Below are positions 1 to 64,000 of a stretch of DNA of 64,000 bases, in pieces; positions within the stretch are counted from its first letter, which is position 1, and the number at the start of each line of letters is the position of its first letter. The notes under the pieces were generated by a model that had not been told where the DNA came from, did not search any database, and saw only the letters and a program-made list of their open reading frames with translations. The stretch comes from Burkholderiales bacterium (GTDB lineage: Bacteria > Pseudomonadota > Gammaproteobacteria > Burkholderiales > Burkholderiaceae_C). The position numbers were made by a program, and so were the translations under genes. The DNA is taken from contig JAGWTR010000002.1 in the NCBI GenBank assembly GCA_028868855.1, positions 310,001 through 374,000 of the forward strand, in the 5' to 3' direction.

Positions 1-593
1 AGGATGATGCCCATCAGGCCAGGCACGATGTTGTACTGGGTGACGCCTTCAGGGTTGTAGCGCCGGTGAATGCGTAGATCGAACGGGGCTTGACTGGGCT
101 GCAGGTGGCTCAAGGGGCCGCGCAGTTCAGTGCGCAGCGCCAGGCGTGGCAATTCGCTCAGGCTGGACAGTGCACCGCCCGAGGTTGAAGGGTCGCTGGC
201 ATCACCGTAGACCGCGATGGAAGGGTGCTCTCCCCGCATCACTTTGTGAGTGAAGTCCGAGGGGAAGACCAACGCGAACTGAGCATCGCCGTGCGCCAGC
301 CATTCCTCGGCTTCTTCCTCGGTCACGATGGCGGCCACATCGAAGTAGCCGGTGTTTTCCACGGCGCGCACCACGCTGCGCACCAAGGGGCTGGCATCTG
401 GTGCCACGACGACGGTGGGCAGGTGTTTGGGGTCGCCATTGATGGCATAGCCGAACATGATCAGTTGCAGCAGAGGAATGGCCACCAGCATGGCCAGGGT
501 CAGGCGGTCGCGCTTGAGTTGCACAAACTCCTTGCGCAGGACCGACCAGATGCGTCGCCACGACACGGGTTTGTCAGTAATTGTCTTGTGCAT
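1..593 (-). CDS. ABC-2 type transporter permease, partial (C-terminus runs off the window start)
   Basis: Minus-strand reading from ATG at 593 gives MHKTITDKPVSWRRIWSVLRKEFVQLKRDRLTLAMLVAIPLLQLIMFGYAINGDPKHLPTVVV..., typical of ABC-2 permeases; overlaps the end of the ATPase gene. The 202..561 ORF in the track is another frame. Confidence 0.88.
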   Translation of the reverse strand, partial: MHKTITDKPVSWRRIWSVLRKEFVQLKRDRLTLAMLVAIPLLQLIMFGYAINGDPKHLPTVVVAPDASPLVRSVVRAVENTGYFDVAAIVTEEEAEEWLAHGDAQFALVFPSDFTHKVMRGEHPSIAVYGDASDPSTSGGALSSLSELPRLALRTELRGPLSHLQPSQAPFDLRIHRRYNPEGVTQYNIVPGLMGII

Positions 594-1503
594 GCTGGCT
601 CAGGTGGATGAAGACGTCTTCCAGACTGGTGGGGATGGCCTCGATTTGCCAGTGGTGACCGTTGATCTGGGCTTGCATCCAGGCACCAAAGTCGGCCCCG
701 CTGGTGCTGCTGACGTGGACCTCCGCGCCAAAGGGGATGGCCATCCACTCCGGGCTGTTGGCGGTCAGGGTGATGACGCGATCGAGTTGGGCGCCACGCA
801 CCTGCCAGGTTTTCAGGCCCGACGTGGTGATGACGTGCTCCATGGTGCCTGCGGTCAACAATTTGCCGTAGGAGATGTAGGCCAGTCGATGGCAGCGCTC
901 GGCCTCGTCCATGTAGTGTGTGCTGACCAGCACCGTCAGGCCTTCGGCGGCCAACAGGTGGATCTGGTGCCAGAAGTCGCGCCGCGCCTTGGGGTCGACG
1001 CCTGCGGTGGGTTCGTCCAGCAGCAGTAGGTCCGGTTCATGAAGCAAGCAAGCGGCCAGGGCGAGGCGTTGCTTCCAGCCGCCCGAGAGCGACCCGGCCA
1101 GTTGATTCCTGCGTTCGGTCAGACCCAGGCGGGCCAGCGTCTGCTGGACCTTCTGGCGTCCATCAGACATGTCGTAGACCTCGCTGATGAAGTTGAGGTT
1201 TTCTGCAATGGTCAGGTCTTCGTAGAGACCAAACTTCTGGGTCATGTAGCCGGTGCGCAACTTGATCTGGCGCGACTGGGTCAGCAGGTCAAAACCCAGG
1301 CAGTGGCCCTGACCTGCGCTGGGCTCCAGCAGGCCGCACAGCATGCGGATGGTGGTGGTTTTGCCGCTGCCGTTGGGGCCGAGAAAGCCGCAGATTTCGC
1401 CGCGTCGCACCTGGATGCTGATGCCATCGACCACGGTGCGGTCGCCAAAGCGTTTGCTCAGGCCGCGAACATCGATGGCCAGTTCAGGGGCGGGGGGGCT
1501 CAT
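574..1503 (-). CDS. ABC transporter ATP-binding protein
   Basis: Walker A GPNGSGKTT, signature LSGGWKQR, Walker B LLLLDEPTAGVD. Confidence 0.95.
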   Translation of the reverse strand: MSPPAPELAIDVRGLSKRFGDRTVVDGISIQVRRGEICGFLGPNGSGKTTTIRMLCGLLEPSAGQGHCLGFDLLTQSRQIKLRTGYMTQKFGLYEDLTIAENLNFISEVYDMSDGRQKVQQTLARLGLTERRNQLAGSLSGGWKQRLALAACLLHEPDLLLLDEPTAGVDPKARRDFWHQIHLLAAEGLTVLVSTHYMDEAERCHRLAYISYGKLLTAGTMEHVITTSGLKTWQVRGAQLDRVITLTANSPEWMAIPFGAEVHVSSTSGADFGAWMQAQINGHHWQIEAIPTSLEDVFIHLSQHAQDNY

Positions 1504-2486
1504 GTGGGCTGTGCGGCGTTGCCGTGGGTCACGCTGAGGGGCTGGCCTGGTTTGAGCGCGTCGCCGTTGTGGGCGTCAGGGATGGCTTCGATCATGTAGA
1601 CCAGTTTGTCCTTGCTGTCGTTGCTGTAGATGACGGGGGGCGTGAATTCAGCCTGTGGCGACACGTAGCGGATGGTGGCGGTGCCAGGCGCGCAGCCATC
1701 GCAGGCGTAGCGCACGGTCTGCCCGACCCGGGTTTGGGACAGGGCGGCCTGCGGCACATAAAAGCGCACTGTGACGGCGTGATCGGGTAGCAGCACCACG
1801 ACAGGTGAGCCCGGTGCCACCCACTCTCCCTGGCGGTAAAGCACATCAAAGACGCGGCCCGCCACCGGTGCCCGACGCACCTTCTGGTCCTCGGCCCAGC
1901 GTTGCTGTGACACCTGAGCGCTGGCCGCTTGCAGCTCGGCCTTGGCGGCGGCCAGCGTGTCGGGCCGGGCGCTGTCACGCGCCACCGCCAGTTGGGCCTG
2001 CAGCTCATTCACGCGAGCCTTGTCCCGGGTTTGCGCGGCTTGCAGTTCGTCCATCTGCGCCAGAGTCACAAAACCCTGATGCACCAGTTCCTGGTGGCGT
2101 TTGAGCTGGGCGCTGGAAATGGTCAGCGCTGCACGTGCTTGCTGCAGTTGCGCCTGGATGGCTTCCAGCTCGTTTTCCCGACGTCCTTTGCTCAGGTCCG
2201 CCAACTGTGCCGAGGCCTTGCTTTGCTGGGCCTGGGCGGCCTCCTTGCCATAGGCCTCCGGGGCGGCGTCCAACTGAAACAGGGTTGTGCCGGCGGTCAC
2301 GGTGTCGCCCCGCTGTACCTGAAGGCGACTGAGCGTCCCGGCACCCGAAGAGGCGAGATAGACCAGATCAACCTCGGCATATCCAGACCAGGGGGTGGGA
2401 ACAGTCTTGCCGCAGCCAGCCAGCAGGCCGACCAGTGACAGGACGGCAAGGCTCGTGCGCAAGTTCATACGGAGGCGTTCATGCAT
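1500..2486 (-). CDS. HlyD-family periplasmic adaptor (membrane fusion protein), lipoprotein-like N-terminus
   Basis: N-terminal signal with LLAGCG lipobox, biotinyl-lipoyl and coiled-coil sequence (LQVQRGDTVTAGTTLFQLD...); ATGA-type overlap with the ATPase gene. Confidence 0.9.
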   Translation of the reverse strand: MHERLRMNLRTSLAVLSLVGLLAGCGKTVPTPWSGYAEVDLVYLASSGAGTLSRLQVQRGDTVTAGTTLFQLDAAPEAYGKEAAQAQQSKASAQLADLSKGRRENELEAIQAQLQQARAALTISSAQLKRHQELVHQGFVTLAQMDELQAAQTRDKARVNELQAQLAVARDSARPDTLAAAKAELQAASAQVSQQRWAEDQKVRRAPVAGRVFDVLYRQGEWVAPGSPVVVLLPDHAVTVRFYVPQAALSQTRVGQTVRYACDGCAPGTATIRYVSPQAEFTPPVIYSNDSKDKLVYMIEAIPDAHNGDALKPGQPLSVTHGNAAQPT

Positions 2487-3156
2487 GGTGTGATGGGATG
2501 GAGGGTGGGGCAGCGCAGGGGACGGGGCTCAGTCCTTGCAGGACCCAGTCCAGGCGCTTTGCCACGTGTTCACGTTCTAGAGAAAATGTTTCGAAAGCAT
2601 CGACCAGTTCGGTGGGCAGGATATGTCGTCCCCCCAGGGATTCCAGCAACAGTACCGGCAGGCCAATGGCAGAAACCAGGAAGAGCAGAACATGCCGTGG
2701 ATCTTCGGCACGCACTTGCCCGGCGTGCTGCGCCGCTTCAATGGCCGCCAGCAGCAAAGCGGGATGGCGATCCCCGCAGCCGCGCAAGAAGGCCTGTGCG
2801 GCATGTTCGCCGGACGCGGCATCCATGACCAAATGTCCGATGAATTGGCGCTCTTGCAAGACCCAGTCGATCAGATCCAGCACCAAGTCCTTCAAAGTCA
2901 GTGGGCGTGTCCCCAGCAATGCCAGCATCGATTGGGTGCGCGCCATCAAGGGTGCGTACCAGTGCTCGATCAGCTGCGCGATGAAGGCGTCGCGTGAACC
3001 GAAGTGGTAGACAAAACTACCCAGGTTGACGCCGGCATCCTGAGCAATGGAGCGTACGGTGAGTTTGCGCAGGCCATCGGCGCGGGCACGCGACAGGCCA
3101 GCCTGGAGCAATCGGTCTGGCGTGGATTCTTGGCTGGGAATGGCTTCAACCGTCAT
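2479..3156 (-). CDS. TetR-family transcriptional regulator
   Basis: N-terminal HTH (ADGLRKLTVRSIAQDAGVNLGSFVYHFGSRDAFI); first gene of the left exporter operon, CecR-like context. Confidence 0.9.
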   Translation of the reverse strand: MTVEAIPSQESTPDRLLQAGLSRARADGLRKLTVRSIAQDAGVNLGSFVYHFGSRDAFIAQLIEHWYAPLMARTQSMLALLGTRPLTLKDLVLDLIDWVLQERQFIGHLVMDAASGEHAAQAFLRGCGDRHPALLLAAIEAAQHAGQVRAEDPRHVLLFLVSAIGLPVLLLESLGGRHILPTELVDAFETFSLEREHVAKRLDWVLQGLSPVPCAAPPSIPSHHA

Positions 3157-3163
3157 GCCTTGC

Positions 3164-3181
3164 TTTATACGCCTGTATAAA
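3164..3181. promoter_or_regulatory. Candidate TetR operator TTTATAC-GCCT-GTATAAA
   Basis: Perfect 7-bp inverted repeat with 4-bp spacer, 8 bp upstream of the tetR start codon. Confidence 0.55.
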
Positions 3182-3305
3182 TATTTTTTAAACGTTGTTG
3201 ACCCTAGGTATGGCCTGCCGTCAGAGGAGCCTTTTCAGTCACACCCTGCACTACTACGATCACTTTGAACAGGCTTGCCCACACGATATGAATGACCGCT
3301 AACGT

Positions 3306-3392
3306 CCCTGGTTTCATCATCCTGGGTGCGCAATTGGCCCCGGGCCAGGACATGGACAACAGCCGCAAGGCCTTGCTCGACGTCATCGAGTC
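3306..3392 (+). repeat. 87-bp exact direct repeat, copy 1 (fragment of the M16 peptidase gene)
   Basis: Identical by eye to 9652..9738; would encode [29 protein letters not shown]. Confidence 0.95.
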
Positions 3393-4530
3393 AGCTGCTC
3401 ATGCTACTGACGGTGCTGCGAAAGCGTTTCAAGGCGGCCACGAAGAAGGCTGTGCCGATGAAGCCGATGGCGGCAAACTGCGGCCACACGATGCTCAGAT
3501 CGGCGCCCCGGTAGAGGATGGCCTGGGCGAAGCTGACGAAGTGCGTGGTGGGCGCGGCCATCATCAGGTAGCGCACCAGGTCGGGCATGCTCTCGCGGGG
3601 CGTCATGCCACCGGAGAGGATCTGCAGGGGCAGCAGCACCAGGATCATCAGCAGGCCCATTTGCGGCATGGAGCGCGCCACGGTGCCCAGGTAGATGCCC
3701 ATCGAGGTGGTGGCGAACAGGTGCAGGGCGCAGCCGGTCAGGAACAGGCCAATGGAGCCGCTGACAGGCATGCCCAAGCCGTCGCGCAGCACGAACTGCA
3801 GCGCCAGGGCGGTGGCCAAGAGCACCACGGCGCCCATGGCCCAGACCTTGGCGAGCATGATTTCAGACGGTTTGAGCGGCAGCACCAGCAGGTGTTCGAT
3901 GGTGCCGTGTTCGCGTTCGCGGATCAGAGCCGCGCCGGTCAGCACGATGGAGAGCATGGTCACGTTGTTGATCAACTCCATCACGCCCATGAACCAGGTG
4001 TTGTCCAAGCCGGGGTTGAAACGGTTGCGCAAGGACAGGTCCACGAGGGGTGTGCTCACCATTCGCTCGCCTGCCAGGAATTCAGCCACCTCGCCCAGCG
4101 CGATGCTTTGGATGTAGCCGGCGCCCAGAAAGGCCTGACTCATCTGGGTGGCATCCACATTGAGCTGGATGCTGGGCTGTTTGCCAGCGAGCACGTCGCT
4201 TTGGAAATTCGGCGGGATGTCCATGGCGAAGGTGAAGCGTCCGGCGTCCATGCCCGAATCCATGTCGTGCAGGCCGATGGCCGTGGGCTTCATGAAGGTG
4301 GGCGGGTAGAAGGCGGTGACGATGCGCTGCGACAGCGGAGACTGGTCTTCGTCGACCACGGCGATGGCGGCACGGTGCAGGCGGTCGGGGGCGGCCTTGG
4401 CGGCGGTGTAGAGCGCGCCCGAGAAGGCCCAGATGACGAAGAGCAGCAGCAGGCGGTCACGCCACAGGCTGCGCAGTTCCTTGAGGCCGAGTTGCCAGAT
4501 GTGGCCAAGGGAGGTGAGCAGGCTGTTCAT
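3391..4530 (-). CDS. ABC-2 type transporter permease (YhhJ-like)
   Basis: [44 protein letters not shown]...; start at 4530 overlaps the stop of the upstream gene; follows an RbbA-like gene. Confidence 0.9.
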
Positions 4531-7283
4531 GTGTCCTGCTTTTTCAAGAGGAGGACGCTGGCCAGGGTCAGCACGGGGATGATGACGAGCAGCGGGATGA
4601 AGTAGGTCCACAGATCCGTCAGGCCCAGGGCCTTGGAGTAGGTGCCGCGGCTGATGATCAGGAAGGGGCCGGTGGGGTAGATTTTGCCGAGCAGGGCGCC
4701 CATGCCTTCGAGGGACGACACCGGGTTGATCAGGCCCGAGAACTGGATGGCCGGCAGCATGGTGGCCAGCGCGGTGCCGAAGATGGCGGCGATCTGGCTG
4801 CCGGTGAAGGTGGACATCAGCAGTCCGAAGCCGGTGGAGGCGGTGACGTACAGCACGGCGCCAATGAACAGGGTGAGGAAGCTGCCCTTGAGCGGCACGC
4901 CAAAGCCCCAGATGGCCATGGCGGTCATCAGCAGGAAGCTGAGCAGCGCGGTGCCGATGTAGGGCAGTTGCTTGCCGAGCAGGAATTCCAGCTTGGTGAC
5001 CGGGGTGACATAGAGGTTGGTGATGGAGCCGAGCTCTTTCTCGCGCACCACGCCCAGGGCCGTCAACATGGCCGGGATGAACATCAGCAGGATGGGGATG
5101 ACGGCCGGCACCATGGCGAACAGGCTCTTGACGTCGGGGTTGTAGCGGTAGCGCACTTCGAGCGAGGCGGGGGAGGCGACCTTGACGCCGTGCAGGGCGA
5201 GTTGCTCGCTCAGGTAGGTGGCGTGCAGGCCCTGGACGTAGCCCGAGACGGTTTCGGCGCGCTGGGGCATGGCCCCGTCGACCCAGACGCCGATGGTGGT
5301 GGAGCGGCCGCGTTGCAGGTCGGCCGAGAAGTTGGGCGGGATCTCGATGGCCAGGCTCAGCTCGCCGCTGCGCATGCGCCGGTCCAGCTCGGCCTCGCTT
5401 TTCAGGGGCGCCTCTTCCAGGAAGTAGGGGGAGCCCGAGATGTTGAGCACGTAGTCGCGGCTGATGGCGGTCTGGTCGCGATCGAGCACGGCAAAGCGCA
5501 GGTCTTGCACGTCCATGCTGATGCCGTAGCCCATGATGATCATCAGCAGGGCCGAGCCCACCAGGGCCAGGGTGAGTCGGATGCGGTCGCGTTGCAGCTC
5601 GAGCGATTCGCGGTGGGCGTAGCTGAGCAGGCGGGCCAGGCTGAAACGAGGCGGGCGGCGGTGCGGGGGCTGGCGCGGTGGCGTTGAGGCTGAGGACTGA
5701 GGCGCCACGGCGGGCTGGTTGAGCGGAAGTGCAGGGCTCTGTGCCGACTGCGCCTTTTCCAGCAACTCGATGAAGGTGTCTTCCAGCTTGTCGTGGCCGT
5801 GGCGCTGCATCAACTCAGTCGGCGTGCCGCTGTCGAGCACGCGCCCGGCGTGCATCAGCGAGATCCGATCGCAGCGCTGGGCCTCATTCATGAAGTGGGT
5901 GGAGATGAATAAGGTCACGCCATCCCGGCGCGACAGCTGGATCAACAATTCCCAGAATTGATCGCGGGCGATGGGGTCGACGCCGGAGGTCGGTTCGTCG
6001 AGGATGAGCATGTCCGGCCCGTGCACGACGGCCACGGCCAGCGACAGGCGCTGACGCACGCCCAGGGGCAGCTTGTCGGGCAGCTCGTCGGCCACGTCGG
6101 CCAGCTCGAAGCGGGTCATCATCTCGGCGATGCGTGCGTCGCGCTGCGTGGCAGGCACCTGGAAGATGCGCGCGTGCAGGTCGAGGTTCTGGCGCACGGT
6201 CAGCTCGCCGTACAGCGAGAAGGCCTGCGACATGTAGCCCACGCGGCGGCGCACCGACAGGTCGTGCGCGTTGACCGACTGACCGAACAGCTCGGCGTGG
6301 CCTTCGCTGGGCGGCAGCAGGCCTGTGAGCATCTTCATGGTCGTGGTCTTGCCGCAGCCGTTGGAGCCCAGGAAGCCGAAGATCTCGCCACGGTGGATGC
6401 GCAGGTTGACGTGGTCCACCGCCGTGAAATCACCAAAGCGGCAGGTGAGGTCGTGGGCCTCGATGGCGATGTCGCCGTCGGCGCTGGGGCGGGGCGGCAC
6501 GATCAGTTCGCGGTGGCCTTCGCGGCGTTGCTCGGGCAGCAGGGCGATGAAGGCGGCCTCGAGCGTGTCGCGCTGGGTGTGCTGGCGCAGCTCGGACGGG
6601 GTGCCGGTGGCGAGCACGCGGCCGGCGTCCATGGCGATCAGGTGGTCGAAGCGCTCGGCCTCTTCCATGTAGGCCGTGGCCACCAGCACGCTCATGCCGG
6701 GGCGGCGGGCGCGGATGCGGTCGATCAGCTCCCAGAACTGGCGGCGCGACAGCGGGTCCACACCGGTGGTGGGTTCGTCCAGGATCAGCAGGTCAGGGTC
6801 GTGGATGAGGGCACAGCACAGGCCGAGCTTTTGCTTCATGCCGCCGGAGAGCTTGCCGGCCGGGCGGTCGGCAAAGGGGGCCAGGCCGGTGGCCTGCAGC
6901 AGATCGGCCATGCGGGCCTGGCGCTCAGCCGGGGCGTGGCCAAACAGCCGCCCGAAGAAGTCGATGTTTTCGGCCACCGAGAGCGTGGCGTACAGGTTCT
7001 TGCCCAGGCCTTGGGGCATGTAGGCGATGCGCGGGCACACGTCACGGCGGTGGGCTGCTTGGGCCATGTCGCCGTCGAGCACTTGCACCTGGCCGGTCTG
7101 GATGCGCCTGGCGCCGGCCAGCAGCGCGAGCAAGGTGGATTTGCCCACGCCGTCCGGCCCGATGAGGCCCACCATGCATCCCGCCGGAACGCTCAACGTG
7201 ACATCGTCGAGCGCGGTGATTCGCTTGTAGCGGTGGGTGAGGCCCTGGACCTGGGCCACGGGCCGGGTCTCAGGAGGGCTCAC
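4527..7283 (-). CDS. rbbA: RbbA-like ABC transporter: two ATPase domains fused to an ABC-2 permease domain
   Basis: Two Walker A motifs ([18 protein letters not shown]), two LDEPT motifs, C-terminal transmembrane region; same order as yhiI-rbbA-yhhJ. Confidence 0.85.
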
Positions 7284-8437
7284 GGTGCGGGAGCGGATGC
7301 AGGTGCCGATGTGGGAGCCGATGCGGGAGCCGATGTGGGAGCGGGTTCGGCAGGCAGGTTCACGGCCAGTTGAGCGGGCCAGGGTTCATTCGGTTGGATG
7401 CGCACGTAGGCCATGCCCGGCATGCCGGTCTTGACCTGGCTGCTGTGGCGTGCCAGAAGCTGGGGGTCGATGTGTGCGCGCACCTTGAACATCAGCTTTT
7501 GGCGCTCGACCGTGGTCTCGACCGTCTTGGGCGTGAACTGGGCGACGCTGGCCACGAAGGTGACCTTGGCCGGGATCACGTACTGCGGTGCGGCGTCCAG
7601 CACCAGGCGGGCTTCGCTGCCGATGGCCACGCGGCCAGCAGCGGTTTCCGGCAGGAAGAAGGTCATGTACACATCGCTCAGGTCCACCATGGACAGCACG
7701 CGGCCGCCGCCGCCGAGCACCTCGCCTTCCTCGGCGGCGCGCACCTGGATGCGCCCATCGCGGGGCGCTTTGAGAGTGGCCTCGTTGAGGTCGGCTTCGA
7801 TGCGCTTGACACTGGCCCGGGCGGTCTCAATGGCCGACTGGGCCTCGGTGCGTTGGGATTCGGTGGTGGTGATGGCGGTGTGGGCTTCGGCCACCTGCGA
7901 GCGTGCCGCACTCAGGGCCGCGCGCGCGCCTTGCAGCTGCGCGGTGGCTTCGTCGAGCTTTTGCGGGGGCAAAAAGCCTTGTGCGATCAGCTCCTTGGCG
8001 CGTTGCCATTCCTTGGTGACCAGGGCCAGTTGCGCCGCGCGCTGGGCGACCAGAGCGGTGGCGGTGGTCACGGCCTGCTGCCGCTGGGCCAGCAACGCGT
8101 CGGCGGTGGCGCTGGCTTGCTGCGCTTGCCGGACCTGAGCCTGGGCGCGTGCCCGTTCGGCTTCCAGCACGGCGGTGTCCATGACGGCCAGCACCTGGCC
8201 CGCGGTCACGTTGTCCCCTTCACGCACCAGCACCTTCAATACACGCCCGCCGGTCTTCGTGGCGATGTCGGTGTCGGTGGCCTCCAGTCGGCCATTGCCG
8301 CTGGCAACACTGGGCGGCAAACCTTGCGGCTTGAGACGCTGCCAGGCCAGCACGCCTCCCCCGATCATCAGGGCCACAGCGCCCCAAATGAGGATTTGTC
8401 GGACTTTGGCGCGCGAAGCGGGGGTGGATTCGGACAT
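7280..8437 (-). CDS. HlyD-family efflux periplasmic adaptor (YhiI-like)
   Basis: N-terminal TM, lipoyl halves and coiled coil; C-terminal low-complexity (PTSAPASA)n tail. Confidence 0.9.
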
Positions 8438-8572
8438 GGAGGCAAGATGGATCAGGAGGCTGTCTTTTTAACATGACGTCCGGATCATTTTCTCCCCACT
8501 GTGCTGCCCTCAAGGAACCTTTGCTGCCTCGCCCTACACTCAGGTCAACTGACCATCATCTTGCAGCACGAC

Positions 8573-11377
8573 ATGAATCAACCGAATACAGCCAACTCCA
8601 TTTTTTCGCGTCAACGGTCGCGGTTGACTTTAAGCGTCACCGCCTGCCTGGTGTGGTCCGCCATGGCCATGTGGGCCTCACCCTCCGCTGCCGTAGCGAC
8701 CGCCACTGGCCCGGCCGCGATGCCCGTGGCGGCGACGGCGATGGTGGCGGTGGCATCGGTGGAGGGCATCAAGGAATATCGCCTGACCAATGGCCTGCAA
8801 GTGCTCCTCATTCCTGATGATTCCAAGCCCACCACCACCGTCAACGTCACCTACCGCGTGGGCTCGCGGCACGAGAACTATGGTGAAACCGGCATGGCTC
8901 ACTTGCTGGAACATTTGATGTTCAAAGGTTCGCCGCGCCACCCCCAGGTGTGGGCTGAATTCAACAAGCGCGGCTTTCGGGCCAATGGCAGCACCTGGTT
9001 TGACCGCACCAACTACTTCGCCAGCTTTGCCGCCAACGAAGAAAACCTGCGCTGGTACCTGGAGTGGCAGGCTGACGCCATGGTCAACAGTTTCATTGCC
9101 CGGCGCGACCTGGACAGCGAAATGACCGTGGTGCGCAACGAGATGGAAATGGGCGAGAACGACCCGGGCCGCATCTTGTTTGAAAAGACCCTCGCCACCA
9201 TGTACCAGTGGCACAACTACGGCAAGTCGACCATCGGTGCCCGCGCTGATGTCGAAGGCGTGGACATCAGCCATTTGCAGGCCTTCTATCACCGCTACTA
9301 CCAGCCCGACAACGCCACCCTGATCGTCTCAGGCAAGTTTGATCAGGCCAAGGTGCTGGGCTGGGTGCGGCAGTATTTCGGAGTCATCGCCAAGTCGAAG
9401 CATGAATTGCCCAAGCTTTACACGCTCGACCCCGTGCAGGACGGTGAGCGTGCCGTGACCTTGCGCCGAGTGGGCGGCGTGCCGCTTTTCTATGCCGGCT
9501 ATCACGTCGTGCCAGGCGCACACCCCGATTTCGCGGCGGTGGAATTGCTCAGCCTGATCATGGGCGACAGTCCCTCGGGCCGCTTGCACAAGCGCCTGAC
9601 CGAAAAGCAACTGGCCGCATCGGTGTTTAGTTTCTCAGAGGCGTTGGCCGACCCTGGTTTCATCATCCTGGGTGCGCAATTGGCCCCGGGCCAGGACATG
9701 GACAACAGCCGCAAGGCCTTGCTCGACGTCATCGAGTCGGTGGGCCGCGAGCCCATCACGCAGGAGGAGTTGGACCGTGCTCGCGCCAAATGGCTCAAAG
9801 CCTGGGATATGGGCTTTGCGGACCCGCAGCATGTGGGCGTGGCCTTGTCGGAAGCCGTGGCGCAGGGCGACTGGCGCTTGTTTTTCCTGACGCGTGATCG
9901 CGTCAAGGCCCTCAAGCTGGCCGATGTGCAGCGAGTGGCCCAGCAAACCCTGCTGGAGTCCAACCGCACCCTGGGCGAGTATGTGCCAACGGCCTCGCCG
10001 GTGCGGGCGCCAAATCCCGAACGGGTCGATGTGGCCGCGACGCTGAAAAACTTCAAGGCCCAGGATTCAGCGGTTCAGGCCGAGGCCTTCATCGCCAGCC
10101 CGGCCAATATCGATGCACGCACGCAGCACCTGAGCGTAGCGCCGGGCCTCAAGGTGGCCTTGCTGCCCAAGACCACACGGGGGCAGGCGGTGCGTGCCAG
10201 CTTGACGCTGCGTTTGGGAAATGAGCACTCCCTGGCCAATTGGGGCGAGGTGCCGCAGGCCCTGGGCGCCTTGCTCGATAAAGGCAGCAGCTCGCTGAAC
10301 CGCCAGCAGGTGCAGGATCGCCTGGATGCCTTGCAGGCCGAGCTGTCGTTCAACGTCAGCCCTGGCGTTTTGTCCGTCGGCATCGCGACCAAGCATGACC
10401 ACCTCCCTGCGGTGATTGACTTGGTGGGCGATTTGCTGCGCCACCCCAGTTTGCCCGTTGATGCGCTGGACGAGGTTCGACGCCAGGCTCTGGCGGCCCT
10501 TGAGGAGCAACGCAAGGAGCCGGAGGCTGTGCTGAATGAAGCGTTGTCGCGTCACGGCAACCCCTATCCGCGCGGGGACGTGCGCTATGCCCGCACCTTC
10601 GACGAGGTGGAGTCCGACTGGAGGGATGTGAAGATCGAGAAGGTGCGTGATTTCCACGACAAATTCGTCGGTGCGAGCCAGGCCCAGTTTGCCGCCGTGG
10701 GGGACTTCGATTCAAAAGCCGTGACCCAGGCTTTGGAGCGATCCCTGGGCGGGTGGGTGAGTCCCCAGGCCATTGCGCATGTGCCTAATCCCTTGGTGCC
10801 TGTGCCCCCCAAACGTTTGGTGCTCCGCACACCCGATAAACAAAATGCAGCCATGCAGGTGGCGCAGGACTTGCCGCTCAACGACCTGCATCCTGATTAC
10901 CCCGCCTTGATGCTGGCCAATCATTTGTTTGGTTCGGGTGGTGATTCTCGTTTGTGGAACCGCATCCGCGAAAAAGAAGGTCTGTCCTACAGCGTGTACA
11001 GCGCAGTTCAATGGAACCCGATCGAATTGAATTCTCAATGGGTGGCCCAGGCCATCTTTGCACCGCAAAACCGTGACAAGGTTGAGAAGGCATTCAAGGA
11101 GGAGGTGGCCAAGGCGCTGGCTCAAGGATTCACGCCGGCTGAATTTGAGTCTGGCAAGCGGGGTTTGTTGAACTTCAGGCAATTGGCGCGTTCGCAGGAC
11201 GCGCGACTGGCGGGCAGCTGGGTCAGTAATTTGTACCTGGACCGTACTTTCGCAGAATCCGCACGGGTGGACGCCGCCTTACAGGCTTTGACGCTGGACC
11301 AGGTCAATCAGGCTTTGCGTCGCTACCTCAAACCGGACCAGTTTGTTATCGGCGTGGCGGGGGATTTCAAAGACTGA
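8573..11377 (+). CDS. M16 family (pitrilysin-like) zinc peptidase, two M16 halves in one chain
   Basis: HLLEH zinc-binding motif in GMAHLLEHLMFKGSPRHP; second half lacks HXXEH. Start taken as ATG 8573 (MNQPNTANS). Confidence 0.92.
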   Translation: MNQPNTANSIFSRQRSRLTLSVTACLVWSAMAMWASPSAAVATATGPAAMPVAATAMVAVASVEGIKEYRLTNGLQVLLIPDDSKPTTTVNVTYRVGSRHENYGETGMAHLLEHLMFKGSPRHPQVWAEFNKRGFRANGSTWFDRTNYFASFAANEENLRWYLEWQADAMVNSFIARRDLDSEMTVVRNEMEMGENDPGRILFEKTLATMYQWHNYGKSTIGARADVEGVDISHLQAFYHRYYQPDNATLIVSGKFDQAKVLGWVRQYFGVIAKSKHELPKLYTLDPVQDGERAVTLRRVGGVPLFYAGYHVVPGAHPDFAAVELLSLIMGDSPSGRLHKRLTEKQLAASVFSFSEALADPGFIILGAQLAPGQDMDNSRKALLDVIESVGREPITQEELDRARAKWLKAWDMGFADPQHVGVALSEAVAQGDWRLFFLTRDRVKALKLADVQRVAQQTLLESNRTLGEYVPTASPVRAPNPERVDVAATLKNFKAQDSAVQAEAFIASPANIDARTQHLSVAPGLKVALLPKTTRGQAVRASLTLRLGNEHSLANWGEVPQALGALLDKGSSSLNRQQVQDRLDALQAELSFNVSPGVLSVGIATKHDHLPAVIDLVGDLLRHPSLPVDALDEVRRQALAALEEQRKEPEAVLNEALSRHGNPYPRGDVRYARTFDEVESDWRDVKIEKVRDFHDKFVGASQAQFAAVGDFDSKAVTQALERSLGGWVSPQAIAHVPNPLVPVPPKRLVLRTPDKQNAAMQVAQDLPLNDLHPDYPALMLANHLFGSGGDSRLWNRIREKEGLSYSVYSAVQWNPIELNSQWVAQAIFAPQNRDKVEKAFKEEVAKALAQGFTPAEFESGKRGLLNFRQLARSQDARLAGSWVSNLYLDRTFAESARVDAALQALTLDQVNQALRRYLKPDQFVIGVAGDFKD
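9652..9738 (+). repeat. 87-bp exact direct repeat, copy 2 (inside the intact M16 peptidase gene)
   Basis: Identical to 3306..3392, constant offset of 6346 bp. Confidence 0.95.
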
Positions 11378-11397
11378 CACGATGGCGTGAGGGTATG

Positions 11398-11428
11398 AAA
11401 AAAGCCGACGCATGTGCGTCGGCTTTTT
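11398..11428. terminator. Bidirectional intrinsic terminator between the M16 peptidase and H-NS genes
   Basis: AAAAAAGCCGACGC-ATGT-GCGTCGGCTTTTT. Confidence 0.88.
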
Positions 11429-11456
11429 GTTGACCGCTTAGGTCAGCTGATTAACT

Positions 11457-11789
11457 TCAGATCGTGAACTCTTCGAGTTTCTTGCCCGATGCCACCGCAG
11501 CTTGAACCCACTTGGGTTGCAGGCCACGGCCAGTCCAGGTTTCACCGGTGGCCTTGTTGCGGTATTTGGGGGCGACCTTGCGGCCAGCGCTGGCCGAAGG
11601 GGCCTTGCCGGTTTTGCCGGCGCCGCCCAAGTCGGCCACCGTCAGGCCATGCTCGGCCAACAGTGACTTGATCTGTGCGATCACGCCAGCGCGTTCGGCA
11701 CGGCGGGCATCTTGCAGTTGCTTTTCGAGGTCGGCGCTTTGCTTTTCGAGCGCGGCTTTTTTGGCCAGAAGTTCTTGATAGTTGCTCAT
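11457..11789 (-). CDS. H-NS family nucleoid-associated protein
   Basis: MSNYQELLAKKAALEKQ... with C-terminal YRNKATGETWTGRGLQPKWV DNA-binding motif. Confidence 0.93.
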   Translation of the reverse strand: MSNYQELLAKKAALEKQSADLEKQLQDARRAERAGVIAQIKSLLAEHGLTVADLGGAGKTGKAPSASAGRKVAPKYRNKATGETWTGRGLQPKWVQAAVASGKKLEEFTI

Positions 11790-12005
11790 GACAAGTCCTT
11801 TATTAGCCCTGGCGGGAGGGCCTTGAATACTTATTGATGGAGTCAGGCAAGGTGCCTGTTCGATCCTGTTCGTGCGCCTTGCTTGGCTCAAATGAGTCAG
11901 ATCCTTGCGCCACGGGCAGATTCTAGTCACAAATATATTCGATTTGCAATCGGATATGCAAGAACAAGCTGTTTGAACCGAAAATGGTTATTAATGCCTG
12001 TGTTT

Positions 12006-13220
12006 TCACGGCGTATTGCTGGCCGCTCGCGCCACGGCCTGGCCCAATTGAATGACCGCCAAAGCGTAATAACTGGACTGGTTGTAGCGGGTGATGGCGT
12101 AGAAGTTGCCGGTGCCTGCAATCATGGTTGGTGCTGCATCGCCATTTTCCAGTTTGACCAAGGCCAGCAAGCCTGTGTGGTCCAAGGCAGCATCCGGCAG
12201 GGTCGCTCCGCGTTTCTGCATGTCGGCCACCGTGAAGCTGGGGACGATGTCAGGGACGAGTAATTGAGCCAGGGCCTCGGTGTCTGTGGGGGCGGTGACG
12301 TCGTAATACGTGGGCATGTTGCGCTGCCAGCCGTGTTCAGCCAGATAATGGGCCACGCTGCCAATGGCATCGACCGGACTGTTCAGCAGATCAATGCGGC
12401 CATCCCCGTCAAAATCAACGCCGAAACTGCGCACCGAACTGGGCATGAATTGCGGCAAACCCATGGCCCCCGCGTACGAGCCCAATACTGAGGTGGGTGC
12501 CAGTTTTTGTTCATCGCAGAATTTCAGGAAATGGCCCAGCTCTTTCTGGAAGAAAGAACTGCGGTCGCTGCGCCCCTTGGGGAAATCGAGGCTCAAGGTG
12601 GCCAGGGCATCCAGCACCCGGAAGTTGCCGGTATTGCGTCCATAGATGGTTTCAACACCGATCACGCCAGCGATGATGGCCGCAGGTACGCCCCAGCGGG
12701 CTTCAGCGCGGCGCAAATCACTTTCATAGGTGCGCCAGAAAGCCACGCCCGCCTTGATGCGCATGGGCTCGACAAATCGGCTACGGTAGACCGCCCAGTT
12801 CTTGGCCACGCTGGGTGGTCCGGGCATGATCAGCTTGGCGACACTGTCCTTGAAACGGGCCTGGGCGAGGGCGGCGCGCGTCCACGCGGGGTCCAGTTGG
12901 AAGTCTTGCGCCAGTCTGTCGCCCAAGGCTCTGGCATCGTCGCGTTGTGCATAGCTGCCGGTGTCGATCGTCAGTGATGGACTGATGACAAGGTTGGGAG
13001 CAGGGATGGGCTGGGTGCTGGCTTCCACCTCCGACGCTGCCGAGGCCTGTGGCGCCGCTGCTTGCGCGGGCACCGGTGCGGAGCTCTGTGGCTGGGGTGA
13101 TGGTTGGGTGCTTGCGCAGCCGCCAAGCATCAAGGGCACTGCGCAGAGCAGTGAAGCGGCCAGGCCCGTGAGACGTCCCGCACCAATTGATGCGTGAAAG
13201 TAGAGAGATGAAGTGGTCAT
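12006..13220 (-). CDS. Lytic murein transglycosylase (MltB/SLT_2 family)
   Basis: VPAAIIAGVIGVETIYGRNTGNFRVLDALATLSLDFPKG and SYAGAMGLPQFMPSSVRSFGVDFDGDGRIDL motifs. Confidence 0.93.
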   Translation of the reverse strand: MTTSSLYFHASIGAGRLTGLAASLLCAVPLMLGGCASTQPSPQPQSSAPVPAQAAAPQASAASEVEASTQPIPAPNLVISPSLTIDTGSYAQRDDARALGDRLAQDFQLDPAWTRAALAQARFKDSVAKLIMPGPPSVAKNWAVYRSRFVEPMRIKAGVAFWRTYESDLRRAEARWGVPAAIIAGVIGVETIYGRNTGNFRVLDALATLSLDFPKGRSDRSSFFQKELGHFLKFCDEQKLAPTSVLGSYAGAMGLPQFMPSSVRSFGVDFDGDGRIDLLNSPVDAIGSVAHYLAEHGWQRNMPTYYDVTAPTDTEALAQLLVPDIVPSFTVADMQKRGATLPDAALDHTGLLALVKLENGDAAPTMIAGTGNFYAITRYNQSSYYALAVIQLGQAVARAASNTP

Positions 13221-13279
13221 GAACGCAGAGGCAAGCGGATATGGATCAGGTGCCCCTGGCCGGGGCCTTGTATGAGCCC

Positions 13280-15418
13280 TCAGTGTGCCTGATGGCGCGT
13301 CTGTGCTCGCAGGTTGCGCCAGCGCCGAGCACCTTCTTCGATGGATCGGACGAGGGGTTGGGCCCGTTTTATCAATGCGCGCATGGCGGTTCGGGCATGG
13401 CGGGCATCAGGGGCATCGGCGGCAGGAGGCCCGTAATGCAAGGTGTCGAGCTCTTGCAGGGCGCTGACCAGCTGATCAGCGAGCTGGCGTTGGCGCACAT
13501 CGGCTGAGGTGCCAGCGCTTTGCAGTGCACTGATCCAGTTCAGCGCCGCGGCCGGTGCCGGGCAATTTCTTGGTGGCGGCAATCCGGCTCCTTGCAGTGC
13601 CCGGTGCACGCGCCACATCAGGCCGCGCCAGGGGGACTGAGGGGTGCGTTCGCGCGTCAGCCACAGCCAGCTCACGCCAGCCAAACTAATGGCCGAGAAC
13701 GCCATGGCCAAAGCGCGGGCGATGTCGCCCCAGTCTGCGACATCCCATCCAAGGTTGCGCAATAAATTGGTTTGGCGGCCCCGGGAGTATTGCAGCACCC
13801 ACACGTTCCAGCGGTGATTGGTGGCTTCCCAGAAGGCCTTCCCCTGGGGCCACCAGGACGAATCAAATTGCGACAGGGGCCCCGGCAGTGAATTTCCAGA
13901 ACGGGTTATGGGTCGGCCGCGATCGATGCGTTCGGGCGCGATGGCGGCGGTAGGGTCGGCGCGCACCCAGCCTTTGCCGCGCTGCCAATATTCGGCCCAT
14001 GCGTGTGCGTGGCTGTTGCGGACAATGTAGAGGCCGTCGACCGGGTTCAGTTCGGCGCCCTGGTAGCCGGTCACGACCCGGCTGGGCACGCCCATGGCCC
14101 GCATCACGACGACGAAGGCTGTGGCGAAATGTTCGCAAAAACCGGTGCGCCGATCCATCCAGAAATAGTCAATCTGATGTGGCTGGGCTGGTTGCCCCTG
14201 CGCCAGTTCATCGCCTCCTGGCGCCAGGGTGTAGTGAAAATTTTCCTGGCGGATGTATCGCATCACCGCTTGGGCCAGGTCGTCCGCGCTGGCATCGGCC
14301 AAGGCGGGCTGCCGCTTCAGCGCGGCGGCCCAGGCCAGGGTTCGAGGGTTGTAGCCGGCCGGCAGTTGCAGCCATTCGCTCAAGGCGGCGCTCACCTGCG
14401 TCGATCCGTGGCGAAACTGTGTCCAGGCCTGCGCATCGAGTTGCACACGCTCATGGAGCTTGTTGGGGGTCGTCCAGTCGAGCCCTTGGCGATTCAGTTG
14501 CAAGGCGTTTTGCTGGGAGGGTGGTTGCGCCTTCAAGGTCGCTTCCAGCAAGGGCAACACTTTGGAGTGCGTGGCTTCGAGGGTGATCTGATAGCGAACG
14601 ACCGGGCCGTTGACGTCCACCAGGTCTTCTGAATCGCCACCTCCGCGGTCCGCGCGGCTGACCCAGGTTTGTCCATCAAAAATGTCCAGCACTGGCCCTC
14701 GGAAATACAAGGAGGCGGGGGGCGGTACCGGGCCATCAAACCGCACATGCATGGCAATGCTGTCGTCCATGGCCAGTTCGGCGACGTGGCCCAGCCTCAG
14801 GCTGTCGGACAGGCCGCTGCGCGCCTGGGCGTCCGATGGCAGGGCCCACAAAGGGCCAATGCGCGGAAACAGCAGGAAAAGAATGACCATCAAAGGCGCG
14901 CCCAACAACAGCGTGCGGCCGGATTCGCGCGCAGCGTCGACCAAGGGTGGGCGGCCCAGGGGGCGTTGGGCCAGAACCAGCGCGGTCAGCAAGCCCCACA
15001 CTGCCAGGGCCATCAAGACGGCCAAGCCGATGCTTTGTGAGTACAGGAACTGCGTCAGGATCAGGAAAAATGCAAGCGAGGTCACCACGAAGGCGTCGCG
15101 GCGGGCGCGAAGTTCCAAGGTCTTAAGGCCTGACAGCACCACCACCAGCGTCACCCCGGCTTCGCGGCCAAAGAGCGCGTGGTGGGATGACAAGGTCAGG
15201 CCCACGCTCGCAGCCAAGCCGATCAGTAGGACCCAGCGGGGTGGCAGGCGGCCATCGCCCCAGGCCACCTGAGCGCGCCACAGAAGGGCTGTGACCGCAC
15301 TCACGGCGCACCAGATGGGGAGGCGACCCATGTGGGGCAGCATGGCCAAGGTCAGCATGCCCAATAGCCATAAGGTGTCGCGCCCTTCGCGGCTGACGGA
15401 CAGGGTGAGGCGCCTCAT
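13280..15418 (-). CDS. DUF3488/TgpA-like transmembrane transglutaminase-domain protein
   Basis: N-terminal TM segments, core motif RTGFCEHFATAFVVVMRAMGVPSRVVTGYQG...HAHAWAEYW. Confidence 0.93.
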   Translation of the reverse strand: MRRLTLSVSREGRDTLWLLGMLTLAMLPHMGRLPIWCAVSAVTALLWRAQVAWGDGRLPPRWVLLIGLAASVGLTLSSHHALFGREAGVTLVVVLSGLKTLELRARRDAFVVTSLAFFLILTQFLYSQSIGLAVLMALAVWGLLTALVLAQRPLGRPPLVDAARESGRTLLLGAPLMVILFLLFPRIGPLWALPSDAQARSGLSDSLRLGHVAELAMDDSIAMHVRFDGPVPPPASLYFRGPVLDIFDGQTWVSRADRGGGDSEDLVDVNGPVVRYQITLEATHSKVLPLLEATLKAQPPSQQNALQLNRQGLDWTTPNKLHERVQLDAQAWTQFRHGSTQVSAALSEWLQLPAGYNPRTLAWAAALKRQPALADASADDLAQAVMRYIRQENFHYTLAPGGDELAQGQPAQPHQIDYFWMDRRTGFCEHFATAFVVVMRAMGVPSRVVTGYQGAELNPVDGLYIVRNSHAHAWAEYWQRGKGWVRADPTAAIAPERIDRGRPITRSGNSLPGPLSQFDSSWWPQGKAFWEATNHRWNVWVLQYSRGRQTNLLRNLGWDVADWGDIARALAMAFSAISLAGVSWLWLTRERTPQSPWRGLMWRVHRALQGAGLPPPRNCPAPAAALNWISALQSAGTSADVRQRQLADQLVSALQELDTLHYGPPAADAPDARHARTAMRALIKRAQPLVRSIEEGARRWRNLRAQTRHQAH

Positions 15419-16572
15419 CTGGATGCCCCCCCTGAGTCAGGAGCATCCTGGCCCCACAGAGCCAGCATATCCAGGCAGGCCCGCAAGTGAACGCCGCCCC
15501 GGCCGCATTCCAGCACCTGGCCTGGCAAGCGCAGGCCGTAGGCCACCCCTGTGCTTTCAGCTTGTTGATCGGCCTGAATGGCCCAGGTGGCCAGTCGGCT
15601 CAAACGGGCTTCGGGGCTCAATCCTTCAAGGCCCTGGCTGAGGTCCCAGTCCAGCCAAACGTCGCGAGTGCGTCCGGCCGCTGGTTCACGGCTGACCAGA
15701 CCCGTGCCGGAAGCCAGGGTGTGGCTGGATTTTTTCCAGGCGATCAGTCGCATTGGATCGCCGCGACGATACCCGCGCAGGCCTTGCGGCATCTCGCCTG
15801 CTGACTGGGTCAGGGGGCGTGCGCTCTTGGCATCCGGGGTGCTGCCAGCCCCATCAGGCAGGGGCGGCGCCAAGGGATCCAGCGCTGGCCACACCAGCAC
15901 CCGGCCCTGAGGGCGCCAATAGCCCCAGGCACGGAACAACCCAAGCGGGTAGCGGCTTTCCAGGGTCAATCGTGGCAGCCGAAGCCAACCACGGTGTACG
16001 GCTGGCACGTCCAGTTCGGCGATGGCCTCACCGCCCCGAGATACCTCGCACTCGAACGGAGTGTTCTCCTCGTATGTCAGGCCGACTTCCGCCAGCGAAG
16101 AAACCTTCAGACGCAGTCCGAAGCGCCCACGCCGGGTGCCGGGATGCGTCAGCACCACACCCAGCCGCAAGACATGGCCTGCGTGCACGCTGCGCGGCGG
16201 CAGCAAACGCATGCTCAAGCCGCGCACATTGGCGTGGGTCAAGTGCATGCTGATCAGGGCCGCCCCGGTCAATGTGAAGGTCAAGGCGTAACCCAGATTG
16301 ATTTGTTCATTGATGGAGGCCAGCAGCATCACCATCAGCACCGCCGCGAAGCCCCAGCCCGCCGGGGTCGGCAGGATGTAGAGATTGCGCTGGGTGAAGG
16401 TGACGTGATCTCGGCGAGGCAGGCGCGACTCCCACCAGTTGCGCCACCAGGCCCGGGGTCGGCGCATCAGCCATTGCACGCCTTGCGAGATGGGGCCTTT
16501 TGGGCGCCGCGACTCGTGCGTTTTCAAGATGGATGGCTTCTGGTCCTTGCTGCCCATGCTGCCTTCGTTCAT
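15415..16572 (-). CDS. DUF58 domain-containing protein
   Basis: FRAWGYWRPQGRVLVWPAL, LRGYRRGDPMRLIAWKKSSHTLASGTGLVSRE; start placed at MNEGSMGSK (16572). Confidence 0.88.
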   Translation of the reverse strand: MNEGSMGSKDQKPSILKTHESRRPKGPISQGVQWLMRRPRAWWRNWWESRLPRRDHVTFTQRNLYILPTPAGWGFAAVLMVMLLASINEQINLGYALTFTLTGAALISMHLTHANVRGLSMRLLPPRSVHAGHVLRLGVVLTHPGTRRGRFGLRLKVSSLAEVGLTYEENTPFECEVSRGGEAIAELDVPAVHRGWLRLPRLTLESRYPLGLFRAWGYWRPQGRVLVWPALDPLAPPLPDGAGSTPDAKSARPLTQSAGEMPQGLRGYRRGDPMRLIAWKKSSHTLASGTGLVSREPAAGRTRDVWLDWDLSQGLEGLSPEARLSRLATWAIQADQQAESTGVAYGLRLPGQVLECGRGGVHLRACLDMLALWGQDAPDSGGASR

Positions 16573-17555
16573 GGCACCTGGGTCGACTCCAGCAGTGCGC
16601 GGGCCTGGGCCGCCGCACTGCGACCCGACTGCGGCAGGGGCACCAGTCGATGGGCCACGGCCGGCACCCACAGCGTCTGGATGTCTTCGGGCGAGACGTG
16701 GCTGCGCCCCAGGATCAAGGCACGCGCCCGGGCTAATTTCAACAGCGACAGCCCAGCCCGAGGGCTCAGCCCCTGCGCGAACCACTGACCATCTCGCGTG
16801 GCGGTCAGTAGCGTCTGCAGATAGTCCAGCAAGGCATCGGCGACATGGATCTCGCCCACCTTGGCCTGCCAGCCGGCCCATTCCTGCGGCGACATCAGCG
16901 GCTGTAAATGACCGATGGCTTCGCGGCGGTCCTGCCCAGTCAGCAGCGCGCGCTCGGCCACCGGGTCCGGGTAGCCCAGGGATAGGCGCATTGCGAACCG
17001 ATCCAGTTGCGACTCGGGCAGCGGATGGGTCCCCAATTGCTCGGAGGGATTCTGGGTGGCGATCACGAAGAACGGGGAGGGCAGGGGGCGCGTTTCGCCC
17101 TCCACCGAGACCTGCCGCTCCTCCATCGCCTCCAGCAGCGCGCTCTGGGTGCGTGGGCCGGCACGGTTGATCTCATCGGCCAACAGCACTTGGGCAAACA
17201 CTGGTCCGGGGTGGAAGACGAATGCTTCACGCTGGCGCTCATAGACGCTGACTCCGATCAAATCAGAAGGCAGCAGGTCGGCAGTGAACTGGATGCGTGA
17301 AAAACTCAGACCCAGGCAGCGGGCCAGGGCCTGCGACAAAGTGGTCTTGCCGACGCCGGGTATGTCCTCGATCAGCAGGTGCCCCCCCGCAAGAAGGCAG
17401 ATCACGCTGAGGGTGACCTGTTCACGCTTGCCGACGATGATCGTGCTAACCTGATCAACGAGCTGTGTGATCTGCGTGGCACGGAGGACGGTGGAAGCGC
17501 TTTGCGCTGAGGCTTGATTCTGGTCGGTGCGAAGCATGACCGCACCATAACCCAA
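16569..17555 (-). CDS. MoxR-family AAA ATPase
   Basis: GGHLLIEDIPGVGKTTLSQALAR, LLADEINRAGPRTQSALLEAMEERQVSVEG; ATG possibly at 17537. Confidence 0.94.
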   Translation of the reverse strand: MGYGAVMLRTDQNQASAQSASTVLRATQITQLVDQVSTIIVGKREQVTLSVICLLAGGHLLIEDIPGVGKTTLSQALARCLGLSFSRIQFTADLLPSDLIGVSVYERQREAFVFHPGPVFAQVLLADEINRAGPRTQSALLEAMEERQVSVEGETRPLPSPFFVIATQNPSEQLGTHPLPESQLDRFAMRLSLGYPDPVAERALLTGQDRREAIGHLQPLMSPQEWAGWQAKVGEIHVADALLDYLQTLLTATRDGQWFAQGLSPRAGLSLLKLARARALILGRSHVSPEDIQTLWVPAVAHRLVPLPQSGRSAAAQARALLESTQVP

Positions 17556-17586
17556 TCCGGCTTGGCTTGCCGCTCAGGACTGACCC

Positions 17587-18522
17587 ATGTCAACTGGCTA
17601 TTTCACCCATCCTGACTGCCTGGCACACGACATGGGGCCCGAGCACCCCGAGTGTCCGCAGCGCCTGCGCGCCATTGACGATCACCTGCGGGCCGTTGGA
17701 CTGGACGCCCTGATGCTGCCACGCGAGGCTCCCTTGGCCACAATGGCCGACCTCGTGTTGGCACACGAGAGTAACTATGTCAGCACGCTGGACGACCTCC
17801 TTCAGCACATAGAAACCACCGGCGAGACCCGCCAGCTGGACCCCGACACCTGGGTCTGCCCCGGAACCCGCACGGCCGCATGGCACGCCGCTGGCGCGGC
17901 CGTGGCGGCCACCGATGCCGTCATTGATGGGGAATTGGACAATGCCTTTTGCGCGGTGCGCCCACCTGGCCACCACGCCACGCGCCGCGAGACCATGGGG
18001 TTTTGTTTTTTCAACAATGTGGCGGTGGCTGCCCGCCATGCCTTGAATGTGCGCGGGCTCAAGCGCGTGGCAATCGTCGACTTTGACGTTCACCATGGCA
18101 ATGGAACCGACGACATCGTGGCCGGCGACGACCGCATCTTGATGGTGAGCTTCTTCCAACATCCGTTTTATCCCTACAGTGGGGCCGACAGCCGTGCGCC
18201 CAATCTGGTCAACGTGCCCGTGCCCGCCCGCAGTGATGGGGATCGAATCCGCGAACTCGTGGACGCCTACTGGATGCATCGGCTGGAATTCTTCCAGCCC
18301 GAAATGATCTTCATCTCGGCGGGTTTTGACGGCCATCGGGAGGATGACTATGGCGGGCTGCGCCTGGTCGAAGCCGACTACGCCTGGATCACGTCCAGAA
18401 TCATGGGTGTGGCCAAGCGCTTTTCCAAAGGGCGCATCGTCTCCTGCCTGGAAGGCGGCTACAACCTCAGCGCCCTGGCCCGCAGCGTGGCGGCTCACCT
18501 GCGCGTCCTGATCGAAGAATAA
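17587..18522 (+). CDS. Histone deacetylase family protein
   Basis: RPPGHHATRRETMGFCFFNNVAVAARHAL, DFDVHHGNGTDDI, SAGFDGHREDDYGGL. Confidence 0.95.
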   Translation: MSTGYFTHPDCLAHDMGPEHPECPQRLRAIDDHLRAVGLDALMLPREAPLATMADLVLAHESNYVSTLDDLLQHIETTGETRQLDPDTWVCPGTRTAAWHAAGAAVAATDAVIDGELDNAFCAVRPPGHHATRRETMGFCFFNNVAVAARHALNVRGLKRVAIVDFDVHHGNGTDDIVAGDDRILMVSFFQHPFYPYSGADSRAPNLVNVPVPARSDGDRIRELVDAYWMHRLEFFQPEMIFISAGFDGHREDDYGGLRLVEADYAWITSRIMGVAKRFSKGRIVSCLEGGYNLSALARSVAAHLRVLIEE

Positions 18523-18530
18523 GCTCAGCC

Positions 18531-19862
18531 ATGCCGACAACGTCCCTGCACTCCACTCGCCCACTCACTGCCGACGAACTGTCCCACCTCTGGAGCCAAC
18601 TGCATCAGCGCACGGCCTTGGCTGAGCTGGGCCTGTTGCTTGTCTGTCTGGGGGGGGCATGGTTGCTCGTGCGGGTGTGGGGTGGCCGTCAGTCCAAACC
18701 CTCGTCGATCTGGTTCGGGCGCCACGTCATCGACGGCATCCTGTTTCCCGTGCTTGCGCTGGTGCTCGCGCTGGGCATGCGCCGACTGCTGGTGGAAGAC
18801 ATCCCGCTGGCGGTGTTCCGAGTGGCCATCCCGGTCCTGGTATCCCTGGCGGTCATCCGCCTCACGGTCAAGGTGCTGGGTGTGGCCTTTCCCAACTTGC
18901 CCGCCATGCGCATCATTGAGCGCACCGTGTCATGGTTGGCGTGGCTGGGCACTATTTTGTGGATCACCGGGGTGCTGCCCCTGTTGCTGGACGAATTCAA
19001 CGACATCACCTGGAAGATCGGCGCCACGCAGGTCAGCTTGCGCAACCTGATCGAAGGCTCCCTCAGTGCGGTGCTGGTGATGATCCTGTCCCTGTCGCTC
19101 TCCTCGGCCATTGAGACTCGCTTGCTCAGTGGCGCCACACAGAATCTGTCCGGGCGCAAGATCCTTGCAAATTTGACGCGTGCGCTGCTCTTGTTCATTG
19201 GCCTGATGCTGGCCTTGTCGGCTGTTGGTATCGACCTGACGGCCTTGTCCGTGTTAGGCGGCGCGGTGGGGGTTGGGCTGGGCTTTGGCCTGCAAAAACT
19301 GGCCGCCAATTACGTCAGCGGTTTTGTCATCCTGGCCGAGCACAGTCTGAATATTGGTGACCTGATCAAGATCGACAACTTTGAAGGCCACATCACCGAC
19401 ATCAAGACCCGCTACACCGTGCTTCGCGCCCCTGGCGGCCGCGAGGCCATCTTTCCCAACGAAATGCTGCTCACCCAGCGGGTTGAGAACGCCTCGGCAG
19501 CGGGGCGCAGGGTGGGGTTGATCACCCAGGTTCAGGTGGCCTATGGAACCGATCTCGACCGGCTGCGCCCTTTGTTGGCAGAGTCAGTGTCGTCCGTGCC
19601 TCGGGTGCTGGCCGAACCCGCCCCAGGGGTCCACCTGACCGCCTTTGCTGCGGATGGCCTGGAGCTGACCGTGAGCTTCTCGATCAGCGATGAGGAAAGC
19701 GGCTACATGGCGGTCCGCTCCGACGTCAATCTGGCCATTCTGGCGATCCTCAATCGGCTGGGGGTGGACATTCCGTACCCGCAACGCGTGGTGCACCATC
19801 TGCCCCAGCATGAGGTATCCTCCGCCGACCATGTCTTATCCCCACCCCTTTCTGGCTCGTGA
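18531..19862 (+). CDS. Mechanosensitive ion channel (MscS family)
   Basis: GVGLGFGLQKLAANYVSGFVILAEHSLNIGDLIKIDNFEGHITDIKTRYT. Confidence 0.94.
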   Translation: MPTTSLHSTRPLTADELSHLWSQLHQRTALAELGLLLVCLGGAWLLVRVWGGRQSKPSSIWFGRHVIDGILFPVLALVLALGMRRLLVEDIPLAVFRVAIPVLVSLAVIRLTVKVLGVAFPNLPAMRIIERTVSWLAWLGTILWITGVLPLLLDEFNDITWKIGATQVSLRNLIEGSLSAVLVMILSLSLSSAIETRLLSGATQNLSGRKILANLTRALLLFIGLMLALSAVGIDLTALSVLGGAVGVGLGFGLQKLAANYVSGFVILAEHSLNIGDLIKIDNFEGHITDIKTRYTVLRAPGGREAIFPNEMLLTQRVENASAAGRRVGLITQVQVAYGTDLDRLRPLLAESVSSVPRVLAEPAPGVHLTAFAADGLELTVSFSISDEESGYMAVRSDVNLAILAILNRLGVDIPYPQRVVHHLPQHEVSSADHVLSPPLSGS

Positions 19863-20478
19863 AGCGCGGCCCTTCGTCGGCTTGGTGCTTCTCGCTGCAC
19901 TTGTGTCCACTGGCCTGTGGGGCCTCGGTTGGGCCTCCGCCTTTTGCTGGTCGGCGCTGGCCCTGATATTGCTGTACTTGCGTGATGCACCGCGTGTGGT
20001 CCCGGCCGATCCAGGGGCCATCCTGTCGCCAGCAGACGGGCGCATCATGAGAATTGAACGAGTGCGTGACCCCTACGCCAACCGTGACGCCTTGCTCATC
20101 AGCGTCTTCATGAGCATCTTCAGTGGCCACGCGAATCGCTCCAGCGTAGACGGCGTGGTCAAACACGTGCAGTATTTTCCGAGCCTGGCGACCAACGTCA
20201 AGCGGAACAAGTCCGCAATCCGCAAGGAGCGCAATGCCGTGGTGATCGAATCAAATGGCCAGATCGTCACACTGGTGCAGGTGGCCGGTCTGCTTGCTCG
20301 CCGCATCCTGTGCACCATCAAACCCGGCCACACCCTCACGCGAGGACAACGCTATGGGCTGCTCCGGTTTGGATCGCGTGTCGATGTGTACCTCCCCGCG
20401 CACGCCGAGCCCCAAGTCGCACCCGGCCAGAAGGTTTCGGCCACCACCACCATTTTGGCAACCCTGTCCAAGGCATGA
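19831..20478 (+). CDS. psd: Phosphatidylserine decarboxylase
   Basis: SPADGRIMRIE, MSIFSGHANRSSVDGVV, RYGLLRFGSRVDVYLP; ATG 19831 lies inside the 3' end of mscS. Confidence 0.92.
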   Translation: MSYPHPFLAREARPFVGLVLLAALVSTGLWGLGWASAFCWSALALILLYLRDAPRVVPADPGAILSPADGRIMRIERVRDPYANRDALLISVFMSIFSGHANRSSVDGVVKHVQYFPSLATNVKRNKSAIRKERNAVVIESNGQIVTLVQVAGLLARRILCTIKPGHTLTRGQRYGLLRFGSRVDVYLPAHAEPQVAPGQKVSATTTILATLSKA

Positions 20479-21344
20479 CCTTACAGCCCACCCAACCCGA
20501 GATTCGCCCGACCCATGACGCGGTCGATCTACCCCTGGACGACACGGATGACGTTGGCCCGGGGCATGCGCGACCCCGTCGCAAGGGCATTTACATCCTG
20601 CCCAACCTGTTCACGCTGGCCGCCTTGTTTGGCGGTTTCTACGCCATCGTCATGGCCATGAATGGACGTTTCGACCAATCGGCGATCGGCGTGTTCTGCG
20701 CCATGGTGCTGGACAGTCTGGACGGCCGCGTCGCCCGCATGACCAATACCCAGAGCGCTTTTGGCGAGCAGATGGACAGCCTCTCCGACATGGTGTCCTT
20801 CGGTGCGGCGCCCGCGCTCATTGTTTATGAATGGGCCCTCAAGGACCTGGGTAAGTGGGGCTGGATTGCCTCTTTTGTCTATTGCTCTTGCGCGGCATTG
20901 CGCCTGGCGCGTTTTAATACCAACATTGGTGTGGTCGACAAGCGTTTCTTCCAGGGACTGCCCAGTCCGGCAGCGGCCGCCCTGGTGATGGGCCTGATCT
21001 GGGTTGCGACCGATCTGGGGGCGTCGGCTCACAGCCAGCCGTGGCTGGTCTGGCTGGCCTGCGGTTTCACGCTGTATTCGGGGCTGACCATGGTCACCAA
21101 CGTTCCCTTCTACAGCTTCAAGGACATCAGCTTCAAGCGCACGGTCCCCTTTATTGCCATCGTGGCCATCGCGCTGGGCATCGCGGTCATCAACATCCAC
21201 CCGGCCGGCGTGTTGTTCAGTGTTTTCGTGATCTACGGATTGTCGGGCTATGGGGTGTATGTCTGGAAACGCCTCCAAGGCAAGCGGGTTAGCCTGATTT
21301 CCATTTCAACGGATGAGCCCGAAGAGGAAGGGCTGCACCGCTGA
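20475..21344 (+). CDS. pssA: CDP-diacylglycerol--serine O-phosphatidyltransferase
   Basis: CDP-alcohol phosphotransferase motif DSLDGRVARMTNTQSAFGEQMDSLSD; start overlaps the psd stop. Confidence 0.92.
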   Translation: MTLQPTQPEIRPTHDAVDLPLDDTDDVGPGHARPRRKGIYILPNLFTLAALFGGFYAIVMAMNGRFDQSAIGVFCAMVLDSLDGRVARMTNTQSAFGEQMDSLSDMVSFGAAPALIVYEWALKDLGKWGWIASFVYCSCAALRLARFNTNIGVVDKRFFQGLPSPAAAALVMGLIWVATDLGASAHSQPWLVWLACGFTLYSGLTMVTNVPFYSFKDISFKRTVPFIAIVAIALGIAVINIHPAGVLFSVFVIYGLSGYGVYVWKRLQGKRVSLISISTDEPEEEGLHR

Positions 21345-21386
21345 CCTTTTTTGGGGTTTTTGCCTCACATCCAATGACATCGATCG

Positions 21387-21395
21387 TGCTATATT
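21387..21395 (+). promoter_or_regulatory. Candidate extended -10 promoter element TGCTATATT
   Basis: TGN immediately upstream of TATATT; predicted transcription start about 21402. Confidence 0.45.
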
Positions 21396-21402
21396 CATTC
21401 GC

Positions 21403-21459
21403 ATGACGATCTTCAACGCCAAACTACTACGACTACTAGGAGTGCCTCGGGCGCGTTGA
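21403..21459 (+). CDS. leuL: Putative leu leader peptide MTIFNAKLLRLLGVPRAR
   Basis: 18 codons, four Leu codons all CUA (cta cta cga cta cta), followed by an intrinsic terminator upstream of leuA. Not in the ORF track because of its size. Confidence 0.75.
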   Translation: MTIFNAKLLRLLGVPRAR

Positions 21460-21500
21460 TCGCTGTCGTCTGTACATATGTACCTTCGCTGAACTTTCGC

Positions 21501-21540
21501 AAAACGGCCCGCCAGCACTGCACGCGGGCCGTTTTGTTTG
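21501..21540 (+). terminator. Intrinsic terminator/attenuator upstream of leuA
   Basis: AAAACGGCCCGC - 11-nt loop - GCGGGCCGTTTT GTTTG, 12-bp stem. Confidence 0.88.
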
Positions 21541-21628
21541 GCAACAGTCTTTCGAGGTCAAGCCAACCTAGCAGCCCCCGCGCTGAGGTAGGCGCCCTGA
21601 CTCACTGACCTGTCCCACGGAGACCACC

Positions 21629-23170
21629 ATGACCGACAAACTCATCATTTTCGATACCACCTTGCGCGACGGCGAACAGTCGCCTGGCGCCGCCATGACG
21701 CGCGAAGAAAAACTGCGCATTGCCCGCCAGCTGGAGCGACTGAAGGTAGACGTGATCGAAGCTGGTTTCGCAGCGTCGTCCAACGGTGACTTCGAAGCCG
21801 TCAAGGCCATCGCCGAGGCCATCAAGGACTCCACGGTGTGCTCATTGGCCCGTGCCAACGATCGCGACATCAGCCGTGCCGCTGAAGCCTTGAAGGCCGC
21901 CAACTCGTCGCGCATCCATACCTTCATCGCCACCAGTGCCTTGCACATGGAAAAGAAGCTGCGCATGTCACCGGAACAGGTGCTGGAGCAAGCTCGTCTG
22001 TCCGTCCGTTTTGCGCGCAACCTCACCAGCGACGTCGAGTTCTCGGCCGAAGACGGCTACCGCTCCGACATCGACTACTTGAGTCGCGTGATCGAGGCCG
22101 TGATTGCCGAAGGCGCGACCACCATCAACATCCCTGACACCGTCGGCTACGGCATTCCCGAGTTGTACGGCAACTTCATCAAAACCCTGCGCGAACGCGT
22201 GCCCAACTCTGACAAGGCAATCTGGTCGGTGCACTGCCACAACGACCTGGGCATGGCCGTGGCCAACTCCCTGGCCGGCGTCAAGATTGGCGGGGCTCGC
22301 CAAGTCGAGTGCACCATCAACGGTTTGGGCGAGCGGGCCGGCAATGCCGCGCTGGAAGAGGTCGTCATGGCCGTGCGCACCCGTCGCGACTATTTCGGTC
22401 TGGACAGTCGCATTGATGCCACCCAGATCATGCCGGCCTCGCGACTGGTCTCGCAGACCACCGGTTTTGTCGTGCAACCCAACAAGGCCGTGGTCGGGGC
22501 CAACGCCTTCGCGCACGCCTCGGGCATCCATCAAGATGGCGTCCTCAAGGCCCGCGACACCTACGAAATCATGCGCGCCGAGGACGTGGGCTGGGCCGCC
22601 AACAAGATCGTGCTGGGCAAGCTTTCGGGCCGTAACGCATTCAAGCAGCGTTTGCAGGACTTGGGCATCGACCTCGGCTCGGAAGCCGAAGTCAACGCCG
22701 CTTTCGCCAAGTTCAAGGAACTGGCCGACCGCAAGAGCGAAATTTTTGACGAAGACATCATCGCCTTGGTCGGTGATGAAAGCGTGACCAGCGAGCAGGA
22801 GCACTACCGCCTGCTGGCCTTGTCACAGCACTCGGAGATGGGGGACAGGCCGCAGGCCAGCGTAGTGTTCGCGGCCGGCGCAACAGAGCATCAGGCGCAG
22901 AGCGATGGCAATGGCCCAGTGGACGCCAGCGTCAAGGCAATTGAGTCGGTCGTGAAAAGTGGCGCGGAAATCGTCCTCTACTCGGTGAACGCAATTACCT
23001 CGGGCAGCACAGAATCCCAAGGAGAGGTGACCGTGCGGCTGCAACACAGCGGGCGCGTGGTCAATGGGGTCGGAGCTGATCCGGACATCGTGGTGGCATC
23101 TGCAAAAGCTTATCTGGCGGCCTTGAACAAGCTGCACAGCAAGTCAGAGCGAGTTGCCGCACAAGGGTGA
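21629..23170 (+). CDS. leuA: 2-isopropylmalate synthase
   Basis: [66 protein letters not shown]. Confidence 0.98.
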
Positions 23171-23281
23171 ATCTGTCGGCGGTGGCCCATATCCGCGAGG
23201 TTGCTTTATAAAAAAGCCGTAAGTCTATGAATTTGCGACTTTTTTTATTACACTTCGCACGGTGACGAAAGGGCTGTTGCT

Positions 23282-24415
23282 GTGTTAATTCAAAAGTTCA
23301 AGAAAAACTGCTTGGCAATACTCCTGCTGGTGACCGTTTCGATGGTCACCAGTCAGCCTGCCTTGGCCGCCAAGAAGTCCAAATCGCATGCCCATGCGGT
23401 CGCCCATAAAGCGCGTGCGGGCCACAAGGTCAAGTCTGCCGTCAATGTTGGCAAAGCACCGCGCTCAACTCGGTATGCCCGCGCCTTGCCGGCAATGCCG
23501 CTGTCCGAGTCGCTCAGCCCCGGCGCCGGTGGTGCCTCGGCCAAAATGTTGGGCACAGCGGCCGCCGGCATGTCCGCGGCATCGGGTGCGTCTTTCGGCC
23601 AGTTGTACGGTCTGCACCACACGCCGGACCCACTGGATCTGAAATCCAGCGTCGCTTTCGTGATGGATCAGGACACCAACGAAGTGCTCCTGTCCAAGAA
23701 TTCCGAGGCGGTGTTGCCCATCGCGTCGCTGACCAAACTGATGACGGCCATGGTGGTGGTCGAAGCAAAACTGCCGATGGATGACCTCATTACCATCACC
23801 TCCGATGACGTTGATACCGAAAAGAACAGCAGTTCACGCTTGGCCGTGGGCTCCACACTGACCCGTGGCGAAATGCTGCACCTGGCCTTGATGGCCTCGG
23901 AAAACCGGGCGGCACACGCCCTGGGCCGAACCTATCCGGGCGGCCTCCAGGCTTTCGTGAACCTGATGAACCGCAAGGCACAGGCATTGACCATGGCAGA
24001 TACCCGCTATGTCGAGCCCACTGGCCTGAACAGCCAGAACCAGTCTAGCGGCCGCGATTTGGCCACCTTGGTCAAAGCGGCCTATCAACAGCCTTTGATT
24101 CGAGAATTGTCCACGTCGCATGAATATGCGGTTCATGTCGGCACACGCCAGGTGCAGTTCCACAATACCAATGGATTGGTGCGCAATCCAAGTTGGGACA
24201 TCGGTTTGCAGAAAACCGGCTACATCGTTGAGGCAGGGCGTTGTCTGGTTCTGCAGGCCCGGATGGCGGGCCGCAAGCTAATCATGGTCTTCCTGGATTC
24301 AACCGGCAAGTATTCTCGCCAAGCCGATGCTGAGCGTGTCCGACGCTGGATTGAGCAAGTCTCTCCGCCGTCCGGAGCGGCTGGCTTCATCGCCGCGCCC
24401 AAGGTCACGTCCTGA
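23282..24415 (+). CDS. pbpG: D-alanyl-D-alanine endopeptidase (PBP7-like, S11 family), GTG start
   Basis: SXXK motif PIASLTKLMTAMVVVE, SEN motif SENRAAHAL, KTG motif LQKTGYI. Confidence 0.9.
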   Translation: MLIQKFKKNCLAILLLVTVSMVTSQPALAAKKSKSHAHAVAHKARAGHKVKSAVNVGKAPRSTRYARALPAMPLSESLSPGAGGASAKMLGTAAAGMSAASGASFGQLYGLHHTPDPLDLKSSVAFVMDQDTNEVLLSKNSEAVLPIASLTKLMTAMVVVEAKLPMDDLITITSDDVDTEKNSSSRLAVGSTLTRGEMLHLALMASENRAAHALGRTYPGGLQAFVNLMNRKAQALTMADTRYVEPTGLNSQNQSSGRDLATLVKAAYQQPLIRELSTSHEYAVHVGTRQVQFHNTNGLVRNPSWDIGLQKTGYIVEAGRCLVLQARMAGRKLIMVFLDSTGKYSRQADAERVRRWIEQVSPPSGAAGFIAAPKVTS

Positions 24416-24444
24416 TCGGTTCAGGACGCTGGCCCTGAGGCATC

Positions 24445-25188
24445 TCAGCGGCCAGCCCACCCCAGAGTGGTTGAAATCCTGGCCGCGCAACCCTTGAGAG
24501 CCTCAGCCCATTCCGCGCTCAGGCGTTGCGATGGGGTGTTCAGGGTCACGCTGGCCACCACTTGCCCCTGATCGTCCAGAATAGGCGTGGCGGCTTGCTG
24601 GTGGGACATCTCAATGTGATCGCTGTCCACGGCAAGGCCGTTGGAGCGCACTGCCAGCAATTCCGTCTGGAGTGACTCAAGGCGCAGTCCGCTGGATTGA
24701 ACCAGGCTGCTTAACTGACCGCCTGACAAATGGCTCAGTAGCACCTTGCCTGCAGCGCTGGAGATCAAGGGTGATCGTGCCCCCATGACCCGATTCACCT
24801 GAACACCATTGCGTTCATTACTCGTGCGCTCGACACAGAGCGCTTCGTCGTCCTGACGGATGTACAGCGAAACGCTTTGGCCCGTCAGCCGATGAAGTTC
24901 CTGCATTGGGCGGATGGCCAGTTCGCGCACATCCAGTCGTGTTTTCACCAGATTGCCCAACTGCAAGAGGCGCAGGCCCAGCCGGTAGGTGCCAGGGCCC
25001 GAGCGTTCGACAAAGCCGCCAGACGCCAGATCGTTGAGGATTCGGTGGGCCGTCGATGGGTGCAAACCTGTGCGTTCGCTCACGATTTTCAGAGATACAG
25101 CATCTCCTTCGTGGGCCAATGTGTCCAATAAGGAGAACATTCTGGCCATAACCTGGATCGAAGTTGAAGATGGTGCGGTGTCGCTCAT
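24445..25188 (-). CDS. IclR-family transcriptional regulator
   Basis: N-terminal wHTH (VSERTGLHPSTAHRILNDLASGGFVERSGPGTYRLG) plus IclR effector domain. Confidence 0.92.
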   Translation of the reverse strand: MSDTAPSSTSIQVMARMFSLLDTLAHEGDAVSLKIVSERTGLHPSTAHRILNDLASGGFVERSGPGTYRLGLRLLQLGNLVKTRLDVRELAIRPMQELHRLTGQSVSLYIRQDDEALCVERTSNERNGVQVNRVMGARSPLISSAAGKVLLSHLSGGQLSSLVQSSGLRLESLQTELLAVRSNGLAVDSDHIEMSHQQAATPILDDQGQVVASVTLNTPSQRLSAEWAEALKGCAARISTTLGWAGR

Positions 25189-25312
25189 GGGATTTTCTTT
25201 CGTGACAAACCATTTTGAAACGTGAGATCCCTCGTCATTCGACGAAATAATCACCAGCTTGAGGGTCTTATGCCCAACCCTTGGAGTACTTTTTGGCATT
25301 TGCTAACGCCTT

Positions 25313-26509
25313 ATGAAAAATATCTCCAACAAATCAATGATTTGGGTCGGCGTCTGGACTGCAGCAGCGCTTTGTTGTTCATTGCCCGGCGTGCATGCGG
25401 CGCCTGCGTCTGCACCGACGGAAGCTGCCGTGGCCCCTTCGGGGGCTTCCGAGCCGACCGACAAGGCCTCGGCCATTGCGCCAGCGTTGGCACCGTCAGT
25501 CCCCTCATTGGCGAGGCGGAGCTGGATAAAGGCGCCACGTGTGTACGGACACCTCACCGCGAAGGATTTGGGTTTGGTGATCAATACGGACGACCCATAC
25601 TCCGTCCAGGTGGGTGAGTATTACGCCAAGGTGCGTGGTATTCCTGACAAACAGGTGCTGCGAGTGGCCCTGCCCATGAAGGCCACGTTGACACGCGAAG
25701 AGTTTGAGGTCTTCAAGAAGCAGGTCGACGAATTTTTTGGTCCTAAGGTGCAGGGTCTGGCGCTGTCCTGGCGCTTGCCGTACGGGGTGGACTGCAACTC
25801 CATCACCGGCGCTCTAACGATGGGTTATGACGCCAAGCTGTGTAGCAATACCTGCGGAGTTTCAAGGTCGTCCAGCTATTTTGGATCAGTGTCGACAAAG
25901 CCGTTCACTGACTACCACATGCGCCTGAGCATGTTGTTGGCCGCCAAAGATGCGGCGGCGGCGAAGGTCCTCATTGATCGCGGAGTGAGTTCGGACGGAA
26001 CACTGGGCCTGCGGGGCGCGCTGCCGGTCAACGCGCATTTCGTCACCACCTCAGATTCGGTGCGAAGCGTGCGCCAAGTGCTTTTCCCACCGGCGGGGCG
26101 CAATCCTGCGGTCGGTTTGAATGTCGTGCTGGACCAGACTAATGCCTTGAAGAACGCCGATCGCGTCGTACTCTATGAGACGGGGCTGACCTCGGTGGAT
26201 TACCTTGAAACCATTGATTTTGTGCCTGGGGCCTTGGCAGACCATCTGACTTCATTCGGCGGCGTTTTGGACGGTCCCCACGGTCAGATGACCGTGTTGT
26301 CATGGATCGACGCAGGAGCCAGTGCCAGCTACGGCACAACCAGCGAGCCGTGCGCACATTTGCAGAAATTTCCTCACCCACAGGCGCTGACTTTGTTTTA
26401 TCTGCAGGGGGCCACGGCGCTGGAGGCCTACTGGAAGAGTGTGGCGTGGCCGCAGCAGGGGCTCTTTGTGGGCGACCCTCTGGCCGCGCCCTTCGCCAGC
26501 CGGCGCTGA
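25313..26509 (+). CDS. TIGR03790-like secreted protein of unknown function
   Basis: Signal peptide; DLGLVINTDDPYSVQVGEYYAKVRGIPDKQVLRV...GLALSWRLPYGVDCNSITGALTMG...TLFYLQGATALEAYWKSVAWPQQGLFVGDPLAAPF resembles TIGR03790 as recalled; no HMM run. Confidence 0.7.
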   Translation: MKNISNKSMIWVGVWTAAALCCSLPGVHAAPASAPTEAAVAPSGASEPTDKASAIAPALAPSVPSLARRSWIKAPRVYGHLTAKDLGLVINTDDPYSVQVGEYYAKVRGIPDKQVLRVALPMKATLTREEFEVFKKQVDEFFGPKVQGLALSWRLPYGVDCNSITGALTMGYDAKLCSNTCGVSRSSSYFGSVSTKPFTDYHMRLSMLLAAKDAAAAKVLIDRGVSSDGTLGLRGALPVNAHFVTTSDSVRSVRQVLFPPAGRNPAVGLNVVLDQTNALKNADRVVLYETGLTSVDYLETIDFVPGALADHLTSFGGVLDGPHGQMTVLSWIDAGASASYGTTSEPCAHLQKFPHPQALTLFYLQGATALEAYWKSVAWPQQGLFVGDPLAAPFASRR

Positions 26510-26511
26510 GA

Positions 26512-27381
26512 TCAGCGCAGCGTCCCCCAGCGCACCACGGTTGCGCCCCACCACTTGCGCAAGGGGGTGAGGATGATCCGTTGTTGCAAGACACCAGGGC
26601 CAGCGTTGGCAATGGCGTCGATCAGGGACATGTTCAGCCGCGCAAGGACGAGCAGGGGGCGCAAGGCCTGCCGTTCGGCGGCAGGCAGCGCGGCGATGGC
26701 GGCGCAAGACGACTGCAGGCTGCTATGTGCCTGGCCATGCAGATACGCCAGCAAGGCTGGCCAGTGCAGCGGCGGGTGCTGGGGATCCGGGCGCAGCAGC
26801 TCGTGAGCCTTCACATCGTGTTGCTGCAGGACGCTGACGGGCACATGCAGCCATCCCAGGCGGGCGTCCTGCCCCAGTCGAGCCAGGTGATGGGCCTGAC
26901 GTAGGCCCCACCCTAGCTCGCGCGCGGCGCTGGTCGCCGCCTCGGTGTCGGCTCCCAGCAGCCATGCCGCAGATTCGCAGGCTGCGCCCGTGGTGCTCAA
27001 GGCGTGGCGACGTTGACTGACCTCGTCCAGCCATCGGGTTTGCTGAATCAGGCCTTGTAGCCCCCCGATCTGTTCCATCCACAAAACCTGAGGGGGCAGC
27101 TGCGACGGTCGAGCAGTGAACCCAGGGGTCATCAATTGCTTCATCAAGGGGTGTTGCGCCTGGCCCTCAAAACCGCGCTGCACTTCCTGCTGCCACCAGG
27201 TCAGTTTGGCGTGTGCCACTCCAGGGTCATTGATGGTCAAGGGAATGGCGCTGACCTCATGCCACCACTGCAACCAGGTTTGAAGTGTGGGACGCGTACG
27301 GTCAGGGGCGGCCCGCACGGCGTAGTACAAGCTGCTGCCCGGACGAGGCGTGGTTATTGAGTGATTGGCGGATTGAAGCAT
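26512..27381 (-). CDS. Squalene/phytoene synthase family-like protein
   Basis: YYAVRAAPDRTRPTLQTWLQWWHEVSAI..AKLTWWQQEVQRGFEGQAQHPL..; lone gene without other carotenoid or hopanoid genes nearby. Confidence 0.75.
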   Translation of the reverse strand: MLQSANHSITTPRPGSSLYYAVRAAPDRTRPTLQTWLQWWHEVSAIPLTINDPGVAHAKLTWWQQEVQRGFEGQAQHPLMKQLMTPGFTARPSQLPPQVLWMEQIGGLQGLIQQTRWLDEVSQRRHALSTTGAACESAAWLLGADTEAATSAARELGWGLRQAHHLARLGQDARLGWLHVPVSVLQQHDVKAHELLRPDPQHPPLHWPALLAYLHGQAHSSLQSSCAAIAALPAAERQALRPLLVLARLNMSLIDAIANAGPGVLQQRIILTPLRKWWGATVVRWGTLR

Positions 27382-27454
27382 GAGGGGGTGCGGAGAAAGA
27401 CACTACATTGTCGCAATTGCCAGATTGACACGTTTTGTGGCGTGACGCTGCATT

Positions 27455-27472
27455 ACTGACCCGCCAGTCAGT
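27455..27472. promoter_or_regulatory. Candidate operator ACTGAC-CCGCCA-GTCAGT upstream of the RND operon
   Basis: Perfect 6-bp inverted repeat downstream of a consensus TTGACA (27425-27430). Confidence 0.45.
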
Positions 27473-27540
27473 TACGATCTCGGTCCTGAAAGTCAGCGGT
27501 TTTATAAAAACATCCGGGATGAACCATGTGCCGCTGCCAT

Positions 27541-28743
27541 GACCCGTCTGCAACGAGCCCTTTCATGACCATGCACCGTTGGACGCAGACCTTTGTGTTT
27601 GTCGCTGTTATTTCCCCTGTCTTGATGACGGCTGGTTGCAGCAAAGCCCCCCCTCCCGAGGAGCCGATCCGGGCTGTGCGCACGCTGGTCCTCAGCGAAG
27701 CCGGTGGTGTGGTTGATCGTGAATTTTCGGCCGAAATCCGAGCCCGCACGGAGTCGCGTCTGGGTTTTCAGGTGCCGGGCAAAATTCTACGGCGTCAGGC
27801 AGAACTGGGCCAAGCCGTCAAGCCGGGCCAGGTGTTGGCTCAACTCGATCCAAAGGACTTGTCCTTGAACCAGGAAGCGGGTCGGGCGGGGCTGGCAGCA
27901 GCCGAGGCCAACGCAGCGCAGGCTTCGTCAGACTTCAAGCGCTTCAGTGAACTCAAGTCACAAGGCTTCATCAGCGCGGCCGAATTGGAGCGTCACGGCA
28001 CTGCCCTCAAGGCGGCCGAAGCCAGCGTGCGCCAAGCGCGGGCTCAGGCCGGTGTGCAGGGCAACCAGGCCACTTACGCCACCTTGACCGCAGGTGCTTC
28101 AGGCGTGATCACCTCCATTGATGCGGAGCCGGGGCAAGTGGTGGGTGCCGGCACGCCCGTGGTTACGCTGGCGCTTGATGGCCCACGCGACGCCGTGTTT
28201 TCAGTGCCGGAAGACATCGCACCCACCATGCGCTCTTTGGTCGGGCGCCCCGGGTCCATCAAGGTGCGCCGTTGGGGTACCTTGACATGGGTTCCTGCCA
28301 CGGTGAGGGAAGTGGCTGCGGCCACCGATGCGATCACCCGCACCATTCTGGTCAAGGCCGACGTGGGGCAGGGCGCTTACGAATTGGGCCAGACAGCCAC
28401 AGTGATGTTGAGTTCGCCGGTGCGCAATTCAGGGGGGTTGCGAGTCCCCTTGCAGGCTTTGGTTGAAATCGAAGGCCAATCGGCTGTATGGCTGCTTGAC
28501 GGCGCCAGCATGACGGTCAAACCGCAGCGCGTTGCCACTGGCGAAGTGTCGGGCAATGTCGCGATCGTGACTGACGGCCTCAAGCCGGGGATGGAAATCG
28601 TCACGGCCGGTGTGCATGTCATCAAGCTCGGTCAAAAGGTCAAGCGTTACCAAACCTCCTTGGATGAACCGACCGGTGCAAACACTGCATTCGCCCCAGC
28701 CGGCAAGGCTTCGAGCGCGGGCAGGCCTGCACGCGAGCAGTGA
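27541..28743 (+). CDS. RND efflux membrane fusion protein
   Basis: Lipobox-like LMTAGCSKAPP, lipoyl/coiled-coil architecture; directly upstream of an RND permease. Exact start uncertain (27526-27568). Confidence 0.9.
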   Translation, partial: DPSATSPFMTMHRWTQTFVFVAVISPVLMTAGCSKAPPPEEPIRAVRTLVLSEAGGVVDREFSAEIRARTESRLGFQVPGKILRRQAELGQAVKPGQVLAQLDPKDLSLNQEAGRAGLAAAEANAAQASSDFKRFSELKSQGFISAAELERHGTALKAAEASVRQARAQAGVQGNQATYATLTAGASGVITSIDAEPGQVVGAGTPVVTLALDGPRDAVFSVPEDIAPTMRSLVGRPGSIKVRRWGTLTWVPATVREVAAATDAITRTILVKADVGQGAYELGQTATVMLSSPVRNSGGLRVPLQALVEIEGQSAVWLLDGASMTVKPQRVATGEVSGNVAIVTDGLKPGMEIVTAGVHVIKLGQKVKRYQTSLDEPTGANTAFAPAGKASSAGRPAREQ

Positions 28744-28761
28744 TCATTCAAGGAGCCACCT

Positions 28762-31700
28762 GTGACCTCTGCTGATAAAAATAAGGCGGGCAATCAGTCC
28801 GTCCGCCAACGATTCAACCTGTCGCGCTGGGCTCTGGAGCATTCTGCCCTCACGAGCTATCTGATGATCGTGTTGACGCTGCTCGGCCTGATGGCCTATT
28901 TGCAGCTTGGTCAGGACGAAGACCCGCCTTTCGCTTTTCGCGCCATGGTGGTGCGCGTTTACTGGCCGGGCGCAACTGCGCAGGAAATGGCCGAGCAGGT
29001 CACGGACAAAATAGAACGTTCGCTGCAGGAAGTTCCCTATGCGGACAAGATACGCTCGTACACCAAGCCGGGTGAATCGTTGACGATCATGCAGGTCCAG
29101 GACTCGTCACCCCCCAAGGAAATTCCCAACCTCTGGTACCAGGTTCGCAAGAAAGTTTCCGACGTTCAGTACACCTTGCCTCAAGGGGTGATCGGACCGT
29201 TTTACAACGACGAGTTTGGTGACGTTTATGGGTCCATCTACGCTTTGTCGGCCGATGGATTCACCACCGAAGAGCTGCGTCGGTTTTCTGAAACTGTTCG
29301 CTCGCAGTTCCTGCGTGTGCCCAACGTGGCCAAGGTCGAACTGTTTGGTGTGCAGCCCGAGAAAATTTTTGTTGAAGCGTCGCAGCAGAGGCTCGCTCAG
29401 ATGGGCTTGAACCTGAGCCAATTGGTTCAGCAACTCAATGCCCAAAATGGCGTTGAAGGCGCGGGTTTCTATTCCGGTGAGCACGAAAACATCCAGATGC
29501 GCGTCACCGGGGCGTTCAAGTCCATCGAGCAACTGCGCCAGATGCCGATCAGGGCCATCAATCCAGCCAACGGGCAGAGTCGCACCTTGCGTCTTGGAGA
29601 CGTGGCCACGGTGCGGCGCGGCTACGAGTCACCGCCGTCGACCAAGGTGCGACACCAAGGCAAGGAGGTCATCGGGGTGGGCATCTCCATGGCCAAGGGG
29701 GGGGACATCATCGAGTTGGGAAAGGCCTTGCGCATCGCCGCTGCCAAAGTACATGCCGACCTGCCGGTAGGCATCGAGCTGGACCAGATCCAGGATCAAC
29801 CGCAAGCGGTGTCCAGTTCGGTAGGTGACTTTGTCAAAGTGTTGATGGAGGCTGTGGTTGTCGTGCTGGTGGTCAGCTTTGTCAGCCTGGGCCTGCACAC
29901 CAAACCCTGGCGACTGGATGTATGGCCAGGCCTGGTGGTGGCGATCACCATCCCGCTGGTGCTGGCCGTCACTTTTCTGGTCATGTATTTCTGGGGCGTG
30001 GGGCTGCACAAGATTTCGCTTGGCGCCCTCATCATTGCGCTGGGCCTGCTGGTCGACGATGCCATCATTGCCGTCGAAATGATGGTGCACAAGCTGGAAG
30101 AAGGCTATGACAAGGTCAGCGCAGCCACCGCAGCTTATGACCTCACGGCCATGCCCATGCTGACCGGCACCCTCATCACCGCAGCTGGATTCCTTCCGAT
30201 TGGTATGGCGAAGTCCTCCGTGGGGGAGTACACCTTCGCCATTTTTGCGGTCACGGCAGCCGCGCTGCTGATTTCCTGGGTGGTGTCGGTCTACTTTGTT
30301 CCTTATCTGGGGCTCTTGCTGCTCAAAACCAAACCCAAAGCGAAGGTGGCTGGGCAAGCCGTTGATCTGTACGACACGCCGTTTTACCGTCGATTCAAGG
30401 CGTCGGTGGATTGGTGTGTGGCGCATCGGTGGATCACCATTGGTCTGACCATCGCGGCCCTGGTGCTGGGTGTGCTGGGGATGGGTAAAGTGCAGCAGCA
30501 GTTTTTCCCGGACTCCAGTCGCCCGGAAATACTGGTCGATTTGTGGCTACCCGAAGGTTCCAGTTTTGAGGCGACTGAGGCGTTAACCAAACGGTTTGAA
30601 GCACGCATGCTCAAGGAGCCGGAGGTCAAGACCGTCAGTATTTGGGTGGGCACGGGTCTGCCGCGGTTTTACCTGCCGATGGACCAGATTTTTCCGCAAA
30701 GTAATGTCGCCCAGGCTGTGCTGATGCCCATTGATGCGCATGCGCGCGAAGCCTTGCGCAAACGCATCCCTGCATTGCTCGCCGAAGAGTTCCCGGAGGT
30801 GCGTGGGCGCGTGAAGCTGTTGCCCAACGGGCCTCCGGTGCCTTATCCGGTGCAGTTCCGCATCGTGGGTGAAGACCCGGCCGAGTTGCGCCATTGGGCA
30901 CAAGAGGCCAAGGCTCTGATGCGCGCGCACCCCAATATGACCGGTGTGAACGACAACTGGAATGAGTCGGTCAAGGCCATTCGCTTGATCGTTGATCAAT
31001 CCAAGGCGCGTGCTTTGGGGGTGACAACGCAGTCGATTGCCCAGGCCAGTCGAATCCTGACCTCTGGCGCCACCGTGGGGCAGTATCGTGAACAGGATCG
31101 TCTGATCGACATCGTGATGCACACCCCTCAGTCCGAACGGGCAACGTTGGGTGCACTGGATAACGCCTATGTTCCCAGTGCGTCCGGTCGCATGATTCCT
31201 GTCCTTCAGGTGGCCAAGCCCAAGCTGGTGTGGGAGTCCGGTGTGCTGTGGCGGGAGGGGCGGCATTTCGCCATCACCGTTCAGGGTGATGTCACGGAAG
31301 GCATCCAGGGGCCGACGGTCAGTGGCGCCCTGTGGCCGCAGATGCAAACGCTGGAGAAACGCATGCCTAGCGGCTATCGCGTTGAACTGGCCGGCGCGTC
31401 CGAGGAAAGCAGCAAGGGGCAGGGTTCGATCTTTGTCGGCATGCCGATCATGCTGTTCATCATCTTCACGCTGCTGATGTTGCAATTGCACAGCTTCTCG
31501 CGCGCCGTGCTGGTCTTCCTGACCGGGCCCATGGGCATTGCCGGCGTGGCCATGTCCTTGTTGGTTTCCGGGCGTCCTTTTGGTTTTGTCGCCTTGCTTG
31601 GCGTCGTCGCCTTGACCGGCATGATCATGCGCAACTCCGTCATCCTGATTGACCAGATCGAGCAAGATCGCGCTGTCGGTGTGCACGCCTGGGATGCCAT

Positions 31701-31905
31701 CGTAGGCGCGGCGGTGCGGCGGTTCCGCCCAATCACCTTGACGGCGGCGGCGGCCGTGCTGGCCATGATCCCACTATCGCGAAGCGTGTTCTGGGGCCCC
31801 ATGGCCGTGGCCATCATGGGTGGATTGATCGTGGCCACTGCGTTGACCCTGCTGGCGTTGCCTGCCATGTATGCGGCCTGGTTCCGCGTGCGCAGGCCCG
31901 TTTGA
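28762..31905 (+). CDS. RND-family efflux permease (AcrB/HAE1-like)
   Basis: 1047 aa; GQDEDPPFAFRAMVVRVYWPGATAQEMAEQVTDKIE..., LGLLVDDAIIAVEMM. Confidence 0.96.
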   Translation: MTSADKNKAGNQSVRQRFNLSRWALEHSALTSYLMIVLTLLGLMAYLQLGQDEDPPFAFRAMVVRVYWPGATAQEMAEQVTDKIERSLQEVPYADKIRSYTKPGESLTIMQVQDSSPPKEIPNLWYQVRKKVSDVQYTLPQGVIGPFYNDEFGDVYGSIYALSADGFTTEELRRFSETVRSQFLRVPNVAKVELFGVQPEKIFVEASQQRLAQMGLNLSQLVQQLNAQNGVEGAGFYSGEHENIQMRVTGAFKSIEQLRQMPIRAINPANGQSRTLRLGDVATVRRGYESPPSTKVRHQGKEVIGVGISMAKGGDIIELGKALRIAAAKVHADLPVGIELDQIQDQPQAVSSSVGDFVKVLMEAVVVVLVVSFVSLGLHTKPWRLDVWPGLVVAITIPLVLAVTFLVMYFWGVGLHKISLGALIIALGLLVDDAIIAVEMMVHKLEEGYDKVSAATAAYDLTAMPMLTGTLITAAGFLPIGMAKSSVGEYTFAIFAVTAAALLISWVVSVYFVPYLGLLLLKTKPKAKVAGQAVDLYDTPFYRRFKASVDWCVAHRWITIGLTIAALVLGVLGMGKVQQQFFPDSSRPEILVDLWLPEGSSFEATEALTKRFEARMLKEPEVKTVSIWVGTGLPRFYLPMDQIFPQSNVAQAVLMPIDAHAREALRKRIPALLAEEFPEVRGRVKLLPNGPPVPYPVQFRIVGEDPAELRHWAQEAKALMRAHPNMTGVNDNWNESVKAIRLIVDQSKARALGVTTQSIAQASRILTSGATVGQYREQDRLIDIVMHTPQSERATLGALDNAYVPSASGRMIPVLQVAKPKLVWESGVLWREGRHFAITVQGDVTEGIQGPTVSGALWPQMQTLEKRMPSGYRVELAGASEESSKGQGSIFVGMPIMLFIIFTLLMLQLHSFSRAVLVFLTGPMGIAGVAMSLLVSGRPFGFVALLGVVALTGMIMRNSVILIDQIEQDRAVGVHAWDAIVGAAVRRFRPITLTAAAAVLAMIPLSRSVFWGPMAVAIMGGLIVATALTLLALPAMYAAWFRVRRPV

Positions 31906-32013
31906 GGACTGAGGGAAGGGGCGTGAAAAACTCCGCGTCATGCGCGGTAGAATCACCGGTTCTGACCAAATAGCCTATCTGGTTGCTTGGCAACCAGATG
32001 TTTCTGAGTCAAT

Positions 32014-32100
32014 GCGCGGGTGGCGAAATTGGTAGACGCACCAGGTTTAGGTCCTGACGCCAGCAATGGTGTGGGGGTTCGAGTCCCCCCCCGCGCACCA
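32014..32100 (+). tRNA. tRNA-Leu (anticodon UAG)
   Basis: GCGCGGGTGGCGAAATTGGTAGACGCACCAGGTTTAGGTCCTG...CCCGCGCACCA; acceptor GCGCGGG/CCCGCGC, encoded CCA, long variable arm. Confidence 0.96.
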
Positions 32101-32140
32101 GACCCATTCATCTTTTTTTCTAATTTTGAGAGTACATAAC

Positions 32141-33460
32141 ATGGCTGTCACCGTGGAGACCCTCGACAAGCTGGAGCGACGCATTACCCTGTCGCTGGCA
32201 GCTGACGTGCTCAAGAACGAAGTCGACGCCCGCTTGAAAAAGCTGGCGCGCACCGTCAAGGCCGACGGCTTCCGCCCCGGCAAGGTGCCGATGAACGTTG
32301 TCGCGCAACGCTACGGCTATTCCGTCCAGTACGAAGTCGTCAATGACAAGGTGGGCGAAGCCTTTGCCCAGGCTGCGGCCGAGGCCCAGCTGCGTGTGGC
32401 TGGTATGCCGCGCATCTCTGAAAAAGAAGGGGCTGTAGCCGAAGACGGCAAGCTGCTGTTTGACGCAACCTTCGAGGTCTACCCGCAAATCACCATCGGT
32501 GATTTGACCTCCGCTGAAATCGAACGCGTGACCGCCGACGTCAACGATGCCGCGATTGATCGCACCGTTGAAATTCTGCGAAAGCAGCGTCGCACCTTCG
32601 CTCAACGCCCGCAGGCCGAGGCGGCCAGCGAGGGAGACCGCGTCACCATCGACTTCGAAGGCAAGATCGATGGCGTGCCCTTTGAAGGTGGCAAAGCTGA
32701 AGGCTACCAATTCTTGCTGGGTGAAGGCCAGATGCTCGAAGCCTTTGAAAAGGCCGTGCGTGGAATGAAGACTGGCGAGTCCAAGACCTTCCCCTTGAAG
32801 TTCCCGGACGACTACCATGGCAAGGATGTGGCTGGCAAGGAAGCCGACTTCCTGGTAACCGTCAAGAAGATCGAGGCGCAGAACCTGCCTGAAGTGAACG
32901 AAGAGTTCGTGGCGAGCCTGGGTCTGGCTGAATCAACCGTTGAGGCCTTGCGCGCCGACATCAAGAAGAACCTGGAACGCGAAGTGAAGTTCCGTGTGGC
33001 TGCCCGCAACAAGGCCGCTGCGATGGATGCTTTGCTGAAGGTCACCCAGTTCGACGTGCCTAAGTCGCTGGTCGAAGCTGAAACCGCGCGTCTGGTCGAA
33101 GGCGCTCGCGCTGACCTCAAGGCCCGTGGCATCAAGGACGCCGATAAGGCTCCTATCCCTGCCGAGATGTTCACGCCCCAGGCTGAACGTCGCGTGCGCC
33201 TGGGTTTGATCGTGGGTGAGTTGGTCCGCAACAACAACCTGCAGGCCAAGCCCGAGCAACTGCACGACCACATCCAGGAGCTGGCGCAAAGCTACGAGCA
33301 GCCGCAGCAAGTGGTGGCTTGGTACATGAGCGATCGTCAACGCATGGCTGAAGTCGAGGCCGTTGTCATTGAAGGCAATGTGGCTGATTTCATTCTGTCC
33401 AAGGCTAAGGTCACCGACAAGTCTGTGGGCTTTGAAGAGCTGATGGGTCAGCAAGGCTAA
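32141..33460 (+). CDS. tig: Trigger factor
   Basis: MAVTVETLDKLERRITLSLAADVLKNEVDARLKKLARTVKADGFRPGKVPMNVV; next to clpP-clpX-lon. Confidence 0.97.
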   Translation: MAVTVETLDKLERRITLSLAADVLKNEVDARLKKLARTVKADGFRPGKVPMNVVAQRYGYSVQYEVVNDKVGEAFAQAAAEAQLRVAGMPRISEKEGAVAEDGKLLFDATFEVYPQITIGDLTSAEIERVTADVNDAAIDRTVEILRKQRRTFAQRPQAEAASEGDRVTIDFEGKIDGVPFEGGKAEGYQFLLGEGQMLEAFEKAVRGMKTGESKTFPLKFPDDYHGKDVAGKEADFLVTVKKIEAQNLPEVNEEFVASLGLAESTVEALRADIKKNLEREVKFRVAARNKAAAMDALLKVTQFDVPKSLVEAETARLVEGARADLKARGIKDADKAPIPAEMFTPQAERRVRLGLIVGELVRNNNLQAKPEQLHDHIQELAQSYEQPQQVVAWYMSDRQRMAEVEAVVIEGNVADFILSKAKVTDKSVGFEELMGQQG

Positions 33461-33495
33461 CCTCCTGCGTTTGGCGCGGGGGGAAACCCCCGGCA

Positions 33496-33537
33496 AGGCA
33501 CCTGCAATCCCGAGTGGAAGCAGGTGCTTTTGTTTTG
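33496..33537 (+). terminator. Intrinsic terminator after tig
   Basis: GCACCTGC - loop - GCAGGTGC TTTTGTTTTG. Confidence 0.75.
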
Positions 33538-33669
33538 TGCCAACGTTATCCGTAGGCCTTTGTCACCGAAAGACCACAAGGGCAGCTGTCGGTTTTTTCC
33601 GGCGTTCGCTGGCACCCGCCTAGGCGCCATAATCAAATCACGCATAGACATTGAATTCCAAGGAAGCAC

Positions 33670-34281
33670 ATGAGCGCACTGGACATCCAAAACCTGGGCT
33701 TGGTGCCCATGGTCATCGAAACATCGGGCCGCGGTGAGCGCGCCTATGACATTTACAGCCGCCTGCTGCGCGAACGCGTGGTCTTTCTGGTTGGGCCGGT
33801 CAATGATCAGTCGGCCAACCTCGTCGTGGCCCAGTTGCTGTTCCTGGAAAGCGAAAACCCCGACAAGGACATTTCGCTTTACATCAATTCGCCGGGGGGC
33901 AGCGTGAGCGCCGGCATGTCCATTTTTGACACCATGCAATTCATCAAGCCGGATGTGTCCACGCTTTGCATGGGCATGGCTGCGAGCATGGGCGCCTTCT
34001 TGCTGGCAGCTGGGGCCAAGGACAAGCGGTTCGCCTTGCCCAACTCCAAGATCATGATTCATCAGCCCCTGGGCGGCACGCAAGGCCAGGCTACCGATAT
34101 TGAGATTCACGCCCGCGAAATTCTCAAGACCCGCGAGCAGCTCAACCGCATCCTCGCGGACCGCTCTGGCCAACCTTTGGAAAAAATCCAGTCCGACACC
34201 GAGCGCGATTACTACATGTCGGCGGCGGAGGCGGCCGCCTATGGCTTGATCGACAAGGTGCTTGAAAAGCGCCAAGCTTGA
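33670..34281 (+). CDS. clpP: ATP-dependent Clp protease proteolytic subunit
   Basis: [53 protein letters not shown]. Confidence 0.98.
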
Positions 34282-34405
34282 CCCCCATTCGATGAGTGAG
34301 CGGTTAAAAGCCGGTTCAAAGCGCGTTTCTTTGGCCGCTCAGGGTCAAAAGCATTTGACTTATCATCGTTGTAAACCTTTGCTGACCCACTGACAGGCCT
34401 GCACC

Positions 34406-35686
34406 ATGCCCGAGAAAAAAGGCTCTTCCAGCGAAAAAATCCTCTACTGCTCCTTCTGCGGTAAGAGCCAGCACGAGGTGAAAAAACTCATCGCAGGACC
34501 CTCGGTCTTCATTTGCGATGAGTGCATTGACTTGTGCAACGACATCATCCGCGATGAAGTCGCTGCCGAGGCAGAGCAGACCAGCCGCCCAGCCAGAAGC
34601 GATTTGCCCACGCCCAACGAGATCAAGGGTAGCCTGGATCAGTACGTGATCGGGCAGGACACCGCCAAGCGCACCTTGTCGGTGGCGGTGTACAACCATT
34701 ACAAGCGGCTGCGCCACATGGGCAACGGTGAGGGCAAGAAGCCCGACATCGAATTGTCCAAGAGCAACATCTTGTTGATTGGCCCGACCGGTTCAGGTAA
34801 GACGTTGCTCGCCCAAACGCTGGCTCGGCTGCTGAATGTGCCCTTCGTGATCGCCGATGCCACGACCCTGACAGAAGCTGGTTATGTGGGCGAAGATGTC
34901 GAGAACATCATCCAGAAGCTGCTGCAGAACTGCAACTACGACGTGGAGAAGGCCCAGCGCGGCATCGTCTACATCGATGAAATCGACAAGATTTCGCGCA
35001 AGTCCGACAACCCCTCCATCACCCGTGATGTGTCGGGAGAGGGTGTGCAGCAGGCCTTGCTCAAGCTGATCGAGGGCACGATGGCGTCCGTGCCGCCACA
35101 GGGCGGGCGCAAGCACCCCAATCAGGATTTCCTGCAGATCGATACCACCAACATCCTGTTCATCTGCGGCGGTGCGTTTGACGGCCTGGAAAAAATCATC
35201 CAGAACCGCTCGGTCAAGTCTGGCATCGGTTTCGGTGCCAGCGTGCAGAGTAAAAGCGAGCGCAAGGTCAGCGAAGTCTTCCGCGAGGTCGAGCCTGAGG
35301 ATTTGATCAAGTTCGGCATCATTCCTGAATTGATCGGGCGCATGCCCGTGGTTGCGACTTTGGGCGAGCTGACAGAAGACGCCCTGGTGCGCATCCTGAC
35401 CGAGCCCAAGAATGCGCTGATTAAGCAGTATCAGCAGTTGCTGGGCATGGACGGCGTCGAGCTGGAAATTCGTCCTGCAGCTTTGATCGCCATCGCTCGC
35501 AAGGCGCTGGCACGCAAGACCGGCGCTCGTGGTTTGAGGTCCATCCTGGAGCAGTCCTTGCTCGATACCATGTTCGAATTACCCAATCAAGAAGGAGTGC
35601 AGAAGGTGGTTCTGGACGAACCCACCATCGATGAAAACGCCAAGCCTCTGTTGGTGTATCGGGAACAGGCTAAAGCCAGTGCTTGA
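34406..35686 (+). CDS. clpX: ATP-dependent Clp protease ATP-binding subunit ClpX
   Basis: N-terminal zinc finger CSFCGKSQ...[27 protein letters not shown]. Confidence 0.98.
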
Positions 35687-35804
35687 GTCTGAGCATCCTG
35701 CTCTGAGGGGCGCCGTAGAAAGCCGCTCGTTTTGTTGGTTTTCTCGGTGCCCTTGTGTTTTGGTATCGGGGCCCCATCTGGGACTCTGAGAAAGAAAGGC
35801 CATC

Positions 35805-38234
35805 ATGTCAGGACATCCCATTCTCCCTTCGGACCCCATCACTTTGCCGCTGCTGCCGCTGCGCGATGTGGTCGTCTTTCCCCACATGGTGATCCCGCTG
35901 TTTGTGGGGCGCCCCAAGTCCATCAAGGCCCTTGAAGCCGCAATGGAAGCCGGTCGTCAGATCATGCTGGTGGCCCAAAAAGCCGCCGGCAAGGACGAAC
36001 CGAAAGCCGAGGACATGTTCGAGATCGGCTGCGTCTCCAGCATCCTGCAGATGCTGAAGCTGCCCGATGGCACTGTGAAGGTGCTGGTCGAGGGCGTGCA
36101 GCGCGCTAATACCGCATCCATTGACGACTCCGGCGAGTTCTTCACCGCCGTGGCCGTGCCGGTGCAGCCTGAAGATGGGCTGACCCCCGAGGTCGAGGCC
36201 CTGCGCCGCGCCGTGACTCAGCAGTTTGACCAGTACGTCAAGCTCAACAAAAAGATTCCCCCAGAGATCCTCACGTCCATTTCCGGCATTGACGATGCGG
36301 GTCGTCTGGCCGACACCATTGCTGCCCACCTGCCTTTGAAGCTGGAGGCTAAGCAATCGGTGCTGGATTTGTTCTCGGTGTCCCAACGATTGGAAAAGCT
36401 GCTGGAACAGCTGGAACATGAGGTCGACATCCTGCAGGTTGAGAAGCGCATTCGTGGCCGCGTCAAGCGCCAGATGGAAAAGAGCCAGCGCGAGTATTAC
36501 CTCAACGAGCAGGTCAAGGCCATTCAAAAAGAACTGGGCGAAGGTGAAGAGGGCGCTGACATCGAAGAGCTGGTCAAGAAGGTCGAAGCTGCTCGCATGC
36601 CCAAAGAAGCCCGCAAGAAGGCCGATGCCGAGCTCAAGAAGCTTCGCCTGATGTCGCCTATGTCGGCTGAAGCCACTGTGGTGCGCAATTACATTGACAC
36701 GATCGTGGCACTGCCTTGGGCCAAGAAGACCAAGATCAAGCACGACCTGGCCAATGCCGAGGGGGTTTTGAACGAAGACCACTACGGCCTGGATAAAGTC
36801 AAGGAACGCATCCTTGAGTATCTTGCTGTGCAACAGCGCGTGGACAAGGTCAAGGCGCCGATCCTGTGTCTGGTTGGCCCTCCGGGCGTCGGCAAGACCT
36901 CGCTGGGGCAGTCGATTGCCCGCGCCACGGGGCGCAAGTTCGTTCGCATGGCGCTGGGGGGCATGCGTGACGAGGCCGAGATCCGCGGTCACCGCCGCAC
37001 CTACATTGGCTCCATGCCAGGTAAGGTGCTGCAGAGCTTGAGCAAGGTGGGCACACGCAATCCGCTGTTCCTGCTGGACGAGATCGACAAGCTGGGCATG
37101 GACTTCCGGGGCGACCCGTCCAGTGCCTTGCTGGAGGTGCTCGATCCTGAGCAAAACCATACCTTTGGCGACCATTACATCGAGGTCGATTTTGACTTGT
37201 CGGACGTGATGTTCGTGGCGACGTCCAACTCGTTGAACATCCCGCCCGCTTTGCTTGACCGCATGGAAGTGATCCGCTTGGCCGGTTACACCGAAGACGA
37301 AAAGGTGTCGATTGCCCGGACTTATTTGCTGCCCAAGCAGAGCAAGAACAACGGCGTCAAAGATACTGAAATGGATGTGCAGGAAAGCGCCATTCGTGGC
37401 GTGATCCGGTACTACACCCGGGAGGCTGGCGTGCGCTCGCTGGAACGTGAGATCTCCAAGATCTGCCGCAAGGTGGTTAAGGGCATCACGCTCAAGCAGT
37501 ACACGGGCAAGGTCGTCGTCACTGAGGACAACCTTAATGAATTCCTGGGCGTGCGTCGCTACGACTACGGTCAAGCGACCAAGGACAACCAGGTGGGGCA
37601 GGTGGTCGGCTTGGCTTGGACAGAAGTGGGCGGCGATTTGCTGACCATCGAAGCGGCAAGTATGCCTGGCAAGGGCGTCATCACTCGCACTGGTTCGCTG
37701 GGCGATGTGATGAAGGAGTCGGTCGAAGCTGCTCGGACAGTGGTGCGCAGTCGTGCTGCTCGCCTGGGGATCAAGGATGAGGCGTTTGAAAAACGCGACA
37801 TCCACATCCACGTGCCAGATGGCGCCACGCCCAAGGATGGGCCTAGTGCTGGTGCAGCTATGACAACGGCCTTGGTGTCGGTGCTCACGGGCATCCCGGT
37901 CAAGGCCAGTGTGGCGATGACGGGTGAAATCACCCTTCGCGGTGAGGTGACGGGTATCGGCGGTTTGAAGGAAAAACTGCTGGCCGCACACCGTGGTGGT
38001 ATCAAGACGGTGATCATTCCTGAAGAGAATGTCAAAGATCTCCAGGACATTCCCGAGAACGTCAAGAGCGCCATCGAGATCATCCCGGTGAAGTGGGTCG
38101 ACAAGGTGCTGGAAATCGCCCTGGAGCGTGTTCCACAGGCCTTGCCGGAAGAGGTGTCAAAGGTTGATGCCAAGCCCGATGTTGCGTCGGCTGCAGCACC
38201 GGCGGCGGCAACAACTGAGGCGGTCAAGCACTGA
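35805..38234 (+). CDS. lon: ATP-dependent protease La
   Basis: Lon N-domain ([23 protein letters not shown]), [15 protein letters not shown], catalytic [11 protein letters not shown]. Confidence 0.98.
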
Positions 38235-38351
38235 GTTTGTGATGTAAATAATCAGCGGGACCGAAGAAGGCCGTCAAAAGCGGTGTATAGTTCGGGTCTT
38301 CGCTGATTGCGGTACTTGCCACCAAGCAAGTGCACACAACGCAAGCGATAT

Positions 38352-38427
<76 letters not shown>

Positions 38428-38453
38428 GTTGCACAAACGTTGAGTTTGTATTG

Positions 38454-38487
38454 AAGGGAAGCCCAGTGAAAACAGGCTTCCCTTTTT
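38454..38487 (+). terminator. Intrinsic terminator between tRNA-Gly 1 and tRNA-Cys 1
   Basis: AAGGGAAGCC - loop - GGCTTCCCTTTTT. Confidence 0.85.
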
Positions 38488-38499
38488 CGCAAAGTTGAT

Positions 38500-38573
38500 G
38501 GCGCGGTAGCAAAGCGGTTATGCGCCGGATTGCAAATCCGTCTAGCCCGGTTCGACTCCGGGCCGCGCCTCCA
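38500..38573 (+). tRNA. tRNA-Cys (anticodon GCA), copy 1
   Basis: GGCGCGGTAGCAAAGCGGTTATGCGCCGGATTGCAAATCCGTCTAGCCCGGTTCGACTCCGGGCCGCGCCTCCA. Confidence 0.97.
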
Positions 38574-38581
38574 TGAACAAT

Positions 38582-38614
38582 AAACCCACCAGTGCTTGCG
38601 CGTTGGTGGGTTTT
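38582..38614. terminator. Bidirectional hairpin between convergent tRNA-Cys 1 and tRNA-Leu(UAA)
   Basis: AAACCCACCA - loop - TGGTGGGTTTT. Confidence 0.7.
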
Positions 38615-38619
38615 GTCTT

Positions 38620-38712
38620 TGGTGCCCCGAACCGGAATCGAACCGGTACGCCCCCTCACGGGAAAGCGGCGGATTTTAAGTCCGCTGTGTCTACCAGTTT
38701 CACCACCGGGGC
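38620..38712 (-). tRNA. tRNA-Leu (anticodon UAA)
   Basis: Reverse complement GCCCCGGTGGTGAAACTGGTAGACACAGCGGACTTAAAATCCGC...TTCGGGGCACCA; class II variable arm. Confidence 0.95.
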
Positions 38713-38879
38713 CACACACGGGCGTGAGTGTAATCGTTCTGGCATCCGCGCTAGCGATTGCAGCGCGGTCGCTGGATGGGGCGTCGCCCCGTTTTTAAAG
38801 ACTTCCGGCCTGCTTGCAGGAATGGTCAAAAAATGTGTATACTAGTCGTCTTGATTGCTGCTTTGCAGTTATTCAATGT

Positions 38880-38955
<76 letters not shown>

Positions 38956-38983
38956 GATTCTTGAAGATCCGAGAAAACCCATC

Positions 38984-39021
38984 AAAGGGAAGCCCCGTGA
39001 ATACACAGGCTTCCCTTTTTT
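38984..39021 (+). terminator. Intrinsic terminator between tRNA-Gly 2 and tRNA-Cys 2
   Basis: AAAGGGAAGCC - loop - GGCTTCCCTTTTTT. Confidence 0.85.
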
Positions 39022-39042
39022 GTCAGAATTTCCAAAATTCGT

Positions 39043-39116
39043 GGCGCGGTAGCAAAGCGGTTATGCACCGGATTGCAAATCCGTGTAGGTCGGTTCGACT
39101 CCGGCCCGCGCCTCCA
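39043..39116 (+). tRNA. tRNA-Cys (anticodon GCA), copy 2, diverged from copy 1
   Basis: GGCGCGGTAGCAAAGCGGTTATGCACCGGATTGCAAATCCGTGTAGGTCGGTTCGACTCCGGCCCGCGCCTCCA; T-stem GTCGG/CCGGC with one G-U. Confidence 0.93.
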
Positions 39117-39234
39117 TCACGCGCCTATTGTGACGAGACGGCCTCAAAGTGAGCGCCGACCTTGGCATGCAACGCTTCTCCCTTTGGGTCAAATTCCCGA
39201 TGTGATGTCGGTGGATTCTTGGGCGCAATGCCCA

Positions 39235-40083
39235 TCAAGCCACGTCAAGCGGCAAGGACTCAGCGTGGAGTGGCCACTGAAGCCAGTTCTGGGCCACCGC
39301 GCTGAGGTGGGATGCCTGTCCCGATGTCCACAACTGGATGCTTGGAGTCGGTGAGGCTTTGTTCTCGCATTCAAGTTTGGCCGCGATGCGGGCGGTGTGT
39401 CGAGCCACCGCCTCGGCGGTATCCACCAAGTGCACGCTGTCGCCCATTTCTTGTTGGATCAGTGGGATGACGAAAGGATAGTGCGTGCAGCCCAGCACCA
39501 CGGTGTCTACCTGCGCCTGGCGCAGTGGTTCACAGAACTGCTTGATGAGCGCCCGCAGGTGTGGGCTGTCCAGCGCTCCTCGTTCTATTTCCTTGGCCAG
39601 GCCAGGGCAGGCCTGCAGTACGAGTTCTGCATTGTTGCTGTGGTTCTGCACCAGGTGCTGAAATTTATTGCTGTCCAGTGTGCGGGGGGTTGCCAGCACC
39701 CCGATGCGGTGGTTTCGAGACAAGGCGACGGCCGGTTTCACGCCTGGCTCCACCCCCACTACCGGCAGGGCGGCCAAGTGCTGTCGGAGGGTGGCAACGG
39801 CGGCTGCCGTGGCAGTGTTGCAGGCCACCACCAAAATCTGAGCGCCCTGGGACACCAGGAAGTCGCCGATGATGGCCGAACGCCGGATGATGAAGGCTTC
39901 GTCCCGCTCGCCGTATGGGGCATGGGCTGAGTCGGCCACGTACATCAGGTGCGCGGACGGCAGGTGATGATGGATGGCCCGCAGCACCGACAAGCCGCCC
40001 AAACCGGAGTCGAACACCCCAATGTGCAGACCCGTTCCGTCGGGTGGGTTGTTCTGAGTACTTTGGGCAGAAGTCAAAATCAT
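39235..40083 (-). CDS. murI: Glutamate racemase
   Basis: IGVFDSGLGGLSVLRAI, VVACNTATAAAVATLR, VVLGCTHYPFVIPLI. Confidence 0.95.
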   Translation of the reverse strand: MILTSAQSTQNNPPDGTGLHIGVFDSGLGGLSVLRAIHHHLPSAHLMYVADSAHAPYGERDEAFIIRRSAIIGDFLVSQGAQILVVACNTATAAAVATLRQHLAALPVVGVEPGVKPAVALSRNHRIGVLATPRTLDSNKFQHLVQNHSNNAELVLQACPGLAKEIERGALDSPHLRALIKQFCEPLRQAQVDTVVLGCTHYPFVIPLIQQEMGDSVHLVDTAEAVARHTARIAAKLECENKASPTPSIQLWTSGQASHLSAVAQNWLQWPLHAESLPLDVA

Positions 40084-40233
40084 GGGCGCGATTGTGGGGG
40101 CAGCATATTTTCCTCTGAACAGGGGGGCTAATGGCTACCGTCCGACGTGAACTCAAGCTAGAATCGAACGATCGTGCTTTTTTGAGCATGTTTTTTTCTC
40201 ATTCACTATTCCTATGACGCAGGAGAACAACGC

Positions 40234-40983
40234 ATGAAGGTTCTGGTTCCGGTCAAACGAGTTGTTGACTACAACGTGAAAGTCCGCGTGAAGTCCGACG
40301 GCTCCGGTGTCGACATCGCCAACGTCAAGATGAGCATGAACCCCTTCGACGAAATCGCCGTCGAAGAGGCCACTCGCCTGAAAGAAAAGGGCATCGTCAC
40401 TGAAATCATCGCCGTCTCGGTGGGCGTGGCTCAATGCCAGGAAACCCTGCGCACGGCCATGGCCATCGGCGCTGATCGCGGGATCCTGGTCGAAACCGAC
40501 TCTGAAGTGCAGCCCCTGGCCGTGGCCAAGATCCTGGCGGCCCTGGTTGCCAAGGAAAAGCCCGACCTGATCATCCTCGGCAAGCAAGCCATCGATGACG
40601 ACAGCAACCAGACCGGCCAGATGCTGGCCGCGCTGACGGGTCTGCCCCAAGCCACCTTCGCCTCGAAGGTTGAAGTGGCCGATGGCGCTGCCTCGGTGAC
40701 CCGCGAAGTCGACGGCGGCCTGGAAACGCTCAAGCTCAAGCTGCCTGCGGTGATTACCACCGACTTGCGCCTGAACGAGCCGCGCTACGTCACGCTGCCC
40801 AACATCATGAAGGCCAAGAAAAAGCCCCTGGAAACGGTCAAGCCGGCCGATCTGGGTGTGGACGTGGCTTCGCGTATCAAGACCCTGAGTGTGGCCGAGC
40901 CGGCCAAGCGTTCTGCGGGCATCAAGGTGGCTGACGTGGCCACCCTGGTGGACAAGCTCAAGAACGTTGCCAAAGTGATCTGA
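40234..40983 (+). CDS. etfB: Electron transfer flavoprotein subunit beta
   Basis: [53 protein letters not shown]. Confidence 0.97.
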
Positions 40984-40996
40984 GGAGACAACAACC

Positions 40997-41929
40997 ATGA
41001 CCGCTCTCGTCATTGCTGAACACGACAACACCCACATCAAGGGTGCTACGTTCAACACCATCACCGCTGCCAAGCAAGCCGGTGGTGATGTGCACGTCCT
41101 GGTGGCTGGCGCCAATGCCGGTGCTGCCGCTGCCGCTGCTGCCCAAATCGCTGGTGTGACCAAGGTGCTGCACGCTGACGGCGCCCAATTCGCCGACGGT
41201 TTGGCCGAAAACGTGGCCGCCCAAGTGCTGGCCGTGGCCTCTGGCTACAGCCACCTGTTCTTCCCAGCCACTGCCTACGGCAAAAACGTGTCGCCTCGCG
41301 TCGCAGCCAAGCTGGACGTGGCCCAGGTGTCTGAGATCTCCAAGGTCATCAGCGCCGACACGTTCGAGCGTCCCATCTACGCAGGCAATGCCATCGCCAC
41401 AGTGCAAAGCACGGACGCCGTCAAGGTCGTCACCGTGCGCGCCACGGGCTTTGATGCGGCGGCTGCCACGGGTGGTTCGGCTGCGGTGGAATCCGTTGCG
41501 GCTGTGGCCGACAGCGGCACCTCCAGCTTTGTGGCCCGTGAAGTCACCAAGAACGATCGTCCTGAGCTGACCGCAGCCAAGATCATCGTCTCGGGTGGAC
41601 GTGCCCTGGGTTCAAGCGACAAGTTCAATGAAGTGCTGACCCCCTTGGCCGACAAACTGGGTGCTGCTCTGGGTGCCAGCCGCGCTGCGGTTGACGCTGG
41701 CTACGCGCCCAATGACTGGCAAGTGGGTCAGACCGGCAAGATCGTTGCGCCTCAGTTGTATGTGGCCGTCGGTATTTCCGGTGCTATCCAGCACTTGGCC
41801 GGCATGAAGGACTCCAAGGTGATCGTCGCGATCAACAAGGATCCGGAAGCCCCGATCTTCCAAGTGGCTGACTTTGGCCTGGAAGCTGACCTGTTCACGG
41901 CAGTGCCGGAACTGATCAAGGCCCTGTGA
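40997..41929 (+). CDS. etfA: Electron transfer flavoprotein subunit alpha
   Basis: [18 protein letters not shown]...[46 protein letters not shown]. Confidence 0.97.
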
Positions 41930-42009
41930 TTCATAGGCAGACGACCTTGTCTGACTGATTTGCCTTTTGGGGGCGTCTTACAAGGCGCCCCCTTTGTCGT
42001 TATCGGAGA

Positions 42010-43821
42010 ATGAACATGACTTTTCGCGCCCCCGTCAAAGACCAACTCTTTTGCATGAAAGAGCTGGCTGGCCTGGACAAGATTGCCCAGATCCCTGGCT
42101 TTGAAGAAGCGGGCTATGAGACCGCTCAAGCCGTGTTGGAAGAAGCTGCGAAGTTCAACGAAGCGGTTGTCGCACCCCTGAACTGGAGCGGCGACCAGGA
42201 CCACGGTTCATGGGACGACGGTGTGGTGCGGGCTTCGGCGGGCTTCAAGGAGGCCTACAAGGCCCTGACCGAAGCCGGCTGGCACGGTCTGCAGCAGCCG
42301 ACTCAATACGGCGGCCAAGGCCTGCCCAAGACCATCGGTTCGGCCTGCCTGGAAATGACCATGGCGGCCAACCTGAGCTTTTCGCTGTGTTCCATCCTGA
42401 CCACGGGCGCCATCGAGGCCCTGATGACGGCAGGCAGCGACGAGCTCAAGACGCGCTACATCCCCAAGATGATCGAAGGCCCCTGGACGGGCACGATGAA
42501 CCTGACCGAGCCGCAAGCAGGCTCTGACTTGGCCTTGGTTCGCTCCAAGGCGGTCAAACAAGACGACGGCACCTACCGCATCTCCGGCCAGAAAATCTTC
42601 ATCACCTGGGGTGAGCACGACATGGTCGAGAACATCGTCCATCTGGTGCTGGCCCGCACGCCAGATGCGCCCGAAGGCGTCAAGGGCATCAGCCTGTTCG
42701 TGGTGCCGAAGTTCCTGGTCAACGAAGACGGCTCGCTGGGTAAACGCAACGACGTGTATTGCGCCTCCATCGAAGAAAAGCTGGGCATCAAGGCTTCGCC
42801 GACGGCGGTGCTGGTTTTTGGCGATGACAAGGGCGCAGTGGGTCCTGGTGCCATTGGCTACCTCGTGGGCGAAGAAAACCGCGGCCTGGAATACATGTTC
42901 ATCATGATGAACGCGGCCCGCTACGATGTCGGCATGCAAGGCATTGCCGTGTCTGAGCGCGCTTACCAGCACGCTGTCGCCTACGCCAAGGACCGCATCC
43001 AGTCGCGTCCTGTCGATGGTTCGCAGCCTGGCTCGGCCGCGATCATTCATCACCCCGATGTCAAGCGCATGCTGATGACCATGCGCGCGCTGATCGAAGG
43101 AGCCCGCGCGATGGCGCTGGTGGGCGCTGCGGCCTACGACACGGCTCACCACCACCCCGACGCCGAAGTGGCCAAGCAAGCTCAATCTTTCTACGAGTTC
43201 CTGGTGCCGCTGATCAAGGGCTTCAGCACTGAAAACTCGGTTGAAGTGACCTCGCTGGGCGTGCAAGTGCATGGTGGCATGGGCTTCATCGAAGAAACAG
43301 GTGCGGCTCAGTACTACCGTGATGCCCGCATCCTGCCGATCTACGAAGGCACGACTGCCATCCAGGCCAATGACCTGGTCGGTCGCAAGACGGCACGCGA
43401 TCGCGGTGCCATGGCCAAGTCCATCGCCGCTCAGATCGCTGACGTCGAGGGCCAACTGGCTGCCCGCGACAGCGCTGCCGGCAAGAAGCTGGGGCTGCAA
43501 CTGAAGGCGGCTCGTGAGTCCTTCCTGCAGGTGGTGGAGTTCGTGCTGGCCAACGTCAAGACCAACCCCAACGCCGCGTTTGCAGGCTCCGTGCCTTACC
43601 TGATGCTGAGCGCCAATCTGGTGTCTGGCTGGCAGATGGCCCGTGCCCTGATCGTGGCCGAGGACAAGCTGGCCGTGGGTGAAGATGCCGCCTTCATGAC
43701 GGCCAAGATTGCGACCGCCCGTTTCTACGGTGATCACATCTTGGCTCGTGTGACGTCGCTGCGCGATTCGATCCTGACCGGTGGTGAGAGCGTGACCGCC
43801 ATGCCTTTGGACGCCTTCTGA
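42010..43821 (+). CDS. Acyl-CoA dehydrogenase (long ~600-aa form)
   Basis: [22 protein letters not shown]..., [40 protein letters not shown]. Confidence 0.96.
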
Positions 43822-43834
43822 TCGATCCATCAAG

Positions 43835-43875
43835 GACGCCCCACTGGCTCATGCCGGTGAGGGCGTCTTTTTTTT
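43835..43875 (+). terminator. Intrinsic terminator after the acyl-CoA dehydrogenase gene
   Basis: GACGCCCCACTGGC - TCAT - GCCGGTGAGGGCGTC followed by TTTTTTTT. Confidence 0.85.
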
Positions 43876-43893
43876 GATACTGAGGAAACAACC

Positions 43894-44853
43894 ATGCCAT
43901 TGCCCGAAGTGCTCAAGCGCGTTCAGTTTCCCGTCATTGCCTCGCCGATGTTCATCCTCAGCGTGCCCGCGCTGGTGATTGCACAGTGCCAAGCGGGTGT
44001 GGTGGGGTCGATGCCCTCGCTCAATGCCCGCCCGGCGTCGCAGCTGGACGACTGGTTGGCCGAGATCACCGAAACGCTGGCCGCCTACAACGCCGCCAAT
44101 CCTGATCGGCCCGCAGCGCCGTTTGCCATTAACCAGATCGTGCACAAGAGCAACGATCGGCTTGAGCAGGACCTGGCGTTGTGCGTGAAGTACAAGGTGC
44201 CGCTGGTCATCACTTCGTTGGGCGCGCGCACTGATGTGAATGAGGCCGTGCACAGTTACGGTGGCCTTGTCATGCATGACATCATCAACAACAAGTTCGC
44301 GCGTAAGGCAATCGAGAAGGGCGCTGATGGCCTGATCGCGGTGGCGGCGGGTGCGGGCGGCCACGCGGGCACCATCAGCCCTTTTGCGCTGATTCAGGAA
44401 ATTCGCGAGTGGTTTGAAGGGCCGCTGGCCTTGTCGGGCGCCATCGCCACGGGGCGTGGCGTGCTGGCCGCACAAGCCATGGGCGCTGACTTTGCCTACA
44501 TTGGCTCGGCCTTCATTGCCACGCACGAAGCGCGTGCGGCCGAGGCCTACAAGCAGATGGTGGTCGATAGCAACAGCCAGGACATCGTCTACAGCAGCCA
44601 GTTCACGGGCGTGAACGGAAACTACCTGCGCGGCTCCATCAGCAATGCCGGATTGGACCCGGATAAGCTGGCCATTGGCGATCCGTCGCAAATGACCTTC
44701 GGTAGTGGTGGTGACAGCGCCGCCAAAGTCTGGAAGGATATCTGGGGCTGCGGCCAGGGCATTGGCGCGGTCAAAAAGGTCGTGCCGGTGAGTGAGTTGG
44801 TGGCGCGCCTGAAGGCAGAGTATGAAGAGGCCCGCCAGCGCCTTTGCCGGTAA
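43894..44853 (+). CDS. Nitronate monooxygenase family protein (2-nitropropane dioxygenase-like)
   Basis: VIASPMFILSVPALVIAQCQAGVVGSMPSLNAR, AAGAGGHAGTISPFALI, GADFAYIGSAFIATHEARA. Confidence 0.93.
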   Translation: MPLPEVLKRVQFPVIASPMFILSVPALVIAQCQAGVVGSMPSLNARPASQLDDWLAEITETLAAYNAANPDRPAAPFAINQIVHKSNDRLEQDLALCVKYKVPLVITSLGARTDVNEAVHSYGGLVMHDIINNKFARKAIEKGADGLIAVAAGAGGHAGTISPFALIQEIREWFEGPLALSGAIATGRGVLAAQAMGADFAYIGSAFIATHEARAAEAYKQMVVDSNSQDIVYSSQFTGVNGNYLRGSISNAGLDPDKLAIGDPSQMTFGSGGDSAAKVWKDIWGCGQGIGAVKKVVPVSELVARLKAEYEEARQRLCR

Positions 44854-44876
44854 GTTGTCGGTGCCCTGATGCTGTG

Positions 44877-46685
44877 TCAGGGGGGGCGCAGGCCGAGCTT
44901 GAAGGCGATCATCGCCCTCAGTTTGGTGGGCGCCACCGGCTTGACCAGCAGGTGGAAGTTGTACTTGGCAGCGTTCGCTTCGTGGCCCGTCATGGTGCTG
45001 CCCGTCACCATGATGGCCGGCAGGTCCAAGCCAAAGCATTCGCGCAGGGCTTTGATGGCGTCCACCCCCGTTTTCTGTTCGGGCAGCCGGTAGTCCACGA
45101 TCAGCAGGTCGGGTTTGTCGGTGGTGCTGCGCGCCCAGGCTTCGACGTTCGCCACGGTGTCAAAGGCGCTCACCGTGGCCCCCCAGCCTTTGAGCAAGAT
45201 TTGCAGGCCTTCCAGCACGGCCAACTCGTCTTCCACGACCACGATGTGGCGGCGATCGAGCGTCACGCCCAACAAGGGTTTGGTCGGGATGCCGGTGCTT
45301 TGAAGTCGCGATGCACGGCCTACTGGCAGTAGCACGGTGAACACGGTGCCATGTCCCACCCTGGAACGAAGGGTCAGCGGCGCATGCATCAGGTCGGTCA
45401 GTCGTTTGACGATGGCCAGGCCCAGGCCCAGGCCTTTGCGGTGATGCGGCTCCAGCGGGCGGCCGCTGTGTGTCTGATAGAACTCGTCAAAGATCCGACC
45501 CTGCTCGTTTTCGGCAATGCCAATCCCGGAGTCCCAGACCTGCAGGCTCAATTGTTTGCCGCGCAGGCGGCAGGTCACCAGCACGCCGCCGTCTTCCGTG
45601 TAGCGAATGGCGTTGGACACCAGATTGCGCAAAACGCGCTCAAGCAACATCGGGTCCGCATAGACGTGGTGTTGCCCGCCTCGAAAACTCAGCATCAGCC
45701 CCTTCTCAAACGCCGTGGGCTCGAAGGTCAGGCGGATGCGGTTGAACAAATCCTGCATTGAAAAGTGTTCTGCCTGGACGTCAACCGCTCCGGTGTCGAT
45801 CTTGGTGATGTCCAGCAGTTCGCTGAACAGGCCTTCCAGTGCATCCACTGAACTGTTGATGCTGTTGACGAGGTGAATGACTTCTTCATCCTTGCTGCGC
45901 TGGCGCAAGGCTTCGGCGAACAGGCCCATGGCGTGAAGGGGTTGGCGCAGGTCGTGGCTGGCAGCGGCAAAGAACTGGGTTTTGGCGCGGTTGGCGGTTT
46001 CCGCCAGACGCTGGGCGTGTTCGGCCAGGGCCATTTCGCCGCCGAGCTTGATCGCCAGGTCTTGTGTCTGCAACTTGAGTTTGACCATTTCGCCAAATAC
46101 GTTGCGAAAGGCCCATCCCAAGGACAGGACGCAAACTCCGATCAGGCACCAGATGCCGGCCATTTGCAGGTCATGGGGCTGGCCGTGCATGGCGGTGCGT
46201 ACGATCATGGGAATGAAGTAGAAAGCCATGCACGACAGGAACAGTCGGATGTTCATGGCCATGTAGGGTACGGCGCCGATCGCGAAGGAATAGATGATCA
46301 ACATGAGCGCTGTGCGCTCGAAGGTGCCGCCATAGTCGTAGAACAGCATGGCACCGATGCTCCACAAGGCCGATCCGACCAGGGCTCCGATGTTCCAGCG
46401 GAGCAGCCAACGGGCGTGGTCGACGTGTTCTGCGTCTTGCTGAACGGCTTTTTCGAATCCGTACATGCCTGCCAGTCGGGCAAACCACATGACGGCAAAA
46501 GCGCCGGCCCAGCTCCAAAGCAGCGCGTGCGGAACGTGCTTCCAGTACATCGCGGTGCTCACCACCATGCCCAAGCAATGGCCGAAAAGCGCGGCCCCGG
46601 TTTGGTTGTAGAGGTAGTGGGTGGTGTCAGGAACCTGAGCCGCTCGGCTTGGGTTGGATGATTTGGGTGCCGGCTCCGCTGTCAT
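44877..46685 (-). CDS. Hybrid sensor histidine kinase with C-terminal receiver domain
   Basis: H-box AAASHDLRQPLHAMGLFAEAL, GLGLGLAIVKRL, receiver VVEDELAVLEGLQILL...LLIVDYRLPE. Confidence 0.94.
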   Translation of the reverse strand: MTAEPAPKSSNPSRAAQVPDTTHYLYNQTGAALFGHCLGMVVSTAMYWKHVPHALLWSWAGAFAVMWFARLAGMYGFEKAVQQDAEHVDHARWLLRWNIGALVGSALWSIGAMLFYDYGGTFERTALMLIIYSFAIGAVPYMAMNIRLFLSCMAFYFIPMIVRTAMHGQPHDLQMAGIWCLIGVCVLSLGWAFRNVFGEMVKLKLQTQDLAIKLGGEMALAEHAQRLAETANRAKTQFFAAASHDLRQPLHAMGLFAEALRQRSKDEEVIHLVNSINSSVDALEGLFSELLDITKIDTGAVDVQAEHFSMQDLFNRIRLTFEPTAFEKGLMLSFRGGQHHVYADPMLLERVLRNLVSNAIRYTEDGGVLVTCRLRGKQLSLQVWDSGIGIAENEQGRIFDEFYQTHSGRPLEPHHRKGLGLGLAIVKRLTDLMHAPLTLRSRVGHGTVFTVLLPVGRASRLQSTGIPTKPLLGVTLDRRHIVVVEDELAVLEGLQILLKGWGATVSAFDTVANVEAWARSTTDKPDLLIVDYRLPEQKTGVDAIKALRECFGLDLPAIMVTGSTMTGHEANAAKYNFHLLVKPVAPTKLRAMIAFKLGLRPP

Positions 46686-46688
46686 GGC

Positions 46689-47408
46689 TTATGGTGCGTT
46701 GTTTCGCCAAGCCGAGAACCCGCCTTGCTTTTGCAGGATCTGGCTGACAGCGATCACCGCCTGGGTGCGTGAACTCACGCCCAGGGACCGCAGTACCGCC
46801 GCGACGTGGTCTTTGACGGTTTCCACCGACAGGTTTAATTCACGGGCGATCAGTTTGTTGGGCTGGCCTTTGAGCAACAGCGCCAGCACGTCGCACTGTC
46901 GGGGTGTCAGGCCTAACTGAGCCAGGGGCGGTGTGTTCTGGAAGCCTGCCGCCACTGCTTCGCGCTGGATTCGGTGGAGGGGGTCGGTGGCGGATGTGTT
47001 TGGGCTGAGCGGGGAGCCCATGCTCATGGGTGGCACATAGACGCCCCCCGACATGACTTGTTGAAGGGCAGAGATCAGGGTGTCGTTGGACGCCCGTTTG
47101 GGCACGAAACCCATCGCGCCCATGTCGATGGCACGGATCACGTCGCTGGTGCGGTCCGAGGCGGAAATCACCACCACGGGCAAGGCCGGGTAATTGGTGC
47201 GCAGTTCCGCCAGTAACTCGAAGCCATCGTCTTCGCCCAGGTGCAAGTCCAGCAGCACCAGGTCGTGGTGGGTGTCCTCGCGCAGCGCCGTGCGCGCCGT
47301 CTGTGCGTTGGAGGCCGTCGCGACGGAAACGTTGTCGCCCAGGCCTTTGATGACAGATTGCAAGGCGGACAGGATCAGCGGGTGGTCGTCGATCAGCAAG
47401 ACCTTCAT
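46689..47408 (-). CDS. LuxR/NarL-family response regulator
   Basis: MKVLLIDDHPLILSALQ... and LTPRQCDVLALLLKGQPNKLIARELNLSVETVKDHVAAVLRSLG. Confidence 0.94.
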   Translation of the reverse strand: MKVLLIDDHPLILSALQSVIKGLGDNVSVATASNAQTARTALREDTHHDLVLLDLHLGEDDGFELLAELRTNYPALPVVVISASDRTSDVIRAIDMGAMGFVPKRASNDTLISALQQVMSGGVYVPPMSMGSPLSPNTSATDPLHRIQREAVAAGFQNTPPLAQLGLTPRQCDVLALLLKGQPNKLIARELNLSVETVKDHVAAVLRSLGVSSRTQAVIAVSQILQKQGGFSAWRNNAP

Positions 47409-47466
47409 GAAAGTTCCTTGATTTGTCCCTGATTCAGGGTTATGTGTCGCTTGGTGTTTTTGGGGA

Positions 47467-47836
47467 TCATAGGGCACGGTGCCCGGCCCATCCCAAGGGG
47501 CTGTCCAATAAGCGCGTGTCACCGGACTTGACCGTGCCGCGCTCCAGCCATTCGAGACAGGCGCCATCGGCCACCTTGGCGACCAACGCCTGTTGGGCTA
47601 GTTCGCCCGCACTGCGGTAAAAGCGCGTGGCGCCTGGCGTGGTGATCAGGGCATGGCTACCTGGGCGCCTCCCACCATGCCGCCAGGCGGGTGCACGAGC
47701 ACGTGGTGGCAAACCGCGTCGCCTTCGGGATAGAGACGTTGCAAGACGCGCAAGGGGCCGCCGTGCAGGTCGTGTGCGATCGTGCGTTGGCCGTCAAGGC
47801 AGAGTAGTTCAGGGTCAGGTGTCCAAGCCAGCTCAT
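47467..47836 (-). pseudogene. ureD: Degraded ureD (urease accessory protein) remnant
   Basis: Pieces in different frames: [12 protein letters not shown] / [43 protein letters not shown] / [64 protein letters not shown]. Confidence 0.85.
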
Positions 47837-48124
47837 GTGGGGGTTTCGCCGATTCGTGACAGCCACAAGGCCAAGGCGACATGAACAAGATCCTGGGGCG
47901 CTGCGGCAATCCAGGAGATCCGATGATTGGGCCAATTCAAAATCGACTGGATGCACCAAAAAATGGCAGATGAACCTGGTTTTTAGTAGGCTATTTCGGG
48001 TAACGGCGGGTGCTCCATGAGGCTATGGTGTCGCCTGACCTTGCGAGAGTTCGGAAATGCCGGATGGCAAGGCAAGGGCCGCATGCGCTCCCGGCTCTAG
48101 GAGTGCCTTTTAGGTGGCACGGGC

Positions 48125-49669
48125 ATGTTGAATCTCGATCAATTCAAACTAGGGCGGCGGCTAGGGCTGGGCTTCGGTGTGGTTCTGGTGCTGGCGGCGG
48201 TGATTGCCCTGGTCGGCTGGGTTCGTCTGGCCGAGACTGTGCATGACATTGATCTCAATGCGACGGTTCAGGAGCGCGCGACGTCGGCCCTCCAATGGGA
48301 AGGCTTGACGCTGCTCAATGTCAACCGCACGCTCGCCATTGCGCAGGCCGGGGGGCTCAAAGAGGTGAAAGACCACTTCGCGCCATTGATCAAGGAAACC
48401 TCGTCCCAGATCAGCGCGATACAAAAACGACTGGAAGACAGCGCGGCCACTCCCGAGGAGACGGCTCAGTTTGCGGACATCGCAGCCAAACGCAAGATTT
48501 ATGTGACTGCGCGTGATTCCATTTTTTCATTCCTGGAGATGGAGGATCCTGGCGCCAAAGAGGCCTTGAGCAGCCAGTTGCTCCCGGCGGCCCAACACTA
48601 CCTCGCGGCCATCAATGCTTACCACGTGGCCCAGCGCAAGGCCGCAGACGACCAATCCAGCCAGACGCATGCGACAGTGGGGCGCGCGAAACTGCTGCTG
48701 GTCCTGTTGGCCGTGATGTGTCTGCTGCTGGGTTCGGCTTGCGCCTGGGGCATCACACGTTCAGTGGTCGAGCCGCTGCGCCGCTTGGTGTCGGCCACCC
48801 GCGTCATTGCCAAGGGCGACTTGTCGCAGCGTCTGGAGATGGATGGACGCGACGAGTTGTCCGACTTGGGGCGCAGCTTGGAAGAGATGCAGCAGTCCTT
48901 GCGTGACATCGTCGGTGAGGTCCGCCATTCCACCGATTCGATCAAAACGGCCAGCGACGAGGTGGCTGTTGGCAGCCAGGATCTGTCGGCTCGCACCGAG
49001 CAGGCCGCAGCCAACTTGGAAGAAACCGCGTCCACGATGGAGCAAATTTCCGGAACGGTCCGGCACACGGCGGATGCCGCGCGGTCGGCCAATCAACTGG
49101 CGGCGGGGGCTGCACAGGCGGCGACCCAGGGAGGGGAGGTCGTCTCGCAGGTGATCGCCACCATGGACGACATCACGCAAAGTTCCAAGCGAATCGTCGA
49201 CATCATTGCGGTCATCGACGGTATTGCATTTCAAACCAACATCCTGGCCTTGAACGCGGCGGTGGAAGCGGCGCGTGCTGGCGAACAGGGGCGTGGTTTT
49301 GCCGTGGTGGCCGCCGAAGTGCGGGCCCTGGCCCAGCGCGCTGGCGCGGCAGCCAAGGAGATCAAAACCCTGATCGGCGCATCCAGCGAGCGGGTTGACG
49401 CTGGGGCCTCTCTGGTTCAGCAGGCGGGCGCATCCATGACGGACATTGTGGACTCGGTCAAGCGCGTGGCCGACATCATTGGCGAGATCATGTCGGCCTC
49501 AACTGAGCAGTCCGAGGGCATCAGCCAGGTCAACACGGCGGTTTCTCAACTTGACACCATGACTCAGCAAAATGCCTCGCTGGTGGAGGAGTCCGCGGCC
49601 GCCGCTGAAAGCCTGAAGGATCAGGCCGTCAAGCTGTCCGAGGTGGTGTCGGTGTTCAAGCTGGCGTGA
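48125..49669 (+). CDS. Methyl-accepting chemotaxis protein
   Basis: HAMP domain and signalling hairpin [50 protein letters not shown]. Confidence 0.97.
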
Positions 49670-49676
49670 GCGTTAT

Positions 49677-50291
49677 TCACGCTTGACGCGGCGCGTGGCT
49701 AGCGCGCATCAGACTGGCCACAAAGGTATCGAAGGCCGCCAGCAGTGGCGTGTAGCGTTCGGGTGCTGACTCGAGTTGCTGCAGCGCCAGGCAGGTGGCT
49801 TCCAGCGTGGATCGTTGATCCGGGCGATGCGCCTTGCGGATCAGGTATTGCGAGGGCGCCGACGTCTGCAATGCCAAACGCGGCAGTTGATGAAGCATTG
49901 GGTTGAGGTGCAGCATCTTGAGGCTCTTGCGCCAGGTGCCGTCCAGCACCACCAGGCGCACCTGTGCGGGGTCGGCGGGCACGGCGGTCAGTGGCTGGGG
50001 TGCTGCCTCGGCCTCAGCCTCCGGGGTGGCCGGATAGAGCAACACGTTGACCCGCCCTTTGGCATGCAGCCACCCATGGAGCGCTTGCTGATCGAAGCAC
50101 TCACCCGTGATCAACTCGCTTTTTTCCAGGCTCAGGTGAAGCAAGCGGGCGCTGCCCTTGGCCTGATGCACCTCCAATGGATGCTGCAGGACCAGCACCT
50201 CGGCCTGATTGGGTGTCGGGGTGATCCACTGGCAGATGCAAGCGCTTTGGGGGCGCAGGCAGCGCGGGCACTGCGCTCTGCTCAAGCGCAC
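49677..50291 (-). CDS. DTW-domain protein (tRNA-uridine aminocarboxypropyltransferase family)
   Basis: CPRCLRPQSACICQWI...LVVLDGTWRKSLKMLHLNPMLHQLPRLAL; GTG start proposed at 50291 because the longer ORF lies in pepD. Confidence 0.85.
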   Translation of the reverse strand: MRLSRAQCPRCLRPQSACICQWITPTPNQAEVLVLQHPLEVHQAKGSARLLHLSLEKSELITGECFDQQALHGWLHAKGRVNVLLYPATPEAEAEAAPQPLTAVPADPAQVRLVVLDGTWRKSLKMLHLNPMLHQLPRLALQTSAPSQYLIRKAHRPDQRSTLEATCLALQQLESAPERYTPLLAAFDTFVASLMRASHAPRQA

Positions 50292-51733
50292 GCGTGCGCG
50301 GCCAGGATGGCGCTCAGCAGTTGCCAGGTGCGCTCCACCGAGGCCACGTCCACCGATTCGCCCGGGGCATGCGCGCCGCGAATGGTCGGCCCGAAGGACA
50401 CGATGTCCATGCCCGGGTACTTGGCTGCGATGATGCCGCACTCCAGTCCGGCGTGGATGACCTGCACGGTTGAGGAGGTGCCGAACTCGCGCTGGTACAC
50501 CTGCTGGCAGCGCTTGAGCAGCGCAGAGTCGGGGTTCGGCGTCCAGCCCGGGTACTGGCCGGATGTTTCGGCTGCGGTGTCCGACAGTGCCCACAGGCTG
50601 GCGATCTCATCGGCCAAGGCCTGGCTGCCGCTGTCCAGCAGAGAGCGCACCATGAAGTTGCAGGAACCTCCCGTGGCTTGCAGCTCCACCATGCCGAGGT
50701 TGTTCGAGGTTTCGACGACACCGGGCACGCACTGGCTCATGCGTCGCACGCCATGCGGTGCGGCATGCAGGCTGTTCAGCCACACGGTCTGCTCAACCGG
50801 CGACAGCACCTGCGCGGCGGACGTGGGCTGCGAGTTCAGACTCAAGCCAGGTTCGACGCCGGCCAGCTCTTGCGTCAGCAAGGCTTGCCAGTGGGCCAGG
50901 GCATCGGCCAGTGGCGCGCCAAGCCCAGTCGGCAGGGCGATCACGGCATGTGCCTCTCGGGGCAGGGCGTTGCGGGCCGTGCCGCCTTTCAGTTCGGCCA
51001 GACGCACGGGGTGGTGCCGGGCCAGGTCCTGCAGCACGCGCACCAACAGCTTGATGGCGTTGCCGCGCCCTTCATGGATGTTGATGCCCGAGTGACCGCC
51101 GCGCAACCCGCGCAGGCTAATGCGCCAACATTCATGCCCGTCGGGCAAGGCGCGCGCGCTGCCGGGTCGTGCGACGTTCACGTCCATGCCTCCAGCGCAG
51201 CCGAGGTAGAACTCGCCCCATTCCTCGGTGTCCAGGTTCAGCATCAGGCGGCCTTGCAACACGTCGCTGGCCAGGCCCAGGGCGCCGCCCATGCCGGCTT
51301 CTTCATCGACGGTGAATAACGCCTCAATGGGGCCGTGCAGCAGCGCAGTGTCTTCCAGCACGGCCAGGATCAAGGCCACGCCGATGCCGTTGTCCGCGCC
51401 CAGCGTCGTGTCTTCGGCCACCAGGAATCCGTCGTCGAGCAGCACCGCGCGAATCGGGTCGCGCGAGAAGTCATGCATCGAGTCGCTGTTTTTCTGGCAG
51501 ACCATGTCCAGATGGCCTTGCAGCACGATGCCAGGCGCGCGCTCGCAGCCGGTGCTGGCGGGCTTGCGGACGATCAGGTTGCCGGCCAGGTCCACCTGGG
51601 TCGCCAGGCCTTGGTTGGTGGCCCAGTGCTGCAGGTGCGCGCGCAAGGCGTCTTCCTGTTTGGATTGGCGAGGGATGCGGCACAGCGTGTCGAAGTGCGC
51701 CCAGACGGCGGGTGGTTGCAGGTCGTTGAACAT
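50282..51733 (-). CDS. pepD: Aminoacyl-histidine dipeptidase (M20 family)
   Basis: VLQGHLDMVCQKNSDSMHDFSRDPI, TTLGADNGIGVALILAVLED, EEAGMGGALGL. Confidence 0.94.
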   Translation of the reverse strand: MFNDLQPPAVWAHFDTLCRIPRQSKQEDALRAHLQHWATNQGLATQVDLAGNLIVRKPASTGCERAPGIVLQGHLDMVCQKNSDSMHDFSRDPIRAVLLDDGFLVAEDTTLGADNGIGVALILAVLEDTALLHGPIEALFTVDEEAGMGGALGLASDVLQGRLMLNLDTEEWGEFYLGCAGGMDVNVARPGSARALPDGHECWRISLRGLRGGHSGINIHEGRGNAIKLLVRVLQDLARHHPVRLAELKGGTARNALPREAHAVIALPTGLGAPLADALAHWQALLTQELAGVEPGLSLNSQPTSAAQVLSPVEQTVWLNSLHAAPHGVRRMSQCVPGVVETSNNLGMVELQATGGSCNFMVRSLLDSGSQALADEIASLWALSDTAAETSGQYPGWTPNPDSALLKRCQQVYQREFGTSSTVQVIHAGLECGIIAAKYPGMDIVSFGPTIRGAHAPGESVDVASVERTWQLLSAILAAHACA

Positions 51734-52098
51734 CAGCGGATGGCGGTTTTGTCAAAGAGTGGGTTCTCGATGATGCCCAAGCGGTTGCCGAAGGGGTCCT
51801 GGACAGCGCCCACTTTGATCCCCTCGCCAACCTCCTTGACCGGCTCCAGTTCGGTGGCGCCCAGTGCAATGAGGCGCATATACGCCGACGCCGCATTGGC
51901 GACACCCCACAGGGCTTGCGTGCCCGTGATGCCGGGCGTCGCATGGGGGTCGAGCCCCAGTTCAAAGCCACCGACCGAGAAGCCGACGTAGAAAGGTTGG
52001 TCGAAATAGGGCTGAAGCCCCAAGACCTCGGCGTACCACTTCTTGGCGGCGGCGAGGTCGGGGGCAGGGTAGATGGCGGTGCGCAGGCCGAGGATCAT
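51733..52098 (-). CDS. VOC (glyoxalase/bleomycin-resistance-like) family protein
   Basis: YPAPDLAAAKKWYAEVLGLQPYFDQPFYVGFSVGGFELGLDP...VQDPFGNRLGIIENP. Confidence 0.92.
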   Translation of the reverse strand: MILGLRTAIYPAPDLAAAKKWYAEVLGLQPYFDQPFYVGFSVGGFELGLDPHATPGITGTQALWGVANAASAYMRLIALGATELEPVKEVGEGIKVGAVQDPFGNRLGIIENPLFDKTAIR

Positions 52099-52254
52099 GG
52101 GAGCCTCCTGTGGGTGAAGGTTGGCATCATTCCAATGTGGCGTTGACCGGAAATTCTCGCTGCGACTTGAGCTGTGCCGCTTGTCGGGATAAGTACCGGC
52201 GTGTGGTCGACGTCAGTTCTCAATGAGCGCGAATTCGGGCGATTGCGTCGCTTG

Positions 52255-52473
52255 CTATTTTTTTTCGCCCATGACGAGCAAGAGGCCGCCGACCACGATT
52301 GCTCCGATGCCCGCCCATATCGGAACATTGACAGTTTCCCTTTCTTTTGCAGAAACTTCAATGGGGCCCAACTTGAAGACGGTCGTGTCCTTTGTATAGC
52401 TAAAGCCGCCGTAGGTTAGGCCAACAACGCCAGCAACGACGAGAGCGAGCGCTACAACTTTGATGGTGTTCAT
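52255..52473 (-). CDS. Small two-TM protein (DUF3185-like)
   Basis: MNTIKVVALALVVAGVVGLTYGGFSYTKDTTVFKLGPIEVSAKERETVNVPIWAGIGAIVVGGLLLVMGEKK. Confidence 0.7.
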   Translation of the reverse strand: MNTIKVVALALVVAGVVGLTYGGFSYTKDTTVFKLGPIEVSAKERETVNVPIWAGIGAIVVGGLLLVMGEKK

Positions 52474-52572
52474 GCTGGAAGTGTCCATTTGTTTTTGAAC
52501 CAAAATCTGAGTGTCCCAGACATGGATCCTGTTGCAACTCCTTTGTGAAGGAGCTCAATAATGATGTCGCCG

Positions 52573-53844
52573 TCAGGCCAATAAGTCCAGCAAGGTCCGG
52601 GCGACCACTTTGGTGGCCTTGCGCAAATCGTCCAACACAAGATGCTCATCGGCCCGCTTGGCGTTCGACTCCAACACCGTGCGTGGCCCCGCGCCATAAA
52701 TCACCGCCGGGATGCCGTGGGCGCAATATAGCCGCACGTCAGTGTAGAGCGGGGTGCCGCAGGTGGGGATGGGCTGGCCAAACATCGCCTGACCGTGTTT
52801 TTGAATGGCCGCGACCAGTGGCGCATTGCCCGGTAACGCCTGCAATGACTTGGCCAGCAGCAGGCGTTTCACGTCCACGGTGATGCCGGCAAAGGTGGCC
52901 GCCGCCTCGGCGATGACGCGGCGAATGTCAGCCTCCACCGCCACCGGGTCTTCTTCGGGGATCATGCGGCGGTCCAGCTTCAGCACCACCTTGCCCGGCA
53001 CCACATTGGTGTTGGTGCCGCCTTCAATGCGCCCCACGTTCAGGTATGGGTGGGTGATGCCCGGCACCTTGGAGGTGATGGCCTGGTAGGCCGTGTTCTG
53101 CGCATACAGGGCGTTGAGGATCGCGACCGCGCCTTGCAGGGCGTCCACTCCGGTGTGCGGTATGGCCGCGTGCGCCATCTGGCCGTGCACGGTCACTTCC
53201 ATTTGCAGGCAGCCGTTGTGGGCGGTGACCACCTCGTGGCTGAAGCCTGCGGCGATCAACAGATCGGGCTTGGTTAGGCCATGTTTGAGCAACCAGCCGG
53301 GACCGAGTTCGCCGCCGAATTCTTCGTCGTAGGTGAAGTGCAGTTCGACCGTGCCTTGCAGCTTGGGTGCAGCGGCTTGGACGGCCAGGGCTTCCAGCGC
53401 ACGCAGGGCAAAGCTGTAGGTGGCGAAGTCGCTTTTGCTGACGGCACTGGCGCGGCCATACAGTTTGCCGTCAGCCACTTCGCCCCCATAGGGGGCGTGC
53501 GTCCAGCCTTCGCCGGGAGGGACCACGTCGCCATGGGCGTTGAGCGCCACGGTGAGGCCGCCTTCGGGTTGGGCGCCGAAACGGCGGCGCACGATGAGGT
53601 TGGTCAGGCTGCTCAAGCCATAGGACTTGACGTCGGCGTCTGCCACGGGGTGTTGTTCGGCCTGCCAGCCAAAGGTGCTCAACAGTTCGGCGGTGCGTTG
53701 GGCGTGGGGCGTGTTGTTGCCGGGCGGGGTGTCGGTGGGTACTTGCACCAGGGCCTGCAGAAAACGCACCTCTTCATCAAAATGTGCGTCGATCCAGGCG
53801 TCCATGGCTTCGTACTGGGCATCGTGAGGGGAAGGGGCGGTCAT
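52573..53844 (-). CDS. M20-family amidohydrolase/peptidase (ArgE/DapE-like)
   Basis: VALNAHGDVVPPGEGW, FTYDEEFGGELGPGWLL, MAHAAIPHTGVDAL; overlaps the uraD-allC stop. Confidence 0.9.
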   Translation of the reverse strand: MTAPSPHDAQYEAMDAWIDAHFDEEVRFLQALVQVPTDTPPGNNTPHAQRTAELLSTFGWQAEQHPVADADVKSYGLSSLTNLIVRRRFGAQPEGGLTVALNAHGDVVPPGEGWTHAPYGGEVADGKLYGRASAVSKSDFATYSFALRALEALAVQAAAPKLQGTVELHFTYDEEFGGELGPGWLLKHGLTKPDLLIAAGFSHEVVTAHNGCLQMEVTVHGQMAHAAIPHTGVDALQGAVAILNALYAQNTAYQAITSKVPGITHPYLNVGRIEGGTNTNVVPGKVVLKLDRRMIPEEDPVAVEADIRRVIAEAAATFAGITVDVKRLLLAKSLQALPGNAPLVAAIQKHGQAMFGQPIPTCGTPLYTDVRLYCAHGIPAVIYGAGPRTVLESNAKRADEHLVLDDLRKATKVVARTLLDLLA

Positions 53845-55634
53845 AGGCTTTCCAGCAGGTGCATGAAGGCGTCGACGCACAACTGGGCATCGTCGCTGGT
53901 GATGGTTTCCAGCGGGTTGTGGCTGATGCCTGCGTTGCCGCAACGCACGAACAGCATGGCTTGAGGCATGACCTGGTGCAGCTTCATGGCGTCGTGCCCG
54001 GCGCCGCTGGGCATTGCATGGGCAGGCAAGCCCAGGGACTGAACGGCTTGTGTCCAACGGACTTGCCAGGCGGGGTTGCAGGGCGCGGCGTCGGCGGTGA
54101 GGGTGCGCTCCAGGTGGTAGTGCACGCCACGGCGTTCGCAAATGCTTTGCAGGGCGGCTTCGACGTCCAAGGCCAGGGCGTCGCGCTGTTCATTGGTGGG
54201 GGCGCGCAGGTCGAGCGTGAACTGGCAGCGGCCCGGCACTACGTTGATGGAGCCTTGCGGCACGTTCAAGATGCCCACGGTGCCGACCGAGGGGCCTGCG
54301 GGGTGCTTGGCGTCCAGCCCGGCGCGGCGCTCGACGAACAGCAGCAGCTTGGCCACGGCGGCGGCGGCGTCCTTGCGGCGGTCCATGGGGGTGGTGCCGG
54401 CGTGGCTGGCCATGCCGATGACTTCGCCGCTGTAGCGCACGCTGCCGTTGATGGTCGTGACGATTCCCAGAGGCACGTCGATCTCGTCGAGCACGGGGCC
54501 TTGTTCAATGTGCACTTCCACAAAGGCGCGGTAATGGGCCGGGTCGCGCTGGAGCGCCTGGATGGCGTCCATGGTGCCGGGCAGTCCGGCGTCGCGCATG
54601 GCTTGACGCATGGTGATTCCGCCGGCATCGGCCAGGTCCAGCCAGGCGGGGTTGAAGTCGCCCACCAAGGCGCTGGATCCTAAGAAGGCGGCCTTGTAGC
54701 GCTGGCCTTCTTCTTCGGCAAAGCCCACCACTTCAATCCCAAAGGGCAGGCGTTGGCCGCGCTGGTGCAGTTGGCGCACGCAGGCCATGGGCACAAGGAT
54801 GCCCAGGCGGCCGTCGTACTTTCCGCCGTTGCGCACGGTGTCAAAGTGCGAGCCGGTCAACAGCCAGGGGGGGGCGGTTTGTGTGCCATGGTAGCGGCCC
54901 ACCACATTGCCCACGGCGTCCTGGCTGACCTCGTCAAAACCGCAGTCTTGCATCAAGGTTTGCAATTGTCGGGCGCAGGCCTGATGGGCGGGGGTGAGGT
55001 AGGTCACCGTCAACTGGCTGGCGGTGTCGCCCACGCCTTCGGTGTGGTGTGTCAGCGCTTGGGCCCAGTCCCACACCAGTTCGCCTTGTCGTGGGGGGAG
55101 GCCGAACTTGTCGTTCAGGCGGACCTCGGCGATGCGGTGGATGTGGCGCAGGCACTCGGCGCGTTCAAAGTCGGGGTGGTTTTGCAGGCGGCGCTGGAAG
55201 GTGCTGATGATCTCTGGTCGGCTCAAGCCCGTACCACGCGGGCCGCGTACGGCCAGGATGAACGGCCAGCCGAAGCGGGCCTTGTAGGCTTGATTGAGTT
55301 GGTGTAGCAGGGCAAATTCTTCGGGCGTGCAGTGGCTCAGGCCCGCCTGGCTTTGCTCGTGGCTGGACTCCGCCGTCATCTGGCCCGCCACGGCGGCTTT
55401 GCCAGCCAACTCCGGGTGGGCGCGGATCAGGCCTAGCTGCGCATCGGGTGGCGCTTGGCGCACGACCTGGGCCAGGGCGTGTTTGAGGTGGGGCAGGGAC
55501 TTGAAAGGGCGCTGCGCCCAGGCGTGCTCGGCGATCCAGGGGGAGTGTTCGTAGACGCCGCTCAGCAGTGCAGTGAAGCCGCCTTGATCGGCAGCATTGA
55601 GTGGAGCCAGGGTCAAGGCGGGGGTGGTGTTCAT
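53841..55634 (-). CDS. Fusion: OHCU decarboxylase (UraD) + allantoate amidohydrolase (AllC)
   Basis: N-terminal OHCU decarboxylase (LIRAHPELAGKAA..FGWPFILAVRG) joined to M20-type AllC domain (LLTGSHFDTVRNGGKYDGRLGI, EVHIEQGPVLDE, SHAGTTPMDRRKDA). Confidence 0.93.
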   Translation of the reverse strand: MNTTPALTLAPLNAADQGGFTALLSGVYEHSPWIAEHAWAQRPFKSLPHLKHALAQVVRQAPPDAQLGLIRAHPELAGKAAVAGQMTAESSHEQSQAGLSHCTPEEFALLHQLNQAYKARFGWPFILAVRGPRGTGLSRPEIISTFQRRLQNHPDFERAECLRHIHRIAEVRLNDKFGLPPRQGELVWDWAQALTHHTEGVGDTASQLTVTYLTPAHQACARQLQTLMQDCGFDEVSQDAVGNVVGRYHGTQTAPPWLLTGSHFDTVRNGGKYDGRLGILVPMACVRQLHQRGQRLPFGIEVVGFAEEEGQRYKAAFLGSSALVGDFNPAWLDLADAGGITMRQAMRDAGLPGTMDAIQALQRDPAHYRAFVEVHIEQGPVLDEIDVPLGIVTTINGSVRYSGEVIGMASHAGTTPMDRRKDAAAAVAKLLLFVERRAGLDAKHPAGPSVGTVGILNVPQGSINVVPGRCQFTLDLRAPTNEQRDALALDVEAALQSICERRGVHYHLERTLTADAAPCNPAWQVRWTQAVQSLGLPAHAMPSGAGHDAMKLHQVMPQAMLFVRCGNAGISHNPLETITSDDAQLCVDAFMHLLESL

Positions 55635-56584
55635 GCGGGGTGCGCAGCCTTCCAGTGGCGGGCGATGTCGATGCGGCGGCACACCCAGACCTTGTCGTGC
55701 GCTTCCAGGTGGTCCAGAAAACGTTGTAAGGCGCGGATGCGGCCCGGGCGGCCCAGCAGGCGGCAGTGCATGCCCACGCTCATCATCTTGGGCGAATTGG
55801 CGCCCTGGGGGTCGCCTTCGGCGTACAGCACGTCAAAGGTGTCGCGCAGGTAGGTGAAGAAATCATCGGCCTGCGAGTAGCCTTGCGGCAGCGCAAAGCG
55901 CATGTCGTTCACGTCGAGGGTGTAGGGCACGACCAGGTGGGGAACGGTGTCGCCGCTGGTCTTGGTGACCTCGGTCCAGAAGGGGAGGTCGTCGCCGTAG
56001 TAGTCGCTGTCGTACTCAAAGCCGCCAAAGTCGGCCACCAGGCGGCGGGTGTTGGGGCTGTCGCGGCCGGTGTACCAGCCCAGGGCGCGCTGGCCGGTGA
56101 GTTGTTCGATGGCGTGCATGCCAAGCGCCATGTGTTCACGCTCGGTGGCTTCGTCGATGGCCTGATAGTTGATCCAGCGCCAGCCGTGGCAGGCGATCTC
56201 GTGGCCCAGGGCGACAAAGGCCTGGGTCAGCTCGGGGTGGCGTTGCAAGGCCATGCCCACGCCAAAGATGGTGAGGGGCAGTTGGCGTTGTTCGAACTCG
56301 CGCAGGAGGCGCCACACGCCCACACGCGATCCATATTCGTAGATCGACTCCATGCTCAGGTGCCGATCCGGGTAGGCCGGCGGGGTGAACATTTCGCTGA
56401 GGAATTGTTCGCTGCCGGCGTCGCCATGCAGCACGTTGTTTTCGCCGCCTTCTTCGTAGTTCAGCACGAACTGCACGGCGATGCGTGCGCCGCCGGGCCA
56501 ATGGGCATGAGGCGGGTTGCGGCCGTGACCGATGAGGTCGCGAGGGTAGGGCGTGGTGGGGCGCATGGTCATGACAGGGACCAT
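55631..56584 (-). CDS. puuE: Cofactor-free (polysaccharide deacetylase-type) allantoinase
   Basis: YPRDLIGHGRNPPHAHWPGGARIAVQFVLNYEEGGENNVLHGD, SRVGVWRLLREF. Confidence 0.95.
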   Translation of the reverse strand: MVPVMTMRPTTPYPRDLIGHGRNPPHAHWPGGARIAVQFVLNYEEGGENNVLHGDAGSEQFLSEMFTPPAYPDRHLSMESIYEYGSRVGVWRLLREFEQRQLPLTIFGVGMALQRHPELTQAFVALGHEIACHGWRWINYQAIDEATEREHMALGMHAIEQLTGQRALGWYTGRDSPNTRRLVADFGGFEYDSDYYGDDLPFWTEVTKTSGDTVPHLVVPYTLDVNDMRFALPQGYSQADDFFTYLRDTFDVLYAEGDPQGANSPKMMSVGMHCRLLGRPGRIRALQRFLDHLEAHDKVWVCRRIDIARHWKAAHPA

Positions 56585-56644
56585 TGTGATGAAAGTATCT
56601 GCAGTTTAGTGAAGTGTGCGCAAGAACATGTCAGGATGTTGCTC

Positions 56645-57013
56645 ATGAGCGATCATTCATTTTCTGGGTTGACCACCCATGTGCTGGACACGGCGCATGG
56701 CAAGCCGGCGGCGGGCATGGCGGTGGCTTTGTATGTGATGCAGGGGGACGACTGGGCCTTGCTCAAGCAGGCGCACACCAACGTCGATGGACGGCTGGAC
56801 GAGCCCTTGCTGGCGGGCGCTGCACTGGTGCCGGGTCGCTACCGCCTGGTGTTCGACGTCGAGGCCTACTTCCGTAGCCTGGGGGTGGACCTGCCCACGC
56901 CCGCTTTCCTGGGGCAAGTTCCGCTGGACTTTGGCATGGCCGATGACACGGCTCATTACCACGTGCCTTTGCTGGTCAGCCCCTGGGCCTATTCCACCTA
57001 CCGAGGCAGTTGA
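56645..57013 (+). CDS. uraH: 5-hydroxyisourate hydrolase
   Basis: LTTHVLDTAHGKPAAGMAVALY..., AHYHVPLLVSPWAYSTYRGS C-terminal signature. Confidence 0.96.
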   Translation: MSDHSFSGLTTHVLDTAHGKPAAGMAVALYVMQGDDWALLKQAHTNVDGRLDEPLLAGAALVPGRYRLVFDVEAYFRSLGVDLPTPAFLGQVPLDFGMADDTAHYHVPLLVSPWAYSTYRGS

Positions 57014-57014
57014 C

Positions 57015-58229
57015 ATGCTCGATGTGAGCCCCTGGCTGGGCTATGCGCTGGACTGGGCTAATCTGCTGCTGCGCTGGGCGCATGTGGTGGTGGCCATTGC
57101 GTGGATCGGGTCCTCGTTCTATTTCGTGTGGCTGGACAACAGCTTGACGCCGCCTGTCGATGCAGCTCTAAAGGCCAAGGGAGTGGGCGGTGAGTTGTGG
57201 GCCGTGCACGGCGGCGGTTTTTACAACCCGCACAAGTACCTGGGGGCACCCAAGGCTTTGCCGGCCCACCTGCATTGGTTCTACTGGGAGAGCTACTCCA
57301 CCTGGTTGACGGGGTTTGGCCTGTTCACGGTCTTGTACCTGTTCAATGCGGGCACCTTCATGATTGACAAGACGGTGTACGACTGGACACCATTTGCGGC
57401 GGTGGGCACGGCGCTGGGTTTTCTGGTCGGGTTCTGGGTGGTTTATGACCTGATCTGCCGCACCCTGGGACGTGGGGCGAGGGGCAATGCCTTGGTGGGG
57501 GGCGCGGTGTCGGTGGTGGTGGTGCTGGCGGCCTGGGCGGCCTGTCAGCTCTTTGCCGGGCGTGCCGCATTCTTGCTGGTGGGGGGCATGCTGGCCACGA
57601 CCATGAGTGCCAATGTGTTCTTCTGGATTATCCCGGGGCAGCGCACGGTGGTGGCGGCCATGAAGGCGGGCCAACCGGTGGACCCGGCACATGGCCTGCG
57701 CGGCAAACAGCGCAGCGTGCACAACACCTACTTTGGCTTGCCGGTGTTGTTCGGCATGTTGAGCAACCATTACCCCTTTGCCACCGGCCATGCCCACAAC
57801 TGGCTGGTGCTGGTGTTGATGATGCTGGCTGGCGCCCTGATCCGGCATTTCTTTGTGGCGCGGCACAAGACGGCGTTGGCGGGTCAGGGTGCGCCCTGGC
57901 GTTGGGCGGTGGCCGGTGTGGCGATTTTGCTGGGCGTGGCGGTGTGGCTTGCGCCTGAGCGGCCAGCGGTGTCTTCCGTGGTCCGTCCCACGCCGGCCAA
58001 CTTGTGGCTGCAGGTGCAACACATCGTGGCGACTCGCTGCGTTGCCTGCCACAACGCCGCCTTGGCCAACAAGGGCATCGCTTTGGACACACCTGAACTC
58101 ATCCAGCGGAACGCGCAAAATCTATACCGCCAGGCCGTGGTGTTGAAAGCCATGCCGATGAACAATGCCACACAAATCACGGATGAAGAACGGGCGGTGC
58201 TGGATCGTTGGTACCTGACCGGGCGCTAG
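57015..58229 (+). CDS. puuD: Membrane urate hydroxylase/oxidase with C-terminal cytochrome c domain
   Basis: DUF989-like TM region (LLRWAHVVVAIAWIGSSFYFVWLDNSL...) plus CVACH haem motif. Confidence 0.93.
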   Translation: MLDVSPWLGYALDWANLLLRWAHVVVAIAWIGSSFYFVWLDNSLTPPVDAALKAKGVGGELWAVHGGGFYNPHKYLGAPKALPAHLHWFYWESYSTWLTGFGLFTVLYLFNAGTFMIDKTVYDWTPFAAVGTALGFLVGFWVVYDLICRTLGRGARGNALVGGAVSVVVVLAAWAACQLFAGRAAFLLVGGMLATTMSANVFFWIIPGQRTVVAAMKAGQPVDPAHGLRGKQRSVHNTYFGLPVLFGMLSNHYPFATGHAHNWLVLVLMMLAGALIRHFFVARHKTALAGQGAPWRWAVAGVAILLGVAVWLAPERPAVSSVVRPTPANLWLQVQHIVATRCVACHNAALANKGIALDTPELIQRNAQNLYRQAVVLKAMPMNNATQITDEERAVLDRWYLTGR

Positions 58230-58346
58230 GGTTCGACTCAGTGAATAACCGACATGGCGGCGGTCTGGACGCCCGATTGATCTTGCGCACTGCCGAAGTG
58301 ACCCAGCAGAATGTGACGAAACAGGGCTGAACGCGGGAGGTTATTC

Positions 58347-58748
58347 ATGCACCAGGGAAGTTGCCTTTGCAAAGGCGTGACCTTCACCGTCGCAGGTGAG
58401 TTGCCACCCATTCAGGTTTGTCATTGCAGCCAATGCCGCCACGCGCAGGGCACGCCTTTTGCCACCAACATCCCAGTGGCGGAGGTGCAGGTGACGTGGC
58501 TGTCCGGGGTGGAGTTGATCCACTATTACGAATCCTCACCGGGCAAGTTCCGCTGTTTTTGCAAAACCTGCGGATCTCCCCTGTTCAGCAAGCGGGCCTC
58601 GCTGCCAGGCATCCTGCGCATGCGTGCCGGAACGTTCGATGGCGATTTGTTGTCCAGGGTGGGTGTGCACATTTATCACGGGTCCAAGGCCCATTGGTGG
58701 ACGGGGCTGGACGATGCGCCCAAGTTTGACGAAATGCCTCCGGTGTGA
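58347..58748 (+). CDS. GFA (glutathione-dependent formaldehyde-activating-like) family protein
   Basis: GSCLCKGVTFTVAGELPPIQVCHCSQCRHAQGTPFATN...FCKTCGSPLFSK. Confidence 0.93.
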   Translation: MHQGSCLCKGVTFTVAGELPPIQVCHCSQCRHAQGTPFATNIPVAEVQVTWLSGVELIHYYESSPGKFRCFCKTCGSPLFSKRASLPGILRMRAGTFDGDLLSRVGVHIYHGSKAHWWTGLDDAPKFDEMPPV

Positions 58749-58772
58749 CTTGGGCCGATGACGCTGGGTTTC

Positions 58773-59669
58773 TTACAGCCCGCGCTGCCACTCCTGGCGC
58801 AGCTGGACCGTTTGCGGGCTGGCGATGGCTTGGCGCACCTGCGCCAGCAGGCGGGGTTTTTCAGCCCCCAAGGTGCCCCTGAGGGCCAACCAGTTGGACG
58901 CATGGTCGCTGCGAAACACGGTGCGCTGCAGATCCAAGGCTTGCAATAGTTGTTCGATCTCGCCAAACAGTTCCTGCTGATTGAGCTCATCCCATTCCGG
59001 GAAAGCCTGACGAAATCGCGCTTCACCCTGGGGAAAGCTCACCACCAAGGTCGCCAGAAATTCGGGTTGCGTCAGATTGGCCAATCGGGCTGAATTGGCG
59101 GCATGCTGCTCGGAGAGGACCCGACCACCGAGTCCGTTGAGCAACATGACCGAGCGTGTGATGCCGGCGGCGCCCAATTTTTCCAGCGCTTCACGGGTGG
59201 ACTCAAAGGTTTCGCCCTTGTGGACCTTCTGGAGAACTTCGTCATCGCCCGACTCTGCGCCAATGTAGGCCAGGGTCAAGCCCGCTTCGCGCAGTTGCGT
59301 CAAGTCCTGAACTGTTTTGCTGCGCACGTTGCGCGGCAGGCAGTAGCTGGACACACGTCGCACGACAGGGAAATGACGCTGGATGGCCTCCAGCACGGTC
59401 ATCAGCCGCCGCGTGGACAAGGCCATGGCATCGCCATCGCCCAGAAAGATCCGCTGCACCTGTGTGCCGTAGACGGCCGCGCTGCGCGCAATGGCGTCCA
59501 GCATTTCCGGCTCGTCACGCACGCCAAACTTCTTTTGCGGGGCGGTGTACATCTCGCAATAGGTGCACTGGTTCCAGGAGCAGCCATTGGTGACCGGCAA
59601 GATGAGCGATTGCGCCTCACTGGGCGGGCGAAAGACCGGGGCGATATAGCGGATGGGAATGTCTTGCAT
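58773..59669 (-). CDS. Radical SAM protein (COG1032-like, CX4CX2C motif)
   Basis: LPVTNGCSWNQCTYCEMY, FLGDGDAMAL, LAYIGAESGDDEVL; ATG at 59669. Confidence 0.9.
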   Translation of the reverse strand: MQDIPIRYIAPVFRPPSEAQSLILPVTNGCSWNQCTYCEMYTAPQKKFGVRDEPEMLDAIARSAAVYGTQVQRIFLGDGDAMALSTRRLMTVLEAIQRHFPVVRRVSSYCLPRNVRSKTVQDLTQLREAGLTLAYIGAESGDDEVLQKVHKGETFESTREALEKLGAAGITRSVMLLNGLGGRVLSEQHAANSARLANLTQPEFLATLVVSFPQGEARFRQAFPEWDELNQQELFGEIEQLLQALDLQRTVFRSDHASNWLALRGTLGAEKPRLLAQVRQAIASPQTVQLRQEWQRGL

Positions 59670-59694
59670 CGTGCAATGGTATCCGTGGACGAGA

Positions 59695-60579
59695 TCAGCG
59701 TTGCAGCAGTTGGGCCACCACGGCCACGGCGATGACCGCGGGCGCCTTGCCGGTGATGCCGGGCAGACCGATGGGGCAGACCATGCGCGCCACCACCGAG
59801 TCATCGTGGCCTTTGGCCGCCAGCCGGTGTTCAAAGGCGGCGCGTTTGGTTTTGGAGCCGATCAGGCCGACCCAGGCGGTGCCCTCCAGCACATCACTGC
59901 GGCGCAGGAGGGCGTCGATGATGGACAAGTCCAGATCGTGACGATGGGTGAGCACCAAGTGCGCGCTGCGGGGCGGGGCATCGGCCACTTCGGCGGCCGC
60001 GTCGTCCGTGGCCAGGCACTGGATGTGCGCCGGGAGTTGGGCCATCTCATCATCGCCCGGCAGGCCGATGTGATCGTTGGGGGCGGTGTGCTCGCTGCCG
60101 TCCAGGCGTTGGTCGATCCAGCGCACGGTGCAGTCGATGTCGCACAGCAGTTTGACGATGGCTTGTCCGACGTGTCCGGCGCCGTGCAGTTCCAGGTGAA
60201 AGCGCGGTGGGACCTCCGGCCATCGGCTTAACGCTTGCCAGGACAGAGGTTCGAATGCCAGCTCCATGACGCCGCCACAGCATTGGCCCAGGGTCGGGCC
60301 CAGGGCGTAGGTTTGCGTCCATGGGCCCATGGGTGGCGCGGGCGGGCTGGCCAAGGCGTGCTCAAACAAGGCTTGTCGTGCCATCGCGATGGCCTGCCAT
60401 TCCAGGTGGCCGCCGCCCACCGTGCCTTGCACCTCGTCCGCTGAGATCACCATGCGGGCGTCCGTTTCGCGGGGCGTCGAACCGCGCACCGCCTGCACTT
60501 GCACCAGCACGGCGGGGCGAGCTTGCGTCAGCCAGCGCAGAGCCGTCTGGCGCAAGGTGGCGGTGTTGTGCGAGTTCAT
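59695..60579 (-). CDS. xdhC: Xanthine dehydrogenase accessory protein XdhC
   Basis: VQVQAVRGSTPRETDARMVISADEVQGTVGGGHLEWQAI; adjacent to xdhB. Confidence 0.94.
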   Translation of the reverse strand: MNSHNTATLRQTALRWLTQARPAVLVQVQAVRGSTPRETDARMVISADEVQGTVGGGHLEWQAIAMARQALFEHALASPPAPPMGPWTQTYALGPTLGQCCGGVMELAFEPLSWQALSRWPEVPPRFHLELHGAGHVGQAIVKLLCDIDCTVRWIDQRLDGSEHTAPNDHIGLPGDDEMAQLPAHIQCLATDDAAAEVADAPPRSAHLVLTHRHDLDLSIIDALLRRSDVLEGTAWVGLIGSKTKRAAFEHRLAAKGHDDSVVARMVCPIGLPGITGKAPAVIAVAVVAQLLQR

Positions 60580-62924
60580 GGTGTGACGTGGATCGCGGCG
60601 CGAACGGCATCCACCGCATCCAGGATCGCCTCGGGGGTGGCTGGTGCGCGCAAGGGCGGATCGATGCGGTGGCCGCCTGCGCTGGAGATCGCATCCCGGA
60701 TCGCCAGGAACACCGAGAATGCCAGCAGCAACGGTGGCTCACCCACGGCCTTGGATCGGTGGATGGTGTCTTCGACGTTGATGTTGTCGTACAGCTTGAC
60801 CCGAAAGTCTGCCGGACAGTCGCTCGCGGTGGGGATCTTGTAGGTGGATGGGGCGTGCGTTAACAGTTGGCCGGTCTCGGGGTGCCAGCGCAGCTCTTCG
60901 CTGGTCAGCCAGCCCATGCCCTGGATGAAGCCGCCTTCGATTTGCCCGATGTCCAGTGCCGGGTTAATCGACTGACCCACGTCGTGCAGAACGTCAGCGC
61001 GCAACAGTTTGGATTCGCCGGTGAGCGTGTCCACCAGCACTTCGCTGACCGCGGCGCCGTAGGCAAAGTAATAGAAGGGCCGGCCTTGCAGGGTGTCGCG
61101 GTCCCAGTGCAGTTTCGGGGTGGCGTAAAAGCCATCGGACCACAACTGGACACGGGCCATGTAGGCGTCCATCACCACCTGTGAAAAAGGCAGGCGCTGG
61201 CCTGCTGCAATGACGTGATCGGCTACAAATTGGACGGTCTCGGGCGGCACGCCATGCCGTGTAGACAGGTGCGCGGCCAGCCGCTCCTTGATCTGGCGGG
61301 CGGCATCAAAAGCGGCTTTGCCGTTGAGGTCTGACCCGGACGATGCCGCCGTGGCCGAGGTGTTGACGATCTTGCTGGTGTCCGTGGCGGTGACGCGCAC
61401 CCGGGACAGCTGCACGCCCAGGGTCTGCGCCACGACCTGCGCCACCTTGGTGTTCAGGCCCTGGCCCATCTCGGTGCCGCCATGGTTGATCAGGATGCTG
61501 CCATCGGCGTAGACATGTACCAGGGCGCCGGCCTGGTTGAGGTGCACCACGTTGAACGAGATGCCGAATTTCACGGGCGTCAGGGCTAGGCCCTTTTTGA
61601 GCACGGGGCTGGTGGCGTTGTAGGCGCAGATGGCCTGGCGACGGGAGCGGTAGTCGCTGCTGGCCACCAGTTCATCGATCAAGGGGCGCAGGATGTTGTC
61701 TTCAACCGTTTGCCCGTACGGCGTGACGTTGCGCTCATCGACGCCATACAGATTGGCCAGCCGCACATCCAGTGCGTCCAGCCCCAGTCGACGCGCTACG
61801 CTGTCGATGATCATCTCGACCGCCAGCGCGCCTTGCGGGCCGCCAAAACCGCGGAACGCGGTGTTGCTTTGCGTGTTGGTGCGAGCGCAGTAGCCATGCA
61901 TGGCCACGTCAGGCAGCCAATAGGCATTGTCGAAGTGGCACAAAGCGCGCGTCATCACGGGGGGCGACAGGTCGGCTGAAAATCCCGCCCGCGAGACCAT
62001 CGATACCTCGGCCGCCAGGATGCGGCCCTGGTCGTCATGGCCCACTTCGTAATCGTGGACGTAGCAATGGCGTCGGCCGGTGATCATGAAATCGTCATCG
62101 CGGTCCAGCCGCAGCTTGACCGGGCGCTGCATACGCAGGGCGGCCACGGCGGCCACGCAGGCGAACACGGCCGACTGCGATTCCTTGCCGCCAAAGCCGC
62201 CGCCCATGCGTCGGCATTCCACCTGCACATGGTGGGACTTCAAGCCCAGCGCGTGCGCCACGACATGCTGCATCTCGCTGGGGTGCTGGGTCGAGCACAG
62301 CACCAGCATGCCCTTGTTCTCGCGCGCAATGGCGTAAGAGACCTGGCCTTCCAGGTAGAACTGTTCCTGCCCGCCGACTTCAAAGTGCCCCTGCCAGCGA
62401 TGCGGCGCCTTCGGCAGCGCGCTGGCCACATCGCCGCGGGACAGGTGCATGGGCGGCACCACATACTGGCCAGCGGCATGGGCGGCTTCGGGCGTGAGCA
62501 GGGCGGGCAAGGGCTCGACTGTGATGACGTCCTTGGCGAGTGAGGCGGCGCGGCGTGCGGATTCGCGGTCGGTGGCCAGCACGGCAAACACGGGCTGCCC
62601 CAGGTAGTGCACATGGCCATCGGCCAGAATCGGCTCGTCATGGACGATGGCACCGCAGTCGTTCACACCGGGGATGTCGGCGGCGGTCAGCACCGCGACC
62701 ACGCCGGGCAGGGCGGCGATGGCGGCGGTGTCGATGCTCAAGAGGCGGCCATGGGCCTGAGGCGACAGGCCCAGCGCGCAATGCAGGGTGCCGGCCAGTT
62801 CGGGTAGGTCGTCGGTGTAGGGTGCGCGGCCCGCCACATGCAGGTGCGCCGATTCATGAGGCACGGCGCGGCCTGCCACGGTGTGTTCCTCGCGGGTCAC
62901 GAAGGGTTCAAGGGGCTGGTTCAT
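60576..62924 (-). CDS. xdhB: Xanthine dehydrogenase molybdopterin-binding subunit
   Basis: MNQPLEPFVTREEHTVAGRAVPHESAHLHVAGRAPYTDDLPEL, RMGGGFGGKESQSA, FRGFGGPQG. Confidence 0.96.
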   Translation of the reverse strand: MNQPLEPFVTREEHTVAGRAVPHESAHLHVAGRAPYTDDLPELAGTLHCALGLSPQAHGRLLSIDTAAIAALPGVVAVLTAADIPGVNDCGAIVHDEPILADGHVHYLGQPVFAVLATDRESARRAASLAKDVITVEPLPALLTPEAAHAAGQYVVPPMHLSRGDVASALPKAPHRWQGHFEVGGQEQFYLEGQVSYAIARENKGMLVLCSTQHPSEMQHVVAHALGLKSHHVQVECRRMGGGFGGKESQSAVFACVAAVAALRMQRPVKLRLDRDDDFMITGRRHCYVHDYEVGHDDQGRILAAEVSMVSRAGFSADLSPPVMTRALCHFDNAYWLPDVAMHGYCARTNTQSNTAFRGFGGPQGALAVEMIIDSVARRLGLDALDVRLANLYGVDERNVTPYGQTVEDNILRPLIDELVASSDYRSRRQAICAYNATSPVLKKGLALTPVKFGISFNVVHLNQAGALVHVYADGSILINHGGTEMGQGLNTKVAQVVAQTLGVQLSRVRVTATDTSKIVNTSATAASSGSDLNGKAAFDAARQIKERLAAHLSTRHGVPPETVQFVADHVIAAGQRLPFSQVVMDAYMARVQLWSDGFYATPKLHWDRDTLQGRPFYYFAYGAAVSEVLVDTLTGESKLLRADVLHDVGQSINPALDIGQIEGGFIQGMGWLTSEELRWHPETGQLLTHAPSTYKIPTASDCPADFRVKLYDNINVEDTIHRSKAVGEPPLLLAFSVFLAIRDAISSAGGHRIDPPLRAPATPEAILDAVDAVRAAIHVTP

Positions 62925-64000
62925 GGTGTCGGACCCGTGCAAGTGGACGAGGCCGCGGGCCAGACTTGAACCTGATCGGGGGGCAAGGGTTGCACCGGGC
63001 GGGTTTCCAGCCAGAAGCGTTCCAGCAGATTGGCCGCCACTTTGAGCCGATAGGCGCTGCTTGCGCGCAGGTCGCTCAAGGGTTGAAAGTCTTGCGCCAA
63101 GGCGGCTTGGGCACGGCGCAAGGTGGCTTCGGTCCAGGGTTGACCGAGCACGGCGCCCTCGGTGTGCGTGGCGCGACGCACCGTTGCGGCCATGCCGCCC
63201 CAAGCCAGGCGCGCCTGGGTGATCACCCCGCCGTCCACATGCAGCATCAAGCCGGCGCACAAGGCGGAGATGTCGCTGTCGCGGCGTTTGGAGACCTTGT
63301 AGGCGCGCACGATGTCTGCGCCGTGTTGACCTTGCCTGGGCAAGGGTACGCGCAGAGACTGCACGAACTCGCCACTCTCCAGCGCGTTCTTCATGTAGTC
63401 CAGGTAGAAACTGCACAAGGGCACGGTGCGCACGCGGCTGCCTTGCCGCAAGACCAACTCGGCGCCCAACGCCATCAGCACGGGTGCGGCATCGCCGATA
63501 GGTGAGCCGTTGGCGATGTTGCCCCCAAGAGTGCCCGCGTGGCGGACCGGTGGCGAGGCAAAGCGCAGCCAGATTTCGCGCAACTGGGGCACCTTGTCAA
63601 CCAGTGCCTTCCAGGCGTCTTCGAGCGATACGCCGGCACCAATGTCCAGGCAATCGGAGGGGGCTGGCGCGTTGGCCGGATCGGCGGACCAGGGTCGGAT
63701 TGCGCGCAGTTCAGCCACACGCCCCAGGTAGAGGATGTCGCCCAAGGACTTCAACTGCTTGGTCACCCACAGGCCCACATCCGTGCTGCCGGCCAGCAGG
63801 CGCGCCTGCGGCAGGGCCTGTCGCCATCGGGCCAGTTCATCGAGTGTGCCGGGCGCAATGAAGTGCACGGTTTGATCGGGGTGGGCCGCGTCCGGCGCCT
63901 CGTGGATGAAGGTGGCGGCGGTGTCGTTCAGGCTTCGAAGCGCCTGGAGGGCCGGGGTCGGATCAAAGGCCATGCGGGGCGCGTCGAACATGCGCTGGCC
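62921..64000 (-). CDS. xdhA: Xanthine dehydrogenase small subunit, 5'-truncated by the window end
   Basis: FAD-binding part (RLLAGSTDVGLWVTKQLKSLGDILYLGRVAELRAI; GGNIANGSPIGDAAPVLMALGAELVL); the 2Fe-2S N-terminus should lie beyond 64000. Confidence 0.94.
   Translation of the reverse strand, partial: GQRMFDAPRMAFDPTPALQALRSLNDTAATFIHEAPDAAHPDQTVHFIAPGTLDELARWRQALPQARLLAGSTDVGLWVTKQLKSLGDILYLGRVAELRAIRPWSADPANAPAPSDCLDIGAGVSLEDAWKALVDKVPQLREIWLRFASPPVRHAGTLGGNIANGSPIGDAAPVLMALGAELVLRQGSRVRTVPLCSFYLDYMKNALESGEFVQSLRVPLPRQGQHGADIVRAYKVSKRRDSDISALCAGLMLHVDGGVITQARLAWGGMAATVRRATHTEGAVLGQPWTEATLRRAQAALAQDFQPLSDLRASSAYRLKVAANLLERFWLETRPVQPLPPDQVQVWPAASSTCTGPTP

Follow-up and report, generated by a model that had tools for sequence, protein, structure and literature searches.

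The interval between pssA and leuA in the DNA analysed here very probably holds a ribosome-mediated attenuator that senses charged tRNA-Leu, has its own promoter between the two genes and acts on a leaderless mRNA, as judged from the sequence, comparison with relatives and modelled RNA folding. The window is the whole stretch that was analysed, 64,000 nucleotides of a contig from a Burkholderiales bacterium, and all features described below are on its + strand. A first-pass annotation of the window had proposed a leu leader peptide with an attenuator upstream of leuA. The comparative evidence supports that reading: family-wide conservation extends to the ORF, its leucine codons, the terminator and the antiterminator that competes with it.

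The leader ORF and its promoter

The upstream gene, pssA, ends at 21344 and is co-directional with leuA (21629-23170), which was identified as a bacterial-type 2-isopropylmalate synthase by NCBIfam TIGR00973 (693 bits, cut-off 599). The ATG at 21629 proposed as the leuA start was confirmed and is preceded by a ribosome-binding region, CACGGAGACCACC, at 21614-21628. The ilvC gene of the source genome is on a different contig from leuA. Direct reading of the sequence also bore out the small ORF, here named leuL (21403-21459), which opens with ATG at 21403 and runs for 18 codons to the stop TGA at 21457-21459. The predicted leader peptide, MTIFNAKLLRLLGVPRAR, is conserved in 75 leuA upstream regions, and the alignment with family relatives that the first-pass annotation had recommended revealed conservation of both the small ORF and its leucine codons, CUA above all.

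The putative regulatory codons CUA CUA CGA CUA CUA are present at 21424-21438 as first described, and the short ORF is thus rich in codons for the end product, with four CUA among 18 codons. The expectation that CUA would be rare was also borne out. Codon usage of the source genome was taken from 12 window genes, in which CTA accounts for 2.3% of 615 leucine codons; at that frequency the chance that all four leader leucine codons (4/4) are CTA is about 3e-7. Over the 75 leaders CTA makes up 53% of 339 leucine codons, compared with 0.4% of the 2198 counted in the leuA genes of those species; at least one CTA is present in 75/75 leaders and at least two in 69. This bias is consistent with CUA being the leu control codon of greatest sensitivity (Carter et al. 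1986, discussed in PMC1183508). The Salmonella leu leader likewise carries rare CUA control codons, and CUA is the choice that theory finds most suitable (PMC1183508). Leaders of the same type in close relatives contain leucine runs such as CTG CTA CTA CTT CTA. The run in the window is broken by CGA (Arg) at 21430-21432; genus relatives L083 and L085-L089 have five unbroken leucine codons, and one base change from CTA to CGA would explain the arginine codon.

The first-pass description was incomplete in that it overlooked the apparently leaderless nature of the ORF and the extended -10 element, TGCTATATT (TGn TATATT), at 21387-21395. The box TATATT at 21390-21395 has TGC in front and is followed by 7 nt and then the ATG at 21403, with no recognisable -35 element. 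Leader comparison indicates that this spacing is general. When 72 leaders were re-detected by peptide and terminator only, with the promoter not used, the pattern TGnTAnnnT ended 6-8 nt 5' of the ATG in 71 of them, compared with 1 of 574 other ATGs in the same regions. The base directly 5' of the leader ATG is C in 62/75, and a Shine-Dalgarno (SD)-like tetramer was found upstream of 0/75 leaders versus 67/75 leuA genes. The leader thus lacks an SD motif and has a -10 box positioned for a start at the AUG. From the usual distance of 6-7 nt after a -10 box, transcription is predicted to start at the A of the ATG or one base earlier, at a C-A initiator (21402-21403), and the most likely 5' end of the leader mRNA is its own AUG. 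A consensus promoter scan of the window region returned no -35/-10 promoter; since the scan requires a -35 element, it missed this one.

The lack of a -35 element in the scan would also fit a leucine attenuator in which ribosomes translate the leader on a longer transcript, begun upstream or by read-through from pssA, instead of on a leaderless mRNA. Such read-through may exist, as leuA follows pssA in the same direction and many relatives have ilvC still further upstream. This version is nonetheless improbable, since no leader has an SD-like motif, the -10 box keeps its spacing of 6-8 nt from an ATG preceded by C, and a fixed distance between the -10 box and the ATG would be needless if transcription started elsewhere.

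Terminator and antiterminator

An intrinsic terminator stands between the leader ORF and the structural gene (21499-21539). The hairpin first placed at 21501-21535, with its T-rich tail, was found by direct reading as the core AAAACGGCCCGC / GCGGGCCGTTTT (21501-21512 / 21524-21535) followed by TTTTGTTT. Counting flanking pairs, the stem is 14 bp, with arms at 21499-21512 and 21524-21537 and a loop at 21513-21523, and the U-rich tail follows. A consensus terminator scan allowing loops of 3-8 nt reported none at the leader because the actual loop, 11 nt, is longer than 8. Folding and compensatory changes support the stem: over 45 sequences, 24 cells were changed on both sides, and the covariation score was 0.232 versus 0.118 in shuffles, with 0/500 shuffles as high. 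The covariation check recommended in the first-pass annotation therefore gave a clear answer for the terminator; that for the antiterminator was weak, its core being nearly invariant.

The antiterminator, which had been left open, was resolved in silico as a pairing of 21441-21457 with 21503-21519, and the short CGGGC/GCCCG match noted at the outset proved to be the core of the structure predicted by folding. The antiterminator 5' strand lies within the leader ORF, at its end, where AGUGC (21441-21445), CGGGC (21448-21452) and CGUU (21454-21457) are predicted to pair with GCACU (21515-21519), GCCCG (21507-21511) and AACG (21503-21506), respectively. AACG and GCCCG belong to the terminator 5' arm and GCACU to the terminator loop. 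The palindrome GTACATATGTAC at 21472-21483 forms a small hairpin (GTAC-ATAT-GTAC) within the loop of the antiterminator; close relatives retain the GTAC stem of this hairpin and vary in its loop.

Pairing was evaluated by placing a stalled ribosome at each leucine codon in turn and folding the RNA left exposed downstream of it, as far as the base before the terminator 3' arm. For stalls at leucine codons 1-3, pairing of the terminator GCCC to the leader end reached P>0.5 in 85-89% of species, a share that was lower for leucine 4; a ribosome on the stop codon gave terminator formation in 99% of species. For the window the pairing probabilities at leucines 1, 2, 3 and 4 were 1.0, 1.0, 0.99 and 0.02. 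The mean antiterminator probability of 0.874 exceeded both nulls, in which relatedness among the sequences is still contained: synonymous recoding gave a mean of 0.508 (highest of 20 replicates 0.633) and dinucleotide shuffling a mean of 0.595 (highest 0.715). These in silico results point to an antiterminator that is mutually exclusive with the terminator and is set by ribosome position.

Covariation within the antiterminator is weak because the core helix hardly varies; only 2 cells were changed on both sides. Permuting partners within the two leader groups gave p = 0.07 and 0.31, and the significance reached by the pooled set alone is due to the two groups themselves. In L006 and L010 the leader core is altered to CGCGC and the terminator region has a matching GCGCG. 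Duplex energies between leader end and terminator arm were not significant against shuffles for single leaders (median z -0.7, 6/75 below 0.05), because all of the sequence is GC-rich, and folding with synonymous recoding was used instead. Folding of the untranslated leader gave no clear hairpin hiding the leader end, and the antiterminator probability without a ribosome had a median of 0.44. The default state is uncertain given this mixed fold, and a protective 1:2 hairpin is not claimed.

In leaders ending PRAR the last eight codons are fixed at nearly all positions, third positions included, the exceptions being the third bases of a Pro codon, where the base is unpaired, and of one Arg codon. 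The peptide ends HGRRR, NGRSW, HGQVW and HGRDV differ, yet GGGC is kept in the RNA of all. These data bear on the idea that the leader peptide, or the short RNA left by termination, has a further role in trans beyond attenuation, for which peTrpL/rnTrpL of Sinorhizobium meliloti, with the same leaderless small-mRNA design, is a precedent (PMC7298713). An additional role of this kind is unlikely, as the residues at the peptide end track antiterminator pairing and not a fixed peptide.

In the proposed leucine attenuator, RNA polymerase would begin at or beside the leader AUG and a ribosome would load straight onto the 5' AUG. When leucine is ample the ribosome would clear the rare CUA codons, reach the UGA at 21457 and cover the end of the leader ORF, allowing the terminator at 21499-21537 to form and transcription to end before leuA. 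When leucine is scarce it would stall at CUA codons 1-3 and leave 21441-21457 free to pair with 21503-21519; the terminator 5' arm would then be occupied and the polymerase could enter leuA. Of this scheme, the data show the anatomy, the conservation, the codon bias, the -10/ATG spacing and a pairing potential above the nulls; where transcription begins, that the ORF is translated and that leucine exerts control are predictions.

Distribution in the family and beyond

The comparison covered the leuA loci of 80 relatives and 30 loci from a genus search. A leucine-rich leader followed by a GC-rich hairpin was present in the 75 leuA upstream regions analysed above. In 11 more loci (L007, L019, L023, L039, L043, L044, L050, L052, L066, L067 and L068) the leader is about 1.8-1.9 kb upstream of leuA, and in most of them a second 2-isopropylmalate synthase gene with LeuA2-type motifs lies between leader and leuA. 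In such tandem loci a single attenuator would control two non-orthologous isopropylmalate synthases. A covariance model made from 45 leaders matched 186 of 201 family genomes and 109 of 115 genera, nearly always as a single copy; in the source genome it found one copy and otherwise weak partial matches only.

About half of the sampled members of the genus are without the leader, which indicates that leuA can do without it. The whole interval is lost in, for example, L099, L106, L109 and L110. L108 and L111, of the same genus, keep the extended -10 element and the terminator with the leader ORF between them deleted, and are apparently attenuator fossils. A degenerate copy in L073 has a leucine-poor leader, MQASSLRLNLSSSGRSG, and a terminator without a recognisable -10 box. 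It was also considered that the leader might occur only where leuA is separated from ilvC; this was rejected, as many relatives with ilvC about 2 kb upstream keep the leader.

The absence of the leader in some genus members that have pssA close to leuA, together with the position of the hairpin about 155 bp after pssA, could suggest that the hairpin is a mere pssA terminator, followed by an independent leuA promoter, and that the small ORF is incidental. This is very improbable given the conserved leucine-rich peptide, its extreme CUA bias, the conserved promoter and antiterminator pairing above the nulls; moreover, several loci carry the element before a second leuA-type gene instead.

An order-wide search with the covariance model gave strong matches only in the family of the source and in family f9. 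In f9 and some members of the source family the downstream gene is of the other 2-isopropylmalate synthase type: L133, L134, L135 and L136 (f9), as well as L118 and L131, have the same leader before a leuA_yeast/PRK03739-type synthase, indicating that the switch was retained across a change of enzyme type.

In other families many leuA genes were found to have, upstream, a leucine-rich ORF (uORF) with a TATA(T/G)T box 6-8 nt before its ATG, in 15 loci plus L177-L204 and others, a count biased upward since the -10 criterion was part of the selection. The loci with putatively leaderless uORFs are L150-L167, L177-L188 and L194-L204. Recurrent peptide endings are LLLRPAR, LLLRLAR and ARLPR. Most of these loci have no evident intrinsic terminator and are C-rich and G-poor after the stop (36% C, 16% G), which suggests a Rho-dependent or translational output. 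The promoter-locked leaderless ORF in f22 and in Burkholderia-like members of f31, often ending LLLRPAR or ARLPR, is likewise without an obvious intrinsic terminator and has a C-rich, G-poor stretch behind it. Intrinsic terminators are used by the family of the source, f9 and some genera of f31. In the last, L189-L192 have leaderless leaders with CTA codons, for instance one ending GGLLGRQVGSRAR, and a strong intrinsic terminator, with arms CGCCCCGGC...GCCGGGGCGTTTTG in L189; they are perhaps an independent intrinsic-terminator version. It is a tentative but quite plausible proposal that leaderless leuL is an old control of leuA throughout the beta-proteobacteria, in which the sensor has been conserved and the output device exchanged.

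Comparison with known systems

A search of the leader against Rfam 15 found no family above threshold. With cmscan at E up to 5 only Thr_leader and P17 were listed, RF00512 being unmatched, and none of six loci from other families reached threshold in an Rfam search. The Thr_leader (RF00506) hit, 23.1 bits against a threshold of 55, came mostly from the GC-rich terminator. That family has Thr/Ile codons where the present leader has Leu, and the leader is not a member.

In the open-access literature no beta-proteobacterial leu attenuator was found; the searches recovered actinobacterial leuA leaders, Sinorhizobium trpL and Corynebacterium ilvB. The abstract of Vitreschak et al. 2004 reportedly names gamma- and alpha-proteobacteria. 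A large survey with Rfam models, with Burkholderia and Ralstonia among the bacteria covered, concluded that attenuators for amino acids may be gamma-proteobacterial in origin with very few transfers (PMC3766115). The comparative data mark the present element as a genuine leucine attenuator, strongly conserved and of known principle, of which the lineage and the architecture, a putative leaderless start with the leader end as antiterminator, are undescribed in the open-access literature searched. It would place leucine attenuation in about 93% of the genomes sampled from a large beta-proteobacterial family, outside Rfam coverage, and allow leucine control to be annotated in hundreds of genomes. 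The element would also offer a natural case for studying how initiation at a 5' AUG keeps pace with RNA polymerase across a decision window of about 120 nt.

Among actinobacteria, a pseudoknot has been proposed for a leuA element (PMC1262725). The start site of the leaderless Corynebacterium ilvB leader was mapped to the leader start codon (PMC5784534, PMC4046766), whereas that of the putative C. diphtheriae leu leader, MNRANLLLLRRGGSQA, is not assignable. Both are similar to the present leader in encoding a peptide before branched-chain amino acid genes and differ in being actinobacterial and unrelated in sequence. The S. meliloti trpL attenuator transcript starts at the leader ATG (PMC7298713), as is predicted here; it differs in using Trp instead of Leu, in being alpha-proteobacterial and in sequence and target. 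The enterobacterial Leu_leader (RF00512), as in Salmonella, resembles the present element in having a leucine ORF with rare CUA codons and a terminator and antiterminator before leuA. Unlike RF00512, the beta-proteobacterial element has no SD motif, is apparently leaderless and appears to use the end of the ORF itself as the antiterminator 5' strand.
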